Shown here in pieces: positions 1 to 64,000 of a DNA stretch of 64,000 nucleotides. The DNA is taken from the NCBI RefSeq assembly GCF_000967425.1, contig NZ_FO082820.1, positions 2,938,501 to 3,002,500 on the forward strand, given 5' to 3'. Source of the DNA: Pseudorhizobium banfieldiae (GTDB lineage Bacteria > Pseudomonadota > Alphaproteobacteria > Rhizobiales > Rhizobiaceae). The first letter of the stretch is position 1. Each line of letters starts with the position of its first letter. Under the pieces are notes generated by a model that was not told the DNA's origin, did no database searches, and worked only from the letters and a program-made list of their open reading frames with translations. The translations under genes were made by a program, and so were the position numbers.

Positions 1-831
1 TTGAAAGCGCTGGAGGAGTCGCTGGACACCGCTCTCTTCGAACGCGGTGGGAAGCGCATGAAGCTCACGGCCGCGGGCGCCCTCCTGTTGCCGGCCGTCA
101 CCCAGGCCTTCAGCGGGATTGCCGCGGCAACGGCCCAGATGCAGCGGCCGGCGACGAGGGGAAGCCTCTCCATCACCTGCGTCCCGGCGCTCCTGTCGTT
201 CTGGATCGTTCCGCGGCTGTCTTCGTTCACCGACCAGTATCCCGACCTGACCCTGAAGCTTGCGGCATCCAATGATCCTCGCCACCTTCATTCATCGGAC
301 GTGGATGTCTGCGTCCTCTACGGCGACGGCAACTGGCCGGATGCCTGGACACGGCTCTGGAGCAATCTGCAGCTCTTCCCGGTGGCTAGCCCAACCCTGC
401 TCAACAGCCGCCCGCTCCGGTCGATGAGAGACCTGGAAGACCATGTTCTTCTGCATGGCGATACCGACGGCCGGGAATGGAACACGTGGCTGGCTGCAGC
501 CGACGGGGCGGACATCCCCCGGCACCGACAACATTTCATGGGCGATGCACGCTTCTCCACTGAGGCAGCGCTCCAGGGACAGGGTGTCGCGCTCGGCGAT
601 ACGATAACCGCGGCAAAACTCATCGCAGAAGGCGAACTCCTGGTTCCCTTTGATCTCAGCGTGCCGGCGAACGACGCATTCTATGTCGCCTGCCGCCAGG
701 AAATGCGCGCCGCCCCCATCGTCCGCGTTTTTATCGATTGGCTTTTTGCGTCGCTCGAAGCAGACCGGCTGCCGGAGCCGTCCACACTCGGTCGAACTCT
801 GCTGCGGAGCAAGGCGGGAGGCAGGACTTAA
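1..831 (+). CDS. LysR-family transcriptional regulator, 5' end outside window
   Basis: The reading frame is open at base 1. It begins inside the helix-turn-helix domain (KALEESLDTALFERGGKR, then LTAAG), so about 35 N-terminal residues lie outside the window and the first TTG is not the start. The rest is the LysR co-inducer-binding domain, with the GSLSITCVPALLSFWIVPRL opening typical of the GcvA subgroup. LysR proteins bind DNA as tetramers and usually control a neighbouring gene, here probably one to the left and unseen. The C-terminus is complete and ends in a short basic tail. The family is clear; the regulated pathway cannot be told. Confidence 0.9.
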   Translation: MKALEESLDTALFERGGKRMKLTAAGALLLPAVTQAFSGIAAATAQMQRPATRGSLSITCVPALLSFWIVPRLSSFTDQYPDLTLKLAASNDPRHLHSSDVDVCVLYGDGNWPDAWTRLWSNLQLFPVASPTLLNSRPLRSMRDLEDHVLLHGDTDGREWNTWLAAADGADIPRHRQHFMGDARFSTEAALQGQGVALGDTITAAKLIAEGELLVPFDLSVPANDAFYVACRQEMRAAPIVRVFIDWLFASLEADRLPEPSTLGRTLLRSKAGGRT

Positions 832-1021
832 ACGGGTGGCTATCACATTAGCCATTCGACGATGGCATCGAGAAGCCGCCGTCGCGGGCGAGTCTATCGG
901 ACCGACACTTGCCTCTCCCTTGATCACGTCGCGCACATAACCGAGGCAGCCCGCCCATTACTTCAGCAAGAAATACAGATTAGAAATTCTACTTGCAAAT
1001 ATCGATCAGGTCGCGACAAAT

Positions 1022-1034
1022 ACTCCCAGGGAGT
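1022..1034 (+). promoter_or_regulatory. Palindrome overlapping the ribosome-binding site of the Anbu operon
   Basis: ACTCCC-A-GGGAGT is a perfect inverted repeat around one central base. Its right arm contains the AGGGAG Shine-Dalgarno sequence (1028-1033) that lies 6 nt before the GTG start at 1040. It could be an operator or an RNA hairpin that hides the ribosome-binding site. The palindrome is seen; its function is inference. Confidence 0.4.
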
Positions 1035-1039
1035 ACTTC

Positions 1040-2449
1040 GTGGATACATTCGACGAGATGCGTCTGGGCAACCAGATCAGGCCACCTTACAACGCCTATG
1101 CCAGTTGGTTCGAGCGGCAGGATGCCGAACGACTGAGGATAAAATCAGAGGACGCCGAGAAGGTTTTCCGACGCACCGGCATCACCTTTGCCGTTTATGG
1201 TGACCCCGAAGCCGCAGAAAGGCTGATCCCATTCGACATCGTGCCACGTATCCTGTCCGGCAAGGAGTGGCGGCTTCTGGTGCAAGGCATTGAGCAGAGG
1301 GTTCGCGCGCTCAACGCATTCCTTTACGACATCTACCACCGGCAAGAAATACTGAAAGCAGGGCGCATTCCGACCGATCTGATCGCCAGGAACAAGGCCT
1401 TCGTGCCGGAAATGATCGGCGTGCGACCGCCGGGCGGCGTCTACACCCACATCATCGGCGTGGACATCGTCCGTACTGGCGAAGATGAATTCTACGTGCT
1501 TGAAGACAATGCGCGCACCCCCTCGGGCGTCTCCTACATGCTGGAAAACCGGGAGACGATGATGCAGCTCTTTCCCGAGCTGTTCCAGAAGATCAAGGTC
1601 TTGCCCGTGGAAAACTACCCGCAGCTCCTGCGGGATTCGCTTGCCGCCGCCAGGCCAGACGGGTGCAAGGGCAGCCCGACGCTTGCGGTGCTGACACCCG
1701 GCAGCTTCAATTCCGCCTATTTCGAGCATGCTTTTCTTGCCGACCAGATGGGCGTCGAACTCGTGGAGGGGCAGGATCTGCGTGTTGTCGACGGCCGCGT
1801 CGCTATGCGGACCACCCAGGGATACAAGACGATCGACGTGCTCTACCGTCGGCTCGATGATGACTACCTGGACCCGCTGACATTCAAGCCGGATTCAATT
1901 CTCGGCGTTCCCGGCATCATGGATGTCTTCCGTGCCGGCAACGTGGCGATCGCCAATGCCCCCGGCACCAGCATTGCGGACGACAAGGCGATTTATTCCT
2001 ACATGCCTGAAATCGTCGAGTTCTATACGGGCCGCAAGGCCATTCTTCGCAACGTCCCGACTTGGCGCTGTGCGGAGCCGGAGAGCCTCTCCTACGTCCT
2101 CGACAATCTCGAGGAACTCGTGGTCAAGGAGGTGCATGGATCAGGCGGCTACGGAATGCTCGTCGGGCCCGCCGCCACGAAGGAGGAGCGAGAGGCCTTT
2201 GCCACCAAGTTGAAAGCCTTCCCGTCCAACTACATTGCCCAGCCAACATTGGCGCTGTCGACCTGCCCTGTGCTGACGGAAAAGGGATTGGCGCCGCGCC
2301 ACGTCGACCTGCGACCCTTCGTGCTGGTGTCGGACCAGATCAAGATCGTGCCTGGCGGGCTCACCCGCGTGGCCCTCAAGGAGGGGTCGCTCGTGGTCAA
2401 CTCTTCTCAGGGAGGAGGAACCAAGGACACATGGGTGCTTGATGACTAG
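1040..2449 (+). CDS. Circularly permuted ATP-grasp protein (Anbu operon, first gene)
   Basis: A 469-aa protein of the circularly permuted ATP-grasp type (DUF404/DUF407). The recognisable core includes RIPFD-type segments near residue 75, the block EFYVLEDNARTPSGVSYMLE (about residues 155-175), the glycine-rich VKEVHGSGGYGMLVGP segment (about 365-380) and a C-terminal RHVDLRPFVL motif. Relatives ligate amines to carboxylates with ATP, but this branch has no defined substrate. The GTG start at 1040 has AGGGAG 6 nt upstream. It leads a co-directional set with an alpha-E protein, a transglutaminase and the Anbu peptidase, the usual Anbu gene neighbourhood, which suggests synthesis or processing of a peptide-like product. 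No transmembrane segments are seen. Confidence 0.9.
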   Translation: MDTFDEMRLGNQIRPPYNAYASWFERQDAERLRIKSEDAEKVFRRTGITFAVYGDPEAAERLIPFDIVPRILSGKEWRLLVQGIEQRVRALNAFLYDIYHRQEILKAGRIPTDLIARNKAFVPEMIGVRPPGGVYTHIIGVDIVRTGEDEFYVLEDNARTPSGVSYMLENRETMMQLFPELFQKIKVLPVENYPQLLRDSLAAARPDGCKGSPTLAVLTPGSFNSAYFEHAFLADQMGVELVEGQDLRVVDGRVAMRTTQGYKTIDVLYRRLDDDYLDPLTFKPDSILGVPGIMDVFRAGNVAIANAPGTSIADDKAIYSYMPEIVEFYTGRKAILRNVPTWRCAEPESLSYVLDNLEELVVKEVHGSGGYGMLVGPAATKEEREAFATKLKAFPSNYIAQPTLALSTCPVLTEKGLAPRHVDLRPFVLVSDQIKIVPGGLTRVALKEGSLVVNSSQGGGTKDTWVLDD

Positions 2450-2479
2450 CTTTCCCAAGACGATGCGACGGGGCTGACC

Positions 2480-3418
2480 ATGCTGCTGGGGCGCACCGCA
2501 AATGGTCTCTACTGGATGAGCCGCTATATAGAGCGGGCAGAGAACATGGCCCGACTGATCGACACCGGCCTCAGGCTAGCCTTGACGCAGACCTCTGCCG
2601 CCGCCGATGAATGGATGTCGGTGATGCGCAGCGCAGGCGTAAGCCAGGCATTCGATGAGAGCGTAGGATCTTATGACGCCGATGCGGTCATCGACTTCCT
2701 GTTGCGCGACCCGAAAAATCCCTCCAGCGTCATGACCTGCATGGAAAACGCCCGGCAGAACGGACGAATGGTCCGCACCGCACTTACCCGCGAGGTCTGG
2801 GAGAGTGTCAATGAAGCGTGGATGGCGCTTCGTCGCCTGCTGAGGCACCCGGTCGACGAGCGTGAACTGCCGCAGGTACTGGAGATCATCAAGCGCGAAA
2901 CGGCGCTTATCCGGGGGTCGTTCCAAGGCACGATGCTGCGCAATGACATCTTCGACTTTGCCAGGCTTGGAACGATGATCGAAAGGGCTGACAACACGGC
3001 CCGCATCCTCGATGTGAAGTACTACGTCCTGCTTCCCTCCGTCCACTGGGTCGGGACGTCGCTCGACAATCACCAGTGGCACGCGATCCTTCGCTCCGTC
3101 TCCGCACAGCGTTCCTTCCGCTGGAGCTACGGCGACTACACGGCTGCGAATATCGCCGACTATCTGATTTTGAACCGTCGACTGCCGCGATCGCTGGCCT
3201 ACTGCTATCTCGGCATCAACGAGGCGCTTGGCTTTCTCGCGGACGAGTACGACGTGCGGCATCCCTGTCATGACATTGCACAGGCGCAGTCGAAGAAGCT
3301 GCGGGGGCTTTCGATCGCGGATATCTTCGAGACTGGGCTCCACGAGTTCCTGTCGGACTTCATCAGGGCCAATGCGAGACTGGGCGACCAGATCATGACC
3401 GATTACCGCTTTCACTGA
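2480..3418 (+). CDS. Alpha-E domain protein (Anbu operon, second gene)
   Basis: A 312-aa protein that opens with MLLGRTANGLYWMSRYIERA, the conserved N-terminus of the alpha-E (DUF403) family. It is predicted all-helical, with the family signature RADNTARILDVKYYVLLPS near residues 170-190. The biochemical role is unknown. Members are almost always coded beside a circularly permuted ATP-grasp protein and a transglutaminase, as here, and are sometimes fused to them. The ATG at 2480 follows the previous stop by 30 bp and the next gene starts 8 bp after this stop, so co-transcription is likely. Length is normal for the family. Confidence 0.9.
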   Translation: MLLGRTANGLYWMSRYIERAENMARLIDTGLRLALTQTSAAADEWMSVMRSAGVSQAFDESVGSYDADAVIDFLLRDPKNPSSVMTCMENARQNGRMVRTALTREVWESVNEAWMALRRLLRHPVDERELPQVLEIIKRETALIRGSFQGTMLRNDIFDFARLGTMIERADNTARILDVKYYVLLPSVHWVGTSLDNHQWHAILRSVSAQRSFRWSYGDYTAANIADYLILNRRLPRSLAYCYLGINEALGFLADEYDVRHPCHDIAQAQSKKLRGLSIADIFETGLHEFLSDFIRANARLGDQIMTDYRFH

Positions 3419-3426
3419 GGCCCGCC

Positions 3427-4221
3427 ATGCTGCTCAGGATCACCCACAGCACCGAGTACCGCTACGACGCGCCGCTGACCTATTCGCTTCAGCGCCTTCG
3501 GTTGGTACCGCGATCCTCTGCGCTGCAGACCGTGATCGACTGGAATATTTCCATCGACGGCGCGAGGGTGGAAGTCACTTACGACGATTCTTTCGGCAAC
3601 ACGACTTGGCTGCTGAGTGTCGACGGAGAGCCACACAGCATCGCGATCCACGCCTCGGGCACCGTGGAGACGATCGACAATCACGGCATGCTTGGTAACC
3701 ACCGTGGACTGGCGCCGCTGTGGTTGTTCAGGCAACCGACGGACCTCTCCCGGCCGGGACCAGCAACGGAGGCGGTCGTGGGTCTCGTTTCGGCTGGCAA
3801 CGACCTCCAGCGACTTCACGAACTGATGCGACTGGTGAGGGAGCGGGTTGCTTATACGATCGGAGCTACAGACGCGGTGACCACGGCCGAAGAAGCACTC
3901 GCCAAGGGTCAGGGCGTCTGCCAGGACCATTCCCACGTCTTCATTGCAGCAGCCAGGCTCATGGGATTCCCTGCTCGGTATGTCAGCGGCTACCTGAACC
4001 TCGACGCGATCGATGCTCAAACGGCCACCCATGCCTGGGCTGAGGCGCATGTGGAAGGCTTGGGCTGGATCGGGTTTGACTGCTCCAACGGCATATCGCC
4101 AGATGAGCGATATGTTCGCATCGCCTGTGGCCGCGACTATCGGGATGCCATGCCGGTGATGGGGATCAGACTGGGCGAGGCTGAAGAACATCTTGCGGTT
4201 CGGCTCACGGTCGAGCAGTAA
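3427..4221 (+). CDS. Transglutaminase-like cysteine protease (Anbu operon, third gene)
   Basis: A 264-aa transglutaminase-like protein. The N-terminal part (MLLRITHSTEYRYDAPLTYS) is the beta-strand domain found in bacterial transglutaminase-family members. The catalytic triad can be read as Cys in GVCQDHSHVF (about residue 166), His in ATHAWAEA (about 200) and Asp in GWIGFDCSNG (about 216). Family members hydrolyse or transfer peptide amide bonds. There is no signal peptide, so it is likely cytoplasmic. It lies between the alpha-E gene and Anbu, with only 8 bp separating it from the former. Its substrate is not known. Confidence 0.92.
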   Translation: MLLRITHSTEYRYDAPLTYSLQRLRLVPRSSALQTVIDWNISIDGARVEVTYDDSFGNTTWLLSVDGEPHSIAIHASGTVETIDNHGMLGNHRGLAPLWLFRQPTDLSRPGPATEAVVGLVSAGNDLQRLHELMRLVRERVAYTIGATDAVTTAEEALAKGQGVCQDHSHVFIAAARLMGFPARYVSGYLNLDAIDAQTATHAWAEAHVEGLGWIGFDCSNGISPDERYVRIACGRDYRDAMPVMGIRLGEAEEHLAVRLTVEQ

Positions 4222-4268
4222 TCGTCTCAAAGGCGAGTCACACACTCGCCGCCGGGAAGGCCAGCCTG

Positions 4269-4997
4269 ATGACATATTGCGTAGGACTGAAGATAGGCAG
4301 CGGACTTGTTTTCATGTCCGATACCCGCACCAATGCGGGTGTCGACAATATCTCGACCTTCCGCAAGATGAAGGTCTGGGAGCGACCGGACGAACGCGTC
4401 ATCGTGCTGTTATCTGCGGGCAACCTTGCCACCACCCAGGCAGTTGCAAGCCTTCTCGACGAACGCAGCAAGGCGCCGGAAGAACGCACACCTTCCATTC
4501 TGGCCACCCCGTCCATGTTTCAGACAGCCCGCCTCGTTGGCGATACGCTGAAGGAGGTGATCCGCCAGGCTGCAACCGGCGGCCAAAGCGCCGACGCGTT
4601 CGGTGCAAGCTTCATTCTCGGCGGCCAGATCCGCGGCGGTGAGCCGCGCCTCTTTCTCATCTATCCGGAAGGCAACTTCATAGAAGCCGGCCCCGACACT
4701 CCGTTCTTCCAGATCGGCGAGACGAAATACGGCAAGCCGATCCTCATTCGCGCTCACGAGATGGACCTGAGCTTCGAGGAAACGGCCAAGCTGCTCCTTG
4801 TCTCCTTCGATTCGACGGTGAAATCCAACCTCTCCGTCGGCCTGCCCCTCGACCTTCTCTGCTACCCCGCCGACAGCTTCAAGGTCGGGCATCAGAAACG
4901 CATCGAACAGGATGATCCTTGCTTTCGGGCAATCTCCGACGGATGGTCGCAAGCACTCAGATCAGCATTCAAGAGCCTACCAGACTTCGAGTTCTAG
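4269..4997 (+). CDS. Anbu: proteasome-beta-like peptidase
   Basis: A 242-aa N-terminal-nucleophile hydrolase of the Anbu (ancestral beta subunit) family. The start MTYCVGLKIGSGLVFMSDTR places Thr2 as the expected nucleophile after removal of Met1, followed by the SDTRTNAG segment and a lysine (KMKVW) at the place of the catalytic Lys in proteasome beta subunits. Known Anbu proteins assemble into open-helix or lock-washer oligomers and have weak peptidase activity. ATG 4269 is 47 bp after the transglutaminase stop. It is the last gene of the four-gene operon. The next gene is convergent and no terminator hairpin was found in the 37-bp gap. Confidence 0.93.
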   Translation: MTYCVGLKIGSGLVFMSDTRTNAGVDNISTFRKMKVWERPDERVIVLLSAGNLATTQAVASLLDERSKAPEERTPSILATPSMFQTARLVGDTLKEVIRQAATGGQSADAFGASFILGGQIRGGEPRLFLIYPEGNFIEAGPDTPFFQIGETKYGKPILIRAHEMDLSFEETAKLLLVSFDSTVKSNLSVGLPLDLLCYPADSFKVGHQKRIEQDDPCFRAISDGWSQALRSAFKSLPDFEF

Positions 4998-5034
4998 GCA
5001 CATCTGTCGGCAGCGCAGCCGGGAAAAGGTACGG

Positions 5035-5838
5035 CTATAAAACGTCGTTCCCACCCGGAGCCCACGGTGCCGCCTTCTTCTCCAGGAACGCCATGATGCC
5101 TGCCCGCGCCTCCGGCCCTTCCCAGGTGTCGGCCAGGCGCCGGATGGTATCGTCGATCACGGTTTCATCGATGCGAGGCCCAAGGCTGCGGACCATTTTC
5201 TTGGCGGCCGCCACTGCACCGGGAGCAACCAGCAAATAGGGCTGGATCTCGGCTTCGACGGCATCATCAAGCTCGACGTTCGGCACGGCGCGGGCCACGA
5301 TACCGAGTGCCGCGGCTTCATCAGCGTCGAAAAGCCGGGCCGACATGAAGACGCGACGCGCATTTCCCTCACCCATCCGCGCCACGACGTAGGGACCTAT
5401 GGTGGCCGGGATCAGCCCAAGCCGCGTCTCCGTCAGTCCGAACCGCGTTGCAGTTTCCGCGATCGCCACGTCGCAGACGCAGGCAAGGCCCACCCCGCCC
5501 CCGAACGCCCCGCCATGGATGCGGCCGATCAGCGGCTTCGGCAAGGTGTTCAGCCCGTTCAGCATGAGCGCCAGCTTGCGCGCCTCACGCATGCGGGTTG
5601 CACGGTCCGCCTCGATCTGCGCCTTCATCCAGGTCAAGTCACCGCCCGCGCAGAAGACTTCACCGGCGCCGGTAAGGACAACGGCACGGACGGCTGGATC
5701 AGCGCCCAAGGTACCAGCCATCCGCGTCAGATCCTCGATCATCTGCGCCGACAGACTATTGCGCTTGTCGGGCCGGTTGAGGGTGACAGAGGCGACGCCT
5801 CGGTCGTCAACCCGCACGTCCAGCGTTTCGTAACTCAT
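5035..5838 (-). CDS. liuC: Methylglutaconyl-CoA hydratase-type enoyl-CoA hydratase/isomerase
   Basis: A 267-aa crotonase-fold protein starting MSYETLDVRVDDRGVASVTL. Oxyanion-hole segments are visible (VFCAGGDLTWMK near residue 65; GGAFGGGVGLACVCDV near 110), and ETRLGLIPATIGPYV is typical of methylglutaconyl-CoA hydratases. It would hydrate 3-methylglutaconyl-CoA to HMG-CoA in leucine and isovalerate catabolism. The frame is open further upstream, but the ATG at 5838 gives the family N-terminus and overlaps the HMG-CoA lyase stop as ATGA, the usual coupled-translation arrangement. It is the last gene of a four-gene minus-strand operon. The exact substrate rests on the operon context. Confidence 0.88.
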   Translation of the reverse strand: MSYETLDVRVDDRGVASVTLNRPDKRNSLSAQMIEDLTRMAGTLGADPAVRAVVLTGAGEVFCAGGDLTWMKAQIEADRATRMREARKLALMLNGLNTLPKPLIGRIHGGAFGGGVGLACVCDVAIAETATRFGLTETRLGLIPATIGPYVVARMGEGNARRVFMSARLFDADEAAALGIVARAVPNVELDDAVEAEIQPYLLVAPGAVAAAKKMVRSLGPRIDETVIDDTIRRLADTWEGPEARAGIMAFLEKKAAPWAPGGNDVL

Positions 5839-6692
5839 CCCACTGTCCTCAACTTGCGCGCAAACGCTGCTGCCTCGGCCAAGCGTTTGCGATCGATACC
5901 GGTGCCGAACCCCAGCGATTCGACGAGCTCGACCACCGCCTCGGTGGCGACATTGCCCTTGGCGCCGGGGGCATAGGGACATCCGCCGAGCCCGCCCGCC
6001 GAAGCGTCGAAGACGCGAAGCCCACGATCGAGACTGACGCGGATATTGTCCAGCGCTCGTCCTCCAGTGTCATGGTAATGCCCCGCCAGCCGATTGGCGG
6101 GGACAGAAGTCAGAACCGTATCGAGCATGCGAGCGACCGTATTCGGCGTTCCCGCCCCGATCGTATCCCCGAGACTGATTTCATGGCAGCCCATGGCGAG
6201 CAGCTTCGCCGCGACCTCCGCCACCTTCTCCGGATCGGTCGGACCGTCGAAAGGGCAATCCGTGACGCAGGATATGTAACCACGGAGCGGTACCGCTGCC
6301 GCGCGTGCAGCTTCAGCCACGGGGCCGAAGCGCTCGAGGCTCTCTGCAACCGAACAGTTGATGTTGGCACGGCTGAAGCCCTCGGAGGCCGAGGCGAAGA
6401 TCGCAACCTCATCCACACCGGCCGCCTGCGCCGCCTCGAAGCCGCGAAGGTTGGGCGTCAATGCTGCATAGGAGACGCCCTTTCGGCGTTCGATGCTCGC
6501 CATAACATCGGCCGCATCCGCCATCTGCGGCACCCATTTCGGACTGACAAAGCTTGCCACCTCGATCCGGGTGAAGCCGCATGCGCTTAGCAGGTTTACG
6601 AGCCGGACCTTGTCGGCCGTCGCGATCATTGCCGGCTCGTTCTGCAGCCCGTCCCGCGGCGCCACCTCGAAGATCGTCACGTGTTCACTCAT
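5835..6692 (-). CDS. liuE: Hydroxymethylglutaryl-CoA lyase
   Basis: A 285-aa TIM-barrel lyase starting MSEHVTIFEVAPRDGLQNEP, the HMG-CoA lyase opening with the metal-binding Asp in PRDGLQ. FVSPKWVPQMADA, the HYHDT metal-binding histidines and the catalytic cysteine loop AGGLGGCPYAPGAKGN are all present. It splits HMG-CoA into acetoacetate and acetyl-CoA, the last step of leucine degradation. The start was taken at 6692 (not 6785) because homology begins there. It overlaps the biotin-carboxylase gene by 8 bp and the hydratase by 4 bp, consistent with one operon. The alternative name mvaB is used for the same enzyme. Confidence 0.93.
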   Translation of the reverse strand: MSEHVTIFEVAPRDGLQNEPAMIATADKVRLVNLLSACGFTRIEVASFVSPKWVPQMADAADVMASIERRKGVSYAALTPNLRGFEAAQAAGVDEVAIFASASEGFSRANINCSVAESLERFGPVAEAARAAAVPLRGYISCVTDCPFDGPTDPEKVAEVAAKLLAMGCHEISLGDTIGAGTPNTVARMLDTVLTSVPANRLAGHYHDTGGRALDNIRVSLDRGLRVFDASAGGLGGCPYAPGAKGNVATEAVVELVESLGFGTGIDRKRLAEAAAFARKLRTVG

Positions 6693-8688
6693 CCTGCGGC
6701 TCCAGCGCCAGCAGCAACGTCCCGTTGGTAACCTGCTCGCCCTCTGCCGCCAGGACTTCCGAGACAACTCCGTCGCGCGGTGCAAACAGGGTGTGTTCCA
6801 TCTTCATCGCCTCAAGGACAAGCAGCGCCTCGCCTTTGGTGACGGATGCACCCGGCCTTCCGTAAACTGCCCTGACAAGTCCGGGCATGGGTGCGGTGAT
6901 CGTGTCACCTGCGGCCTGCTCCTCATCCACCTCCGAAAGTGCATCAGCCAGGCCGAACGAGAAACTGCGCCCGCTGACAAACACAGAGACGCGATCGGCT
7001 TCACACACGATATCGGCATTGAACTGGTGGCCATCCACTTCCACCCGGACAGTGGGGCCGCCGAGACCCATCATGTTCAACGTCACGGTCTCCCCCATGA
7101 CCGAGACAGTGAACCGCCCCTGGCCAAGGCTCGTTACCTGCGCCTCGATGCACCTGCCGCCGCTTTCCAGATGCACGAACTGCCGCGCAGCCGACCAGTG
7201 TCGCCAGCCTACGAGACTATCCCATGGATCGGAACCTTCCTCTGCACCCAGCAGGTTCAGGCCGCCGAGTGCCGCCAGTGCTAGAACCTGGAACGATGGC
7301 TCCGAGGCAGGCATCAGTTCGGCCATGTCGCGTGCGATGAGGCCGGTATCGACCTCGCCCCGGCGGAATCCTCCGTGTCGCGAGAGCGCCGCCAGTAACT
7401 CGACATTCGTGACCGAGCCGACAATCCGGCACTCCTCCAGCGCAGACGAAAGCATGTTCAGCGCTGCCGAGCGCGTGGGTCCATGAACAATGACCTTGGC
7501 GATCATTGGGTCATACCATGGGCTGATTTCATCCCCTTGCCGCACCCCGGCGTCGATGCGAACGGGACCCGCTTCGAATGCGCTTGCAGACGGGAAATGC
7601 AGGTGCTCGAGCCGGCCGGTCGCGGGAAGGAAGCCTTTGGGCACGTCTTCGGCATAGACCCGCGCTTCGAAGGCCCAGCCATCTACGGTAAGATCGTCCT
7701 GCCTTACCGGCAGCGGCTCACCTGCAGCGACCCGGAGCTGCAACTCGACGAAATCAAGTCCCGTGATCGCTTCGGAGACAGGATGCTCCACCTGCAGCCT
7801 TGTGTTCATCTCCATGAACCAGAAGCCGTCTTCCCGCAGCGGACCGGATCCGTCGACGATGAACTCCACAGTACCGGCGCCCGTGTAACCTATCGCTCTG
7901 GCGGCCTCGACTGCGGCCCTGCCCATTGCCTCGCGGACGCCTGCAGGCATGCCTGGCGCCGGGGCCTCCTCGATCACCTTCTGGTGGCGGCGCTGGAGCG
8001 AACAGTCTCGTTCGAAGAGATGGATGACATTGCCGTGGCCATCACCAAAGACCTGGATCTCGATATGGCGGGGATGCGTGATGTATTTCTCGATCAGACA
8101 GGTCGGGTCGCCAAAACTGGCCTGCCCTTCCCGCCGTGCGCCTGCCAGGGCGTCCATGAAGTCGGCGGGCTTCTCGACAAGGCGCATGCCCTTGCCGCCG
8201 CCCCCGGCGCGCGCCTTGATCAACACCGGATAGCCGATCTTGCCCGCCTCCGCTGCAAGAAAGTCTGGGTCCTGACTTTCGCCGTGATAACCGGGAACAA
8301 CCGGAACGCCGGCTTCCGCCATCAGCGCCTTGGCCGCATCCTTCAGGCCCATGGCGCGGATCGCCGAGGCCGGAGGACCGATGAAAACGAGACCTGCCGC
8401 CTCGACTGCCTCGACGAAATCGGGGTTCTCCGACAGGAAGCCGTAGCCGGGATGGATGGCCTGCGCCCCGGTATGAAGCGCCGCCTCGATGATCTTCTGG
8501 CCCTGGAGATAGCTTTCGGCAACCGCCGCCGGCCCGATGCGCACGGCCTCGTCGGCCATCGCCACATGCTTCGCCCGCACGTCGGCATCGGAGTAGATGG
8601 CAACGGTCTTTATTCCCATGCGGGCAGCGGTTGTGATGACACGGCAAGCGATCTCGCCCCGGTTTGCGATCAGGATCTTCTGAAACAT
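6685..8688 (-). CDS. mccA: Methylcrotonyl-CoA carboxylase, biotin-containing alpha subunit
   Basis: A 667-aa acyl-CoA carboxylase alpha chain. Biotin carboxylase domain: residues 1 to about 445 (MFQKILIANRGEIACRV; glycine-rich ATP loop KARAGGGGKGMR; MNTRLQVEHPVSE). A central linking domain follows, then a C-terminal biotinyl domain with EAMKMEH, where Lys of about residue 629 would carry biotin. With the beta subunit it carboxylates 3-methylcrotonyl-CoA, using bicarbonate and ATP. ATG 8688 lies 10 bp after the mccB stop. Propionyl- or acetyl-type carboxylases look similar; the neighbouring HMG-CoA lyase and hydratase favour methylcrotonyl-CoA. Confidence 0.92.
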   Translation of the reverse strand: MFQKILIANRGEIACRVITTAARMGIKTVAIYSDADVRAKHVAMADEAVRIGPAAVAESYLQGQKIIEAALHTGAQAIHPGYGFLSENPDFVEAVEAAGLVFIGPPASAIRAMGLKDAAKALMAEAGVPVVPGYHGESQDPDFLAAEAGKIGYPVLIKARAGGGGKGMRLVEKPADFMDALAGARREGQASFGDPTCLIEKYITHPRHIEIQVFGDGHGNVIHLFERDCSLQRRHQKVIEEAPAPGMPAGVREAMGRAAVEAARAIGYTGAGTVEFIVDGSGPLREDGFWFMEMNTRLQVEHPVSEAITGLDFVELQLRVAAGEPLPVRQDDLTVDGWAFEARVYAEDVPKGFLPATGRLEHLHFPSASAFEAGPVRIDAGVRQGDEISPWYDPMIAKVIVHGPTRSAALNMLSSALEECRIVGSVTNVELLAALSRHGGFRRGEVDTGLIARDMAELMPASEPSFQVLALAALGGLNLLGAEEGSDPWDSLVGWRHWSAARQFVHLESGGRCIEAQVTSLGQGRFTVSVMGETVTLNMMGLGGPTVRVEVDGHQFNADIVCEADRVSVFVSGRSFSFGLADALSEVDEEQAAGDTITAPMPGLVRAVYGRPGASVTKGEALLVLEAMKMEHTLFAPRDGVVSEVLAAEGEQVTNGTLLLALEPQDE

Positions 8689-8698
8689 TGCCCTGCCC

Positions 8699-10306
8699 TC
8701 ACATCCGGAACACGCCGAAGCGTGTGTCTTCGATGGGTGCGTTCAGAGCCGCCGACAGCGACAGCGCGAGAACCTCCCGTGTCTTCCGCGGATCCACGAT
8801 GCCATCGTCCCAGAGCCTTGCCGAGGCATAGAGCGGATGCGACTGTCGCTCGAACATCTCGATTGTCGGCCGCTTGAATTCGGTCTCCTCCTCCGCCGAC
8901 CAGGTCTTCCCCGATCGCTCCAGCGCTTCGCGCCTCACCGTCGCCAGAACACCCGCCGCCTGCTCGCCGCCCATCACTGAAATGCGCGAGTTAGGCCACG
9001 TCCACAGGAAGCGCGGGCTGTAGGCGCGGCCGCACATGCCGTAGTTGCCGGCTCCGAACGAGCCGCCGACCAGCATGGTGATCTTTGGGACCTTGGTGGT
9101 CGCGACGGCGGTAACAAGCTTGGCGCCGTCCTTCGCAATCCCGCCCGCCTCGTAACTGCGGCCGACCATGAACCCGGTAATGTTCTGCAGGAACACCAGC
9201 GGGATCTTCCGTTGCGAGCAAAGCTCGACGAAATGCGCGCCTTTCAGGGCACTCTCGGAAAACAGTACGCCGTTATTGGCGATGATCCCCACCGGCATTC
9301 CCATGACATGCGCAAATCCGCAGACCAGAGTGGTGCCGTAGCGGGCCTTGAACTCGTCGAAGCGGGAGCCGTCCACCACGCGGGCAATCACCTCTCGGAT
9401 GTCGTAGGGCGTGCGCAGGTCGGCGGGAACGATACCAAGTATCTCCTCCGGGTCATATAGAGGAGCCTCCACCGGTGCGAGATCCAGTTGCCGGGGCTTT
9501 GTCAGGTTGAGGTTGGCGACTGCCCGCCGCGCCAGAGCGAGTGCATGGGCATCGTCCCGGGCAAGATAGTCCGCCACGCCCGACAGCCGGGTATGCACGT
9601 CGCCGCCGCCGAGATCCTCCGCCGATACGACCTCTCCCGTTGCAGCCTTGACCAGCGGCGGGCCCGCCAGGAAGATCGTGCCCTGCTCGCGGACGATGAT
9701 GGTCACGTCCGACATAGCCGGCACATAGGCGCCACCTGCCGTACAGGATCCCATCACAACCGCGATCTGCGCGATGCCCTTGGCCGACATGTTGGCCTGA
9801 TTGAAGAAGATGCGGCCGAAATGGTCGCGATCCGGGAAAACCTCGTCCTGCTGGGGCAGGTTCGCCCCGCCTGAATCAACGAGGTATACGCAGGGCAGGC
9901 AGTTCGCCTCGGCGATCTCCTGGGCGCGAAGATGTTTCTTGACGGTCATCGGGTAATAGGTACCGCCTTTGACGGTAGCATCGTTGCAGACGATCATCAC
10001 CTCGCGGCCAGACACCCGACCGACGCCGGCCACCACCCCGGCTGACGGCGAGGCGCCATCGTAGAGACCATGCGCGGCGAACATCCCGATCTCAAGGAAC
10101 GGTGATCCGGGATCAAGCAGCCTCGCCACGCGATCCCGCGGCAGGATCTTGCCGCGTGCCACGTGACGCTCCCGCGACTGCTGGCCGCCGCCATCAACGG
10201 CAAGCGCTGCAGCCTGATGGATCATTTCTATTGCGTCGTGGTGAGCCCTGACATTCGAAGTGAATGTTTCGGAACGGGTCGAGAGTGACGATGTCAATAC
10301 TGCCAT
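8699..10306 (-). CDS. mccB: Methylcrotonyl-CoA carboxylase, carboxyltransferase beta subunit
   Basis: A 535-aa carboxyltransferase. It shows the crotonase-like oxyanion segments of acyl-CoA carboxylase beta chains ([61 protein letters not shown]), and SGGANLPxQ is typical of methylcrotonyl-CoA enzymes. It transfers the carboxyl group from biotin to the substrate. The open frame extends 148 codons further upstream, but that part has no family-like composition, so the ATG at 10306 ([13 protein letters not shown]) was chosen. It is the first gene of the operon. Isovaleryl-CoA dehydrogenase, often just upstream, is absent here. Confidence 0.93.
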
Positions 10307-10725
10307 TCCGGACGCGGCTCCCTCGCTGGTGTCAAGACAGGCGCACGGGAAACGGCGCGGTCTCACGGTGAACTTACTCACCGCCTCGATTGCCGTCCAC
10401 AGATGATGGCCGGTATGGTCGCCTCGACTGAGCCTCGTTGCGACATTGTTATCTGGGGAATGAGCTTCGAAGAAGTAGCTGTCATAAGCTCGATCATGAG
10501 TGGCGACGAAACTCGGCGGATGTCTTATCCGACGCTCCCTATAGCCAAAATTGCAATCACTTCGTCGGTCATGCGGTGCCTCTTGGGCCCGTGCGCACCG
10601 GCAAGACTTAGGTCGTATCGCCTGTACGACTGAAGCCTCAGGCGGGAACAGGGCTCCAGAGTGGATGTTCCGTCTGCAGCTTTGGCGAATATCGACCGAA
10701 GCATGGTAAACCCAGGAGGAACCCC
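10307..10725. other. Intergenic region between divergent mccB and repeat-protein genes
   Basis: This 419-bp stretch must hold the divergent promoters of the mcc operon (minus) and of the repeat-protein cluster (plus). A 15-codon minus-strand frame (10572-10525, [15 protein letters not shown]) resembles the start of short rhizobial membrane proteins but stops at once, so it may be a decayed gene. A strong Shine-Dalgarno AGGAGGA (10714-10720) serves the next gene. No hairpin terminator or recognisable operator was found. Confidence 0.5.
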
Positions 10726-11400
10726 ATGAAACTTGTGACCCCACTTGCACTTGCGACGGCGCTGCTCGCCGGAACCGCTCTTTCAGCCTATGCCCAAACC
10801 AGCAGCACGGTCGGCACCGGCGGCACGAGCGCTGGCGGCGGGACGTCCAGCAGTACTGTCGGCACAGGCGGCAGCTCCGCTGGAAGCACGGATTGCGCTC
10901 CCGGGGCTACCGATTGCGACGCTGGCTCTGCCTCCACTCTTGGAACCGGAGGATCGTCGGCAGGAGGTGGCACGTCCAGCAGCTCGGTTGGCACGGGCGG
11001 TTCTGCGGCAGGCTCTGGTGACGGTGCCGGATCGGCGTCCACCCTCGGCACAGGCGGCACCTCTGCGGGAGGCGGTACGTCGAGCAGTTCTGTCGGCACA
11101 GGCGGTTCCGCGGCCGGATCCGGTGAGGGCGCTGGCTCTGCCTCGACCCTTGGCACTGGTGGAACCTCTGCTGGCGACGGCCAGTCGAGCAGCTCCGTCG
11201 GGACCGGTGGATCCGCGGCCGGCTCAGCCAGCGGCTCCGGCTCGGCTTCGACACTCGGGACAGGCGGAACCAGCGCTGGCGGCGGTACCTCCAGCAGTTC
11301 TGTTGGGACTGCCGGCAGTGCCGCTGGCGCAGCTCAAGACGACATCAGCAACAAGGACTGCCCTCCGGGCCAGGTCAAGAAGAACGACGGCACCTGCTAA
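10726..11400 (+). CDS. Exported Ser/Gly/Thr-rich tandem-repeat protein
   Basis: A 224-aa protein with a clear signal peptide ([20 protein letters not shown], then AYAQ; cleavage after AYA). The mature part is almost wholly built from two alternating units, [14 protein letters not shown] and [21 protein letters not shown], making a block of about 35 residues repeated about four times, with ten GT[GA]G cores in all. Cysteines occur only in one insert near residue 60 ([10 protein letters not shown]) and at the C-terminus ([13 protein letters not shown]). I do not recognise a family with a known function; composition suggests a flexible or beta-rich surface or periplasmic protein. It is the first of three related genes and has an excellent ribosome-binding site. 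Confidence 0.85.
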
Positions 11401-11410
11401 CGTGTCTCTG

Positions 11411-11439
11411 GTTGGCTCCGGTTACCGGAGCCAACTTTT
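11411..11439 (+). terminator. Hairpin between repeat-protein genes (attenuator or terminator)
   Basis: GTTGGCTCCGG-TTA-CCGGAGCCAAC forms a perfect 11-bp stem followed by CTTTTC. It lies 10 bp after the stop of the first repeat-protein gene and directly before AGGAGGAG of the next gene. Four T residues are weak for full termination, so partial read-through is plausible; it could also stabilise the upstream mRNA. Confidence 0.65.
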
Positions 11440-11451
11440 CAGGAGGAGATC

Positions 11452-11874
11452 ATGAAGCTTTTGAGCAAACTATCGAGCCAGCCGCTCGCCTTACCGCTCA
11501 TCTTGTTCGGCGGCATTGCTGTGGCCGCGACGACGGAGCGGGTGACGCTGGAAGATGGGAGCACATGCACCATCATCCACAGCGATGACAGCGAGGCTGA
11601 GGCTACAGGTGGGCTATCCTCGTCCGTGACCGCGGGCGGCGGAAAGGTCACGTCATCGACAACCGTCAATGGGCAAACCAGCACGACTACATCAGGCACC
11701 GGATCATCGTCATCCTCCACTGCCGGGTCATCGTCTTCAAGCGGTGCGTCGGCGTCGAGTTCCAGTTCTGCCGGCGGTCAGTCCTTATCCACTGCAAGTG
11801 TTGTCCAGCCGGACGGCACCGTTATCACCCGTCGGTCAGACGGGACATGCGACATTACGAAACCGGCAAAGTGA
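11452..11874 (+). CDS. Exported serine-rich protein of the repeat-protein cluster
   Basis: A 140-aa protein with an N-terminal hydrophobic segment ending in an AVAATTE-type cleavage site (MKLLSKLSSQPLALPLILFG onward). Two short cysteine-containing motifs, LEDGSTCTIIHSDD near residue 38 and RRSDGTCDITKP at the C-terminus, flank a low-complexity core very rich in Ser with some Thr, Gly and Ala. The DGTC ending resembles the KNDGTC ending of the upstream protein, which hints at common origin. ATG 11452 follows AGGAGGAG at a normal distance. No known domain is recognised; probably secreted or periplasmic. The gene is co-directional with its neighbours, which are 51 bp and 11 bp away. Confidence 0.8.
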   Translation: MKLLSKLSSQPLALPLILFGGIAVAATTERVTLEDGSTCTIIHSDDSEAEATGGLSSSVTAGGGKVTSSTTVNGQTSTTTSGTGSSSSSTAGSSSSSGASASSSSSAGGQSLSTASVVQPDGTVITRRSDGTCDITKPAK

Positions 11875-11885
11875 AAGGCATCCTC

Positions 11886-12326
11886 ATGTTTCGCAAAATG
11901 CTTGTTACATCTGCAGCAGCAATGGCCATCTTCGCGAGTTCTCCAGCAAATGCGCAGGAGTGTGACGCGGCAGGAACCGTTGGAACAGGTGGAAGCGCCG
12001 CGGCTGGCGGAACCTCCGCAAGCACGCTCGGCACTGCCGGGGCCTGCGTCACCGACGACGGCACCACCGCCTCCATCGCATCAGGCGGCAGCGCTGCTGC
12101 TGCAGACGGAACAGCACAGAGCCGTACGCAGATCAATGAGAACCCGAACCAGTTGAAAGCGCAGTCCCGCGCCCAGGCGATGGACAAGGGCACCTTCAGC
12201 AAGTCCCGGACAAAGACGCGGGTGAGAGATGGCGAACTCGAGAGCACAACCCGCACCATGTCCCATGTGCCCGGTAAAAAGCCTATAATTGATCGCATGG
12301 ACAGCAGCGTTGCCCTTCCTGACTAG
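11886..12326 (+). CDS. Exported protein with GTGGSAAxGGTSASTLGT motif
   Basis: A 146-aa protein. The frame opens earlier, but the ATG at 11886 gives a signal peptide (MFRKMLVTSAAAMAIFASSP, then ANAQ). The N-terminal half of the mature protein carries one or two copies of the same GTGGSAAAGGTSASTLGT-type unit that fills the first gene of the cluster, with two cysteines (ECDAAG, GACVTD). The C-terminal half is different: polar, basic, KSRTKTRVRDGELESTTRTM, with no recognised domain. It starts 11 bp after the previous gene and is followed by a strong terminator, so it ends the cluster. Function unknown. Confidence 0.8.
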   Translation: MFRKMLVTSAAAMAIFASSPANAQECDAAGTVGTGGSAAAGGTSASTLGTAGACVTDDGTTASIASGGSAAAADGTAQSRTQINENPNQLKAQSRAQAMDKGTFSKSRTKTRVRDGELESTTRTMSHVPGKKPIIDRMDSSVALPD

Positions 12327-12697
12327 GAAGGAGCGTAGCGCGTTTTCCTAACCCGCTTCGGCGGGTTTCTTTTTGTCGCGAATCCCGCAGGGCCACAAAC
12401 GGCGTTCCGCGCGCGTCGGCACAGGACGCCGCCTTTTTCGACCTCTTCCTCTACATCCATCAATTCGCCCTCCCGCGGCACGCAGTGCTTGGACGTCTTT
12501 CGCAGATGCTCCCGTCTCCTTTGCATCTCTGGTGTGATTGTTCCGATTAAGTTGGGGAGGGCTTCCGGCCTTGGCCCGAAAAAGTCAGACCTTGGTCGGA
12601 TAGTCCCGCGCAAAGGTCCCAGGGACGCAATGCGCCGGAACGGCAGGCCCCAGCAATCCGTTGCAGCACCAACACAACGGCGCACGCGGAGATCATC
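12327..12697. other. Intergenic region with terminator and leader of a small gene
   Basis: Apart from the terminator at 12350 this 371-bp stretch holds no convincing gene. A 158-codon minus-strand frame spans it, but it has no recognisable protein and runs through the terminator. The second half should contain the promoter of the small membrane-protein gene at 12698. Confidence 0.5.
12350..12375 (+). terminator. Rho-independent terminator of the repeat-protein cluster
   Basis: AACCCGC-TTCG-GCGGGTTTCTTTTTG: a 7-bp GC-rich stem closed by a UUCG tetraloop and followed by a T-rich tract. It begins 24 bp after the stop of the third repeat-protein gene. Confidence 0.9.
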
Positions 12698-12790
12698 ATG
12701 GAAAACAGCGTCTTTCAGGCTCGATGGCTTCTCATCCCGATTGCCGGTCTCGCCCTGGGCTTCGTGCTTCTTGGCACGGCAGCCGCGTAA
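12698..12790 (+). CDS. Small single-span membrane protein, 30 aa
   Basis: The frame ATG 12698 to TAA 12790 codes for 30 residues, MENSVFQARWLLIPIAGLAL followed by GFVLLGTAAA: a short polar start with one Arg, then about 20 hydrophobic residues, the pattern of a one-span membrane peptide. GGAG (12688-12691) is 6 nt before the ATG, and a strong terminator follows 50 bp after the stop, so it looks like an independent, very short transcription unit. It matches no family I know. Evidence is good for a real small gene but not for its function. Confidence 0.6.
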   Translation: MENSVFQARWLLIPIAGLALGFVLLGTAAA

Positions 12791-12839
12791 CGAGATCAAC
12801 CGATACCTGCGCTGCCCGTCCCTTCCTGCGCAGGCTCCT

Positions 12840-12876
12840 GCCCCGTCCGTTCCGCAACGGGCGGGGCTTTCTTTTG
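12840..12876 (+). terminator. Rho-independent terminator of the small membrane-protein gene
   Basis: GCCCCGTCCGTT-CCGC-AACGGGCGGGGC makes a stem of about 11 bp with one mismatch, followed by TTTCTTTT. It lies 50 bp downstream of the 30-aa frame and before the next gene on the same strand. Confidence 0.88.
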
Positions 12877-12935
12877 CCGCAGACGCTGTCTAGATGCTGA
12901 ACGACCCGTAGGCTGGGACGCGCGAGAGACCGGAG

Positions 12936-13439
12936 ATGAGGACAAGAAGAGAACTATTGCTGTCTGTTGTGCTGACGTCAGCGGCGCTGCTTTCGCCCTA
13001 CCGCGTGGCCTTCCTGAATCGCGGTCAGAGTTTCACACCCAACGAGGCTGCCGCACAAGGTAACAGTGGCGGGAACGGCGGTGGGAATGGCGGCGGCAAT
13101 GGCGGTGGGAACGGCGGTGGGAATAGCGGAGGTAGCGGTGGCGGGAACGGCAGCGGCAATGCCGGTGGGAACGGCGGAGGCAATAACGGGGGAAACAGCG
13201 GCGGCCGAAGCAGCGAGACGCGGGAAACAGGCCGTGGCACCGCGCCAGATCCATCCCGTCCAGGAAAGGGCGAAGTTGAAGTTCGCACCAACGGTCCCTC
13301 GATAACCGTACGCCACCCCAACGGCACCGTCGAGCGGATCGTCCGCAACCGCTACGAGATGCGCGATGCGCGCAACAGGCGGATCGTCAACCGGCGCGCC
13401 ACCGCTTCAGATCGCGCGCGTCTGAGATCCTTCCGCTGA
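12936..13439 (+). CDS. Exported Gly/Asn-repeat protein
   Basis: A 167-aa protein. The N-terminus has a basic start and a hydrophobic segment (MRTRRELLLSVVLTSAALLS), so it is exported or membrane-anchored. Residues about 40-90 are a tandem GGGN repeat (Gly-Gly-Gly-Asn with a few Ser), encoded by repeated GGCGGTGGGAATG-like units. A C-terminal region of about 70 residues is ordered-looking and basic (GEVEVRTNGPSITVRHPNGT, then VERIVRNRYEMRDARNRRIV), with a pattern like beta strands of an RHS-like or PepSY-like fold, but I cannot assign it. The last 33 bp overlap the convergent response-regulator gene. Function unknown; a surface or envelope role is inferred. Confidence 0.8.
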   Translation: MRTRRELLLSVVLTSAALLSPYRVAFLNRGQSFTPNEAAAQGNSGGNGGGNGGGNGGGNGGGNSGGSGGGNGSGNAGGNGGGNNGGNSGGRSSETRETGRGTAPDPSRPGKGEVEVRTNGPSITVRHPNGTVERIVRNRYEMRDARNRRIVNRRATASDRARLRSFR

Positions 13440-14078
13440 TTCCGCTCGCGTGGCGTCACGCAGCGCGAGCGCCGCTTCCGTCCTGTTGGAGACGTTTAGC
13501 TTGGTGAAGATGCGCGTCATGTGATGCTTGATTGTCTTTTCGTGCAGATCGAGCGCGATGGCGATACGTTTGTTGCTGAGCCCGGATGCCACCAGCTTCA
13601 GCACTTCCATCTCACGATGAGTGAGGTCGCTAAAAGGATCATGCCTTGGTTCCGACGACCTCGAAAGCGTCTCCACGAGACGTGCCGAAAGACTGGGCGC
13701 GATATAGCTCTGGCCGGAGGCGACGGCTTTGACCACTTCCGCCAGTCCTTGCGATCCGATGCCCTTCAGGACATAGCCTTTCGCACCCATCCTGACGGCA
13801 TTGGCAAGGTCGTCGCCGGCTTCCGAGACCGTCAGCATCACGATCTTCGCGTTTGGCTGCGCCTCGAGCACCGCTTGGATCGCCTTGAGGCCGTTCCCGG
13901 GCATGGAGATGTCCATCAGCATCACATCCGGTGCGTCATTTTCGGCGATGGCGACCGCATCATGGCTCGATGCTCCCTCGGCCACGATTTCCAGCCCAGG
14001 GGATTCTCCCAGGCTACGAATAACGCCTTCTCTGAAAAGCGGATGATCGTCCACTACCGCGACACGGATGTTCGTCAT
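13407..14078 (-). CDS. NarL/LuxR-type response regulator
   Basis: A 223-aa two-component response regulator. Receiver domain: residues 1 to about 125 (VAVVDDHPLFREGV acidic pocket; phospho-acceptor Asp in DVMLMDISMPG, about residue 56; Lys in AKGYVLKG). C-terminal LuxR-type helix-turn-helix: LTHREMEVLKLVASGLSNKRIA then LDLHEKTIKHHMTRIFTKLN. It starts inside the stop of the histidine kinase gene (ATGA overlap), so the two are translationally coupled and almost certainly partners. Targets are unknown; the repeat-rich exported proteins to the left are candidates by position only. Confidence 0.95.
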   Translation of the reverse strand: MTNIRVAVVDDHPLFREGVIRSLGESPGLEIVAEGASSHDAVAIAENDAPDVMLMDISMPGNGLKAIQAVLEAQPNAKIVMLTVSEAGDDLANAVRMGAKGYVLKGIGSQGLAEVVKAVASGQSYIAPSLSARLVETLSRSSEPRHDPFSDLTHREMEVLKLVASGLSNKRIAIALDLHEKTIKHHMTRIFTKLNVSNRTEAALALRDATRAESAEGSQTRAI

Positions 14079-15472
14079 TGTGTGAATTCTGCTCCCTCGG
14101 CTCTTAACGTCATGCAGACGGTTGTTCCGCTTGTCGAACTCTTAAGGCTGAAGTGACCGCCAATGCTCTCGATCCGTTCCCGCAGCCCCGCAATGCCAAG
14201 ACCCTCGGGCTTCACCTTTTCCACATCGAAGCCCGGACCTTCATCCTCTACTTCCACCGTGATCTCATTGTCATCCAGGGTTTGGCGCACTTTCTGTCCA
14301 GCCCCGCCTCCGTGGCGAAAGCCGTTATTTAGGGCCTCTTGAACAAACCTGTAGATGGTGATCTTCGCGGATGGCGAGAGTTCGCACGCGACATCCGACA
14401 ATCGAAGCGCCACGGGGGAACCTGTTCGTTGAACGTGGGCGTTCACGGCGCGAGTGATCACCTCGTGAAGGTCCCCATTTTCTATGTCAGGAAGGATGAG
14501 CCCCCTGCAGATCGCGCGGATCTCTTCCATCGCCTCATGGAGCCGGGCCTTGATCGCCGAAAGCTCGACCTCACGGACAGCGTCTGGTGTATCCGGTGTC
14601 ACGAGGGTCTTGCTGTCGATCCGAAGTGCGGCATAGGCCACCAGTTGCGCCGGACCGTCGTGCAGGTCAGCACCCAAGCGGCGCAGGTAACTCTCGTTCA
14701 GCGCAGTCGCTCTCTGAGATGCACGCTGGGCCCGCCTGTGAAGTTCGCGGTTTTGCTCCAGGAGGTTGGACAATTCGGCGACCCGCTCCGTCAGGGCAGC
14801 CTTTTGATCGTCAATGGTCCGGCTCCCCCGAACGACGATGGCGGAGAGAGAGAGAAAGAAAACTGCAACGACCGCAGCCACGGCTGCCCAACTCAGTAGC
14901 CTCGCCTCCCACAGGCTTTCCTCGAACCCCTCCGCCACCTCATAAAATTCGGAAACGGCCACGACTTCGCCCGACCACGGTTGCAGGATGGGATTGTAGA
15001 TCTTCAGGAGCGGTATGCCGGCGGCGCGTTCAGCGATGCTCTCCTCCTCGTCCGGTCGCTCGAATTCGGCAATCAGCTTGCCCGAGAACGCCCGTTGGAG
15101 TTCCTCGTTCAGCCCAAAGCGTCGGCCAATCATGCTGGGATCCGTAGCATAGAGAACCGTGCCATCCGCCCGCCACAGACGAAAGGAAATGACGCGGTCT
15201 CCCAGCGCTCCCTGTCCGAAGGTCTCGTCCAGCGTGCGGCTTGTAATATCGTCCAAGACCTCGGTGGTCTGAAGATCGGGAAGCAGCGGAGCAATGATGC
15301 CGTCCACGTACATTGCCGTGGTGGCCGCCGAGTTTCTGGTAACGGCAGCCTCGATAAGAGTTGTCACCAAAGCGCCCACGACCAGTGCTGCTGCAATGGA
15401 CACGACGCCGCCGGCCAAAAGAAACCGGCGCGCCAACGACTGCTGTCTCCACCGTTCGATTGTTCGGGACAA
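14075..15472 (-). CDS. Membrane sensor histidine kinase, NarX/DegS (HisKA_3) type
   Basis: A 465-aa kinase. One transmembrane helix near residues 17-45 and a second near 195-215 bracket a periplasmic sensor region. A coiled coil (about 220-260) follows, then the HisKA_3 dimerisation box with the phospho-His in YLRRLGADLHDGPAQLVAY, and a HATPase domain (EALNNGFRHGGGAGQK N-box; DEGPGFD and GLGIAGLRERIESIGG G-boxes). It phosphorylates the NarL-type regulator encoded immediately downstream. The start used is a TTG at 15472 preceded by AGAAGAG; no better ATG precedes the first membrane helix. The signal is unknown. Confidence 0.93.
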   Translation of the reverse strand: MSRTIERWRQQSLARRFLLAGGVVSIAAALVVGALVTTLIEAAVTRNSAATTAMYVDGIIAPLLPDLQTTEVLDDITSRTLDETFGQGALGDRVISFRLWRADGTVLYATDPSMIGRRFGLNEELQRAFSGKLIAEFERPDEEESIAERAAGIPLLKIYNPILQPWSGEVVAVSEFYEVAEGFEESLWEARLLSWAAVAAVVAVFFLSLSAIVVRGSRTIDDQKAALTERVAELSNLLEQNRELHRRAQRASQRATALNESYLRRLGADLHDGPAQLVAYAALRIDSKTLVTPDTPDAVREVELSAIKARLHEAMEEIRAICRGLILPDIENGDLHEVITRAVNAHVQRTGSPVALRLSDVACELSPSAKITIYRFVQEALNNGFRHGGGAGQKVRQTLDDNEITVEVEDEGPGFDVEKVKPEGLGIAGLRERIESIGGHFSLKSSTSGTTVCMTLRAEGAEFTQ

Positions 15473-15885
15473 TCTCTTCTCTCGCCACGATTACAATGCG
15501 CAGGAAGTATTGCAGCGCGTAGCAGCGTCAATGGCGGGCGCCTTGGAAGGCGAAGAAGCAGAAATCGGGCACCAATAGGGACAACGCTGATTCACCGGAA
15601 CGCGAAACAATGTCCGCATGCCGCCGCTATACGGAATCACCTCCCCGATCGGCCGGGAACCGACCCCGCTCCAGTGTTCTTAGTTGGCGAGTGGACGATC
15701 TTCCGCTGCCAAATCGGCCGACCTTTCGACGGGACTTCTCTATCTCCGACGTCTCGCTCTCTTGTCGCCAAGAAGTTGGCGGTCGTCTCCGCCCCAATTG
15801 TGCACCAGTTCCCCCGCGATGCTGCGGAGGATAAAACCGTGTCGAAGCCTGCGGAATGCCTTTGAAGCTGGTGGGCGTATGCCAG
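15473..15885. other. Intergenic region, no gene recognised
   Basis: A 413-bp stretch between the histidine-kinase start and the TRAP permease remnant. Frames up to about 80 codons exist on the plus strand but show no signal peptide, motif or ribosome-binding site. It presumably contains the kinase promoter and the debris of whatever removed the rest of the TRAP operon. Confidence 0.45.
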
Positions 15886-16505
15886 CTAGCGAAGCACGTC
15901 CGGTGGCCAGGTGGAGAGGGACGAAAAGACGATGATCAGCAGGATGATGCCGATCTCGGCGATATGGACGGCACCAGTTCCCGCATCAGAGGCGTCAGCC
16001 GGATGTTGCCGATCTTCATCAGGATGAACAGGACGACACCCACCGGCGGCGAGATGAGCCCCATTGCAAGCGAGAGGATGATCACCATGGCAGCCTGGAT
16101 CGGATCGATGCCGAGTTGCATGACCGTGAGCATCACGAGCGGCACGAAGATGAGCAGCGCTGCGCCGATGTCGAGGAACATCCCGAGCACCAGCATCAGG
16201 ATCATCACGCCGACCAGGAACAGCATCGGGTTGCCCTGGAAGAACGGGGCGGCTGCGGTGACCATGGCGCCGATCCCCAGCAGGTTCAGCGCATAGGACA
16301 GCACGGATGCCGCGGCAACGAGAAGGTAGACGGTGGCGCTGGCCCGTGCGGAAACGATCAGCGCGCCCCAGAGGTCGGAAAAGCTGATGGTCCTGAACAT
16401 GAAGAGCCCGAGTACAACGGCAACGAAGACCACGATACCTCCCCCTTGGGTGGCCGTGAACGCACCCGTTACCATGCCGCCGACGATGCCTGCGTGGCGG
16501 TGCTT
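15886..16505 (-). pseudogene. Remnant of TRAP transporter large permease (DctM C-terminal part)
   Basis: About 200 residues of a DctM/TRAP large permease survive out of about 430. GIVGGMVTGAFTATQGGG near 16490-16440 corresponds to the mid-protein loop. The helices VMILMLVLGMFLDIGAALLI and AAMVIILSLAMGLISPPVGV and the ending RLTPLMRELVP are typical. There is an in-frame stop just upstream (16506-16508) and no upstream half. Near 15965 the frame shifts: the true C-terminus (IAEIGIILLIIVFSSLSTW) continues in another frame to 15886. It therefore has a 5' deletion and a frameshift, with no dctP or dctQ beside it. It is distinct from the intact dctM at 26234. Confidence 0.85.
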
Positions 16506-16738
16506 CTATGGGCGCAGGTCGACCGTTCCCACGATGACCGGACCACGTCTTCGTCGACGACTGCCCCCAATTCCGATGATCCGCCTCAGCCGGTCCGGCG
16601 CTGGCACCTGCCAATCCATCGACACCAGGAGGCTGATGATCTTCTGACAGTGATGCAAAGCACCCGCTACCCACTAGTTCGAGAAGTTGTTTGGCAGGGT
16701 CTAGCGGGTTGCTTCAACTGGATGCGGGTCTGAGGCGG

Positions 16739-18106
16739 TCAGGTTAGGAACGAGGCTCTCGCCACGAACCATCGACCGCCTCTCTCGAAGGTAAGGCTGC
16801 CGCCGAGACGATCGAGCGCCATCTGGACGATAGAGAGTCCAAGGCCGCTCCCGTGCCCATGGGCCTTCGATCCCCTGAAGAAGCGTTCTGTGACCCGCGC
16901 CTCATCGGCAACCGAAATTCCCGGTCCCTGGTCGAGGATCTCGACGACAACCTCGCTTGGTCTCGCGATGACGCGGCACCTGACTTCTGTCCTTTTCGGC
17001 GAGTGCTGGATCGCGTTCTCAAGCAGATTTCGGATCACCAGACGGAGCAGGACCCTGTCAGTCTGAAGAACCGCAGGATGCTGGGCTCTATCTGCGAGTT
17101 CCATTGCGACGTGAACCTCGTTGGCTGCTAGCTGCGTCTCCAGTTCCGAAGCGATCTCGCCAACGAGGACGGCAACGTCGACTAGCTCGCGTCTGGCGAA
17201 GCCCTGTGACGCATCGACGGCGGCAAGATCAATAAGCTGCCGAACCATCCGGCTGGTTCGGTCGACGCTGGTGGAGATGCGGGAGAGGGCCTCGCGCTGG
17301 ATGGTGGGGTTGTCGGTTCGAAGAGCGACCTGCGCCTGGGTCTTGAGCCCCGCAAGCGGCGTCTTCAGTTCATGCGCGGCATAGGCGGTGAAGCTCCGCT
17401 CCCGGTCTCGCGCTTCGGCCACCCGGCCAAACAGGCTGTTCAGTGCCCGGACAACTGGCCGCACTTCCCGCGGAACGGAGCCGGCATCTATGGGATGAAG
17501 CTCCGATGCAGAACGGCCAGCAAGTCCTTCAGCGATGCGCGTCAGTGGGGCGAGACCGCGGCTGACGCTCAGCCAGATCAGCCCAGCAAGGATTGGGAGG
17601 ATAACGACGCCTGGAACGAGAAGCCCCTTGATGACGTCGCCGATCAGCCGGTCTCGGATCTCAAGACTGTCGCCGACCAGCACGCGAACGCCAAGCGTCG
17701 GATTGACGACGGCGTAGACGCGCCACCTTTCTCCGTCGATTTCGGTTTCCTCGAAGCCGTCCGTGTGGCTGGCGAGCGAGGTTGCAGGCGCGCTTTCCGA
17801 GCGGCTGACGAGGCTGCCCTGAAGCGACCAGATTTGGCAGGAAAGCTGGCGGCTGTAGCTGCCGCCGGCTTCCTTGAATGGCGAAGGGGGAGCATCGGCA
17901 GTTGCCGCATTGGCTGCCGCGGAGGGATCGATCTGGTGATCCGTGATCAGCGAACTCACCATGCGTGCCGCCTCCATCAGGCGGGCGTCAAGTACGCGCT
18001 CGACCTCGGCCTGGGTGCTGGCGTAGATCCAGGCAGCGGCGAACAGCCACACCGCGCCGGTCGTGGCAATGAGGATCGCAAACAGTCTGATCCGTATGGA
18101 GTTCAT
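16739..18106 (-). CDS. Sensor histidine kinase, QseC/PmrB-like
   Basis: A 455-aa membrane kinase starting MNSIRIRLFAILIATTGAVW. Transmembrane helices at about 7-30 and 165-190 enclose a periplasmic domain of about 135 residues. A HAMP-like linker follows (GLAPLTRIAEGLAGRS), then HisKA with the phospho-His in FTAYAAHELKTPLAGLKTQ and HATPase boxes (NLLENAIQHSP; DQGPGI; GHGSGLGLSIVQMAL). The architecture matches QseC/PmrB sensors. ATG 18106 overlaps the stop of the response regulator gene (ATGA), fixing the start against a longer open frame. It pairs with the regulator at 18103. Divergent dsbD suggests an envelope-related signal, which is inference. Confidence 0.94.
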   Translation of the reverse strand: MNSIRIRLFAILIATTGAVWLFAAAWIYASTQAEVERVLDARLMEAARMVSSLITDHQIDPSAAANAATADAPPSPFKEAGGSYSRQLSCQIWSLQGSLVSRSESAPATSLASHTDGFEETEIDGERWRVYAVVNPTLGVRVLVGDSLEIRDRLIGDVIKGLLVPGVVILPILAGLIWLSVSRGLAPLTRIAEGLAGRSASELHPIDAGSVPREVRPVVRALNSLFGRVAEARDRERSFTAYAAHELKTPLAGLKTQAQVALRTDNPTIQREALSRISTSVDRTSRMVRQLIDLAAVDASQGFARRELVDVAVLVGEIASELETQLAANEVHVAMELADRAQHPAVLQTDRVLLRLVIRNLLENAIQHSPKRTEVRCRVIARPSEVVVEILDQGPGISVADEARVTERFFRGSKAHGHGSGLGLSIVQMALDRLGGSLTFERGGRWFVARASFLT

Positions 18107-18765
18107 TCTGCACCCCTCAATCGATAGCCTGCGCCACGCACGGTCTCGATGAAGTTCGCGCCGAGCTTCGAGCGCAGCTTGTGGACGTGAACCTCCACCG
18201 TATTGCTCTCGATCTCCTCCTGCCATCCATAAAGCTTCTCCTCGAGATTCGACCGGGACAGGATGACCCCCGGCGTCTCCATCAGCGCCTGCAGGATGAC
18301 GAACTCCCGCCGCGAGAGGGCGATCGCCGTGCCGGCACGCGACGCAGACATCCGGGCGGGGTCAAGGCTTACGTCTTTCCACTCCAGAAGTCCCGTCGCC
18401 CGACCATGCCCACGGCGCACAATGGCGCGCAGCCGCGCAGCAACCTCGTCGAGATCGAAGGGCTTGCCGAGATAGTCGTCGGCTCCGGAATCCAACCCTG
18501 CTATTCGGTCGGCAACCTCGTCCTTCGCCGTCAGGAGGAGAACAGGGGTGCGGTCTCCCGATCGACGCATCTTCGCCAGCACGTCGTGTCCCGAACCGTC
18601 CGGGAGCATGAGGTCAAGGATAACGGCATCGAATTTGTCGGCCTTGATTGCAGCGTCGGCATCGGCAATCGATGTCACCGCGTCAACCGTAAAGCCGCAC
18701 ATCTGCAACCCAACCTTCAGGCCGTCCAGCAGGATCTCGTCATCTTCAACCACAAGCAGGCGCAT
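18103..18765 (-). CDS. OmpR-family response regulator, QseB/PmrA-like
   Basis: A 220-aa regulator. The receiver opens MRLLVVEDDEILLDGLKVGL; the phospho-acceptor is Asp in AVILDLMLPDGSG (about residue 51); the Lys is in ADDYLGKPFDLDE. The C-terminal winged helix includes RREFVILQALMETPGVILSR and SNTVEVHVHKLRSKLG then TVRGAGYRLR. QseB/PmrA proteins bind two CTTAA-type half sites spaced by 5 bp; exactly such a site (18806-18822) lies 41 bp upstream of this start, between this gene and divergent dsbD. It may therefore regulate both itself and the thiol-redox operon. The kinase gene follows with a 4-bp overlap. Confidence 0.95.
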   Translation of the reverse strand: MRLLVVEDDEILLDGLKVGLQMCGFTVDAVTSIADADAAIKADKFDAVILDLMLPDGSGHDVLAKMRRSGDRTPVLLLTAKDEVADRIAGLDSGADDYLGKPFDLDEVAARLRAIVRRGHGRATGLLEWKDVSLDPARMSASRAGTAIALSRREFVILQALMETPGVILSRSNLEEKLYGWQEEIESNTVEVHVHKLRSKLGANFIETVRGAGYRLRGAE

Positions 18766-18805
18766 TGCATCCTCATTGACTTCACAACCTCCCTGCGCCC
18801 GTCAC

Positions 18806-18822
18806 CTTAAGGCTGCCTTAAG
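18806..18822 (+). promoter_or_regulatory. PmrA/QseB-type operator box upstream of dsbD
   Basis: CTTAAG-GCTGC-CTTAAG: two identical half sites with a 5-bp spacer, the pattern known for PmrA/QseB regulators (YTTAAK-N5-YTTAAK). It is in the divergent region, 46 bp before the dsbD start and 41 bp before the response-regulator start. A second copy with one changed base occurs at 22865. Confidence 0.75.
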
Positions 18823-18868
18823 GTTGGGACGAGAGACCGCCGCTCCAACTCAAGCAACGGAGCGGATC

Positions 18869-20713
18869 TTGCGTTTCTTCCTGTCGGTTTCATGTTTCAT
18901 CACGACCTTGGCCGTGTCGGCGATGGCGTCTGCCATCGAACCGCCACTGCCCATGGATCAGGCATTCCGCATGGAGGCACGACGCGACGGTCCTGACATC
19001 GCAATAAGATGGCAGCTTGAGGACGGCTATTATCTCTATCGCGAATACCTGAGCGCAACGGGGGCGGACGGCAAGCCCGTAGAGCTGACAACTCCGCCTG
19101 GCATCATCAAGGAAGATCCCGGATACGGAAGCACCGAAGTCTACTATAACTCGACCACGGCAGCGATTGCGGGGCCGGTCAGTGGCTCCTTGACGGTCAC
19201 CTACCAGGGCTGCCAGGACGGCGGGCTTTGCTATCCTCCTAAAACGGTCGATATCGACACGGCGGGACTTGCGTCCACATGGACATCAAAGACACCTGAA
19301 CCTCAAGCTGCGCTTCAATCGCAGGCAGCCTTTCCCCTGGTGTCCAAGGCCGCGCCGGAACCCGACGACAATCCTGGCATCCGTATCTCGGACCAGTCTA
19401 CCAGCGGAGTAGTCGGCTCTCTCCTGAACCGCGGCGGTGTGCTCTTCCTGATCGCCGGCTTTCTGGGTCTCGGCATGTTGCTGGCCTTCACGCCATGCGT
19501 CTTTCCCATGTACCCGATCCTGGTCGCGACGCTGTCGAGGGAGGGCGAGAGTCTCCCTGCCGGACGCGGTTTCGCACTGTCACTGACCTACGTCCTTGCT
19601 CTTGCGGCGGCATTCAGTCTCTTCGGTGTCGTCGCCGCATGGTGGGGCCAGAGCTTCCAGATCGCCCTGCAGTCGACCACTGCGACCATCGTCGTCGCCG
19701 CCATCTTTGTTGCTCTGGCATTTTCGAGCTTCGGACTCTTCGAACTCCAGCTGCCGTCCTTCCTCTCGAACCGGCTTGCGGGGCGCCGCGGTGCCGGAGG
19801 TTCATTGGCGTCTTCAGCAGCGCTCGGGTTTTCCTCTGCTTTGGTCATAGGCCCTTGCGTCACGGCTCCGCTTGCGGGCGCACTTCTCTACATTGCGCAG
19901 ACCGGAGACGTCGTTCTCGGTGCGACGGCCCTGTTTGCGCTCGGCGTCGGGAAGGGCATCCCGCTGATCCTGATGGGGACCTTTGGATCGGGCCTGCTTC
20001 CTCGTGCAGGACAGTGGATGGAGCGCGTCCGGCAGGTGTTTGGCTTCCTCTTTCTCGCGACCGCCGTATGGCTCGTGGATCGTCTGTTGCCTGCCGGGAC
20101 TGGTCTTCTGTTGTGGTCTGTCCTGGCGATTACCTTCGCCGTCTTCGTCGGCGCCTTCGACCAGATCAAGGCCGAGACGGGTGGGACTGCGCGGCTGGCC
20201 AAGTCCGCGGGAATGCTGGCCGCGCTCTACGGCGTCATGCTGGGGATTGGGGGACTCTCTGGCGCAACCGATCCTCTAAAGCCTCTTGCAACGATCGCTG
20301 TCGCGCGCTCCGGAGACGCCATACCCGCGAAAACGATCGACAAGGGCTCCTTCCAGGCCGTTTCCTCGGCAGCGGAACTGTCCTCGCTCCTGGAGGCCGA
20401 TGCCACCGGCGCTCCCTCGCTTGTCTACTTCACGGCTGACTGGTGCGTCACATGCCGGGTGATCGAGCGATCGGTCTTTCCGGATCCGACCGTGGCTGAC
20501 GCGCTGGACGGAGTCCGCCTGATCTCGGTCGAGCTCAGCAAGATAAACAAGGAAAACCAGTCGCTGATGAAGGAGCTTCAGGTCGTCGGGCCGCCGACCA
20601 TGCTGTTCCTGGATGACAGCAATAGCGAGATCGCCGGCAGCCGCCTCGTGGGCGAGATTACCGCGCAGACCGTCGCGGCTTCCGCGTCAGCCGTCAAGGG
20701 TGCGCTTCGATGA
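18869..20713 (+). CDS. dsbD: Thiol:disulfide interchange protein DsbD
   Basis: A 614-aa membrane electron carrier. An N-terminal signal segment is followed by the periplasmic alpha domain with its cysteine pair in YQGCQDGGLCYPP (about residues 115-125). Eight transmembrane helices carry the paired cysteines LAFTPCVFPMYPIL and IGPCVTAPLAGAL. The C-terminal thioredoxin domain has FTADWCVTCRVIE. DsbD moves electrons from cytoplasmic thioredoxin to periplasmic thiol proteins. The start is a TTG at 18869 with CGGAG 6 nt upstream; the open frame extends further, but into the divergent promoter. The stop overlaps the next ATG. It heads an operon with a TlpA protein, two L,D-transpeptidases and a DsbA-like protein nearby. 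Confidence 0.93.
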   Translation: MRFFLSVSCFITTLAVSAMASAIEPPLPMDQAFRMEARRDGPDIAIRWQLEDGYYLYREYLSATGADGKPVELTTPPGIIKEDPGYGSTEVYYNSTTAAIAGPVSGSLTVTYQGCQDGGLCYPPKTVDIDTAGLASTWTSKTPEPQAALQSQAAFPLVSKAAPEPDDNPGIRISDQSTSGVVGSLLNRGGVLFLIAGFLGLGMLLAFTPCVFPMYPILVATLSREGESLPAGRGFALSLTYVLALAAAFSLFGVVAAWWGQSFQIALQSTTATIVVAAIFVALAFSSFGLFELQLPSFLSNRLAGRRGAGGSLASSAALGFSSALVIGPCVTAPLAGALLYIAQTGDVVLGATALFALGVGKGIPLILMGTFGSGLLPRAGQWMERVRQVFGFLFLATAVWLVDRLLPAGTGLLLWSVLAITFAVFVGAFDQIKAETGGTARLAKSAGMLAALYGVMLGIGGLSGATDPLKPLATIAVARSGDAIPAKTIDKGSFQAVSSAAELSSLLEADATGAPSLVYFTADWCVTCRVIERSVFPDPTVADALDGVRLISVELSKINKENQSLMKELQVVGPPTMLFLDDSNSEIAGSRLVGEITAQTVAASASAVKGALR

Positions 20714-21525
20714 ATGCGGTGTCCTTCGGTCCCTTCGCGTTCGACACGGAGCGCTTCGCTGCCATCGCGGGCATGATCGTATTCCTTGCCGTGGCGTCCG
20801 TTCTTGCTCACCGGGTTGACGACAGGCTCGGCCGCTGGTCGTCTTGGACGGCTCTGGTCGGACTGGCAGCGGCGCGCCTGGGACATGTTCTGCAGCATTC
20901 CGGCAGCTTCGCGACAGAGCCGTGGCGTATCCTTGCGGTGTGGCAGGGCGGCTTTTCCTGGAGCGGTGGTGCCGCAGGCGTGGCCCTGATGCTGGTCGTG
21001 CTGTTCCTGAGCAGCCGGAAGCTCGCCGGATGGGCCACGGCCAGCGTTGTTGCAGGCGTCGTTGCCACAGCGGCGACCTTGGCATTGACCTCTTCGGGCA
21101 CCCAGGTTCCGCCTGTCACGTCCAATTTCCATTCCCTCACTGGAGCCGAGACCACGATCGGCAACAACGGTCGTCCTACGGTTTTGAACCTATGGGCGAC
21201 GTGGTGCCCCCCTTGTCGCCGCGAGCTGCCGATGATGGCGGAACTCGCTGCCAGTACGGCTGACGTCGACTTTGTCTTCGCAAACCAGGGAGAACCTTCG
21301 GCAAAGATTGCTGAATACCTCCGCCGCGAGAACCTTGACCTGCCGCAGGCGGTGCTCGATCCGCAGCTTCTGCTCAGCCGCCACTATTCGGCCGTCGGCC
21401 TGCCCGCGACACTCTTTCTAGCAGCCGATGGCACGCTTGCCGGCTCCCACCTGGGGGAGATCTCCCGCGAGGTTCTCGCGCAGAAGATCCAGGAACTCAT
21501 ATCTGAAGAAGGAATATCCGAATGA
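20710..21525 (+). CDS. Membrane-anchored TlpA-type thioredoxin with Lgt-like membrane domain
   Basis: A 271-aa two-domain protein. Residues 1 to about 130 hold several transmembrane helices resembling prolipoprotein diacylglyceryl transferase ([33 protein letters not shown]), but too short for an active Lgt. Residues about 140-271 are a TlpA/ResA-like thioredoxin domain with the active site [14 protein letters not shown] and a cis-Pro loop ([10 protein letters not shown]). TlpA proteins reduce periplasmic disulfides and normally take electrons from DsbD or CcdA; here dsbD overlaps it by 4 bp, so DsbD is the likely donor. The next gene also overlaps by 4 bp. Confidence 0.88.
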
Positions 21526-22217
21526 CACCTTCCCGAGCGGCCGCTCCGTGGCGACCGTTGACCGCCTCGCTTTTTGTCATGGGCCTGTCTGCCTGCGCGC
21601 AGACCGCCCCGGAGCCACCAAAGGTCGAAGGACCAAAAGTGGATCCGTCACTGGCGAGCATGTACGCGCCGATCAAGGATGGGGACGAGACAATTCCTGG
21701 GGTCGACGTCTCCAAGATGGATCCGAAGAACGTCCGGCAGGTGGTTGACTACAAGACCGGTTATCCGGCGGGCACGATCGTAGTCGACCCCTATTCCCGG
21801 TTTCTCTACCTCGTCATGGAGAACGGCAAGGCAATGCGTTACGGCGTCGGCGTCGCCAAAGCTGGCATGGAGTTCGAGGGCGAGGCTGATATCTCGCGCA
21901 AGGCACAGTGGCCGGGCTGGGTGCCCACCCAGAACATGATCAAGCGCGATCCGGAACGCTACGGCCCTTTGGCATCGGGCCTGGAGGGGGGCATCAACAA
22001 CCCTCTGGGAGCGCGTGCCCTGTACCTCTACCAGGGCGGCAAGGACACGCTCTATCGAATCCACGGGACCAATGAGCCCTGGAGCATTGGCAAGTCTGTC
22101 TCGTCCGGCTGCATCAGACTGCTGAACCACGACATCATCGACCTGCACCGCCGTGTCCCGAAGGGATCGAAGGTGGTCGTGCTCGGACCCGAAGAATCAG
22201 GAAAAGGAGAAATATGA
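21522..22217 (+). CDS. L,D-transpeptidase lipoprotein (YkuD domain), copy 1
   Basis: A 231-aa protein with a lipoprotein-type N-terminus (hydrophobic segment ending MGLSAC, Cys of about residue 26 as lipidation site). The YkuD domain covers about residues 75-225, with the catalytic signature: His in IHGTNEPW and Ser-x-Gly-Cys in [14 protein letters not shown]-transpeptidases make 3-3 peptidoglycan crosslinks or attach outer-membrane proteins to peptidoglycan through this single cysteine. It overlaps the TlpA gene (ATGA) and precedes the DsbA-like gene by 1 bp. A paralogue of similar length lies at 22927. The cysteine chemistry fits the surrounding thiol-redox genes. Confidence 0.93.
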
Positions 22218-22218
22218 C

Positions 22219-22830
22219 ATGATTACCCGTAGAAACCTGCTCGCCGTCACCGCGGGCACTGCCGCATTGGCTTCCGTCCTCCCGCGCCTGGCCTTCAGCC
22301 AGGAAATTACCGAGAAAACCGTCTTCCATGATCCCGACGCACCGGTTCTCGGCAATCCCGAAGGCGACGTCACCGTCGTCGAGTTCTTCGACTACCAGTG
22401 CCCCTTCTGCAAGAAGATCCACCCGACGGTCGAGAAGGTCGTTCGTGAGGACGGTAATGTCCGACTCGTGCTGAAGGACTGGCCCGTGTTCGGAGGCGCA
22501 TCGGTCTTTGCTGCCCAGGCCGTTCTTGGAGCCGCGCAGATCGGCAAGTACGAGCCTGCGATGGAAGCGTTGATGAAGACGACCGGAAAGCTCACGGAAG
22601 AAATCGTCGAAAAGACCCTGACAGGCGCGGGCCTTACCATGAAGGAGATTGCGGCCGCCGTGAATGAGCACAGCGCCAAGATCTCCGGCCTGCTCGATCG
22701 CAACTACAATCAGGCACTGGCCTTCAACTTCGCGGGGACGCCCTCCTTCGTCATCGGCCGGACGACCTTCGCCGGCGTGCTGGACGAGAAGGGGCTGAAG
22801 GAGGCGATCGCGGAGGCCCGCGCGGCCTGA
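22219..22830 (+). CDS. DsbA-family periplasmic thiol:disulfide oxidoreductase
   Basis: A 203-aa protein with a Tat-like signal (MITRRNLLAVTAGTAALASV, cleavage after AFSQ region). The DsbA-fold domain shows the active site VEFFDYQCPFCKKIHP (CPFC) and a cis-Pro loop AGTPSFVIG. Depending on its redox partner it could oxidise substrates (DsbA) or, with DsbD upstream, act as a reductase or protector like DsbC/DsbG. The longer open frame was rejected because AAAGGAGA precedes the ATG at 22219 and the signal peptide starts there. It lies 1 bp after the L,D-transpeptidase stop and ends the operon. Confidence 0.92.
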   Translation: MITRRNLLAVTAGTAALASVLPRLAFSQEITEKTVFHDPDAPVLGNPEGDVTVVEFFDYQCPFCKKIHPTVEKVVREDGNVRLVLKDWPVFGGASVFAAQAVLGAAQIGKYEPAMEALMKTTGKLTEEIVEKTLTGAGLTMKEIAAAVNEHSAKISGLLDRNYNQALAFNFAGTPSFVIGRTTFAGVLDEKGLKEAIAEARAA

Positions 22831-22864
22831 TCGGGGGTTCCACGGCCGAGCGGCCCCGTCGTCG

Positions 22865-22881
22865 CTTAAGGCTGCCGTAAG
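22865..22881 (+). promoter_or_regulatory. Second PmrA/QseB-type box, upstream of L,D-transpeptidase copy 2
   Basis: CTTAAG-GCTGC-CGTAAG differs from the dsbD box by one base and keeps the same 5-bp spacer sequence. It ends 45 bp before the ATG at 22927, almost the same distance as the first box from dsbD (46 bp). This suggests a separate but co-regulated promoter for the second transpeptidase. Confidence 0.65.
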
Positions 22882-22926
22882 GCGGGCAGGCTTGGAACCA
22901 GCCTGCGATCAACAAAGAATATTAAT

Positions 22927-23685
22927 ATGGCCTATGACATTCAGACTGAAAAGAGAACGAACAGCTCAACGGGACGGCGGGTTGGCGCAGGCTTGCCAAG
23001 GCGCTCCTTCATCCTTGGTCTAGGCGCAATCGCCGTCTCTGGCTGTGTATCGACCGAGCCGCCACCCGTTGCAACCATCGCCGAACCGCCACCTGCGCCC
23101 AGGCCGGTGGTACCGCCCATGTATTATGCGATGCCCAACGAGAGATTTCCGATCCCGGAAGTGGATATCAGCCAGCTACCGCCGCAGTTCTGGCGGACAG
23201 AGGTGGACTACCCCACCAACGAGAAGACTGGGACGTTGATCGTAGATACGCCCGCCAAATATCTCTACCACGTCAAGGCAGATGGCCGCGCCATGCGCTA
23301 CGGGATCGGGGTGGGGCGGGAGGGGTTCGCCTGGGCAGGAGAAGCCATCATGGCTTACAGACGTGAGTGGCCCCGCTGGACACCTCCTGATTCCATGGTC
23401 GCGCGTCAACCGGAACTGGAGCCCTACAGCATCGCCAACGGCGGCATGGATCCCGGATTGAAGAATCCACTTGGAGCCCGCGCCCTTTATATCCATGAAA
23501 ACGGGAAGGATACCCTCTATCGCATCCACGGCACTCCAGAGGCTTTTAGTATCGGGAAGGCCGTTTCCTCAGGTTGCATCCGGCTCATCAATCAGGACGT
23601 GATACACCTTCACGACGAGGTTCGTGATGGCAGCCGGATCGTGGTCATCCCGGATCCAACAATGAAGCATCTGCTCGTCGGTTGA
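22927..23685 (+). CDS. L,D-transpeptidase lipoprotein (YkuD domain), copy 2
   Basis: A 252-aa paralogue of the protein at 21522. The N-terminus is long and polar, then a hydrophobic stretch ends in a lipobox-like IAVSGC (Cys of about residue 39), followed by a Pro-rich linker. The YkuD domain shares long blocks with copy 1 ([20 protein letters not shown]; His in IHGTPEAF; catalytic Cys in [12 protein letters not shown]). It is expected to work on peptidoglycan in the periplasm. It has its own upstream region with a PmrA/QseB-type box, not an overlap with the preceding gene. The ribosome-binding site is weak. An IS element starts 50 bp after the stop. Confidence 0.92.
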   Translation: MAYDIQTEKRTNSSTGRRVGAGLPRRSFILGLGAIAVSGCVSTEPPPVATIAEPPPAPRPVVPPMYYAMPNERFPIPEVDISQLPPQFWRTEVDYPTNEKTGTLIVDTPAKYLYHVKADGRAMRYGIGVGREGFAWAGEAIMAYRREWPRWTPPDSMVARQPELEPYSIANGGMDPGLKNPLGARALYIHENGKDTLYRIHGTPEAFSIGKAVSSGCIRLINQDVIHLHDEVRDGSRIVVIPDPTMKHLLVG

Positions 23686-23769
23686 ATGGAGGCACCCAGC
23701 TCGCGGGCGAGCATGGGTAGCGAGGCCAGCGGGGTGAATAGCCCCGAGTTTCGTAGACAACCGTCGGGT

Positions 23770-24630
23770 CTATGTTTTCTGCACGCGCTCGAACTCAACG
23801 GGCGACAGCATCCCGTTTCTGACGTGCTTGCGTTTCGGGTTGTAGAACATTTCGATGTAGTCGAACACGTCCTGACGAGCTTCGTCGCGTGAGCGGTAGA
23901 CCCTGCGACGTATCCGCTCCCGCTTCAGAAGGTTGAAGAAGCTCTCAGCCACTGTGTTGTCATGGCAATTGCCGCGGCGGCTCATCGAGTGAACCAGATT
24001 GTGGTGTTTGAGGAACGAGGCCCAGTCCATGCTGGTGAACTGCGAGCCCTGATCCGAATGGACCAGAACCTGATCCTTTGGCTTGCGTCGCCACACCGCC
24101 ATGAGCAGCGCCTGCAGCACGACGTCGGTGGTTTTACGGCTCTGCATTGACCAGCCGATCACCCGGCGGGAATAGAGATCGATGACGACGGCGAGATAGG
24201 CGAAGCCCTCGCAGGTCCTGATGTAGGTGATATCCGTCACCCAGGCCTTGTCAGGAGCCGTTACGTCAAACTGCCGGTCAAGCGTGTTGTCGACAACGAC
24301 GGAAGGCCTGCCGCCATAGATGCCGGGACGGCGCTTGTAGCCAATCTGCGCCTTGATCCCGGCAAGCCTTGTCAGACGCGCGACGCGGTTCGGGCAGCAC
24401 GCTTCGCCCTGGTCGAGCAGATCATCGTGCAGCTTGCGATAGCCGTAAACCTTGCCGCTCTCCTCCCAAGCCTGAAGCAGGAGATCAGTCTGTCGTTTGT
24501 CCTCGCTGGCCCGTTTGCTCAACGGGTTCTTCAGCCAGGCGTAGAAGCCGCTCGGGTGTACATGGAGAAGCCGACACATCGTCCGCACCGAGAAGCACAG
24601 GCGATGCAGGGCAATGAATGCGTACTTCAC
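23770..24630 (-). CDS. IS3-family transposase OrfB
   Basis: A 286-aa DDE integrase-fold transposase with GTG start 24630. An N-terminal HTH_21-like region (MCRLLHVHPSGFYAWLKNPL) is followed by the rve catalytic core with the three acidic residues in WVTDITYI, LVHSDQGSQF and DNTVAESFFN. The last 110 codons match the plus-strand remnant at 60788-61115. The frame is intact and normal length; in active elements OrfB is made as an OrfAB fusion by -1 frameshifting, but OrfA is broken here. Confidence 0.95.
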   Translation of the reverse strand: MKYAFIALHRLCFSVRTMCRLLHVHPSGFYAWLKNPLSKRASEDKRQTDLLLQAWEESGKVYGYRKLHDDLLDQGEACCPNRVARLTRLAGIKAQIGYKRRPGIYGGRPSVVVDNTLDRQFDVTAPDKAWVTDITYIRTCEGFAYLAVVIDLYSRRVIGWSMQSRKTTDVVLQALLMAVWRRKPKDQVLVHSDQGSQFTSMDWASFLKHHNLVHSMSRRGNCHDNTVAESFFNLLKRERIRRRVYRSRDEARQDVFDYIEMFYNPKRKHVRNGMLSPVEFERVQKT

Positions 24631-24894
24631 TTTGCATCCCTGGCGAAGTACGCGGCCGCTTTTTTAGGATGTCGCGCTCCTCGGTGACGCGAGCCAGTTC
24701 CTTCTTCAGTCGCCTAATCTCTTCTGCCGCGTCGTTGCCCTTGGCGTTCGACGCGGCAAACTTCTTCTTCCATTCATAGAGCGAATGCTGGCTGACCCCG
24801 AGCCGCTGCGAAACCTCCGCTACGGGGTAGCGCGCTCGGTGATCTGACGCACCGCATCACGCTTGAACTCTTCCGTGAAATTGCCTTTGCCCAT
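24627..24894 (-). pseudogene. IS3-family OrfA, frameshifted
   Basis: It opens MGKGNFTEEFKRDAVRQITE, a typical IS3 OrfA helix-turn-helix start, then hits TAG after 24 residues. Skipping one missing base near 24829 restores YPVAEVSQRLGVSQHSLYEW and the leucine-zipper region to RDILKK. A second apparent one-base loss is in the A6 tract at about 24660, where the expected KKAAAYFARDAK ending changes frame. The losses could be real decay or sequencing errors, as the A6 tract is a homopolymer. Confidence 0.8.
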
Positions 24895-24951
24895 GAACGC
24901 CTCCTTGCCTCAGTCTTAGGGAAGAAGGCGTCTACAAATCTAGGGGCTATT

Positions 24952-24974
24952 CAAGTCTCGTTGGTTGCGGGGGC
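24952..24974 (+). repeat. Displaced copy of tRNA-fMet 3' end (candidate attL)
   Basis: These 23 bp, starting CAAGTCTCGTTGGTTGCGG, are identical to 61357-61379, which is the last 13 bases of the tRNA-fMet gene plus 10 bases of its downstream flank, in the same orientation. The first two bases also belong to the IS3 end, so the repeat independent of it is 21 bp. This is the layout left by an element that integrates into a tRNA 3' end. The following 263 bp to 25237 hold no recognised gene. Confidence 0.7.
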
Positions 24975-25237
24975 CTGATTGCGCCGAGACTTATAACAGC
25001 TCTTACAGGCAGCCCCTCTTTACAAAGCTCGTTGGCTCAGTGTCTGTGCCCACACCTCAACGAGACGTAGTATGTTTATGCAACCTAGCATTCATCCAGA
25101 TCGTCAGGAGCTCACTGTTTCGTAATCAGCAGAGGACATCCTGCAGTTGGCGATTGCCTTCCGGGCTAACCTGGTCTGTCCCGTTAAAAGTGGGCCTCTT
25201 TTGAAATAGGCTATTGAGCCTTAGAGAGGAAGCATGA

Positions 25238-26062
25238 ATGCTCCAGAAGAAGCACAAGTCTAAAGCAAGTCCCGTGAGCACCACTCCCACCGACCGTCCA
25301 AAGCCTACCGCGAAGTTCAACCGTAACCGTCTCAGCGTGGAGAAATTTCCGACCCGCGTTGAGATGGGCGCTGCCGCTGCGGCCGACATCATCAGTCACC
25401 TCAAAGCGCGCCTTGCAACACAGTCGAAGGTACGGATGATCTTTGCTGCCGCGCCTAGCCAGGCCGAAATGTTGGCGGCGCTAGTCGCAGACGGTAGCAT
25501 CGATTGGTCCCGTGTCACTGCCTTCCATATGGATGAATATATCGGTCTCGAGCCCGGTTCACCCGCACGCTTTGCGAGGTGGCTGGATGCCAATCTGTTC
25601 GAAATGGTTCGATTTGATTGTGTCCATCGCATCGACCCCGGCCCCGCTCCGGAGCTTGAAGCGCGCCGCTATGCCGTGCATTTAGATGAAGCTGCTATAG
25701 ACGTGGTGTGCCTCGGGATTGGGGTCAATGGGCACATTGCTTTCAACGATCCGCCTGTCGCAGACTTCGATGATCCCTTCGACGTCAAGATAGTCGACCT
25801 CGATGAGGTCTGCCGACAACAACAGGTAGATGATGGTTGTTTTCCGGATCTTGGCTCAGTGCCGCAGCAGGCGATCACTCTCACCGTCCCGCGTCTGCTG
25901 CGGGCCGGTCGACTGTTCTGCGTCGTTCCAGGTGAGGTCAAACGGACGGCTGTCTCGCGAACCCTCCATGGCCCGATAGATACGGCGTGCCCTGCGAGCA
26001 TCTTGAAAACGCACAGCGCCTGTACGCTTTACGTCGATGAAGCCTCCTGCCCGGATGATTGA
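25238..26062 (+). CDS. Glucosamine-6-phosphate deaminase-like protein (NagB family)
   Basis: A 274-aa sugar-isomerase-fold protein. After a basic, low-complexity N-terminus of about 35 residues it shows the NagB pattern: VTAFHMDEYIGLEPG (about residues 88-103), CLGIGVNGHIAFNDPP (about 158-172) and a C-terminal CVVPGEVKRTAVSRTL and ACPASILKTHS. NagB enzymes convert glucosamine-6-phosphate to fructose-6-phosphate and ammonia; some relatives act on other phosphosugars. GAGAGGA precedes the ATG at 25238 by 7 nt. It stands alone, convergent with the TRAP operon and close to the candidate island's left end. The substrate is uncertain. Confidence 0.82.
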   Translation: MLQKKHKSKASPVSTTPTDRPKPTAKFNRNRLSVEKFPTRVEMGAAAAADIISHLKARLATQSKVRMIFAAAPSQAEMLAALVADGSIDWSRVTAFHMDEYIGLEPGSPARFARWLDANLFEMVRFDCVHRIDPGPAPELEARRYAVHLDEAAIDVVCLGIGVNGHIAFNDPPVADFDDPFDVKIVDLDEVCRQQQVDDGCFPDLGSVPQQAITLTVPRLLRAGRLFCVVPGEVKRTAVSRTLHGPIDTACPASILKTHSACTLYVDEASCPDD

Positions 26063-26233
26063 TCCGCTCTGGGGCACGTTAGTTTGAGTATACCTAACCC
26101 GATTCTGTTTCGTGTCAGATCGGGCTGCTTCTATCGGTCAACGAGACCCGCAACCGGCACGCGGGGTGTCGGCGACAGCCAGCCGCCGAGGCCCAAGGAT
26201 AGTTTACAGGTCGGGCCGGACATTCCCAATCCT

Positions 26234-27520
26234 CTACATCAGCCATGCTGGCAGGAAGAGGACAATCTGCGGGAACAGGATCATCGCTATTACCAGCGCC
26301 AGGACAGCTGCAGCCAACGGCAGCATCTCGACGGTATATTCCTTGTAAGAACAGCGCAGGATACCGCAAACAGTGAACATTGACACCCCGACCGGGGGTG
26401 TCATACCGCCGAAGGTGACCAGCGTCATCATCACCAAACCAAAATGTACCGGATCTATTCCGGCGGCCGTGATTACAGGCACCAGAATCGGCGTCAGGAG
26501 CATGACGAGGACCGTCGCTTCGATCAGCATCCCGAGAACGAGCAGGAAGCCCGCGATCACAAACAGGAGCACGGTGGGATTGGAAATGGCGGTAAGCGAG
26601 AACTCTGCGATACTTTGCGGGACCCGCTCAAACGTTATCACATAGCCAAAGGCGCCTGAAAACAGGATGATCAGCATGATCATGCCGATGTCGCGCACGC
26701 TGCGGATCAGAGCATCAATAAGGGCAGCAACCGTCAGTTCGCGATAGACGACAAAGCCGATGAATAGTGCGTAAGCCACTGCGAAACCGCCGGCTTCCGA
26801 GGGGGTAAAGAAGCCAAAGCGAATACCGACTAGAAGCCAGATAGGAAACAGGATTGCCCAGAAGCTGCCCTTGAAGGCAAGCCAGATTTCCCGCGTGGTC
26901 GGGAGGCGATCATTCTCAGGCTGGTAACCGCGGCGGTAGGAGATGCCCCAGGTGGCGAACATCAAGACGATCGTCAAGAGTACCCCCGGCACGACGCCCG
27001 CGATGAACAGGCGGCCGATGGAGACTTCGCCCAGATATCCGTAGAGGATCAGCCCCAAGCTTGGAGGCAAAGTCGCAGTAATGAGACCGCCGATTGATAG
27101 AACAGCTGCGGTAAAACCGCGATGATAGCCCTTTTCGACCATCGGCTCGCCAAGGATCCGCGATTGCATAGCAGCGTCAGCGACCGCAGAGCCAGACACT
27201 CCACCCATCAAGGCACTGAGGATGAGGGTCGATTGCGCCAGACCGCCGCGCATCCAGCCTGCAACTGTGGTCGCAAGCGCGACCAGGCGTGGCGTGATAC
27301 CGGAACTGTTCATCAAATTCCCAAGCAGAATGAACAGGGGTACTGACAACAATGGGAAAGATTGGCTGGCGGCAACGATACGCTGTGCAGCAGTGCTATC
27401 GGGGAGAAACACAGACGGCAGCAGAAAATAGGCGGAACCGGCAATGCCAATCGCGAAGGCGACAGGCATTCCGATGCCGATGAGCGCAAGCGCTCCGAAC
27501 AGAATGAATGTGGAAATCAA
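26234..27520 (-). CDS. TRAP transporter large permease (DctM family)
   Basis: A 428-aa polytopic protein, normal length for DctM, with about 12 hydrophobic segments. Typical motifs are PLFILLGNLMNSSGI, LMGGVSGSAVADAAMQSRIL and GGMTPPVGVSMFTVCGI. It forms the ion-coupled channel of a tripartite TRAP importer with the small permease and the periplasmic binding protein encoded just upstream. The start is a TTG overlapping the dctQ stop (TTGA), so it is translationally coupled. It is the last gene of the gntR-age-dctP-dctQ-dctM operon. Confidence 0.95.
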   Translation of the reverse strand: MISTFILFGALALIGIGMPVAFAIGIAGSAYFLLPSVFLPDSTAAQRIVAASQSFPLLSVPLFILLGNLMNSSGITPRLVALATTVAGWMRGGLAQSTLILSALMGGVSGSAVADAAMQSRILGEPMVEKGYHRGFTAAVLSIGGLITATLPPSLGLILYGYLGEVSIGRLFIAGVVPGVLLTIVLMFATWGISYRRGYQPENDRLPTTREIWLAFKGSFWAILFPIWLLVGIRFGFFTPSEAGGFAVAYALFIGFVVYRELTVAALIDALIRSVRDIGMIMLIILFSGAFGYVITFERVPQSIAEFSLTAISNPTVLLFVIAGFLLVLGMLIEATVLVMLLTPILVPVITAAGIDPVHFGLVMMTLVTFGGMTPPVGVSMFTVCGILRCSYKEYTVEMLPLAAAVLALVIAMILFPQIVLFLPAWLM

Positions 27521-28008
27521 AGCGGATACTCCTCGGCATCCATATCCGGCTGCAGGACACCGCTGAACCCTCGGCTAAACAGGCGCCTCAGCGTCGAAAT
27601 GATAAGCAGCACCGCCCCGACCGGCAGTGCAAGCGTCACGATACCGTAGCTGAGACCGGCTCCACCGAGCTCTCGCGACCAGTTGTTGATTGCAAGGTGA
27701 AAGCCGTGCCAGGCAATCCAGACCAGAAAAACCAGAATCAGGACGGTGGAGACGACTGACAGGCTACGGCGAATGCGCTCTGAAACCATGTCCGGCAAAG
27801 CCGTCACTCGGATATGCTCGCCATGGCGCATGCACAGGTCCGCGCCGAACATGCAGGTCCAGAGGAGGAACAGCTGGGCGAACTGAGGTGCTGATGTCAG
27901 AGGCAGCCCGATCGTACGTCCGATCGCCGCCACCAATACTGCGAGTACCGTCGCTGAGAGCAGCAGAAGTGCGAAAACGGTCTCGACTTTATCGTACAAG
28001 CGCCACAT
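27517..28008 (-). CDS. TRAP transporter small permease (DctQ family)
   Basis: A 163-aa protein with four predicted transmembrane helices (about 12-35, 48-68, 88-108 and 130-150) and the DctQ-type segment LFLLWTCMFGADLCMRHGEH near residues 46-65. It pairs with DctM in the inner membrane. ATG 28008 is separated from the dctP stop by 77 bp that contain a strong stem-loop, and its stop overlaps dctM by 4 bp. Confidence 0.92.
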   Translation of the reverse strand: MWRLYDKVETVFALLLLSATVLAVLVAAIGRTIGLPLTSAPQFAQLFLLWTCMFGADLCMRHGEHIRVTALPDMVSERIRRSLSVVSTVLILVFLVWIAWHGFHLAINNWSRELGGAGLSYGIVTLALPVGAVLLIISTLRRLFSRGFSGVLQPDMDAEEYPL

Positions 28009-28037
28009 GCGAAGTCCTTCGAAAGATTACAAACGTG

Positions 28038-28074
28038 TTTGAGGGAACGCAGTCTTCGCCAGCGTTCCCTCAAA
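28038..28074 (-). terminator. Stem-loop between dctP and dctQ
   Basis: TTTGAGGGAACGC and GCGTTCCCTCAAA form a perfect 13-bp stem with an 11-nt loop. It lies between the binding-protein gene and the permease genes of one operon and has no long T tract on the minus strand. It more likely limits read-through or protects the dctP mRNA than fully terminates. Confidence 0.75.
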
Positions 28075-28085
28075 TTCAGGCGCTA

Positions 28086-29063
28086 TTATTTTGGGAGATA
28101 CGGCTCAAGCGCTTTGCGCGCTTCGACGAGGCCGACCTCTTCATAGACCTTCGCGGTTGCTTCCCGGAACGGCGCCAAGTCAACTTCGTTGAAGGCGACA
28201 CCAGCTTCTTCCATCATTGCCTGGACTTCGGCAAGCTTGTCGGCCGTCATGCGGGTTGCCTCGTCGCCTGCCGCTTTGAGCTCCTCATCGATGATGGTGC
28301 GGATGTCTTCAGGAAGAGAGCTCCACCACTGTTCCGACGTCGCCAGTCCCGTGAACAGCTGAATATGGTTTGTCAGGGCAACATTTGTGCTGACTTCGTG
28401 GAGCTTGATACCTGCTGCACCGGTCAACTGTGCTTCGGCGCCGTCGATGGCGCCAAGTTGCAGCGCGGAATAGACCTCCGACCATGCCATAGGCGCAGGT
28501 GTCGCCCCCATGGCACTGACGGTAGCAATCCAGCTCGGTGCATCGATTGTGCGCACGCGAACACCGTTCAGATCGGCAGGCTTTTCGATCAGCTTCTTCG
28601 TGAACATCTGACGCGTGCCTTGGAACCAGTTGTAGTTCAGAAGGCGCAGCCCGGCATCGTCCGCCAGGGTCTCGACCCATTCATTGTAAACGGGTGAGTC
28701 GGTGATGGCAGCATATTGGGTGTAATCGTTTACCAGATAAGGTGCGGAAAGGATGCCGAGCTCCTTCATGAAGGGCGCAAGACGCCCCGCGTCGACGAGG
28801 ACGGCAATAGGCGCACCGTTGCGGATCTGCTCGAGGACGTCATTGTCTTCGCCCAGTTGCGAGCTTGGGAAGATGGTGACATCAACGCGGCCATCAGTCC
28901 TCTCCTCGATCTTCTTCTCCGCGCCTTGCATGGCGATGACCAGAGGATCTGTTACCGGCTGTGAGGTCGAAAGGCTCAGCTGGAACTCCTGTGCCATTGC
29001 ACCTCCCGCCAGCATCGCCAGCGCTCCAGCCAATGCGGTTGATCTTACGAGTCGGTTCATCAT
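28086..29063 (-). CDS. TRAP transporter substrate-binding protein (DctP family)
   Basis: A 325-aa periplasmic binding protein with a signal peptide (MMNRLVRSTALAGALAMLAG, cleavage after AMA). The DctP fold is shown by GRVDVTIFPSSQLGEDNDVL, the conserved Arg region NGVRVRTIDAPSW and the EVYSALQLGAIDGAEAQLTG block. It captures the substrate for the DctQM permease. Ligand class is likely a sugar acid, given the adjacent AGE-family epimerase and divergent mannonate dehydratase; this is inference. AGGAAACC precedes the ATG. It lies 28 bp after the age gene stop. Confidence 0.94.
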   Translation of the reverse strand: MMNRLVRSTALAGALAMLAGGAMAQEFQLSLSTSQPVTDPLVIAMQGAEKKIEERTDGRVDVTIFPSSQLGEDNDVLEQIRNGAPIAVLVDAGRLAPFMKELGILSAPYLVNDYTQYAAITDSPVYNEWVETLADDAGLRLLNYNWFQGTRQMFTKKLIEKPADLNGVRVRTIDAPSWIATVSAMGATPAPMAWSEVYSALQLGAIDGAEAQLTGAAGIKLHEVSTNVALTNHIQLFTGLATSEQWWSSLPEDIRTIIDEELKAAGDEATRMTADKLAEVQAMMEEAGVAFNEVDLAPFREATAKVYEEVGLVEARKALEPYLPK

Positions 29064-29091
29064 GAGGTTTCCTCCCTTGGTGATGATGAAA

Positions 29092-30273
29092 TCATTGCGA
29101 ATGATTGCGCTGCAAGTTCCAGAGTCCAGCGCGGACTCCTTCTGTTACAAACAGAAGAACGTGATAGATCAGGCGGCTCAGCGCATTTGATGAGAGAACC
29201 GCGCCGGAACCGTCCAACTGGTTAACCCAAGTGATCTTCTCAGCCGCGAAGAAGCGGGAAAAAATCAGGCGCTCCATATCCTGTGCGCGTTCGCCGGCGC
29301 CTGGCTGACCTTGCATATGCCGCATGCAGGCAAGCTTCCCCAGTTCAGTCAGCGGCCACAAAAGATGGCTGGTCTCCGTTGGCCTTCCTTCAGCGTCCAA
29401 CGCATTATAGGGCGCACCCTGCATAGGTCCCCGATCGCTACGGATGCCAGAACGGTCAGCGAAGGCCGACATCCTGGCAGCATGCTCCTTTACGTCCCTA
29501 TTCCCACCAAGCTCACGATAACGAAGCAGTAGCCAGGCCCATTCATACTGATGGCCGGGCTCCCGTCGACGCCCCACAAGCGATGCCAACGGCGACAAGT
29601 CGCCCGAAACGAATTCACGCACGGCTCCAGTCGCGGGGTCGATGAAGAATTTCTCGGCAAGAGCGACATACCGATCAGCCCGCTCCAGCCAGGTTCTATT
29701 GCCGATCAATTCGACGGCTTGGAGCAGTGCCTCCAACATGTGCATCTGAGGGTTCTGGGCACGCAGGTCCCCCAGCTGAGGCCTTTGACGGGCCATCTCG
29801 TCGTCTTCGAAAAGGGCGCCGGTCTCAGGCTCGGTCAGCGTCTCGATAAATTCCCACAGCTGTGAAATCGTCTGTGCGTCGACGGCGGAAGGATCTGCCT
29901 TACGCAAGGTCACAAGAGCGAGAAGAGCAAAGGACTGGTCATAGGCCCGACATAGATTATCGGCTGGAGCAGCGCTTGCACGTCCGTCGCATTCGACTGC
30001 GTAACGATAGCCTCCCTCCGAGGAGCGCAGATGAGCCATCATGAAGTCGTTTATGTCTCGTGCAGCCCTCAGAAGCGAGGCGTCACCCGTATGGAGATAG
30101 AGATGCGAAAGAGAGAATACCGTCCTTGCATGCGCTAGCGTTGATTTCATCTCCCCGACAACTGCGTGTCCGTCGGAGTCGAGACGCTGCACGACGCCTC
30201 CATACTCGCGGTCGCGCGCAAGATCGATCCAGGCCGGTACGAAGTCGGTCGCAAACTTGCTGGCGGTTAACAT
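29092..30273 (-). CDS. AGE-family epimerase/isomerase
   Basis: A 393-aa (alpha/alpha)6-barrel protein of the N-acylglucosamine 2-epimerase superfamily. Visible family blocks are YGGVVQRLDSDGHAV near residue 26, HARTVFSLSHLYLHTG near 50, NPQMHMLEALLQA near 165, and PGHQYEWAWLLLRY near 235. Members interconvert N-acetylglucosamine/N-acetylmannosamine, mannose/fructose or related sugars. The ATG at 30273 overlaps the gntR stop by one base (TGATG). Its place between a GntR regulator and a TRAP importer suggests it handles the imported sugar; the exact reaction cannot be read from the sequence. Confidence 0.87.
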   Translation of the reverse strand: MLTASKFATDFVPAWIDLARDREYGGVVQRLDSDGHAVVGEMKSTLAHARTVFSLSHLYLHTGDASLLRAARDINDFMMAHLRSSEGGYRYAVECDGRASAAPADNLCRAYDQSFALLALVTLRKADPSAVDAQTISQLWEFIETLTEPETGALFEDDEMARQRPQLGDLRAQNPQMHMLEALLQAVELIGNRTWLERADRYVALAEKFFIDPATGAVREFVSGDLSPLASLVGRRREPGHQYEWAWLLLRYRELGGNRDVKEHAARMSAFADRSGIRSDRGPMQGAPYNALDAEGRPTETSHLLWPLTELGKLACMRHMQGQPGAGERAQDMERLIFSRFFAAEKITWVNQLDGSGAVLSSNALSRLIYHVLLFVTEGVRAGLWNLQRNHSQ

Positions 30274-30995
30274 CAAACCGCCTCCGATTGGCTTGCTTCG
30301 AAGAAGTGGGGTAGCGCTTCTGCGATTACAGGAAGGTCGTCGAGGATCTGGCGCAAGTGAGCACGCATCGCCATTTCCGCGGCGTCTGAATTGTGGCTGC
30401 TGATCGCATCCACGATCTGTTTATGCTGCTGAAGAAGCTGGTCGCGCGGGAAGTGTCGCGCGTTGAGATATCGCATACGGTCCATTTGTGTTTTGAGAGG
30501 CTGAAGAATTTCCCAGCTCTGGCGCTGGCCTGCAGCCTCTGCAAGAAGACGATGAAACTGTTCGTCAAGTGCGAGAAACTTCTGCGGCTCCGGCCCTTCC
30601 AGCACCTCTTCCTGAGCGGAGAGATTGGCCTTGAGGTCTTCAAGAAGTTGCTTGCTTGGCTGATTTGCCACCAATCGGACGATATCGGCTTCGACAGCTT
30701 CGCGGACGAACCTGGCCGAGGTCACAGCATCGATGCGGATCCGGCTGACATATGTCCCGCGCTGAGGCCTGATCTCAAGAAGGCCCTCCTCAGCGAGCTT
30801 GATGAAGGCCTCGCGGACAGGTTGACGGCTCACAGTAAAGAGATTGGCTAGGTCGAGCTCGGATAGGCGGGTGCCAGGCAATAACTCTCCCCGCAATATC
30901 CACTCACGAATGATGCGCCACAACTGAGGACCAATCGGCGCCTCTAGCGTCACCCTCGGCGGCACGGGAAATGTAGTCCCAGCTCGTGTGTTCAT
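30273..30995 (-). CDS. GntR-family regulator, FCD (FadR) subfamily
   Basis: A 240-aa regulator. Winged helix: residues about 20-85 (TRLSELDLANLFTVSRQPVR, then EAFIKLAEEGLLEIRPQRGT). The helical FCD ligand-binding domain covers about 95-225 (VREAVEADIVRLVA; EQFHRLLAEAAG; HKQIVDAISSHNSDAAEMAM). The frame is open to 31046, but that start is a TTG; the ATG at 30995 has GGTGGAG 8 nt upstream. UxuR/ExuR-like members repress uronate genes until ligand binds. It is divergent from uxuA with a palindromic site in between and heads the age-dctPQM operon, so it probably controls both directions. Confidence 0.93.
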   Translation of the reverse strand: MNTRAGTTFPVPPRVTLEAPIGPQLWRIIREWILRGELLPGTRLSELDLANLFTVSRQPVREAFIKLAEEGLLEIRPQRGTYVSRIRIDAVTSARFVREAVEADIVRLVANQPSKQLLEDLKANLSAQEEVLEGPEPQKFLALDEQFHRLLAEAAGQRQSWEILQPLKTQMDRMRYLNARHFPRDQLLQQHKQIVDAISSHNSDAAEMAMRAHLRQILDDLPVIAEALPHFFEASQSEAV

Positions 30996-31029
30996 GATCT
31001 TAACTCCACCCGCAGTCAGCTTGTCTTCT

Positions 31030-31043
31030 ACTAGCATACTAGT
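31030..31043. promoter_or_regulatory. Candidate GntR operator in the gntR/uxuA divergent region
   Basis: ACTAG-CATA-CTAGT is an inverted repeat with a 4-bp spacer, 35 bp upstream of the gntR start and 57 bp upstream of the mannonate dehydratase start. GntR/FCD regulators commonly bind short palindromes of this size in divergent promoters. Binding is inferred. Confidence 0.5.
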
Positions 31044-31100
31044 CAACCCCCTTTCCTGATGTTACTCATTGGCAGACGAGCAACGACGGGAGAAAACGAG

Positions 31101-32318
31101 ATGCGGCAGACATGGCGCTGGTTTGGGCCGAAGGACCGTGTGTCCATCGATGACATGATGCAAGCAGGTGTCGAAGGCGTCGTCTCCGCTCTCCATCATG
31201 TACCAACAGGCACCGCATGGCGTCTGCAAGATATTGAAGCACGGCAGCTTGAAATCGGACGCATGAAGGACGGCTCATCCTCCGGGCTAGCCTGGGAGGT
31301 GGTTGAAAGCATACCTGTTTCAGAGGACATCAAGAGACAGACCGGTGATTGGAAGGCCCATGTTCGGGCATGGAAGACTACTCTTGAGAACCTCAACTCC
31401 GCAGGGATTCAGACAATTTGTTACAATTTCATGCCGGTGCTCGACTGGACGCGAACAGCTCTCGCTCACCGACTCCCCAATGGTGCGACATGCATGCGGT
31501 TCGATCTGATAGATTTCGCCGCTTTCGACATCCACATTCTTTGCCGCAAGGGTGCTGTGGAGAGCTTCCCTGAAGATATCGGTGAGCTTGCCAAAGAGCG
31601 GTTTGCGCAAATGTCGGAGGAGCGCAAGCACGAACTGGCACGCGATGTGGTTTTCGGGCTACCGGGAGCCGCAGAGAACTTCTCTCTCGATGATGTTCGC
31701 ACCCACCTCTCGCTGTATGCCGAAATCTCCGAGGACCGTCTTCGGCAGCATCTGATTGACTTTCTCTCCGAAGTCGCACCGGTTGCGGAATCGCTTGGCA
31801 TGCGCCTGTGTTGTCACCCTGACGATCCGCCATTTTCCCTGCTCGGACTGCCGCGTGTCATGTCCACGGAAGCGCATTATCGTGCAGTACTTGATGCAGT
31901 GAACCTCCCCTCGAACGGCGCTACTTTGTGCTCGGGATCGCTTGGCACTCGACCGGATAATGATCTTCCGGGGATGATGGAACGGTTGGGGGACAGGGTG
32001 CACTTCCTGCATCTTCGAAACGTTACCCGAGAAAGCGGCGGACTCATTGGAAGCTTCTACGAGGCTGAGCATCTCGGCGGGGGAACGGATATGGTCGCAC
32101 TCATTGCTGCCGTGCTCAGGCAGGAGGCAAAGCGCCGGCAAGCAGGCCGATTGGATGTCTCTATTCCCTTCCGCCCCGATCATGGCCAAGACATACTGGA
32201 CGACCTCGGCAGATCCGCTCAACCCGGTTATCCGGCCATTGGACGCTTGAAGGGATTAGCGGAACTCAGGGGAATACTCACTGCGCTTTCTCATCCGGTA
32301 GAGGGAATTCGCGACTGA
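31101..32318 (+). CDS. uxuA: Mannonate dehydratase
   Basis: A 405-aa UxuA-family enzyme, start MRQTWRWFGPKDRVSIDDMM. Motifs include GVEGVVSALHHVPTGTAW, QTICYNFMPVLDWTRT, the metal-site block LCCHPDDPPFSLLGLPRVMS (about residues 235-255), HFLHLRNVTRE, and FRPDHGQDILDD near the C-terminus. It dehydrates D-mannonate to 2-keto-3-deoxygluconate in glucuronate breakdown. ATG 31101 has GGGAG upstream; the 14 codons before it were rejected. It is divergent from the gntR operon. The next pathway steps (kdgK, eda, mannonate oxidoreductase) are not adjacent. Confidence 0.94.
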   Translation: MRQTWRWFGPKDRVSIDDMMQAGVEGVVSALHHVPTGTAWRLQDIEARQLEIGRMKDGSSSGLAWEVVESIPVSEDIKRQTGDWKAHVRAWKTTLENLNSAGIQTICYNFMPVLDWTRTALAHRLPNGATCMRFDLIDFAAFDIHILCRKGAVESFPEDIGELAKERFAQMSEERKHELARDVVFGLPGAAENFSLDDVRTHLSLYAEISEDRLRQHLIDFLSEVAPVAESLGMRLCCHPDDPPFSLLGLPRVMSTEAHYRAVLDAVNLPSNGATLCSGSLGTRPDNDLPGMMERLGDRVHFLHLRNVTRESGGLIGSFYEAEHLGGGTDMVALIAAVLRQEAKRRQAGRLDVSIPFRPDHGQDILDDLGRSAQPGYPAIGRLKGLAELRGILTALSHPVEGIRD

Positions 32319-32627
32319 AGCCTTGGATCAATCGTAGGCATGGATACTTGCTGCTGTCTTGCCCCTTCATCCAAGACGCTTGCATATCATCGCGGGCGTA
32401 TCATCCGTCCATCCGCCAGTGGGTCCTTTGACTGGTGTGCAAGTTCTCGATCCCTTACACAAAAACTAAGGTTCAGAGACGGCCAGTTTGGGGCCGTGAG
32501 CGGACTGACGGCTATTGGACGCGCAGCTTACTGAGCAGACGTAAAAACGTTCCGGCGTCTGACATTCCTCCACTCGGCGAGCTCTGACATTTTGCCATCA
32601 TCGAAGGGCTGTCGGTGCCTCATTGCA
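32319..32627. other. Intergenic region, no gene recognised
   Basis: A 309-bp stretch between uxuA and the Mfd remnant (convergent ends). Short frames are present but none has a motif or ribosome-binding site. No clear terminator hairpin with a T tract was found. Confidence 0.4.
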
Positions 32628-33221
32628 TCAGTCAGAGACCTTAGCCGGTGCCTCATGTGTCAAGGTGATCGCAAGCGCTTCAGGCCCAGCCTCGAGCCTG
32701 GCAAAGCCTAGCCGCGCCGCCGCGAGCTGTAGTCGGGTCGTCCGCAGCAGAAGCGCCACCTCCTGCGGTAGCTCGCCGAAGCGATCTTCGAATTCTTCTT
32801 CCAGATCGTCCATCTCGTTCGGTGCGGAAGCACGCAACAGCCGGGCGTAGAGATTAGGCCTCACGGCGGCGTTTGAAACGTAATCCGCCGGTATGGTGCC
32901 TGCGACCCCGAGGGTAAGGGTTGCGCGCGGAGACGAACCCTCAGTTTGCCTACGCGACTTCGAAACGGCGCTCGCGAGCAGCTTCTGGTACAGGCCGATC
33001 CCAATGGCCTTGATGTGACCTGCCTGGTCCTCGCCGGCAAGGTCGCCACCACCCCGCAATTCGAGTTCACGCAAGCTGATGGCAAGCCCTGACCCCAGTC
33101 GATCGTTCTCCACGAGCGTCAAGAGGCGCAAGCGGGTATCCTCCGGCAGTTCGGCGCCCTCTTCCGTGAGGAGAATCAGATTCACCTGACCGAACTCTGC
33201 CGAACCAGAGTCGCGATTCAT
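32628..33221 (-). pseudogene. C-terminal remnant of an Mfd/TRCF-like protein
   Basis: The 197-aa frame matches only the last part of transcription-repair coupling factor: LLTEEGAELPEDTRLRLLTL, LISLRELELRGGGDLAGEDQ-like block, KAIGIGLYQKLL, and the TRCF domain FEDRFGELPQEVALLLRTTR. The helicase motifs, RNA polymerase-binding and UvrB-like regions (over 800 residues) are missing, and the first 16 residues do not fit the family. It cannot be a working Mfd. It may be the end of a second, degraded TRCF copy of the kind some rhizobia carry, brought in or cut during island formation. A short independent role for the TRCF domain cannot be excluded. Confidence 0.85.
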
Positions 33222-33451
33222 TAGTGATACCTTTCAGGCAGCGATTGATCGCGTCTTCAAGCGTCGCCGCGACCGACTGGCAGGCTAGTCTCTGGCCAGG
33301 ATGACGTTACCCACGCTGGGCGGTGCGGGCAGGTGGCGGCTATAGCTGCATCGTATGGCACCCAAGGAAAACCCTATTAGGAATAAAGCCGGTTAGGCCC
33401 TAGTGGTGGTCTCCGGGAGAGGCCTGAGCAACGGAGGAGGATTGGCAGGCG

Positions 33452-35191
33452 ATGCGGTTGGATCCTTCTATGCAGCAGTCGCTCGCGGAACTGGGCGAGG
33501 TCGACCTCATCGTTCTGGGCACGGGTGCAGCAGGGCTGACCGCCGCCTTGACAGCGACGCTGGAAGGGCTGAGCGTAGTCGTTCTGGAGGCTGCTCCTGT
33601 CGTGGGTGGCACCACAGCCCGCTCGTCCGGAACCGCGTGGATCCCCGACAACCGGTTGATGCGGGCCGTCGGTTTCGCGCCCGATGCGGAAGCGGCTCGC
33701 GCCTATCTCTCGGCCCTCATCAGCGACGCTGACGCGCAAGAAGCTTGGCAGGCATTCCTCACACATGCCCCTAAGATGCAGGCGGACCTCGAAGACAGGG
33801 CCGAGATCCTGTTCCGTCCCTACCGCAGCGCCCCCGATTATCAAAGCAATCTGGAAGGTGCCGCGTCGGGCGGCCGTGCGCTAGAGCCGATCGAGTTCGA
33901 CGGACGGCGTCTCGACAGCTGGTTCGACAGGCTCGCAGAGCCCATGCGAGAACTGACCGTACTTGGCGGGATGATGGTAACGCGGGCGGAAGCTCAAAGG
34001 CTGATCCATGCGGAACGCTCTCCCGCCGCCATGATGGAAGGGCTGAAGCTCCTCCTTCGCCATCTTCGTGATCGCCTGCGCTTCAGGCGAGGCACTCGCC
34101 TTGTCATGGGCAATGCCCTCGTGGCGCGGCTTCTTCATGCTACCCTCATCCGTGGCGGACTTGTGTTCACCAACGCACATGTTCGGGAAATCGAGCTAAC
34201 GGAAGGGCGCGTGGCCCGGGTCGGCGGCGTATACGGCGAACGCCCCTTCAGCCTGGCTACGCGCGCTGGCGTCGTGCTGGCAGGCGGCGGTTTCCCTGCA
34301 GATCCTGAGATGACGTCCAGATACCTCCCGACGCTTGCACCCGGACATTCGCCCGCTAGCCCTTTCGCGCGCGGCACGACGATCGGACTGGGCATCAAAG
34401 CCGGCGGGCAAATGGGGCCGGATCTCGGTCTAAATGCCCTGTGGTTTCCATCCTCGCTTTGGGCGAGACCTGGCGGCGGCCTCGCCGTCTACCCGCATAT
34501 CGCCCTTGACCGCGCGAAACCGGGATCGATCATTATCGACCAAGCCGGAGAGAGGTTCGCCAACGAGGCGTCCAGCTATCACGACTTCTGCGCCGCGATG
34601 TTCCGTCACGGACCAGCAGCCTGTCCAGCCTGGATGGTCGTCGGGCGAGACTTCATCCGGCGCTATGGCTTGGGCGTGATTCGGCCCAGAACCCCTTCGC
34701 TCAACCGGTTTCTTCGTTCAGGCTACCTCAAGACGGGGAAAGATCCCGAGGAGCTCGCGCGGGAGCTTCACCTGCCGCCGGGTTCCCTCAGCCGCAGCAT
34801 CGCGAAATTCAACGAGTGCGTGCGGGAGGGGCGGGATGCCGGCTTTCGGCGTGGAGAGAGTGCTTATGAGCGCTCGAACGGCGACGCAAGTCGCGGTTTT
34901 GCCAACCCCTGCCTGGGCGAAGTGGGACCTGGCAGGCTCTACGCCGTCGCCTTGTGGCCGACACCGCTAGCGACCGCCCGCGGACTGCTCTGCGGGATTT
35001 CCGGGGAGGTGCTGGACAATGAGGGCCATGCCATCCCCGGTCTCTATGCGGCGGGAAATGACATGCAATCCGTGTTCGGCGGCGAGTATCCGGGCGCAGG
35101 CGCCCAGATCGGACCGGCGATGACATTTGGATGGGCAGCAGCCCGCCACGCGGCACGGCGCGTGCAGGACTTCAATGGGAGAGATACATGA
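33452..35191 (+). CDS. FAD-dependent oxidoreductase (fumarate reductase / ketosteroid dehydrogenase-like)
   Basis: A 579-aa flavoprotein of the FAD-binding-2 family. The dinucleotide motif GTGAAGLTAALTATLEGLSV lies near residue 24 and is followed by the Glu that binds FAD ribose (VLEAAPVVGGTTARSSG). The C-terminal FAD motif is PGLYAAGNDMQSVFGGEYPG. The GGTTARSSGTAW segment and overall length resemble 3-ketosteroid-delta1-dehydrogenases and flavocytochrome-c-like fumarate reductases; no heme site or signal peptide is seen. The substrate is unknown. The stop overlaps the TPP-enzyme start (ATGA), so the two act in one pathway. GGAGGAGG lies 12 bp upstream of the ATG. Confidence 0.88.
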   Translation: MRLDPSMQQSLAELGEVDLIVLGTGAAGLTAALTATLEGLSVVVLEAAPVVGGTTARSSGTAWIPDNRLMRAVGFAPDAEAARAYLSALISDADAQEAWQAFLTHAPKMQADLEDRAEILFRPYRSAPDYQSNLEGAASGGRALEPIEFDGRRLDSWFDRLAEPMRELTVLGGMMVTRAEAQRLIHAERSPAAMMEGLKLLLRHLRDRLRFRRGTRLVMGNALVARLLHATLIRGGLVFTNAHVREIELTEGRVARVGGVYGERPFSLATRAGVVLAGGGFPADPEMTSRYLPTLAPGHSPASPFARGTTIGLGIKAGGQMGPDLGLNALWFPSSLWARPGGGLAVYPHIALDRAKPGSIIIDQAGERFANEASSYHDFCAAMFRHGPAACPAWMVVGRDFIRRYGLGVIRPRTPSLNRFLRSGYLKTGKDPEELARELHLPPGSLSRSIAKFNECVREGRDAGFRRGESAYERSNGDASRGFANPCLGEVGPGRLYAVALWPTPLATARGLLCGISGEVLDNEGHAIPGLYAAGNDMQSVFGGEYPGAGAQIGPAMTFGWAAARHAARRVQDFNGRDT

Positions 35192-36973
35192 CGAAGCAAA
35201 AGGGCGGCACCTACATCGCCGAGGCGCTGGTACGGGAAAAGGTTCCCTACGTGTTCGGTGTTTGCGGCCACGGCACGGTTGGGCTCATCGACTGCCTACA
35301 CGAGGTCAAGGATGAGGTCCCGATGATCTCGCCCCGCCACGAGCAGACGGCGGTCCACATGGCCGACGGCTTCTTCCGGGTCTCCCACAAGGTGGCGGCG
35401 ACGCTGACCTCGACGGGGCCCGGCTCCTGTAACCAGATCATGGGGCTTGCCGTCGCCCAGACCGATAGTTCGGCTATACTAGCCATCACGGCGAACGTTC
35501 CGACCCAACAGTTCAACCGGGCACCGTTCCAGGAACTGAACATGCATGGCCAGGCAGACTTCAACCAGGTCATCAAGCCGGTGGTCAAGCGCAGCTTCCA
35601 ACCATCGCGAGTCGAGCAACTGCCGCTGATGATCCGCCAGGCGACCTCGACAATGACCACCGGCCGCCCCGGTCCAGTGAACCTCGACATACCCTACAAC
35701 CTGTTCCAGGAAGAAGGTGACCTCCAGCCGGAACCCGTCGGCTCGGCATTCGGCCAGCGCCGCCCCGGAGCATCCCCTGCTGACCTCCAGCAGGTGGTCG
35801 ACTGGCTGCTGGCAGCCGAGCGGCCAGTGCTGTTCGTCGGACACGGAATGGCGCTTTCGGAGGGCGGTGCGGAACTGACCGAGCTTGCCCACCGCCTCCA
35901 GGTACCGGTCATCTCCTCGCCAAACGGCATGGGCACGATCGACATGGAAGACTCGCTGTCGCTCGGCTTCATCGGCCGGAACGGCGCCTATCAGGCAAAC
36001 CAGGCCGGTCGTCATGCCGACCTGGTGCTCGCCATCGGTGCACGCTTCGACGACCGTTCCGCCTCAAGCTGGCGCCCGGGCTATTCTTGGAATTTTCCGC
36101 ACACCAGGCTGGTGCATGTCGACCTGGACCACGCTGAGCTGACGCGCAATTACACTCCCGATATTGCCATTCTCGCCGACGCACGGACGTTCCTTTCCCA
36201 GGTCCTCGGGGAACTCGATTCACGTTCTGTATGCCCCGACGAGAGCCGGCTTGCCCCCTGGCGGGCCGACATTGCTGGTTGGCGCAGCGAGTGGGAGGCT
36301 TTCGTTGCCCCGAATTTCTCCCTGCACCAGACGCCGATAAGGCCTGAGCGTATCGTCGAGGATTGCCAAAAGGTGTTGCCGCATGACGCGATCCTGTCCT
36401 TCGATGCCGGCATCCACCACAACTGGTTCATGCAGTTCTGGAAGGCACGCCGCCCGCAGAGCATGCTGAACTCCTGGGGTTATTCCGGCATGGGCTTCGG
36501 CCCCTCGGCCATTCTCGGGGCGAAACTCGCTGCCCCCGATCGCGTCTGCGTCTCCGTGTGCGGCGACGGCGGCTTCACCATGGTGCCGCATGTGCTCTGT
36601 ACGGCGGTCGAGTACGACATCCCGGTCATCTGGGTCGTCTGGAACAACTTTGCATGGGGTGCGATCCGCGACCTGCAATACGGCTATTTCGACGGCCGCG
36701 AATACGGAACGGCCTTCTAACCAGGGAGCGAACGCGGCGCCCTACAATCCCGATTTTGCTGCATGGGCGCGGGCGGCCGGCGTTGCGGGCTACACCGTGA
36801 CCCGGTCGGAGGACTTCGCAGCGACGCTGGAAGAGGCTGTTCGTCTGAACCGTCCGGTCCTGATCGACGTGCATGTCGATGCCGACATCCGCCCGCCGGC
36901 GACCGGTTCCTGGGCCCTGCCGCCTCTGCAGCCAAAGGAGCCGGCGTTCGGAACTCCGTGGCAGCCGACCTGA
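35188..36973 (+). CDS. Thiamine-diphosphate-dependent enzyme (acetolactate-synthase-like), apparent +1 frameshift
   Basis: A three-domain TPP enzyme of about 594 aa if the frame is restored. N-terminal Pyr domain with the catalytic Glu in ISPRHEQTAVHMADGFFR (about residue 51); middle domain; C-terminal PP domain with the TPP motif SVCGDGGFTMVPHVLC to WNN. The frame stops at TAA 36718-36720 (GTAF-stop). Skipping one T gives NQGANAAPYNPDFAAWARAA and a normal C-terminus to 36973. The break is thus a one-base insertion (decay, sequencing error, or programmed shifting at TTC-TAA). Such enzymes decarboxylate or ligate 2-oxoacids; the adjacent aldehyde dehydrogenase suggests an aldehyde product. Confidence 0.85.
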
Positions 36974-37000
36974 CGATCACTTGTACCAGGGAAACAAAAT

Positions 37001-37366
37001 ATGACCGACCGCAAGAGCATCATCCGCAACATCGTCGAAGAGCCCTGGCAGGAATTCCCCGCCCATTTCGGCGGCGCCTTGTCGAAAGCGCTGGTAGCCC
37101 CCGCCACTACAGGTTCCCGCCTGATGGACTACCGCATTTCGACTTACGCACCGATGGCCTATGTCGAACGTCACGTGCACAAGGTGCAGGAGCAAGTCTA
37201 CCACATCCTGGACGGCGAAGGGCTTATGGAGATCGACGGCAAGACGCGTGTCGTGCGCAAGAACGACGTGATCTTCATTGCCCCCGGCAGTTGGCATTCC
37301 ATCACGAACTCCGGCCTCGGCCAGTTGACCTTCATCGTGGTCACGACGCCTGTCTCGGACGAATGA
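37001..37366 (+). CDS. Cupin-domain protein
   Basis: A 121-aa single-domain cupin. Motif 1 reads ERHVHKVQEQVYHILDGEG (two His and one Glu as metal ligands, about residues 52-70). Motif 2 contains IAPGSWHSITNSG with the third His. Small cupins of this kind bind metal and act as isomerases, dioxygenases or ligand sensors; the family alone does not tell. It starts 27 bp after the restored TPP-enzyme end and lies 38 bp before the aldehyde dehydrogenase, in the same orientation, so it likely belongs to the same catabolic operon. Confidence 0.9.
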   Translation: MTDRKSIIRNIVEEPWQEFPAHFGGALSKALVAPATTGSRLMDYRISTYAPMAYVERHVHKVQEQVYHILDGEGLMEIDGKTRVVRKNDVIFIAPGSWHSITNSGLGQLTFIVVTTPVSDE

Positions 37367-37404
37367 ACCTCATCGGCCAAATACCAGTTGAGAAAGGATG
37401 TCCG

Positions 37405-38862
37405 ATGAGACTTCCATTTGATGTCTCCCCGTCACCTGCAGCCCTCCCGCAGGTTGCGATGCTGCTCGATGGGCGATGGGAGTTGGGCGAAGGCGCAGCA
37501 CGGCCAGTTTTCGACAAGTATCGCCTAGACCCGTTCGCCGAACTCCCCGCAAGTTCCCCAAGGCAGATCCGCCAGATGATAGATGCTGCGCAGGCGGCAT
37601 TCGAAGGGGATCGGCTTACCCCCCACGAGCGAGGCCGCGTGCTCGAGCGCGTCGCAGAACTTCTCGAAGCACGACGCGACATCGCCTTGACCGTCATGCA
37701 GCGTGAGACCGGCTTTACGAGCCAGGACTGCAACGGAGAAATCAACCGCACGATCGAGACGCTACGGCTAACAGCGGAAGAGGCACGTCGTCTGTCCGGC
37801 GATATCGTACCCGTGGCAGGTGCGGCCGGGCAAGGAAACCGGATGGCGTTCACGCTGCGTGTGCCGCTTGGCGTCTTGCTGGCCGTGACCCCTTTCAACG
37901 CGCCGCTCAACACCGTCACTCACAAGATCGCTCCGGCGCTCGGCGCGGGCAATGTGGTGATCCTCAAGCCGGCAGGACAGACGCCTCGCACCGCCTGCTT
38001 CCTGGCCACGCTTTTTCTTGAGGCCGGGCTCCCTGCCAATCACCTCCAGATATTCCATGGTGGCGGTGAAGCGGTGCGCCTTGCGATGGAAGATGCGCGG
38101 GTGCGGTACATCGCCTTTACCGGTTCCACTGAAGTGGGTCGGATCATCCAATCGCAAGCCGGCTTGCGGCGTACGCAGATGGAACTCGGTTCCATCGCAT
38201 TCACTATCCTGGCTGAAGACGCCGACCTCTCCAGCGCCCTGCCGAAGGTGGTGAACGCAGGTTACCGGAAGGCCGGGCAGGTCTGCACCTCCGTTCAGGT
38301 CCTTCTGGTGCATGAAAGCCTTGCCGAGCAGGTCGAAACGACGTTGGCACAGATGGTCGCTGGACTGGTGTATGGCGATCCGACGCAGCCTGGCTGCAGC
38401 ACCGGCCCCCTGATCTCGCTGGGGGACGCTGAACGCATCGAGGCGTGGATCGGCGACGCTTGCCAGAATGGGGCACGTCTTCTCGCAGGCGGTACACGGG
38501 AAGGTGCAGTCGTTGCACCGACGCTACTCGCCGAGGTTACCTCCGACATGAGCGTCGGCTGCAAGGAGATATTCGGACCGGTGGTCTGCATTGAGCGATA
38601 CAGCGATTTCGACGCTGCGATCCGGCGAATAAATGGAACCCCCTACGGGCTTGCCAGCGGGCTTTTCACCAACAGTCTGGAGAAGGCCTTCAGGGCGATG
38701 CGCGAATTGCATGTCGGTGGCGTGCACATCAACCAGACTTCGTCGTCGCGGGTCGACATGATGCCTTATGGAGGTTCCAAGGATAGTGGTTTCGGCCGCG
38801 AAGGGCCCCGGTACGCCATGCACGAGATGACGGAAGAACGTGTCGTGAGTTTCACGGTCTGA
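37405..38862 (+). CDS. NAD(P)-dependent aldehyde dehydrogenase
   Basis: A 485-aa ALDH-superfamily enzyme, start MRLPFDVSPSPAALPQVAML with GAAAGGA 6 nt upstream. The cofactor segment VTPFNAPLNTVTHKIAPALG and NAD motif FTGSTEVGR lie near residues 165 and 245. The general base Glu is in MELGSIAFTIL, the catalytic Cys in KAGQVCTSVQ (about 295), and EIFGPVVCIERY precedes the C-terminus. It should oxidise an aldehyde to an acid, plausibly the product of the TPP enzyme in the same operon. The family does not fix the substrate. The last base of its TGA is the first of the next gene's ATG. Confidence 0.93.
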   Translation: MRLPFDVSPSPAALPQVAMLLDGRWELGEGAARPVFDKYRLDPFAELPASSPRQIRQMIDAAQAAFEGDRLTPHERGRVLERVAELLEARRDIALTVMQRETGFTSQDCNGEINRTIETLRLTAEEARRLSGDIVPVAGAAGQGNRMAFTLRVPLGVLLAVTPFNAPLNTVTHKIAPALGAGNVVILKPAGQTPRTACFLATLFLEAGLPANHLQIFHGGGEAVRLAMEDARVRYIAFTGSTEVGRIIQSQAGLRRTQMELGSIAFTILAEDADLSSALPKVVNAGYRKAGQVCTSVQVLLVHESLAEQVETTLAQMVAGLVYGDPTQPGCSTGPLISLGDAERIEAWIGDACQNGARLLAGGTREGAVVAPTLLAEVTSDMSVGCKEIFGPVVCIERYSDFDAAIRRINGTPYGLASGLFTNSLEKAFRAMRELHVGGVHINQTSSSRVDMMPYGGSKDSGFGREGPRYAMHEMTEERVVSFTV

Positions 38863-39731
38863 TGGAGCGGGAGGCAAGGGTGGAGAAATGCTTAGCGACC
38901 TCCCGTCCGCCGACGGTCAACACCTATGGCTTTCTCTGGAGCCATAGGGCCGATGAAGCCATTGGGCTCCTGCTCGAGAAAGGCTACCGGGAATTCGAAC
39001 TGATGATGCAGCCGCCGCATCTTTCGCTTGACCCGAAGAGCCCGGAAGCGATGGCGATCAGGTCCCTCGTGTCGGCGGGAACCCTCGAGTTGCACTCCCT
39101 CAACATGCCGAGCCTCGATCTTAACCTGGCGTCCGCCATGGAAGAGATGCGGGCATACTCTGTGAACATGTTCTGCCGTCAGATCCGACTGGCCGGTGCT
39201 TTGGGTGCGCGGAGACTGGTAGTGGCGCCGGGACGGGTCAGCCCTCTCTTTCCCGCCCCCGCCGAGCTCCTTCGGCAATGGCTTCGGGATGCGCTTGAAG
39301 CCCTCCTTCCGCTCGCTCGCCGGGAGGGCGTCACCCTCGCGCTTGAGAACCTCCCAATCGCTTCGCTGCCAAGGGCATCAGACCTGTTGGACTTCATCAC
39401 CCTCCTCGATACGCCGTCGAATCTCGGCATCTGTTACGATGTGGCCAATGCGCACTATAGCGCCGAGGATCCCCTCGAAGGCATCATGCTCCTGAGAGAC
39501 CATCTCCAACTCCTCCATTTCTCCGATACGAGGCGGGACAGGTGGCGGCACGACATCATTGGCGAGGGCGAGATCGGCTTCCAGCGCATCTGTGATCTCC
39601 TCGACGAGATCGGCTGGATGGGACCTCTGGTCATCGAGATCATATCGAGCAGCAGCGAGCCAGTAGACGCCATCACCCGCAGCCATCATGCGCTGGCAAG
39701 CGCGCGGCACAGCTTCGGACTGGAGTTCTGA
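38862..39731 (+). CDS. Sugar phosphate isomerase/epimerase-like TIM-barrel protein
   Basis: A 289-aa AP-endonuclease-2-fold (xylose-isomerase-like) protein. It shows the barrel metal-site pattern: LALENLPIAS (Glu), LGICYDVANAHYS (Asp/His), LLHFSDTRRDRWRHDIIGEG (His, Asp) and GPLVIEI (Glu). Relatives include sugar isomerases, hydroxypyruvate isomerase and keto-sugar epimerases. The start overlaps the aldehyde-dehydrogenase stop (TGATG), so it is coupled. No signal peptide. It ends the five-gene FAD-TPP-cupin-ALDH-isomerase unit; the divergent or opposing LysR gene begins downstream on the other strand. Confidence 0.87.
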   Translation: MEREARVEKCLATSRPPTVNTYGFLWSHRADEAIGLLLEKGYREFELMMQPPHLSLDPKSPEAMAIRSLVSAGTLELHSLNMPSLDLNLASAMEEMRAYSVNMFCRQIRLAGALGARRLVVAPGRVSPLFPAPAELLRQWLRDALEALLPLARREGVTLALENLPIASLPRASDLLDFITLLDTPSNLGICYDVANAHYSAEDPLEGIMLLRDHLQLLHFSDTRRDRWRHDIIGEGEIGFQRICDLLDEIGWMGPLVIEIISSSSEPVDAITRSHHALASARHSFGLEF

Positions 39732-39744
39732 AGTGCCCAGCCCC

Positions 39745-40701
39745 TCAGGCTGCTCGATCAGGTCCCGTCCAGGTTACACCCCGCCACCGCCGTGACAGCA
39801 CTTCCTCGCAGGCGATGTTGAGCAGTTCCTCGTGCACGACGCTGACTGCCGGTGCCGCCGTCTCGCGAGGCGGCGCATAAAGATAGTTGAGCCGGGTCAT
39901 CGACATGCCGCGGAAGGGCAGGCAGCGCCACTGCGAGGCTTGCGCCGGGCCATGCACATTGACTGCGGCCATCGGCTTCACGGTCGCCCCCATGCCGCGC
40001 TGGAGACATTGCATCAGGATCGACAGGCTGTCGATTTCCGCTACCGGATTACAAGTCAGGTTAAGCCGCTCGAACTCCAGGTCGACGCGACGGCGCAGCC
40101 CATGCTGCGGGCTGGGAAGGATCAGCGGAACCTCGAGCAGGTCCCGCACCGTGACGGATGTCATGTCATCCGGCAGGAGCTTGCGGTCGCGAGGATAGAC
40201 GAGGAAGAGTTCCTCGCGCAGAAACTCGGTCTCCTCCCAGTTGGGCACAGCCGATGGCGTAAACAGCACGGCGAGATCGAGATCACCGGCAACGGCGAGG
40301 TTTCGGAGGTTGCCACTCAATCCTTCGATCAGGTTGACGATGATGCCCGGGAAGCGCCGGTTGAGTCGCACGACGAGATCCACGCCGATCTGGGCTGAGG
40401 TGGTCGGCGGAAGACCAAGAGTGACACGGCCGGAAATCTGGGTTTCCGCCTCCCGTGTCATGGTGATAGCCTGCTCGATCTGGCGCAGAATGAACTTCGC
40501 CTGCCGATGCAGTGTAATGCCCTTGGCGGTGGGCGTCACCCCGCGGCTCGAGCGAAGAAAGAGCGGGGCGCCCACCTCGTATTCCAGGCGAGCGATCTGC
40601 TGGCTCAACGCGGGCTGGGCGATATTCAGTTCGCGAGACGCCTGCGAGAACCCTCCGCAGTCGACGATCGCGACGAAGTATCTGAGTTGCTTGACATCCA
40701 T
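39745..40701 (-). CDS. LysR-family transcriptional regulator
   Basis: A 318-aa complete LysR protein, start MDVKQLRYFVAIVDCGGFSQ. The helix-turn-helix reads ASRELNIAQPALSQQIARLE, and the co-inducer domain starts near residue 90 (GRVTLGLPPTTSAQIGVDLV), a pattern of the Nac/CbbR-like group. The ATG at 40701 was chosen over a frame extending to 40758 because it begins the family sequence. It lies between the catabolic operon and the ABC importer genes and so probably regulates one or both. It is convergent with the isomerase gene (13-bp gap). Confidence 0.94.
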   Translation of the reverse strand: MDVKQLRYFVAIVDCGGFSQASRELNIAQPALSQQIARLEYEVGAPLFLRSSRGVTPTAKGITLHRQAKFILRQIEQAITMTREAETQISGRVTLGLPPTTSAQIGVDLVVRLNRRFPGIIVNLIEGLSGNLRNLAVAGDLDLAVLFTPSAVPNWEETEFLREELFLVYPRDRKLLPDDMTSVTVRDLLEVPLILPSPQHGLRRRVDLEFERLNLTCNPVAEIDSLSILMQCLQRGMGATVKPMAAVNVHGPAQASQWRCLPFRGMSMTRLNYLYAPPRETAAPAVSVVHEELLNIACEEVLSRRWRGVTWTGPDRAA

Positions 40702-40777
40702 TCCAGGTCCAACACCCCCAACCCTGCCTTTCGGCGTCCGACGTGGCCGAATGGGCAAGCCTCGTGCCTATGGAAAC

Positions 40778-40803
40778 TGAGGTGCCCTGGCTGCGGCACC
40801 TCA
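40778..40803 (-). terminator. Stem-loop downstream of the fused ABC gene
   Basis: TGAGGTGCC and GGCACCTCA form a 9-bp stem with an 8-nt loop, 18 bp after the stop of the fused ABC gene (minus strand) and 77 bp before the LysR start. The T tract is short (GTTTCC), so termination strength is uncertain. Confidence 0.55.
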
Positions 40804-40820
40804 TCATTGCAGCCGTCGGC

Positions 40821-43346
<2,526 letters not shown>

Positions 43347-43353
43347 CAGGTCA

Positions 43354-44232
43354 TCAGCCTTCGAATTTTGCCATGCGTTCGCCCAGTAGCCCGCGCGGGC
43401 GCAGCAGCAGGACAAGGAACATCAGGATGTACATCGACGCCTCGGAGGCGGCGGGCAGATACTGGATGGTGATCGACCGGACAACGCCGACCAGAACGGC
43501 TGCCAGCACCACGCCCCAGAAGGAGCCGAGCCCGCCGATGATCACGACGATGAAGCCGATCGTCAGGATTTCCGCACCCATGGCCGGATGAACCGTCGTG
43601 ATCGGGGCAAAGAGGGCACCGCCCACCGCCGCCAGGCCAACGCCGATCATAACCACCGTCGTCATGTACGGCTGGAGGCGGATACCAAGCGCGCCCACCA
43701 TGTCCGGGTTCTGGATCCCTGCCCGGATGACGCGGCCGAATGACGTGCGGTTCAGGAGCAGCCAAATCGAAGCGAGGATGGCGAGGACGACGCCGAGCAT
43801 CACCAGGCGGTATTTCGAGAAAAGCAGCGGCCCGATCTCCACGCCGCCCTTCAGACCGGATGGGAGCGTCTGCGACAACGGTGCGGCACCCCAGATCATC
43901 CGGATCGCCTGTTCCGCGACCATCGCCAGCCCGAATGTCACGAGCAGGCTGAGGATGGGATCCTCCCGGTAGAAACGACGCAGAACGAAACGTTCGAACA
44001 GTATGCCGAGACAGGCAACCAGTAGAGGGGAGACGACTACGGCAGGAGCAAAACCAAGATGCGGCGTGAGGGTCACCGCGAGGTAGGCCCCGATCGCGTA
44101 GAAGCCGCCATGGGCAAGATTGACGATCCCGCCGACCGAAAAGATCAGGGACAGGCCTAAGGCGATCAGCAGGTAATATCCTGCGAGAACCAGCCCATTC
44201 ACGACCTGCTCGAAGAGGAAGAAAAGTTCCAT
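43354..44232 (-). CDS. Branched-chain-type ABC transporter permease (LivH family)
   Basis: A 292-aa LivH-type permease with about eight hydrophobic helices. The start MELFFLFEQVVNGLVLAGYY, the LGLSLIFSVGGIVNLAHGGF block and IGGLGSFWGVVLAAVLVGVV near the C-terminus are typical of the family. It pairs with the LivM part of the fused protein encoded 7 bp downstream. Substrates of this transporter class range from branched amino acids to aromatic acids and amides; the adjacent catabolic genes suggest a non-amino-acid substrate. A stem-loop separates it from the upstream binding-protein gene. Confidence 0.95.
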   Translation of the reverse strand: MELFFLFEQVVNGLVLAGYYLLIALGLSLIFSVGGIVNLAHGGFYAIGAYLAVTLTPHLGFAPAVVVSPLLVACLGILFERFVLRRFYREDPILSLLVTFGLAMVAEQAIRMIWGAAPLSQTLPSGLKGGVEIGPLLFSKYRLVMLGVVLAILASIWLLLNRTSFGRVIRAGIQNPDMVGALGIRLQPYMTTVVMIGVGLAAVGGALFAPITTVHPAMGAEILTIGFIVVIIGGLGSFWGVVLAAVLVGVVRSITIQYLPAASEASMYILMFLVLLLRPRGLLGERMAKFEG

Positions 44233-44251
44233 TTGAGTTTCCTGGCAATGG

Positions 44252-44281
44252 TCCCCCGCCGGAAAGTGCTCCCGCGGGGGA
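44252..44281 (-). terminator. Stem-loop between binding-protein gene and livH
   Basis: TCCCCCGC and GCGGGGGA pair in an 8-bp all-GC stem with a 14-nt loop, 21 bp after the binding-protein stop. It has the same place as the stem-loops at 28038 and 53554, between a binding-protein gene and its permease genes. Confidence 0.6.
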
Positions 44282-44302
44282 TGGGTCCGCCGGTTTGCGG
44301 AC

Positions 44303-45562
44303 TCAGAGTTTGCAGGCGCCGGTGTCTTCCGGATAAATGCTCGTCAGCTTCTCGCCTTCGGCCGGCACGACGGCACCTAGTTGAAGCATGTCGTAGACGG
44401 TCGAATAGCTGCCTTCCGGCTTGACGGAGAACGAGTACGCTTCTTGGACCAGTTGATGGTCGAACTTGCGGAAGTAGGCCGGCCTTTTCTTGAGAATGTC
44501 GAACTCCGCTTCAGTCTCGAAGTAGTCGATGATCTTCTCGTTGTCGCTGCCGCCGGTGGCTTCGAAAGCCTTCGCGAGGATGTTTCCGGTGATGTACTCG
44601 ATCCAGGCATGGTTCTCCGGGATCTCCCCGCCATATGCCGCCTTGTAGTCCTCGACGAACTTCTTTGTTCCGGCGGTATCGATCGTGTCAAACCATACGG
44701 TAGGCCAGACTCCTCCGAAATTGCCCATGCCGGCCGCCCAGGCATCCGCCGTGTTGAGGTTGAAGCCGACGGTTGGAATGGACAGCCCAAATTCCGCGTA
44801 CTGCTTGAGGAAATTGGTGACCTGGTTACCGCCAAGGTTGAGGCAGACCACGTCCGGCTGAGCCTGGCGGATCTTGAGGATGTTCGCGGAGAAGTCGGTG
44901 GCGTCCGTCGGCACCAGTTCATCGCCGACGAGTTCGGCATTGTTGGCGGCGAAGAAGGCCTTCGCTGCCTTCAGAAGATCGTGCCCGAAGACATAGTCGG
45001 AGGTCACCGTGAAGAACTTCTTGCCTTCCACCATTCCCTGTTGCTTCAGCGCCGTTCCCACTGCATTGACCATGACGGCATTCGGGATGTCCGTGCAGAA
45101 CATGTAGCGGTTGCAGCGGTCGGCACGAAGGACGTCGGACCGCGGTCCCGTAGCGATGAATAGCTTCTTGTTGCGGCTTGCCACTTCGGAAATGGCGAGT
45201 GCCGAGGCCGAGGATATCTCGCCCACCAGCACGTCGACCTTGTCGCGCTCGATCATGCGCTGCGCCTTGGTCGCCGCAGTTTCCGGATTGATGGAGTCCT
45301 CGGCAATGATCTGCAGCTTGCGACCATTGACACCACCTGCTTCATTGATCTGGTCGACCGAAAGCTTCAGACCGTTGATCGCGTACTGCCCGAGCGTTCC
45401 GAGGAACCCCGTCAGCGGCACCAGGTGCCCCAGCACGATAGGCTGCTCCTGCGCCCGCAGGATCGACGGCGCTGCTAGCCCCGACGCCATGAGTACGCCG
45501 GTGCCGACACCGGTCTTCAGAATCTGTCGCCGGGACAGGATGAACTTGCTGGTCTCTTCCAT
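44303..45562 (-). CDS. ABC transporter substrate-binding protein (branched-chain/amide type)
   Basis: A 419-aa periplasmic type-1 binding protein. The N-terminus has a twin-arginine-type signal (SRRQILKTGVGTGVLMASGL, cleavage after LRA). Mature motifs are VLGHLVPLTGFLGTLGQYAI, NGLKLSVDQINEAGGVNGRK and VDVLVGEISSASALAISEVA, which is the LivJ/amide-urea type. It delivers the ligand to LivH and the fused LivM-G-F protein. It is the first gene of the transporter operon on this strand after the GST gene (74-bp gap). The ligand is unknown. Confidence 0.94.
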   Translation of the reverse strand: MEETSKFILSRRQILKTGVGTGVLMASGLAAPSILRAQEQPIVLGHLVPLTGFLGTLGQYAINGLKLSVDQINEAGGVNGRKLQIIAEDSINPETAATKAQRMIERDKVDVLVGEISSASALAISEVASRNKKLFIATGPRSDVLRADRCNRYMFCTDIPNAVMVNAVGTALKQQGMVEGKKFFTVTSDYVFGHDLLKAAKAFFAANNAELVGDELVPTDATDFSANILKIRQAQPDVVCLNLGGNQVTNFLKQYAEFGLSIPTVGFNLNTADAWAAGMGNFGGVWPTVWFDTIDTAGTKKFVEDYKAAYGGEIPENHAWIEYITGNILAKAFEATGGSDNEKIIDYFETEAEFDILKKRPAYFRKFDHQLVQEAYSFSVKPEGSYSTVYDMLQLGAVVPAEGEKLTSIYPEDTGACKL

Positions 45563-45636
45563 TTTGCTTCCTCCCTTTAGCTACATGGATATCGAAATCT
45601 TGCCGCTGCGCGAGCAGCGGCGGGCATGAGCCTCCC

Positions 45637-46242
45637 TCAGGCCGCCGGGTAAGCGGTGGCCCGCATGATCTCCTCCTCGGCGAATGAGTTCACCCAGTCC
45701 GAAAGCGCTGGAAATGCTGCCCGCCACTCCTGTTCGGGGTGACGGAAATCGAGATATTCCAGTGCCGCGCCAACGGCGATCGTCCCGATATGCGGCGCCG
45801 CCAACTGGGCTATCCGTCCCGAGAAATGATTGAGGCCGGCGCTGATACGCAGACGCTGCGCCGCGATCCATTCAGGCCACCTCATTTCGGCCGGCCGGTT
45901 CACCAGTTCGTAGCGAAGGTTGACGGCCGCCTCCATCACGCCATCGGCGATCGACTCCAGAACCTGGATTTCCCATATGTCTGCCGTCTCCGAGCCGTAG
46001 AGGCTTGGCCCCTCCCCCCGACGGTCGATGAAGCGACAGATCGCCCGGCTGTCGTGGATCGGGCCATCCGGCGTCTTCAGCACCGGGATCTTTGCAAGCG
46101 GGTTGATGCCCGCGAGGTGGTCGTTCCTGACCACCGGGTCGACGCGCACGATCTCCAAATGGAGTGAAACTTGCCGCTCCATCGCAGCCATCCGCACCTT
46201 TCGCGCGAATGGCGAGGCGGGGGAATGGAGAAGCGTCAGCAT
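45637..46242 (-). CDS. Glutathione S-transferase-like protein
   Basis: A 201-aa GST-fold protein. The thioredoxin-like N-domain starts MLTLLHSPASPFARKVRMAA, with the SPF-R-KV pattern and a cis-Pro in NPLAKIPVLKTPDG then IHDSRAICRFID. A helical C-domain follows (residues about 85-200). Bacterial GSTs of this kind conjugate or transfer glutathione to electrophiles and are frequent in aromatic-compound catabolic clusters. It starts 2 bp after the SDR gene stop, in the same operon. The substrate cannot be assigned. Confidence 0.9.
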   Translation of the reverse strand: MLTLLHSPASPFARKVRMAAMERQVSLHLEIVRVDPVVRNDHLAGINPLAKIPVLKTPDGPIHDSRAICRFIDRRGEGPSLYGSETADIWEIQVLESIADGVMEAAVNLRYELVNRPAEMRWPEWIAAQRLRISAGLNHFSGRIAQLAAPHIGTIAVGAALEYLDFRHPEQEWRAAFPALSDWVNSFAEEEIMRATAYPAA

Positions 46243-46244
46243 GA

Positions 46245-46925
46245 TCAGATCAGCCCGCCATTCGGCTGAATAATCTGGCCCGAGACCCAGCTCGCGCGGT
46301 CCGATGCGAGAAACGCGACGACAGCGGCCACCTCCTCTGGTCTGCCGACGCGATTGAACGGAGACATCGCGGCCGACCGGGCGACTGCTGCCTCATCCTT
46401 GCCGGCGCGAAAGAGATCGGTATCCACGGGACCCGGTGCCACGCCGTTGACGCGGATGCCCCTGCCAGCGACTTCCTTGGCAAGTGAACGCAGGAGCGCC
46501 TCGACGGCAGCCTTAGTGGCCGCATAGGGCCCGACACCGGGCACGGCATGGCGGACCAGCGATGTCGTCAGCGCAATGATGACACCGCTGTCCTCGACCC
46601 CAGCGGCAGCGGCTTTGAGCACATTGAACGCACCGATGATGTTGGTTTCCACCAGATCGCGCATCCGATCATTGTCGAAAGTCGCAAGCGAACCCGGCGG
46701 GACGTTGATGCCGGCATTGGCGACGACGCAATCCAGCTTGCCGAGCCGTGCCTTTGCCTCGGCGAAGGCGGCCTCGACGCTAGCCGGATCGCGAATGTCC
46801 ACCGGAATTGATCCGTCCTTGCCTGAGGTGGAGGTGGCCTCGACCTTCCACCCCTCCGTGCGCATGGCTTGGACAGTCGCTGCGCCAATTCCGCGTGATC
46901 CACCAACGATCAAAGCCGTCTTCAT
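46245..46925 (-). CDS. Short-chain dehydrogenase/reductase
   Basis: A 226-aa SDR with the Rossmann motif ALIVGGSRGIGAATV at residues 4-18. The NAD-stabilising VVANAGIN (about 72) and the catalytic Tyr-Lys pair in GPYAATKAAVEALLRSLAKE (about 140) are present, with a Ser in ALTTSLVRH about 13 residues earlier. It ends with the typical SDR tail (FLASDRASWVSGQIIQPNGG). It oxidises or reduces an alcohol/ketone with NAD(P). As the most upstream gene of the minus-strand set SDR-GST-SBP-LivH-LivMGF, its promoter should lie in 46926-47088. Confidence 0.93.
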   Translation of the reverse strand: MKTALIVGGSRGIGAATVQAMRTEGWKVEATSTSGKDGSIPVDIRDPASVEAAFAEAKARLGKLDCVVANAGINVPPGSLATFDNDRMRDLVETNIIGAFNVLKAAAAGVEDSGVIIALTTSLVRHAVPGVGPYAATKAAVEALLRSLAKEVAGRGIRVNGVAPGPVDTDLFRAGKDEAAVARSAAMSPFNRVGRPEEVAAVVAFLASDRASWVSGQIIQPNGGLI

Positions 46926-47088
46926 ACAATCCCTCCCTCATCAGAGCCGGCATGACAGGATGTCTGTGCGTACATCCGCTGCCAGATGCTCTTGTGGGCT
47001 GGAACCTGCGCTTTTTTTCCCGCAGCCGCCAATAGGGATTGCGACCAGGTCCATAAGAAGATCGTATAGGAATAAGTGACTGTTAGGA

Positions 47089-47553
47089 TTGGATTTTGAG
47101 TTTTCTCCGACCCCACGCGATGGCCGATCAACCTACAGAAACGCCGACTGGCGATGTCCCGCACGATGCCGCGTACTGCCGCAGTCAAGGCTTCAGGACG
47201 GACGGCTGGTGTTGAAGACACTCGCCCTGCTGGTGAGCATCTTTCTACTGGATGTGGCTACTCTTTGGGCCGTAGCGCATTCGGTGGGCATGGAACTGGC
47301 ACCGGCCCCGGCCTTCATCAGCTTCGTGCTCGCGTCCGTGGTGGCGACATTGTCGCCGGTCCCGCTGGGTTTGGGGACCTTCGAGGGGACGTGTATCGGG
47401 CTCCTCCATGTCATGGGCAGCAGCATCGAGAGCAGTCTGGCTGCGACCTTGATCTTCCGCGGCTTCACCCTGTGGCTTCCGATGCTTCCCGGACTCTGGC
47501 TGATGCGCCGTGAATTGCCCGGTAGGAATGCGCGCAGTGCCGGCCGGGAGTAA
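47089..47553 (+). pseudogene. C-terminal remnant of an LPG-synthase/UPF0104-like membrane protein
   Basis: The frame has about 100 residues of real-looking membrane protein (from about 47194): LVLKTLALLVSIFLLDVATL, SVVATLSPVPLGLGTFEGTC and ATLIFRGFTLWLPMLPGLWL. GLGTFEG and the RGFTLWLP-type helix are typical of the C-terminal part of UPF0104/lysylphosphatidylglycerol-synthase transmembrane proteins, which are about 300 residues or more. The codons from 47089 to 47193 do not look like the family. It is therefore a 5'-truncated remnant. Confidence 0.7.
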
Positions 47554-47689
47554 AGGTCCGCCGGACCCGGCCGTGGTGCGGCGATCAGATGCGGCACCTG
47601 ATCCAAAGGTAGTATCGGCCTCAGGCAATCAATCTACTCGTGTCTCGGCAAGTAGAGGAGTATGTTGCACCTTTAGCCAAACAGGATAG

Positions 47690-47911
47690 ATGGTCTTGCT
47701 TAGGAACTGCAGAGCAATCATCGATAGTGGCCCTGCGGAGGTTGTCGCCGCCTGTGATCTGCTCGCCTCCCGAGCTAACGAGGCAGAGCCAGGGATCATT
47801 CTGCGGATAGCCGTGTCCCTGTACCAGGGTGGCCTAGAGGATCCGCAACGTTTGGCGGATGCCGTTTCTCTTCTATCGACCAGCAAACTCTTCACCGGGA
47901 TGTTCTTCTGA
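47690..47911 (+). CDS. Small hypothetical protein, 73 aa
   Basis: The frame codes for MVLLRNCRAIIDSGPAEVVA and onward, ending LLSTSKLFTGMFF: helical, soluble, no motif known to me. AGGA precedes the ATG by only 3 nt, which is poor. It sits 43 bp before another small same-strand gene, which supports it a little. It could be a chance frame in GC-rich DNA. Confidence 0.4.
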   Translation: MVLLRNCRAIIDSGPAEVVAACDLLASRANEAEPGIILRIAVSLYQGGLEDPQRLADAVSLLSTSKLFTGMFF

Positions 47912-47954
47912 CGTTTGGCAGGCGGGGAAGACCGCGAGATCCCTGGAGGTTGCC

Positions 47955-48176
47955 ATGAAGGCCTTCATCCTCAAGGAAAACATATCGAGATATCAGGCAC
48001 TCCTCGACCAGGAGCAGGACGAAGAGCGTCGCCGGAGGCTCGAGGAGATGCTGGCGTCAGCGCTACGGGAACTGACCCTTGTCCAGGCGCGGAGAAGCGA
48101 CCTTCAGCGTAGTGACGACCCGATTCATGCCGCAGCACAAAGCAGCATGTTCTCGCAAGGCCGTAGGCAGAAATAA
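47955..48176 (+). CDS. Small helical protein of a common rhizobial type, 73 aa
   Basis: The ATG at 47955 has a strong GGAGG 5 nt upstream, which decides it over the longer frame from 47859. The product (MKAFILKENISRYQALLDQE, then QDEERRRRLEEMLASALREL) is charged and should form one long helical hairpin or coiled coil. Short proteins opening with ENI(S/R)-Y/F-x-x-L and such a charged helix are frequent in rhizobia and of unknown role. No membrane segment or metal motif is seen. Confidence 0.72.
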   Translation: MKAFILKENISRYQALLDQEQDEERRRRLEEMLASALRELTLVQARRSDLQRSDDPIHAAAQSSMFSQGRRQK

Positions 48177-48339
48177 GATTGAAGCCACCCCGCACCGACG
48201 TCGGCGACTGTTCCTGCACATCGTGGACAACGAGATGACGCCACGACGTGGCCACGGCCGCTATTGATGGACATCAACGAATGCGCGCCAATATCCGCTA
48301 GCCTTGTTCCGCAATGATCAACCGACCGTAAGAACCACC

Positions 48340-49962
48340 ATGGCTGCCGAACCTACCATCTCTTTTCACGGTGCAGCCGGTGGCGTGACGGGTTCCTGCT
48401 TCCTCCTACGGGCAAATGAGCGAAGCATTCTGATTGATTGCGGCCTCTTCCAAGGCTCCAAGACCGAGAAGGAGCTAAGCTACCGCGCCTTCCCCTTCTC
48501 CCCATCAACCGTTGATGCGGTGATCCTCACCCACTCACACATCGACCACAGCGGCTTGCTTCCAAAGCTGGTGAAGGAGGGATATCGCGGGCCGATCTAC
48601 TGCACGCCAGCCTCGCTCGACCTATGCGCGGTCATGCTGCCCGATTCCGCCCACATCCAGGAGATGGAGGTGGAGCAGCTCAACCGCCGCAACAGACGCC
48701 GCGGTCGACCGATCGTGTCTCCGATCTACACGTCTGCCGACGCCGCAAACACCCTCGTCCAGATGCGTACGCTTCCGTACCGGCAGTGGTGTGATGATCT
48801 TGAAGACACCCGTTTCCGGCTATGGAATGCCGGCCACCTTCTCGGCTCCGCGTCGGTGGAACTCGAAATCAGGCTTCAGACGGAAACGCTTCGCATCCTC
48901 TTTTCCGGAGACATCGGACCACAGGGCAAGCTTCTTCAGCATGAGCCGGAGGCACCCGCACAGTGGGACTATGTAATCTGTGAGAGCACGTATGGCGACG
49001 AAGACCGAGTGGACATTAGTCCGGAGCAGCGGAGGGCGCTGCTGCGAGAGGAAGTCAACCGGGCCGCCCGGAGTCCCAACGGCGCACTCGTCATCCCTTC
49101 CTTTGCCGTTGACAGAACCCAGGAACTGCTGACGGATCTTGTTGTGCTGATGGATCAGGATCTGATTTCCCCCTGTCCGGTGGTTATAGATTCTCCGCTG
49201 GCCTCAAGAGCCACCGGAGTGTTCAGGCGCAATGTATCGGAACTGGAAAGGGGAGACCTGTTGCAGCGCGCGCTCTCCTCCCGCCACGTGCGCTTTACAG
49301 AAACATTCGAACAGTCCAAGGCCCTTGACGATCAGATGGAGTTCCACATCGTCATCGCGGCAAGCGGGATGTGCGAGGCTGGCAGGATTAGACATCGCTT
49401 GAAAAGATGGCTGTGGCGTGAGGAAGCAACAGTCCTGCTCGTCGGCTATCAAGCCGAGGGCACATTGGGGAGATTGCTTGAGCAGGGAGCACGGACTGTC
49501 CGCATCCAGGGCGACGACATCGCCGTGAAAGCAAGCATCCGAAACCTGGACGTGTACAGCGGCCATGCTGACGCGAAAGAGCTTGTCGATTGGATCAGAC
49601 AGCGGCTCCCGATCAAAACTTCGTTGTTTCTTGTGCATGGTGAGACCTCTGCTTTAGAAGGGCTGCACCGCAGAATCGAGGATATCGATCCGGGCTTTTC
49701 CATCATCCAGCCGTCATTGGATTCGACCTACATGCTCGGACGCAGTGAGAGCAAGCAGACGTCACCTGAAGTTCCTCCCCGACTGCCTCCGCTTCAAGTT
49801 GGAAGTCGCGACTGGCACAACGACTTCCAGGGATTCGTTCTTGACCTTCAGGAGCGGCTTGCCACGGCTGCCGATGATAAGGCCCGCCGCGTAATCCTGC
49901 GACGCGTGATGGGAGCCTTGGATGAGGATGAGAGGAGCACCGGCAGATCAAGCCGTGACTAG
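48340..49962 (+). CDS. MBL-fold beta-CASP metallo-hydrolase (RNA-specificity type)
   Basis: A 540-aa zinc hydrolase. The metallo-beta-lactamase domain has VILTHSHIDHSGLLPKL (HxHxDH, about residue 64), NAGHLLGSASVELEI (His) and ILFSGDIGP (Asp). The beta-CASP insert has VIPSFAVDRTQELL and VIAASGMCEAGRIRHRL, and the C-terminal metal/RNA block includes VYSGHADAKELVDWI and LVHGE. Family members (CPSF-73, YsH1-like) cut RNA, and bacterial ones are often stress-associated; RNase J lacks this exact pattern. The frame is open from a TTG at 48304, but the family sequence begins at MAAEPTISFHGAAGGVTGS. Confidence 0.9.
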   Translation: MAAEPTISFHGAAGGVTGSCFLLRANERSILIDCGLFQGSKTEKELSYRAFPFSPSTVDAVILTHSHIDHSGLLPKLVKEGYRGPIYCTPASLDLCAVMLPDSAHIQEMEVEQLNRRNRRRGRPIVSPIYTSADAANTLVQMRTLPYRQWCDDLEDTRFRLWNAGHLLGSASVELEIRLQTETLRILFSGDIGPQGKLLQHEPEAPAQWDYVICESTYGDEDRVDISPEQRRALLREEVNRAARSPNGALVIPSFAVDRTQELLTDLVVLMDQDLISPCPVVIDSPLASRATGVFRRNVSELERGDLLQRALSSRHVRFTETFEQSKALDDQMEFHIVIAASGMCEAGRIRHRLKRWLWREEATVLLVGYQAEGTLGRLLEQGARTVRIQGDDIAVKASIRNLDVYSGHADAKELVDWIRQRLPIKTSLFLVHGETSALEGLHRRIEDIDPGFSIIQPSLDSTYMLGRSESKQTSPEVPPRLPPLQVGSRDWHNDFQGFVLDLQERLATAADDKARRVILRRVMGALDEDERSTGRSSRD

Positions 49963-50192
49963 CTTATGGATCTGACGTGCTTGCCGCTGGATATCGAAGG
50001 TGCGGCTTCAGTTTCCGTACTGTTGCCGCCGTCCTGAGAATGGTCAGAGGTACCGCTCCACCTCGCCAGCCTCCTTGTTCGGCGGTCAGCGCGTTAAGCG
50101 TTCTAACATTGAAGCCGGTCCTCAAGGGGAAGAGAGCCGGCTCGGAAGAGAGATGCTCCAGTATGATTATCAGGACGTCCGGGCTTAGATAG

Positions 50193-50456
50193 TCAATGCC
50201 GGTCAAACTGCCGATCTATATAGTCGATCCAGTCTCGGACATTGCCAAGTAGGACTTTTAGATCGTAGCGCCACTCCAAGAGAAGCAAACGCCAGTTCAT
50301 CCCCTCGCATGGACGTCCCGCCTGCGCCATCAGGCCGCGAAGGAAGTCCATCTTCGCGGTCGGGGAGGTGTGGAGATCATGCACACGATCACGCGATGGA
50401 GAGTAGGCGGTCCTTGGTAACTCTTCTTGCAAACCGACTTGCGATATAGAACGCAT
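50193..50456 (-). CDS. Small hypothetical protein, 87 aa
   Basis: The ATG at 50456 is preceded by GGAGGAGGACACGTG, an excellent ribosome-binding site, which supports a real gene and fixes the start inside a longer open frame. The product begins MRSISQVGLQEELPRTAYSP and ends WRLLLLEWRYDLKVLLGNVR then DWIDYIDRQFDRH: soluble, acidic-aromatic helical C-terminus, no known motif. It is isolated on the minus strand downstream of the sugar ABC genes and faces the beta-CASP gene. Function unknown. Confidence 0.68.
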   Translation of the reverse strand: MRSISQVGLQEELPRTAYSPSRDRVHDLHTSPTAKMDFLRGLMAQAGRPCEGMNWRLLLLEWRYDLKVLLGNVRDWIDYIDRQFDRH

Positions 50457-50626
50457 CACGTGTCCTCCTCCAGAATACACTTCAGCTTCAACAATCATAC
50501 GCCGGTCGTCGCATTTGGGAAACCAGGTGGCGTGATCACAGTGTAGAAAGACCGCCGCAAAAAATCTTCCGAGACGGAAGGGCACGTGGCTACGGTGACG
50601 GACGGCAGACCCAGCGAGTGGCAGAT

Positions 50627-51733
50627 CTAGAGCCGTTTGCCCGTGGTCGGGTCGAACAGCTTTGCCTTGCGCATATCGACTTCGAAGCAAAAGGGCGAAC
50701 CTTCCGCCACCCGCGCCTCAGGCCTCACCCGCGCGATCGCCTCTGTTCCACCCAGCAGGAAGACAAACATGATGTCGGGTCCGGTAGGTTCAACGACGTC
50801 CACAATCCGCTCGAAGGAGCAGAGCATCGCCTGCTGGCTGTGGCCGCCTGGATGGGTGATGATTTCTGGTCGGAGGCCGAGGTATACTTCGCGGCCCCGA
50901 TAATCCGTCACTCGTCCTGCGAGATCTTCCGGCAATTGGAACCGCACCTCGCCCTGGATGTCTCGTACCACTGCGGCGACGGGCTCCTCCGGCGATATCG
51001 TCGCCTTTATGATGTTCATCGGCGGGGACCCCATGAAGCTGGCTACGAAGAGATCAACGGGCGCCTCATAGATCTCGTCTGGCGTTCCCACTTGGCGGAT
51101 CGTGCCATTGTCCATCACCGCGATACGAGAGGCCAGCGTCATCGCCTCGATCTGGTCATGCGTGACATAGATCGTGGTCTTGCCGAACTGCTTGTGCAGC
51201 CGCCTTATCTCCGTGCGCATCTCGATCCTGAGCTTCGCATCGAGGTTTGAAAGCGGCTCGTCGAACAGGAAGACCTCCGGCTGACGCACCAGCGCCCGCC
51301 CCATTGCGACGCGCTGGCGTTGTCCACCCGAAAGCTGGCCCGGCTTGCGCTCGAGAAGATGGTCAATGTGCAGGAGCTCAGCGAATTCCTTCACCACCCG
51401 CTCCTGCTCCTCATGTGGCACACGTCGCGTCTCTAAGCCGAACGTCATGTTCCGGTGCACGCTTTTGGTCGGATAAAGCGCGTAGGATTGGAAAACCATT
51501 GCGATGTTGCGATCTCGCGGAGGGACATCGTTGACGCGCTCGGCGCCAATGAAGATGTCGCCGCTGCTCAACCCCTCCAGCCCGGCCACGAGGTTGAGCA
51601 ATGTCGACTTGCCGCAGCCGGAGGGTCCGACAAGTACGACGAATTCGCCATCCTCGATGTCCAGATCAACGCCCCTGATCACTTCAGTCGTGCCGAACCT
51701 CTTCCAGATCTTCCTCAGGCTTACACCAGCCAT
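50627..51733 (-). CDS. Sugar ABC transporter ATP-binding protein (UgpC/MalK type)
   Basis: A 368-aa ATPase. Walker [13 protein letters not shown] (about residue 37), Q-loop FQSYALYP, signature [15 protein letters not shown] (about 134), Walker [17 protein letters not shown] and H-loop [12 protein letters not shown]. The C-terminal TOBE/OB regulatory domain covers about 240-368, as in UgpC and MalK. It energises the two permeases encoded just upstream; its ATG is 4 bp after their stop. It is the last gene of the sugar importer operon. Confidence 0.95.
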
Positions 51734-51736
51734 GCC

Positions 51737-52627
51737 TCAACCTTTCACAGCGCCGGCTGCGAGCCCGCGAACGAAGTACTTCCCGGCGACCACGTAGACC
51801 AGCAGCGTCGGCAGGGCCGCCAGGATCGCGGCGGCCATGTCGACATTGTATTCCTTGACCCCGGTACTGGTGGCGACGATGTTGTTCAGGGCGACCGTGG
51901 CCGGATTGCTGTCGCCGACGGTGAAGGCGGCGCCGAACAGGAAGTCGTTCCATATCTGCGTGAACTGCCAGATCACCGTGACCACGATTGCCGACGGCGC
52001 CATCGGCAACATGATCTTGAAGAAAATGCCGAAGAATCCCGCCCCGTCGGTCTTTGCCGCCTGGACGATGCCGTCCGGGACGCCGATGAAGAAATTGCGG
52101 AAGAAGAGCGTCGTGAACGCCAGGCCATAGACGACGTGCACGAGGACGAGCCCGCTGACGCTGCCCGCCAGTTGGAGGTAACCAAGGGCTCTGGCCATCG
52201 GCAGAAGGACCACCTGAAACGGAATGAACGCGCCGAACAGCATCATGGCAAAGACCACGTCGGCACCTCGAAACCGCCACTTCGTCAACGCATAGCCATT
52301 GATCGCACCAAGCGCGGTCGACAGGATGACGGCGGGAACCACCATCATCACCGAGTTCCACATATATGGTGCAAGCCCGGTACAGCGAACGCCGACACAG
52401 GCAGAACTCCAGGCCTTGCTCCAGGCGTCGAAACTGATCTCCCGCGGCATGCTGAGAAGGGAGCCAGTCCTGATTTCTTCCAGCGACTTCAGTGACGTCG
52501 AGACCATCACCAGAAGCGGGATCAGGTAGTAGAGGCAGAAAAGCACAAGCACGGCGAAGAGGAGCAGGCGCAGCATGGTATTCGCGATCCCCCTCGGTGT
52601 GACGATCCCATCGGTGCGCTTCGTCAT
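51737..52627 (-). CDS. Carbohydrate ABC transporter permease (MalG type)
   Basis: A 296-aa inner-membrane permease with six helices. The first helix lies near residues 18-40 (LLLFAVLVLFCLYYLIPLLV), and the EAA loop reads IVQAAKTDGAGFFGIFFKIM near residue 205. It forms the CUT1 channel with the partner permease. Its start overlaps the partner gene's stop (ATGA), so the two are translationally coupled. The long loop with CVGVRCTG near residue 78 resembles glucose/mannose-type transporters. Confidence 0.94.
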   Translation of the reverse strand: MTKRTDGIVTPRGIANTMLRLLLFAVLVLFCLYYLIPLLVMVSTSLKSLEEIRTGSLLSMPREISFDAWSKAWSSACVGVRCTGLAPYMWNSVMMVVPAVILSTALGAINGYALTKWRFRGADVVFAMMLFGAFIPFQVVLLPMARALGYLQLAGSVSGLVLVHVVYGLAFTTLFFRNFFIGVPDGIVQAAKTDGAGFFGIFFKIMLPMAPSAIVVTVIWQFTQIWNDFLFGAAFTVGDSNPATVALNNIVATSTGVKEYNVDMAAAILAALPTLLVYVVAGKYFVRGLAAGAVKG

Positions 52628-53517
52628 CTCCTGCCCTCCCGCAGTTCGGAGTAGAGGTATGGCACGATCACGGCGACGACCGTCGCCAGCATCATGACGG
52701 CACTGGCTGCAGCAATTCCCAGTTCGCTGCGCTGAAAGGCGAAGGCATACATGAAGGTTGCCGGCATGTCGGTGGCATAGCCCGGCCCTCCCGCAGTCAG
52801 CGCCACCACCAGGTCATAGCTCTTGATCGAAAGGTGCGCCAGGATCACCACCGAGGAGAAAAAGACGGGGCGGATGATCGGCAGTACGATACCGAAATAG
52901 GTCCGGAAGGGGCCAGCCCCGTCGATCGCCGCCGCCTTGAGAAGTTCGTCGTCGACGGATCGCAGCCCAGCCAGGAAGAGCGCCATCACATAGCCGGAAG
53001 ACTGCCAGACCCCCGCGATGACCACCGTGTAGATCGCCATCTGCGGGTCAACGATCCAGTCGAACCGGAAATCGGAGAAGCCCCACTCGTGCATGAGCCG
53101 CTCGATCCCGAGCGTCGGATTGAGGATCCACTTCCATGCCGTGCCCGTGACGATGAAGGATAGCGCCATGGGGTAGAGGTAGATGGTGCGCAGTAGGCCT
53201 TCCGCGCGGATGCGCTGGTCGAGCAGCACCGCCAGAAGTCCGCCGATCAGCAGGCAACCCAGGATGAACAGGCTGGTGAAGATGAAGAGATTGGTGACTG
53301 CGATGTACCATCGAGGAGTCGACCAGAGCCGCTGATACTGGTGGAGCCCCTGCAGGGTGTAATCCGGCATCACGCCCGACTTCGTGAAGGATATGTAGAT
53401 GGTCCAGGCGATGAAGCCATAGACGAAGAACAAGCTGATCGCGAAGAGCGGCGATACCACGATCTGCGGAAGCCAACGCTCGACCGATCTCTCCAGTGCA
53501 ACCGTAGCCTTCCGCAT
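52624..53517 (-). CDS. Carbohydrate ABC transporter permease (MalF type)
   Basis: A 297-aa six-helix permease. The ATG at 53517 with GGGGGGAG 3 nt upstream is preferred over the frame start at 53595. First helix IVVSPLFAISLFFVYGFIAW; EAA loop ELLKAAAIDGAGPFRTYFGI near residue 205; C-terminus LATVVAVIVPYLYSELREGR. It pairs with the MalG-type permease, whose gene overlaps by 4 bp. A strong stem-loop separates it from the binding-protein gene upstream. Confidence 0.94.
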   Translation of the reverse strand: MRKATVALERSVERWLPQIVVSPLFAISLFFVYGFIAWTIYISFTKSGVMPDYTLQGLHQYQRLWSTPRWYIAVTNLFIFTSLFILGCLLIGGLLAVLLDQRIRAEGLLRTIYLYPMALSFIVTGTAWKWILNPTLGIERLMHEWGFSDFRFDWIVDPQMAIYTVVIAGVWQSSGYVMALFLAGLRSVDDELLKAAAIDGAGPFRTYFGIVLPIIRPVFFSSVVILAHLSIKSYDLVVALTAGGPGYATDMPATFMYAFAFQRSELGIAAASAVMMLATVVAVIVPYLYSELREGRR

Positions 53518-53553
53518 GAACTCCCCCCGGACTTGCAGCATGTACGCCTTGCC

Positions 53554-53583
53554 GTTCGGAGCCGCCTGTTGGCGGCCCCGAAC
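53554..53583 (-). terminator. Stem-loop between sugar-binding-protein gene and permease genes
   Basis: GTTCGGGGCCGCC and GGCGGCTCCGAAC (minus-strand reading) pair over 13 bp with one G-U and a 4-nt loop. It starts 8 bp after the binding-protein stop. No T tract follows, so it more probably stabilises the binding-protein mRNA and lowers permease expression. Confidence 0.7.
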
Positions 53584-53591
53584 CTTATGCC

Positions 53592-54842
53592 TCATCCGGC
53601 CCGCTGGACCGCCGCAGCGAGTTGCTTGACCGCATCTTCGGAACTCTGGTCGGAGTTGAAGAAGTTGGTGACCGCATCGAGGAACTCGCCACGGACGGTT
53701 CGCGGAACGGCCATCTCATGTGCCATCGACGGCAGCAGGGAATTGTCGGCCGTCGCCCGCTGAAGGTCCTCGTGTGATTTCACCGCGCATTCGTCGAAGC
53801 CATCGAGCGATACGTCGGTGCGCGCGGGGATGGAGCCCTTCGCCATGTTGAAGGTCTTCTGGAAGTCCGGCGACATGATGAGCTTGGCGAGCAGCTTCTG
53901 CCCCTCCACCTCATCCGGATCGGCGACCTTGAAGAAGGTAAAGCTGTCGGAATTGAGCAGGAAGCCATTGCCCGGAGTTGGGATGCAGAGAAAGTCCTTG
54001 CCGGGCACCTTGCCGGCCGCAAGGAATTCGCCCTTCGCCCAATCACCCATGATCTGGAATGCCGCCTCACCATTCATCACCATCGAGGTGGCGAGGTTCC
54101 AGTCGCGCCCGGAGAACCCCGGATCCACGTAACCGCGGAGCTGGCGCATCTGGTTGAATACCTTGACCATGGTATCGCTCGTCAGGGCTTCCTGATCGAG
54201 TTCGACGAGCGCCTTTCGATAGAAGTCGGGACCGCCCAGTCCAAGTACCACCGTCTCAAACACGGTTGCATCCTGCCAAGGCTGTCCACCATGCGCGAGC
54301 GGCGTGATGCCTGCGGCCATCAGCTTGTCCGCAACCGCGTTGAATTCATCCCAGGTCGTCGGAATCTCGGCGTCGACCTTGCCCAACACCTCAGGATTGA
54401 CCCACATCCAGTCGACGCGATGGATGTTGACAGGTGCCGCAACATACTTTCCTTCATATTTCATGATCTCCGCCAGCACTGGCGGAAGCTCGTCGTCCCA
54501 GCGCTCCGCCGTTGCGACATCTTCCACGTCGGCGAGAGCCCCCTGACGCGCCCATTCCTGGATACCAGGACCCTTGAGCTGTACTGCAGCTGGCGGATTT
54601 CCTCCCACGACGCGAGCGCGCAGCGCGGTCATGGCGGCGTCTCCGCCTCCACCGGCGATCGGGGAATCGATCCAGGTGCCGCCTTCGGCCTCGAAGGACT
54701 TCTTCAATTCTCCGACCGCCTTAGCTTCCCCGCCCGACGTCCACCAGTGCAGGACTTCCACCTTACCGCCCGCAAGCGCGGGTAAGGGCAGCACCAGCGC
54801 GCCCGTTGCGACCGCCGCCATCAGGTAATTCCTCATACGCAT
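53592..54842 (-). CDS. Sugar ABC transporter substrate-binding protein (CUT1, glucose/mannose-like)
   Basis: A 416-aa periplasmic binding protein with a signal peptide (MRMRNYLMAAVATGALVLPL, cleavage after ALA). The mature start VEVLHWWTSGGEAKAVGELK and the block AAPVNIHRVDWMWVNPEVLG are typical of the GtsA-like glucose/mannose binders. Later segments AFQIMGDWAKGEFLAAG and a Cys pair (FLCIPTPG, DECAVK) also fit this group. It is the first gene of the binding protein-permease-permease-ATPase operon. No regulator or catabolic gene accompanies the importer, so glucose or a related hexose is only the best guess. Confidence 0.92.
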   Translation of the reverse strand: MRMRNYLMAAVATGALVLPLPALAGGKVEVLHWWTSGGEAKAVGELKKSFEAEGGTWIDSPIAGGGGDAAMTALRARVVGGNPPAAVQLKGPGIQEWARQGALADVEDVATAERWDDELPPVLAEIMKYEGKYVAAPVNIHRVDWMWVNPEVLGKVDAEIPTTWDEFNAVADKLMAAGITPLAHGGQPWQDATVFETVVLGLGGPDFYRKALVELDQEALTSDTMVKVFNQMRQLRGYVDPGFSGRDWNLATSMVMNGEAAFQIMGDWAKGEFLAAGKVPGKDFLCIPTPGNGFLLNSDSFTFFKVADPDEVEGQKLLAKLIMSPDFQKTFNMAKGSIPARTDVSLDGFDECAVKSHEDLQRATADNSLLPSMAHEMAVPRTVRGEFLDAVTNFFNSDQSSEDAVKQLAAAVQRAG

Positions 54843-55274
54843 GCTGACCTCCTCTTGTGTCTTTCCTCTGGTTCTGCGTGCCGGACCTAAAGCTCGGCGA
54901 TCAACAGCGTTTGCCGCTCAGGAGACGCCAACCCGCCGATTACGCGTCGATAGTGGGACTGTGCTTCAGGAGGATCATTGATGCCGGTCAAAATTCGAAC
55001 ATCGGCGGCTCGCCGTCACCAATCAGGCCTATTCCGGCACTTACGTGCTATATGAACTTGAGCGCAACTCCAACGCGAGGAGGCGCGAGAATGCTGATGG
55101 TGACCATAGTGGACGGAGCGCGAGGGTGCGCAGGTATATCTCATCCACGAAAACCTCGGTGGGCTCTTGGTGCGGAAGGAATGCCCCCTCCCTCTTCCAA
55201 CGCATCGCCACCCCACATAGGAGTCGAGCGGTGACACGAGAATGAATGTGAGGCGTGAGCAACTGTAGATCAAG
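54843..55274. other. Intergenic region, no gene recognised
   Basis: A 432-bp stretch between two divergent genes: the sugar-binding-protein gene (minus) and the exonuclease (plus). It must contain both promoters. Frames of up to 125 codons exist but show no motif or ribosome-binding site. No hairpin of note. Confidence 0.4.
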
Positions 55275-55817
55275 ATGATTGTCTTCGTTGATTTCGAGGC
55301 TTCTTCGCTGGCCAAGCAGAGCTATCCCATCGAGATCGCTTGGGTGTTCGCGGATGGCCGCTCGAGGTCCTTCCTGATCAAGCCGGATCCCAAATGGACT
55401 GACTGGTCGGTGGAAGCCGAGTCGATCCATGGCATCTCACGGGAGCGTCTGGAGACGGAGGGCGTCGCGGTGGCTACGATCACCAACGAGATGATCGACA
55501 CCCTCTCAGGTCATGACTTGTACGCAAGTGCACCCTCCTGGGACGGCAAATGGATGAGTGTATTGTTGCGTGCCGGTGGTCGTCCACGGCATTCGCTTCG
55601 GCTCAAAAAATCGGACCAGGCTTTCTCGCATGCCGCACGCGACGGTCTCGGACCCGCCGCGCCAGAGGGGGAAGTCGAGAAGCTCGTGCGGCAGGTCATT
55701 CAGGATACTGAACCCGCTTTCCCGGCTCATCGCGCGCTCCCAGACGCGCTGCTCGAGTTACACCGCTGGAAGCGGATACGTGCGGAAGCGGACAAAAGGC
55801 TCTTGAGGGGCCAGTGA
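55275..55817 (+). CDS. DEDD-type 3'-5' exonuclease
   Basis: A 180-aa protein with the exonuclease I motif IVFVDFEASSLAKQSYPIEI at residues 2-21 (Asp and Glu metal ligands). A third acidic residue may lie in the region GHDLYASAPSWDGKWM (about residue 80), and AHRALPDALLEL near residue 155 gives the His and Asp of motif III (DEDDh type). It would remove nucleotides from DNA or RNA 3' ends; it is shorter than DnaQ and similar in size to RNase T-like proteins. It is a stand-alone gene with a modest ribosome-binding site. Confidence 0.82.
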   Translation: MIVFVDFEASSLAKQSYPIEIAWVFADGRSRSFLIKPDPKWTDWSVEAESIHGISRERLETEGVAVATITNEMIDTLSGHDLYASAPSWDGKWMSVLLRAGGRPRHSLRLKKSDQAFSHAARDGLGPAAPEGEVEKLVRQVIQDTEPAFPAHRALPDALLELHRWKRIRAEADKRLLRGQ

Positions 55818-56256
55818 ACCTCCGATCGGGTTTCGAGCTTCAAGCCTGCGCAGTCACCACCAATGGCACTGCTGTCGAAGATCGCTATGGCCTTTGCATC
55901 CCATGGGAGCGTGGAGCCACCGAAGATGGAGAGCGCAAGAGAGATCTGGTCCCCGCATCATCGAACAACCGAGAAAGCGTCACGTCCTGCACGAGCGACT
56001 GCGCGTTCGATGACAAGCGAGGTGACGTACGTCAATCGCCCTACATCACCTCCGGTTCGCGGTGCGGCGATGCGCCGGCTTTTTCAAGGTTAAACGAGGC
56101 TCCAAATCTGCAGCGATCATTGACATCGCTCAATGCCACCCTCGCGGACTGCACTCATCCTAAGGATTGTTGCCCCTCCGAGCCCAACGAAGCAACCGGG
56201 ACCGGGTGTGACGCAGTACGGCAGGAATGACAAACTCAGACACTATGGAGCACGTC
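55818..56256. other. Intergenic region, no convincing gene
   Basis: A 439-bp stretch. A 138-codon and a 76-codon frame overlap here, but both have atypical composition and no motif, so they are not called. The end of the stretch carries the start region of the DUF2267 gene (three nearby ATGs at 56227, 56245 and 56257). Confidence 0.4.
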
Positions 56257-56694
56257 ATGACAACAGGTCATCCCACCTTCGACCATACCGTGCACGACGC
56301 CAATCGATGGCTGAAGGCGATCGCGCAAGAGCTTCATATAGAAGAGCGAAACCACGCCTACAGCGCGTTGAGGGCTACCCTTCATGCGTTGCGTGACAGA
56401 TTGCCCGCGGAAGCCGCCGTTCATTTCAGTGCACAGCTGCCAATGGTCATCCGCGGCCTGTTCTTCGAGGGCTGGCGCATCAGCGGAAAGCCCACGAGCG
56501 AGCACACGATCGACGCCTTCTGCGGCCACATCGCCAAGGAGCTCCCCGCCAGCTTCCCGATGGACGCGGCGACAGCGGCACGTGGCGTCTTCAAGGTGAT
56601 ATTCAATGAGATCGACCCCGGCGAAGTGGCCAAAGTCATCGACCAGGTGCCGGTTTCTCTGCGATCCCTTTGGCCAGCGATGGCACGGAGATGA
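56257..56694 (+). CDS. DUF2267 domain protein
   Basis: A 145-aa soluble protein. The sequence AYSALRATLHALRDRLPAEA and VHFSAQLPMVIRGLFFEGW is the DUF2267 signature, and a second, weaker repeat of the fold follows (FCGHIAKELPASFPMDAATA). The function of this family is unknown. The ATG at 56257 has GGAG 6 nt upstream; earlier ATGs at 56227 and 56245 are possible. Family genes often occur near stress proteins, and here lie next to a ribosome-hibernation-like gene, which is only an association. Confidence 0.87.
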   Translation: MTTGHPTFDHTVHDANRWLKAIAQELHIEERNHAYSALRATLHALRDRLPAEAAVHFSAQLPMVIRGLFFEGWRISGKPTSEHTIDAFCGHIAKELPASFPMDAATAARGVFKVIFNEIDPGEVAKVIDQVPVSLRSLWPAMARR

Positions 56695-56792
56695 TCGGCA
56701 TCGGCAGGCCGTGCGAACGCAGCGCTGAAGGGCCGGACTGAAGCGCAGTAACTTGTAGCATAGCGGGAGACGGCGGCCGCTGGGATAGCAGC

Positions 56793-57359
56793 TTAGCGCA
56801 AGGCATGTTTTCCCATCGGCTTCACCGTGCTTGCCTGATCTCCCTCGCGCCCCGGTTCTTCCGCGAAGGTGACGCGAGTGCCCAGTTCAAGATCTTCAAA
56901 CTTGCCCCCGACGACGCTGTTGCGGTGAAAGTAGACTTCGCGGCCATCAGCTGCGGCTATGAAGCCGAACTCACCCCGGTGATCGATCCGCTGTACGGTT
57001 CCTGTCGGTTGCGGCTCATGGTGCTTGGTTGCACCCTGCATCTTACGCGCTTCGTCCTGCACCTGACGTCGCGCCCTCTTGAATGCGTCATTGATGGCGA
57101 ACTGCAGATCCGAATATCGCTCATCGCCATGATCCAATCGGTCTACTGTTATCTGCCTCCCCTCGGGAAGCGTCAGATGGATGCGTATGTCATAGAGCCC
57201 ACCGGTGCGATGCTTCTGGCCAGGCCCTGTAACTGCCACCCGGCACTTGAGGATACGCCCGTATCGGGTCTCCAATTCATTCACGTGTTCAGCCAAGCTC
57301 TCGCGCACCGAGGGGGGCAACTCGACGCCGTGACTCTCGATCTCGACAGGAATTTCCAT
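56793..57359 (-). CDS. HPF/RaiA-like ribosome-associated protein fused to a cold-shock domain
   Basis: A 188-aa fusion. Residues 1 to about 105 form the HPF/YfiA (sigma-54 modulation protein) fold: MEIPVEIESHGVELPPSVRE, VTGPGQKHRTGGLYDIRIHL and AINDAFKRARRQVQDEARK. Residues about 118-185 form a cold-shock domain with RNA-binding motifs reading GEFGFIAAADGREVYFHRNS (RNP1/RNP2-like) and TRVTFAEEPGREGDQA. HPF proteins bind the 30S mRNA channel and can dimerise ribosomes; the cold-shock domain would add RNA binding. The ATG at 57359 has AGGAGGAAG upstream and is preferred to the longer frame. It is convergent with the DUF2267 gene. Confidence 0.9.
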   Translation of the reverse strand: MEIPVEIESHGVELPPSVRESLAEHVNELETRYGRILKCRVAVTGPGQKHRTGGLYDIRIHLTLPEGRQITVDRLDHGDERYSDLQFAINDAFKRARRQVQDEARKMQGATKHHEPQPTGTVQRIDHRGEFGFIAAADGREVYFHRNSVVGGKFEDLELGTRVTFAEEPGREGDQASTVKPMGKHALR

Positions 57360-57470
57360 TGCTTCCTCCTGAGTTTCCAGATGGAATGAACTCGCCACGA
57401 CCACTTCGGCCCACGAAGGATGCGATCCTAGACAGGTGATGAGGTCTGAAGAAACGCTAAGGCAACAGGA

Positions 57471-58298
57471 TCATCCGGCATTGACGCCGATCAAGATCCC
57501 ATCATCATCTAGCGAGATCCGACAGCCGACGCTTTCTCGGCTCATGACATCGACCTGCCAGTCTGCTTCCTGCTGGGACGCTCGCTGAAGACGGAACTTC
57601 TTCCTGCGGAAGGGAAGCATCTGGACGCCGCGAAGCAAATCGCCGCGCTCGTCGATATCCATAACAGAACCAAGTGCCAATTCAGGCCTCATCTCCTCAT
57701 AACCGGGCAGGCCTTCGTAATCGTTGATGAAATCGCCACAACCGAACAGGATCAGCCTGTTGCGATATATTTCCAGGCCCATCGGGTGATGGGACGAATG
57801 GCCATGAACGACATTGACGTCCGCCTCGTCGATCAGAGCATGGGCGAACTCGACATGCCCGGCAGGAATGTCATACCCCCAGTTGGGTCCCCAGTGAATC
57901 GAGACCACCACGACATCATCGTTGCGCCGCAGGTTCGAGATCTGATCCAGAACCCGCTTGACGGACGCACGGCTGAAGTCGTTAAGAAGATGCACGCCCG
58001 GCCGCTGTGGCGTTGCCGCCCAACGACGTGGCACGCCTGCCGACGGACAGGCGATCGCAAAAACCATCAGGCGTCGACCCGCAGCGGTGCTCAAGAGCGC
58101 TGGCCGTCTGGCGGCCTGGTCGTCGTCTCCCGCGCCCACGGTTGCGACACCAACATCGGCGAGATGGCGCAGTGTCTGCGATAGGCCCTCAAGACCCCAA
58201 TCGGCGATGTGATTGTTGGCAAGGACGCAGCAGTCGATTCTCGCCGCAGTGAGACAAGGAACATTGGCGGGATGCATGCGATAATTGATGCCTTTGGG
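57471..58298 (-). pseudogene. CapA-family protein, 5' end removed by IS21
   Basis: About 275 C-terminal residues of a CapA/PgsA-like (poly-gamma-glutamate type) metallophosphatase remain. INYRMHPANVPCLTAARIDC and CVLANNHIADWG (the LANNHxxDxG signature), VVSIHWGPNWGYDIP, VHGHSSHHPMGLEI and RLILFGCGDFINDYEG are all typical. The family sequence runs straight into the IS21 end at 58299, so the start codon and about 50-60 N-terminal residues are lost. The rest of the frame is open to the stop at 57471. Confidence 0.88.
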
Positions 58299-58370
58299 TG
58301 TTGGTTTCCACGCGGAACTGAGCCGGTTTTTCCACCGAGAAGTGAGCCACCTCTGAGTATGGTTTTCTGA

Positions 58371-59165
58371 TCAGGGTTTGGTCAATGGGCTGGCCTTTTC
58401 TCCTCTCTTCTGTGCCGCTGCGGCCGAGCTGGCCTTGAAGCGGAAGCTGTCGTTTCCTGTTTCCAGGATGTGGCAACGGTGGGTCAGGCGGTCGAGCAAA
58501 GCGGTGGTCATCTTGGCGTCGCCGAAGACGGTAGCCCATTCGCTGAAGCTGAGGTTGGTGGTGATGATGACGCTGGTGCGCTCGTAAAGCTTGCTCAGCA
58601 GGTGGAAGAGCAATGCGCCGCCCGAGGCGCTGAACGGAAGGTATCCAAGCTCATCGAGGATTAGCAGATCGAGACGGACCAGGGCTTCGGCGATCTGACC
58701 GGCCTTGCCCTTGGCCTTCTCCTGCTCAAGAGCGTTGACCAGTTCGATGGTAGAGAAGAAGCGGACCTTTCTGCGATGATGCTCGATAGCCTGGATGCCG
58801 AGAGCGGTCGCGATATGTGTTTTGCCTGTGCCAGGGCCTCCGACCAGGACAACGTTCTGCGCTTCGTCCATGAACTCACACCGATGCAATTGGCGCACGG
58901 TGGCTTCGTTGATCTCGCTGGCGGCGAAGTCATATCCGGAGATGTCCTTGTAGGCGGGGAAACGGGCGGCCTTCATATGATAGGCGATGGAGCGAACCTC
59001 GCGCTCCGCCATTTCCGCCTTCAGCAACTGCGACAGGATCGGCACGGCCGCATCGAACGCTGGCGCTCCTTGCTCAATCAGATCCATGACCGCTTGGGCC
59101 ATGCCATACATCTTCAGGCTCCGCAGCATGATGACCACGGCGGCACTGGCAGGATCATGACGCAT
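58371..59165 (-). CDS. istB: IS21 helper ATPase IstB
   Basis: A 264-aa DnaC-like AAA+ ATPase. Walker [16 protein letters not shown] lies near residue 107 and Walker [13 protein letters not shown] near 170, with [20 protein letters not shown] (sensor region) after it. IstB assists the IstA transposase in target choice. ATG 59165 overlaps the istA end, so translation is coupled. The C-terminus ends in a basic/polar tail. The frame is intact and normal length. Confidence 0.96.
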
Positions 59166-60675
59166 GGCGACCCCCTACGATCCGAACACGCAGCCCGTCA
59201 TAGCGTTCGACATTGGCCTTGGGTTCACGAGCCAATGCCAATGCGTGCGGCGTATCGATAATAGGGCCGTCGGTCGTTTTCCCGTCTACCAACCGATGCA
59301 GCAGGTTCAACACATGCGTCTTGGTTGCCACGCCGGCCTCCAGGGCCAGTTCCACAGCGCGCAGGACGACCTGTTCGTCGTGATGAAGAACGAGAGCAAG
59401 GATGTCCGCCATCTCGCGATCACCGCCGGGGCGGCGGAGCATCTGGTCCTGTAATTTGCGGAAGGCCGGTGGCAATTCCATAAAGGGTGCGCCGTTACGA
59501 AGTGCTCCGGGCTTGCGCTGGATGACCGCAAGATAATGCCGCCAGTCGTAAATCGTCCGTGGTGGCTTGTCGTGACTGCGTTCTATGATCCGCACATGTT
59601 CGCAAAGAACGTTGCCCTCGCCCGCAACGACCAGCCGCTCGGGATAGATTCGTAAACTGACAGGCCGGTTGGCAAACGATGCGGGCACGCTATAGCGGTT
59701 CCGCTCGAAGGTGATAAGGCAGGTGGGGGAGACTCGTTTGCTCTGTTCGACGAAGCCGTCAAAAGCTGCAGGCAGTGTCATCAATGCTGCCCGCTCATCA
59801 GCCCAGACATCCGCGATCGTGCCGGGCAAGGTGCCATGCGGTGTCTCCCGCCACAGGTCCTGGCAATGCTGTTCCAACCAGGCATTCAATGCCGGCAGAT
59901 TCGGAAAGTCCGGCATCTGTTGCCATAGCCGTGGTCGGGCATCCTGAACATTCTTCTCGACCTGCCCCTTCTCCCAGCCTGCCGCCGGATTGCAGAATTC
60001 GGGCGCAAAGACGTAGTGGTTCGTCATCGCCAGGAAGCGGACGTTGACCTGCCGCTCCTTGCCGCGGCCGACGCGATCAACCGCGGTGCGCATGTTGTCA
60101 TAAATTCCACGCGCGGGCACGCCGCCAAGGACACGGAAGCCGTGCCAGTGGGCGTCGAAGAGCATCTCGTGTGTCTGCAGCAGGTAAGCTCTGACCAGAA
60201 AGGCCCGACTGTGCGCCAACTTGATATGCGCGACCTGAAGCTTCGTGCGCTCGCCGCCTATCACGGCATAGTCTTCACTCCAATCGAACTGGAATGCTTC
60301 GCCTGGGCGGAAAGATAGGGGAACGAATATGCCGCGGCCGACCGCCTGCTGCTCAACCCGCCAGTCACGGGCGAACGCAGCGACGCGACCGTAGGAGCCG
60401 GTAAAGCCCAAAGCCACCAGATCGGCATGAAGCTGCTTCAGCGTTCGGCGCTGCTTGCGTGATCTCCCGGTCTCGGTCTTCAGCCAGGCCGCCAGTTTGT
60501 CAGCGAACGGATCAAGCTTGCTCGGCCGTTCCGGCACAGTGAACGTCGGCTCGATCGTGCCAGCGCTCAGATACTTCGAGATCGTGTTGCGCGAAAGCCC
60601 CGTGCGCCGACTGATCTCACGGATCGACAGCTTCTCGCGCAGCGCCATCCGGCGGATGATGTTTAAAAGTCCCAT
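59155..60675 (-). CDS. istA: IS21 transposase IstA
   Basis: A 506-aa transposase. The N-terminal helix-turn-helix ([20 protein letters not shown], then [13 protein letters not shown]) is followed by a second DNA-binding region and the DDE catalytic core: Asp in [12 protein letters not shown], Asp in [14 protein letters not shown], Glu in [15 protein letters not shown]. The ATG at 60675 ([10 protein letters not shown]) was chosen over the frame start at 60741, where the sequence is still terminal repeat. Intact and probably functional with IstB. Confidence 0.96.
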
Positions 60676-60787
60676 GTGGATCACTCCGTTGCCCCCGTCG
60701 CTCTCCGCGTTGGGGGAAGGTTCACATGGCTCAATTCTCAATGGAAATTATGCGCCTAACCGGCTCAGTTCCGCGTGGAAACCAACA

Positions 60788-61149
60788 GGTGTGGCGACGC
60801 AAGCCAAAGGATCAGGTTCTGGTCCATTCGGATCAGGGCTCGCAGTTCACCAGCATGGACTGGGCCTCGTTCCTCAAACACCACAATCTGGTTCACTCGA
60901 TGAGCCGCCGCGGCAATTGCCATGACAACACAGTGGCTGAGAGCTTCTTCAACCTTCTGAAGCGGGAGCGGATACGTCGCAGGGTCTACCGCTCACGCGA
61001 CGAAGCTCGTCAGGACGTGTTCGACTACATCGAAATGTTCTACAACCCGAAACGCAAGCACGTCAGAAACGGGATGCTGTCGCCCGTTGAGTTCGAGCGC
61101 GTGCAGAAAACATAGACCCGACGGTGTCTACGAAACTCGGGGCTATTCA
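60788..61149 (+). mobile_element. Truncated copy of the IS3-family element (3' end)
   Basis: It contains the last 110 codons of orfB (to TAG/TAA-equivalent stop at 61115) with the same protein sequence as the element at 23735 (AVWRRKPKDQVLVHSDQGSQ and on). It then runs to the IS end GGGGCTATTCA at 61149. It is in the opposite orientation to the full copy. Its 5' part is replaced by the IS21 right end. The end region differs from the left copy by one missing T in the TCTAC tract. A chimeric frame from 60726 into orfB exists but is fortuitous. Confidence 0.92.
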
Positions 61150-61571
<422 letters not shown>

Positions 61572-61667
61572 GATACGGACTTTTCTGGTCCGGAAGGGAT
61601 GCTTGTTTTTCGTGTTTCTGAGAAGATTGTATTGTCCGCTTTTGTTTTGCGGCATTGCCTTTAATAG

Positions 61668-61783
61668 ACCTGGCAGCGACCTACTCTCCCGCGTCTTGAG
61701 ACGAAGTACCATTGGCGCTGGGGCGTTTCACGGCCGTGTTCGGAATGGGAACGGGTGCGGCCGCCCCGCCATGACCACCAGGT
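61668..61783 (-). rRNA. rrf: 5S ribosomal RNA
   Basis: About 115 nt on the minus strand starting near CCTGGTGGTCATGGCGGGG and ending near GTAGGTCGCTGCCAGG, with the conserved CCCATTCCGAACACGG block (loop B/C) inside. The two ends pair in helix I. It lies between 23S and tRNA-fMet. Ends are approximate by a base or two. Confidence 0.95.
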
Positions 61784-62067
61784 CGATTAAGGGCAATGAA
61801 CCAACATTTCTGTTGGCATGTGTTGAGAAGCTGGATTTTGGTTCATCGCCTTTGCTTTGTCCTGACGGGCTGATCGTGACCTGCCGGTCGCGGCCCTGCG
61901 GACGGTCGCCAAAGTCCTCGGGCTTGACCCGGGGATTGGCGACGGCCTTTGGCCTGTATGGCTGCCCCGCGCTCTTATCGAGCAAGGGCGCCAACAGTTG
62001 GCGATGGTCTTGTTGAACACGTCATGGCTTCATCTTGGCGTCTTGCGACGCGTGATGAGCATGATCA

Positions 62068-64000
<1,933 letters not shown>

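Follow-up and report, generated by a model that had tools for sequence, protein, structure and literature searches.

Genes for periplasmic thiol-redox proteins and for two lipoprotein L,D-transpeptidases (Ldts) lie packed beside a two-component system (TCS) on the genome of Pseudorhizobium banfieldiae, raising the question of whether the redox proteins serve the transpeptidases that accompany them. L,D-transpeptidases matter for outer-membrane anchoring, on which Rhizobiales rely. The locus was analysed within a 64-kb stretch of DNA (the window), and we consider it reasonably probable that these genes make up a self-contained regulon, spread by horizontal transfer, whose role is to keep periplasmic single-cysteine L,D-transpeptidases active.

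Gene content and layout of the locus

The TCS is encoded on the minus strand by a QseC/PmrB-like sensor histidine kinase (16739..18106, start taken from the translation; 2CSK_N, HisKA and HATPase_c) and a QseB/PmrA-like, OmpR-type response regulator (18103..18765; Response_reg and Trans_reg_C), the two ORFs overlapping by 4 bp. Divergent from it, on the plus strand, lies an operon for the thiol electron transporter DsbD (18869..20713), a TlpA/ResA-type thioredoxin placed behind a half-length Lgt-like membrane domain (20710..21525; Redoxin, PF01790), the transpeptidase Ldt1 (21522..22217; YkuD) and a DsbA-like, ScsC/Com1-type thioredoxin-fold protein (22219..22830; Thioredoxin_4/DSBA). The dsbD and tlpA ORFs overlap by 4 bp, as do those of tlpA and Ldt1, and 1 bp separates Ldt1 from the DsbA-like gene. 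A gap of 96 bp then precedes Ldt2 (22927..23685, plus strand; YkuD), which is probably a separate transcription unit. This packing, with the first four genes overlapping or 1 bp apart and a TCS divergent from them, had been described in an earlier note on this DNA and is confirmed by ORF positions and Pfam matches, the kinase gene extending outside the region which that note had delimited.

Redox proteins and L,D-transpeptidases

The DsbD of the locus possesses DsbD_N, the transmembrane domain DsbD_TM (Pfam, 3.3e-76), a C-terminal thioredoxin domain (Thioredoxin_7) and the full set of three cysteine pairs typical of DsbD proteins (C115/C121, C210/C330 and C526/C529), and it is the sole full-length DsbD match in the genome. 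Its start codon is TTG, giving a length equal to that of the annotated relative in locus L001, where Pseudorhizobium flavum YW14, a relative from soil, has this same module. Identification as ScsB was unsupported, as the DsbD subfamily model PRK00293 fits (496 bits, cut-off 330) in a comparison made without a ScsB model.

TlpA was found to be a membrane-anchored thioredoxin-fold protein with a CPPC motif that is present in 119 of 120 homologues. Its structure model (pLDDT 88.8) resembles ResA (1st9) most closely among the matches listed by Foldseek against the PDB, all 50 of which are thioredoxin-fold proteins and are silent for or against the Lgt half. That additional N-terminal domain (PF01790, 3.3e-13, residues 7-122) spans profile positions 7-123 of 240, which is half its length. 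The catalytic histidine of Lgt sits in an HGG motif; the corresponding position is S85 in the TlpA of the window and is a histidine in one of 120 homologues and in none of 80 locus rows. Activity of the fusion half as an Lgt is thus unlikely, because the domain lacks the rest of the Lgt length and so rarely has a histidine at the catalytic position.

The DsbA-like protein consists of 203 amino acids with a CPFC motif, and its signal contains the residue pair RR, appearing Tat-like by eye. Identification as DsbG or DsbC was discarded given this length, which is short for a protein with the dimerising N-terminal domain of those families, the lack of a match to either family among Pfam and NCBIfam profiles at E <= 0.01, and nearest solved structures that are Com1/ScsC-type proteins.

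Both proteins are assigned to the L,D-transpeptidases by YkuD matches (9.2e-19 and 1.6e-16) above the curated cut-off of PF03734 and by an S-x-G-C-x-R motif. Each possesses one lipobox cysteine (C25 in Ldt1, C40 in Ldt2) and one catalytic cysteine (C197 and C217, respectively) within SSGCIRL. A tree test rejected the Ldt1 and Ldt2 types as a single clade (AU p 0.0016, for clades named after inspection of the tree), indicating that the two types are separate recruits.

Conservation of the linkage across genomes

Among loci with both a fusion TlpA and the TCS, all 16 from Hyphomicrobiales and all eight from Rhodobacterales have an Ldt within 6 kb. Plasmid loci L001-L004 and L099-L112 were hand-picked from lists partly showing 'L,D-transpeptidase', and several of them doubled as seeds of the family profiles; with hand-picked plasmid loci excluded, the count for both orders together is 14/14. 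Locus L122 was removed from locus counts, being on the same contig as L052, and L039, L044 and L056 were placed in neither group as they matched the thioredoxin half alone. Order names of loci with G handles were taken from their stated relatedness to the window, which has Rhizobiaceae as its closest named relatives, and neighbour counts are bounded by contig ends and by flanks of 8-10 kb. An end to the linkage outside this strain, which the earlier note had named as counting against its proposal, is therefore not what the 24/24 loci of these orders display.

The linkage is conserved but patchy. Several gene orders occur among the module loci, and reduced units were identified in two relatives, namely TCS-box-Ldt-DsbA in G667 and TCS-box-DsbD-Ldt-DsbA in G658. 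Three Hyphomicrobiales fusion loci without the TCS (L006, L019 and L101) have no Ldt. Nor was one found within 6 kb in any of the 18 other TCS loci, comprising 15 from beta/gamma lineages, all of which carry DsbG, and three from Sphingomonadales/other alpha. Control loci with a non-fusion TlpA (n=27, mostly from other phyla) likewise had neither Ldt nor sulfur genes. The earlier description of the module as dedicated to L,D-transpeptidases consequently fails for the wider family, because the beta/gamma loci carry DsbG without a nearby Ldt and those of Sphingomonadales/other alpha are also Ldt-free; the Dsb chain must therefore have other clients too.

The operator-like box

A direct repeat, CTTAAG-N5-CTTAAG (18806..18822), lies between the regulator gene and dsbD, 40 bp from the start of the former and 46 bp from that of the latter. 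A second copy with one mismatch (22865..22881) is situated 45 bp before the start of Ldt2. The PmrA box is a TTAAG-type direct repeat with an N5 spacer, and both boxes have this form and lie before their candidate target genes, making them putative binding sites. The pattern CTTAAGG-N4-CBTAAGG without mismatch occurs at two sites only in the 4.58 Mb genome, both in the locus. Across 14 genomes with a fusion TlpA, 18 exact boxes were found, 17 of these in a module neighbourhood, compared to one occurrence of the reversed control pattern. With so short and infrequent an operator-like sequence, a large part of the regulon becomes legible in the DNA itself.

Of the module Ldts whose lipobox could be read (n=26, Ldts with an unreadable start being left out), 10 have an upstream box with at most one mismatch; these are L102_4192 and the nine further members of the Ldt2 clade. 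The remaining 16 have no upstream box (at least 4 mismatches), and the background is 1.7% of 205-bp windows from the same loci carrying a box with at most one mismatch. Two further Ldts away from the dsbD operon have a box at one mismatch (L002 3851 and L106 11189), and others that are possibly outside the operon have none close by (L005_14840 with 4 mismatches; L002_15244, L103_10771 and L106_11830 with 5 each). Locus L104, with TCS and Ldts present, was found to have 2-mismatch boxes only. A hairpin seen by eye between the box and the start of dsbD or Ldt2 was dropped, being missing by eye in some close relatives. Four boxes were also noted in genus members without a fusion TlpA, G668 and G682 among them, and two of these boxes were examined.

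Judged from these repeats, co-regulation of the dsbD operon and Ldt2 is well supported. The proposal that the chain and the Ldts form one regulated locus holds, given the conserved linkage, the box before both the dsbD operon and Ldt2, and the G667 unit.

The sensor kinase and the sulfur neighbourhood

For both the regulator and the kinase, the best two NCBIfam models were QseB/QseC and PmrA/PmrB, with scores below the equivalog cut-offs (QseB 235.3 of 345 and PmrA 225.7 of 330 bits for the regulator; QseC 250.6 of 475 and PmrB 165.6 of 314 bits for the kinase). The label 'QseBC/PmrAB-like' that the TCS had previously been given is therefore apt. The kinase has one periplasmic cysteine, C90. 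In an alignment of 47 rows, including the window and one duplicate contig (L122), all 44 module kinases with letters at this position share the cysteine, as do 13 of 13 in a further comparison; the sensor domain of the genome's other 2CSK_N kinase has no cysteine. A conserved sensor cysteine alone is no proof of redox sensing.

Of 42 TCS loci, 14 have sulfur genes no more than 11 kb away (7/29 without the hand-picked plasmids). Sulfur profiles had no match in the 64-kb window, and the genome's own Blh-BigR-YeeE-YedE-TauE run is 410 kb from the locus. In single relatives the box precedes a SoxB-like gene (L007, with a similar one in L003), a cytochrome-TetH-SBP-TlpA run (L003) and a CcoN-like gene; in two relatives the genes behind the box are of the thiosulfate-oxidation type. 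The surroundings of the module in some relatives thus hint at reactive sulfur as a possible trigger.

Comparison with known systems

The ScsABCD operon (suppression of copper sensitivity) likewise combines DsbD-like, TlpA-like and ScsC-like members. In contrast to it, the window has a DsbD that fits the DsbD subfamily model, shows no ScsA, and adds Ldts and a cysteine-bearing sensor kinase. Pseudomonas loci of the order TCS-dsbD-tlpA-dsbG (L018, L022-L026), which in P. aeruginosa correspond to PA2476-PA2480, share the TCS type, the sensor cysteine, DsbD and the Lgt-TlpA fusion. However, they encode DsbG where the window encodes the ScsC-like protein, lack an Ldt within 6 kb, and have no exact CTTAAG box, with GTTAAT repeats of 11-bp period in L018 and L023-L026. 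PmrAB/QseBC systems resemble the TCS of the window in their TTAAG-type direct repeat with N5, OmpR-type regulator and 2CSK_N sensor, but differ in regulon and in the conserved sensor cysteine, and the TCS falls under their equivalog cut-offs.

In E. coli the genes for DsbD, DsbG and the transpeptidases are scattered, whereas in the window the chain and the Ldts share one operon and one box type; the reductant of the window is ScsC/Com1-like rather than DsbG, and is joined by a TlpA with an Lgt-like half. Common to both are single-cysteine transpeptidases and a periplasmic thioredoxin-fold reductant, which in the window would likewise be fed by DsbD; in E. coli, DsbG is kept reduced by DsbD and interacts with such transpeptidases according to an excerpt of PMC3526765 (citing Depuydt 2009). 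The RsrS-RsrR system of Acidithiobacillus caldus (PMC5093147, in extract) and the Halomonas tsdAB neighbourhood (PMC9237845, in extract) also link a TCS to thiosulfate/tetrathionate genes, in Halomonas together with DsbG and a thioredoxin; these extracts mention no Ldt, and the RsrR box given in the former, AACACCTGTTACACCTGTT, is unlike that of the window. A gene set of this kind with L,D-transpeptidases was found nowhere in the excerpts returned by a search of open-access literature, including those of PMC9144841, PMC10117105 and PMC8775594. The available portion of PMC7315123, on A. baumannii and sulfide, names no transpeptidase, DsbG, DsbD or TlpA.

Proposed role and alternative explanations

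The Ldts may instead be co-regulated with the chain without being its clients, acting as envelope-strengthening outputs (3-3 crosslinks and outer-membrane anchoring) with the Dsb chain serving other proteins. We hold this to be rather unlikely, although Ldt2 has its own upstream box, beta/gamma modules keep the chain without Ldts, and Tn5 mutants in work on Mn oxidation by Pseudomonas lie in a TlpA-like gene that in DSV-1 is situated between dsbD and dsbG (PMC11409713, in extract). Under this explanation, the position of Ldt1 between tlpA and the DsbA-like gene, with its 4 bp overlap and 1 bp gap, would not be expected, nor would the retention of exactly an Ldt and a DsbA-like protein in the G667 unit. 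Also against it, Ldts of both lineages have a single cysteine besides that of the lipobox wherever the N-terminus is readable, L103 being the one exception. SoxV/SoxW keep the cysteines and c-type cytochromes of sulfur oxidation right, and the chain could similarly serve periplasmic sulfur oxidation (SoxYZ-, TetH- and Tsd-type cysteines, c-type cytochromes) with the Ldts as passengers. The sulfur genes near a third of TCS loci, the boxes before sulfur-related and CcoN-like genes, and a Halomonas tsdAB neighbourhood containing QseB, a kinase and DsbG, with a thioredoxin in six genomes (PMC9237845, in extract), all suit this idea. It is nonetheless improbable, as in the 24 Hyphomicrobiales and Rhodobacterales TCS loci an Ldt is always present and sulfur genes in seven, the window is free of sulfur-profile matches, and both reduced units retain Ldt and DsbA.

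An Scs-type copper/hypochlorite response, with ScsB/C/D-like proteins repairing copper- or HOCl-damaged thiols and the sulfur neighbours being plasmid hitchhikers, is similarly given a low probability. The DsbA-like protein is near solved copper-sensitivity-suppression, copper- and metal-resistance proteins (4gxz, 6nen and 6mhh), and RND efflux genes are close to some copies (L001, L004 and L103); opposed to these are a DsbD above the cut-off of its own subfamily model and 18 annotated stretches with no gene named copper resistance, the nearest being an L103 protein with a multicopper oxidase domain. The idea that unrelated genes came together by chance, for which no evidence was found, is rejected in view of the 24/24 linkage, the several gene orders, the separate Ldt lineages and the rarity of the box.

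Under the preferred reading, that of a regulon keeping Ldts active, the kinase with its conserved periplasmic cysteine would detect thiol-damaging conditions. The likeliest trigger would be reactive sulfur, for instance sulfane sulfur, tetrathionate or products of sulfide oxidation, with ordinary oxidants or copper as possible alternatives. The regulator would then bind the boxes upstream of dsbD/regulator and Ldt2, so that Ldt1 and Ldt2 would be produced simultaneously with the repair chain. Electrons taken across the inner membrane by DsbD would reach the ScsC-like DsbA-family protein and TlpA, the latter anchored in the membrane; these two may in turn reduce the catalytic cysteines of both Ldts after oxidation or persulfidation. 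We infer the Ldts as clients and sulfur as the trigger, and only tentatively propose a more specific form, that of a mobile regulon whose kinase uses its periplasmic cysteine to sense extracytoplasmic reactive sulfur and deploys Ldts with their own thiol-repair line, its TlpA mounted on a retired Lgt half.

To our knowledge, the idea that Ldts need a dedicated reductant is so far based on E. coli DsbG alone. If the proposed role is true, the locus would demonstrate this need for single-cysteine L,D-transpeptidases in a natural and transferable system, and its kinase is a candidate periplasmic thiol/sulfur sensor with one obvious residue. In the more specific form, it would also represent a direct regulatory bridge by which sulfur oxidation is connected with the repair of periplasmic thiols and with L,D-crosslinking.

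Gene content of the module

An earlier note had described a Dsb/Tlp repair chain and two lipoprotein L,D-transpeptidases (Ldts) in one locus regulated by a two-component system (TCS), and gene calls with a profile search of the window found all seven of its genes to be open and present where described. The kinase gene (16739-18106) lies beyond the stretch which that note had delimited. Overlaps of 4 bp join the response regulator (RR) to the kinase, dsbD to tlpA and tlpA to ldt1, with 1 bp between ldt1 and the dsbA-like gene and 96 bp between the latter and ldt2. All three cysteine pairs are present in DsbD, which is the only full-length DsbD match of its genome (the other match being partial, 19.9 bits). 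Ldt1 and Ldt2 each possess a lipobox and a single further cysteine, the catalytic one. Their nearest solved relative is PDB 6v45, whose deposition name, 'Probable carnitine operon oxidoreductase caia', is probably a misnomer. The DsbA-family protein carries a CPFC site and has 3gyk (27 kDa outer membrane protein) as its closest solved structure, with Scs-type proteins such as 4gxz ranking lower; judged by sequence, it would be better called ScsC/Com1-like. The genome contains 16 YkuD genes in 4.58 Mb, a density that by itself would put approximately 0.02 Ldt within 7 kb of any chosen point.

The N-terminal 120 or so residues of TlpA match the first half of Lgt, the prolipoprotein diacylglyceryl transferase (PF01790, 3.3e-13, profile positions 7-123 of 240). 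Among the 120 homologues listed, R56 of this fusion is invariant, and both a GP close to the N-terminus and a W-Q-G-G stretch are near-invariant. The position aligned to the catalytic histidine of Lgt, which we take to be the H of HGG, is a histidine in one of these 120 and in none of the 80 locus rows. A TlpA model (40-row alignment, mean pLDDT 88.8) places helices between residues 13 and 128, followed by a ResA-like thioredoxin domain. The N-terminal part is accordingly best read, from alignment and model, as a putative retired Lgt half serving as a membrane anchor; its use as a thiol conduit is speculation.

An IS3-type transposase (rve, HTH_21; 23770-24630, other strand) lies approximately 85 bp past the ldt2 stop, which fits a mobile block. 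A DctM TRAP permease fragment (15936-16475) and a full DctM (26234-27520) stand on either side of the module as gene debris flanking the block. Upstream of this debris are a second, NarL-type response regulator and a HisKA_3 kinase (13407-15472), and downstream of the transposase is a glucosamine-6-phosphate isomerase-like gene (25238-26062).

Conservation of the linkage

Loci were drawn from a contig scan that kept 80 of 586 relatives, from whole-genome searches and from annotated plasmids picked by us. The fusion TlpA was found to be rare: with the own genome included each time, the class sample had it in 4 of 289 genomes, the order sample in 9 of 347 and the genus sample in 3 of 57. An HMM scan of ORFs gave 79 loci with the fusion. 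Among loci with both fusion and TCS, an Ldt match of at least 200 bits lay within 6 kb in 16/16 Hyphomicrobiales and 8/8 Rhodobacterales (11/11 and 3/3 without the picked plasmids), and in none of the beta (0/3), gamma (0/12), Sphingomonadales (0/2) or other alpha (0/1) loci; DsbG was present in all 15 beta and gamma loci. The orders seen were tlpA-ldt-dsbA, tlpA-dsbA-ldt, ldt divergent from dsbD and ldt beyond the kinase. Variable order at constant membership favours function over simple descent. In the plasmid copy of Rhizobium sp. X9 (L099, 5063-6398), the annotation splits the kinase gene in two.

A tree built from the catalytic regions of 43 Ldts (36 module Ldts and seven own-genome paralogues) split the operonic Ldt1-type from the separate Ldt2-type proteins, the Ldt2 clade comprising 10 rows (support 100/98) and being adjoined by three chromosomal paralogues of the own genome (95/56). 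A constrained tree uniting both types was rejected (p 0.0016), and constraining all 36 module Ldts against the seven paralogues gave p 0.040. The two types thus appear to have been recruited to the module separately. Beyond the proteins in the tree, box-bearing short Tat-type Ldts of Rhodobacterales (L007, L011) look like a further lineage; that of L007 was confirmed as YkuD by profile.

The operator-like box

The direct repeat CTTAAG-N5-CTTAAG was located by pattern search between RR and dsbD (CTTAAGGCTGCCTTAAGG, 18806) and, with one mismatch, upstream of ldt2 (CTTAAGGCTGCCGTAAGG, 22865). When up to two mismatches were allowed, the two strands together gave four matches, against a mean of 0.10 and a maximum of 3 in shuffles. 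Across the own genome, CTTAAGG-N4-CBTAAGG without mismatch matched only the two module sites, with one more at one mismatch; a reversed control allowed one mismatch or none matched 6 times on one strand and 4 times on the other, so the rarity belongs to exactness and not to the loose pattern. In 14 genomes with the fusion, 17 of 18 exact sites lay in the neighbourhood of the module, against a single site for the reversed control, and the three box-free genomes (G159, G039, G012) have loci without an Ldt. Seventeen further records held 23 exact sites (control, 0); the two without any (W07, W10) still bear inexact boxes at dsbD starts (L101, one mismatch; L104, two). Among the 54 genus members that lack the fusion there were four exact sites, two of them in TCS-box-DsbD-Ldt-DsbA (G658) and TCS-box-Ldt-DsbA (G667) arrangements.

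The start could be read for 26 module Ldts, and 10 of these are preceded by a box with no more than one mismatch, namely the nine other Ldt2-clade members and L102_4192; the remaining 16, placed after tlpA or dsbA, have at least four mismatches upstream. Two additional Ldts (L002 3851, L106 11189) have a one-mismatch box, and no upstream box was found for L005_14840, L002_15244, L103_10771 or L106_11830. Boxes also precede dsbG (L001, L163) and dsbA (L009, L118). Others (L118 14997, L164 9144, L007 4653) lie upstream of CcoN-like oxidase subunit I genes, matched by profile in L118 (275.2 bits, under the cut-off of 583) and by resemblance in L164 and L007; the box regulon may include a divergent cbb3-type oxidase. 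In Pseudomonas modules (L018, L023-L026), the stretch between RR and dsbD shows GTTAAT-N5-GTTAAT-type repeats, again with an 11-bp period.

Sensing and the sulfur lead

One periplasmic-domain cysteine (SCQIW in the window) is common to the module kinases of alpha, beta and gamma loci, being present in every one of the 44 rows with a residue at that position (alignment of 47 rows, window and one duplicate contig counted). The own genome's other 2CSK_N kinase has no cysteine in the corresponding domain, and neither of two further kinases encoded at the loci has one at the module position, though that of L107 has cysteines elsewhere in that half. This pattern suggests thiol-based sensing.

Reactive sulfur is a plausible trigger, to which we give slightly less than even weight. 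Sulfur genes (YeeE/YedE, TauE, persulfide dioxygenase/Blh, SQR-like, SulP, TetH) were found within 11 kb of 14 of 42 loci with TCS (7 of 29 after dropping the picked plasmids) and of 8 of the 37 that lack it. Bosea (L003) has one box upstream of a 5'-nucleotidase-family gene resembling by eye the SoxB-like gene of Paracoccus (L007), and another ahead of a run of genes on one strand that encode a cytochrome, the thiosulfate dehydrogenase TetH (394.8 bits, cut-off 300), a binding protein and the Lgt-TlpA fusion. The Paracoccus box lies between the SoxB-like gene (293.7 bits, short of the 550 cut-off) and a gene resembling by eye the CcoN-like one of L118. In Halomonas, tsdAB is reported to have QseB, a kinase and DsbG around it, with a thioredoxin too in six genomes (PMC9237845). 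Against this lead, the same profiles found no sulfur gene in the window, and the own genome's Blh-BigR-YeeE-YedE-TauE run (L183, C1:2546723, same chromosome) lies 410 kb from the module and outside the box matches.

The repair chain and the Ldts are very probably co-regulated. In E. coli, single-cysteine transpeptidases are reported as interaction partners of DsbG, which DsbD supplies (PMC3526765). The Ldts are rather likely to be clients of the module's Dsb/Tlp chain; the weights given to co-regulation, client relation and sulfur trigger are approximate and a matter of judgement. Evolution seems to have put the chain, its clients and a thiol-bearing sensor together on one transferable block.
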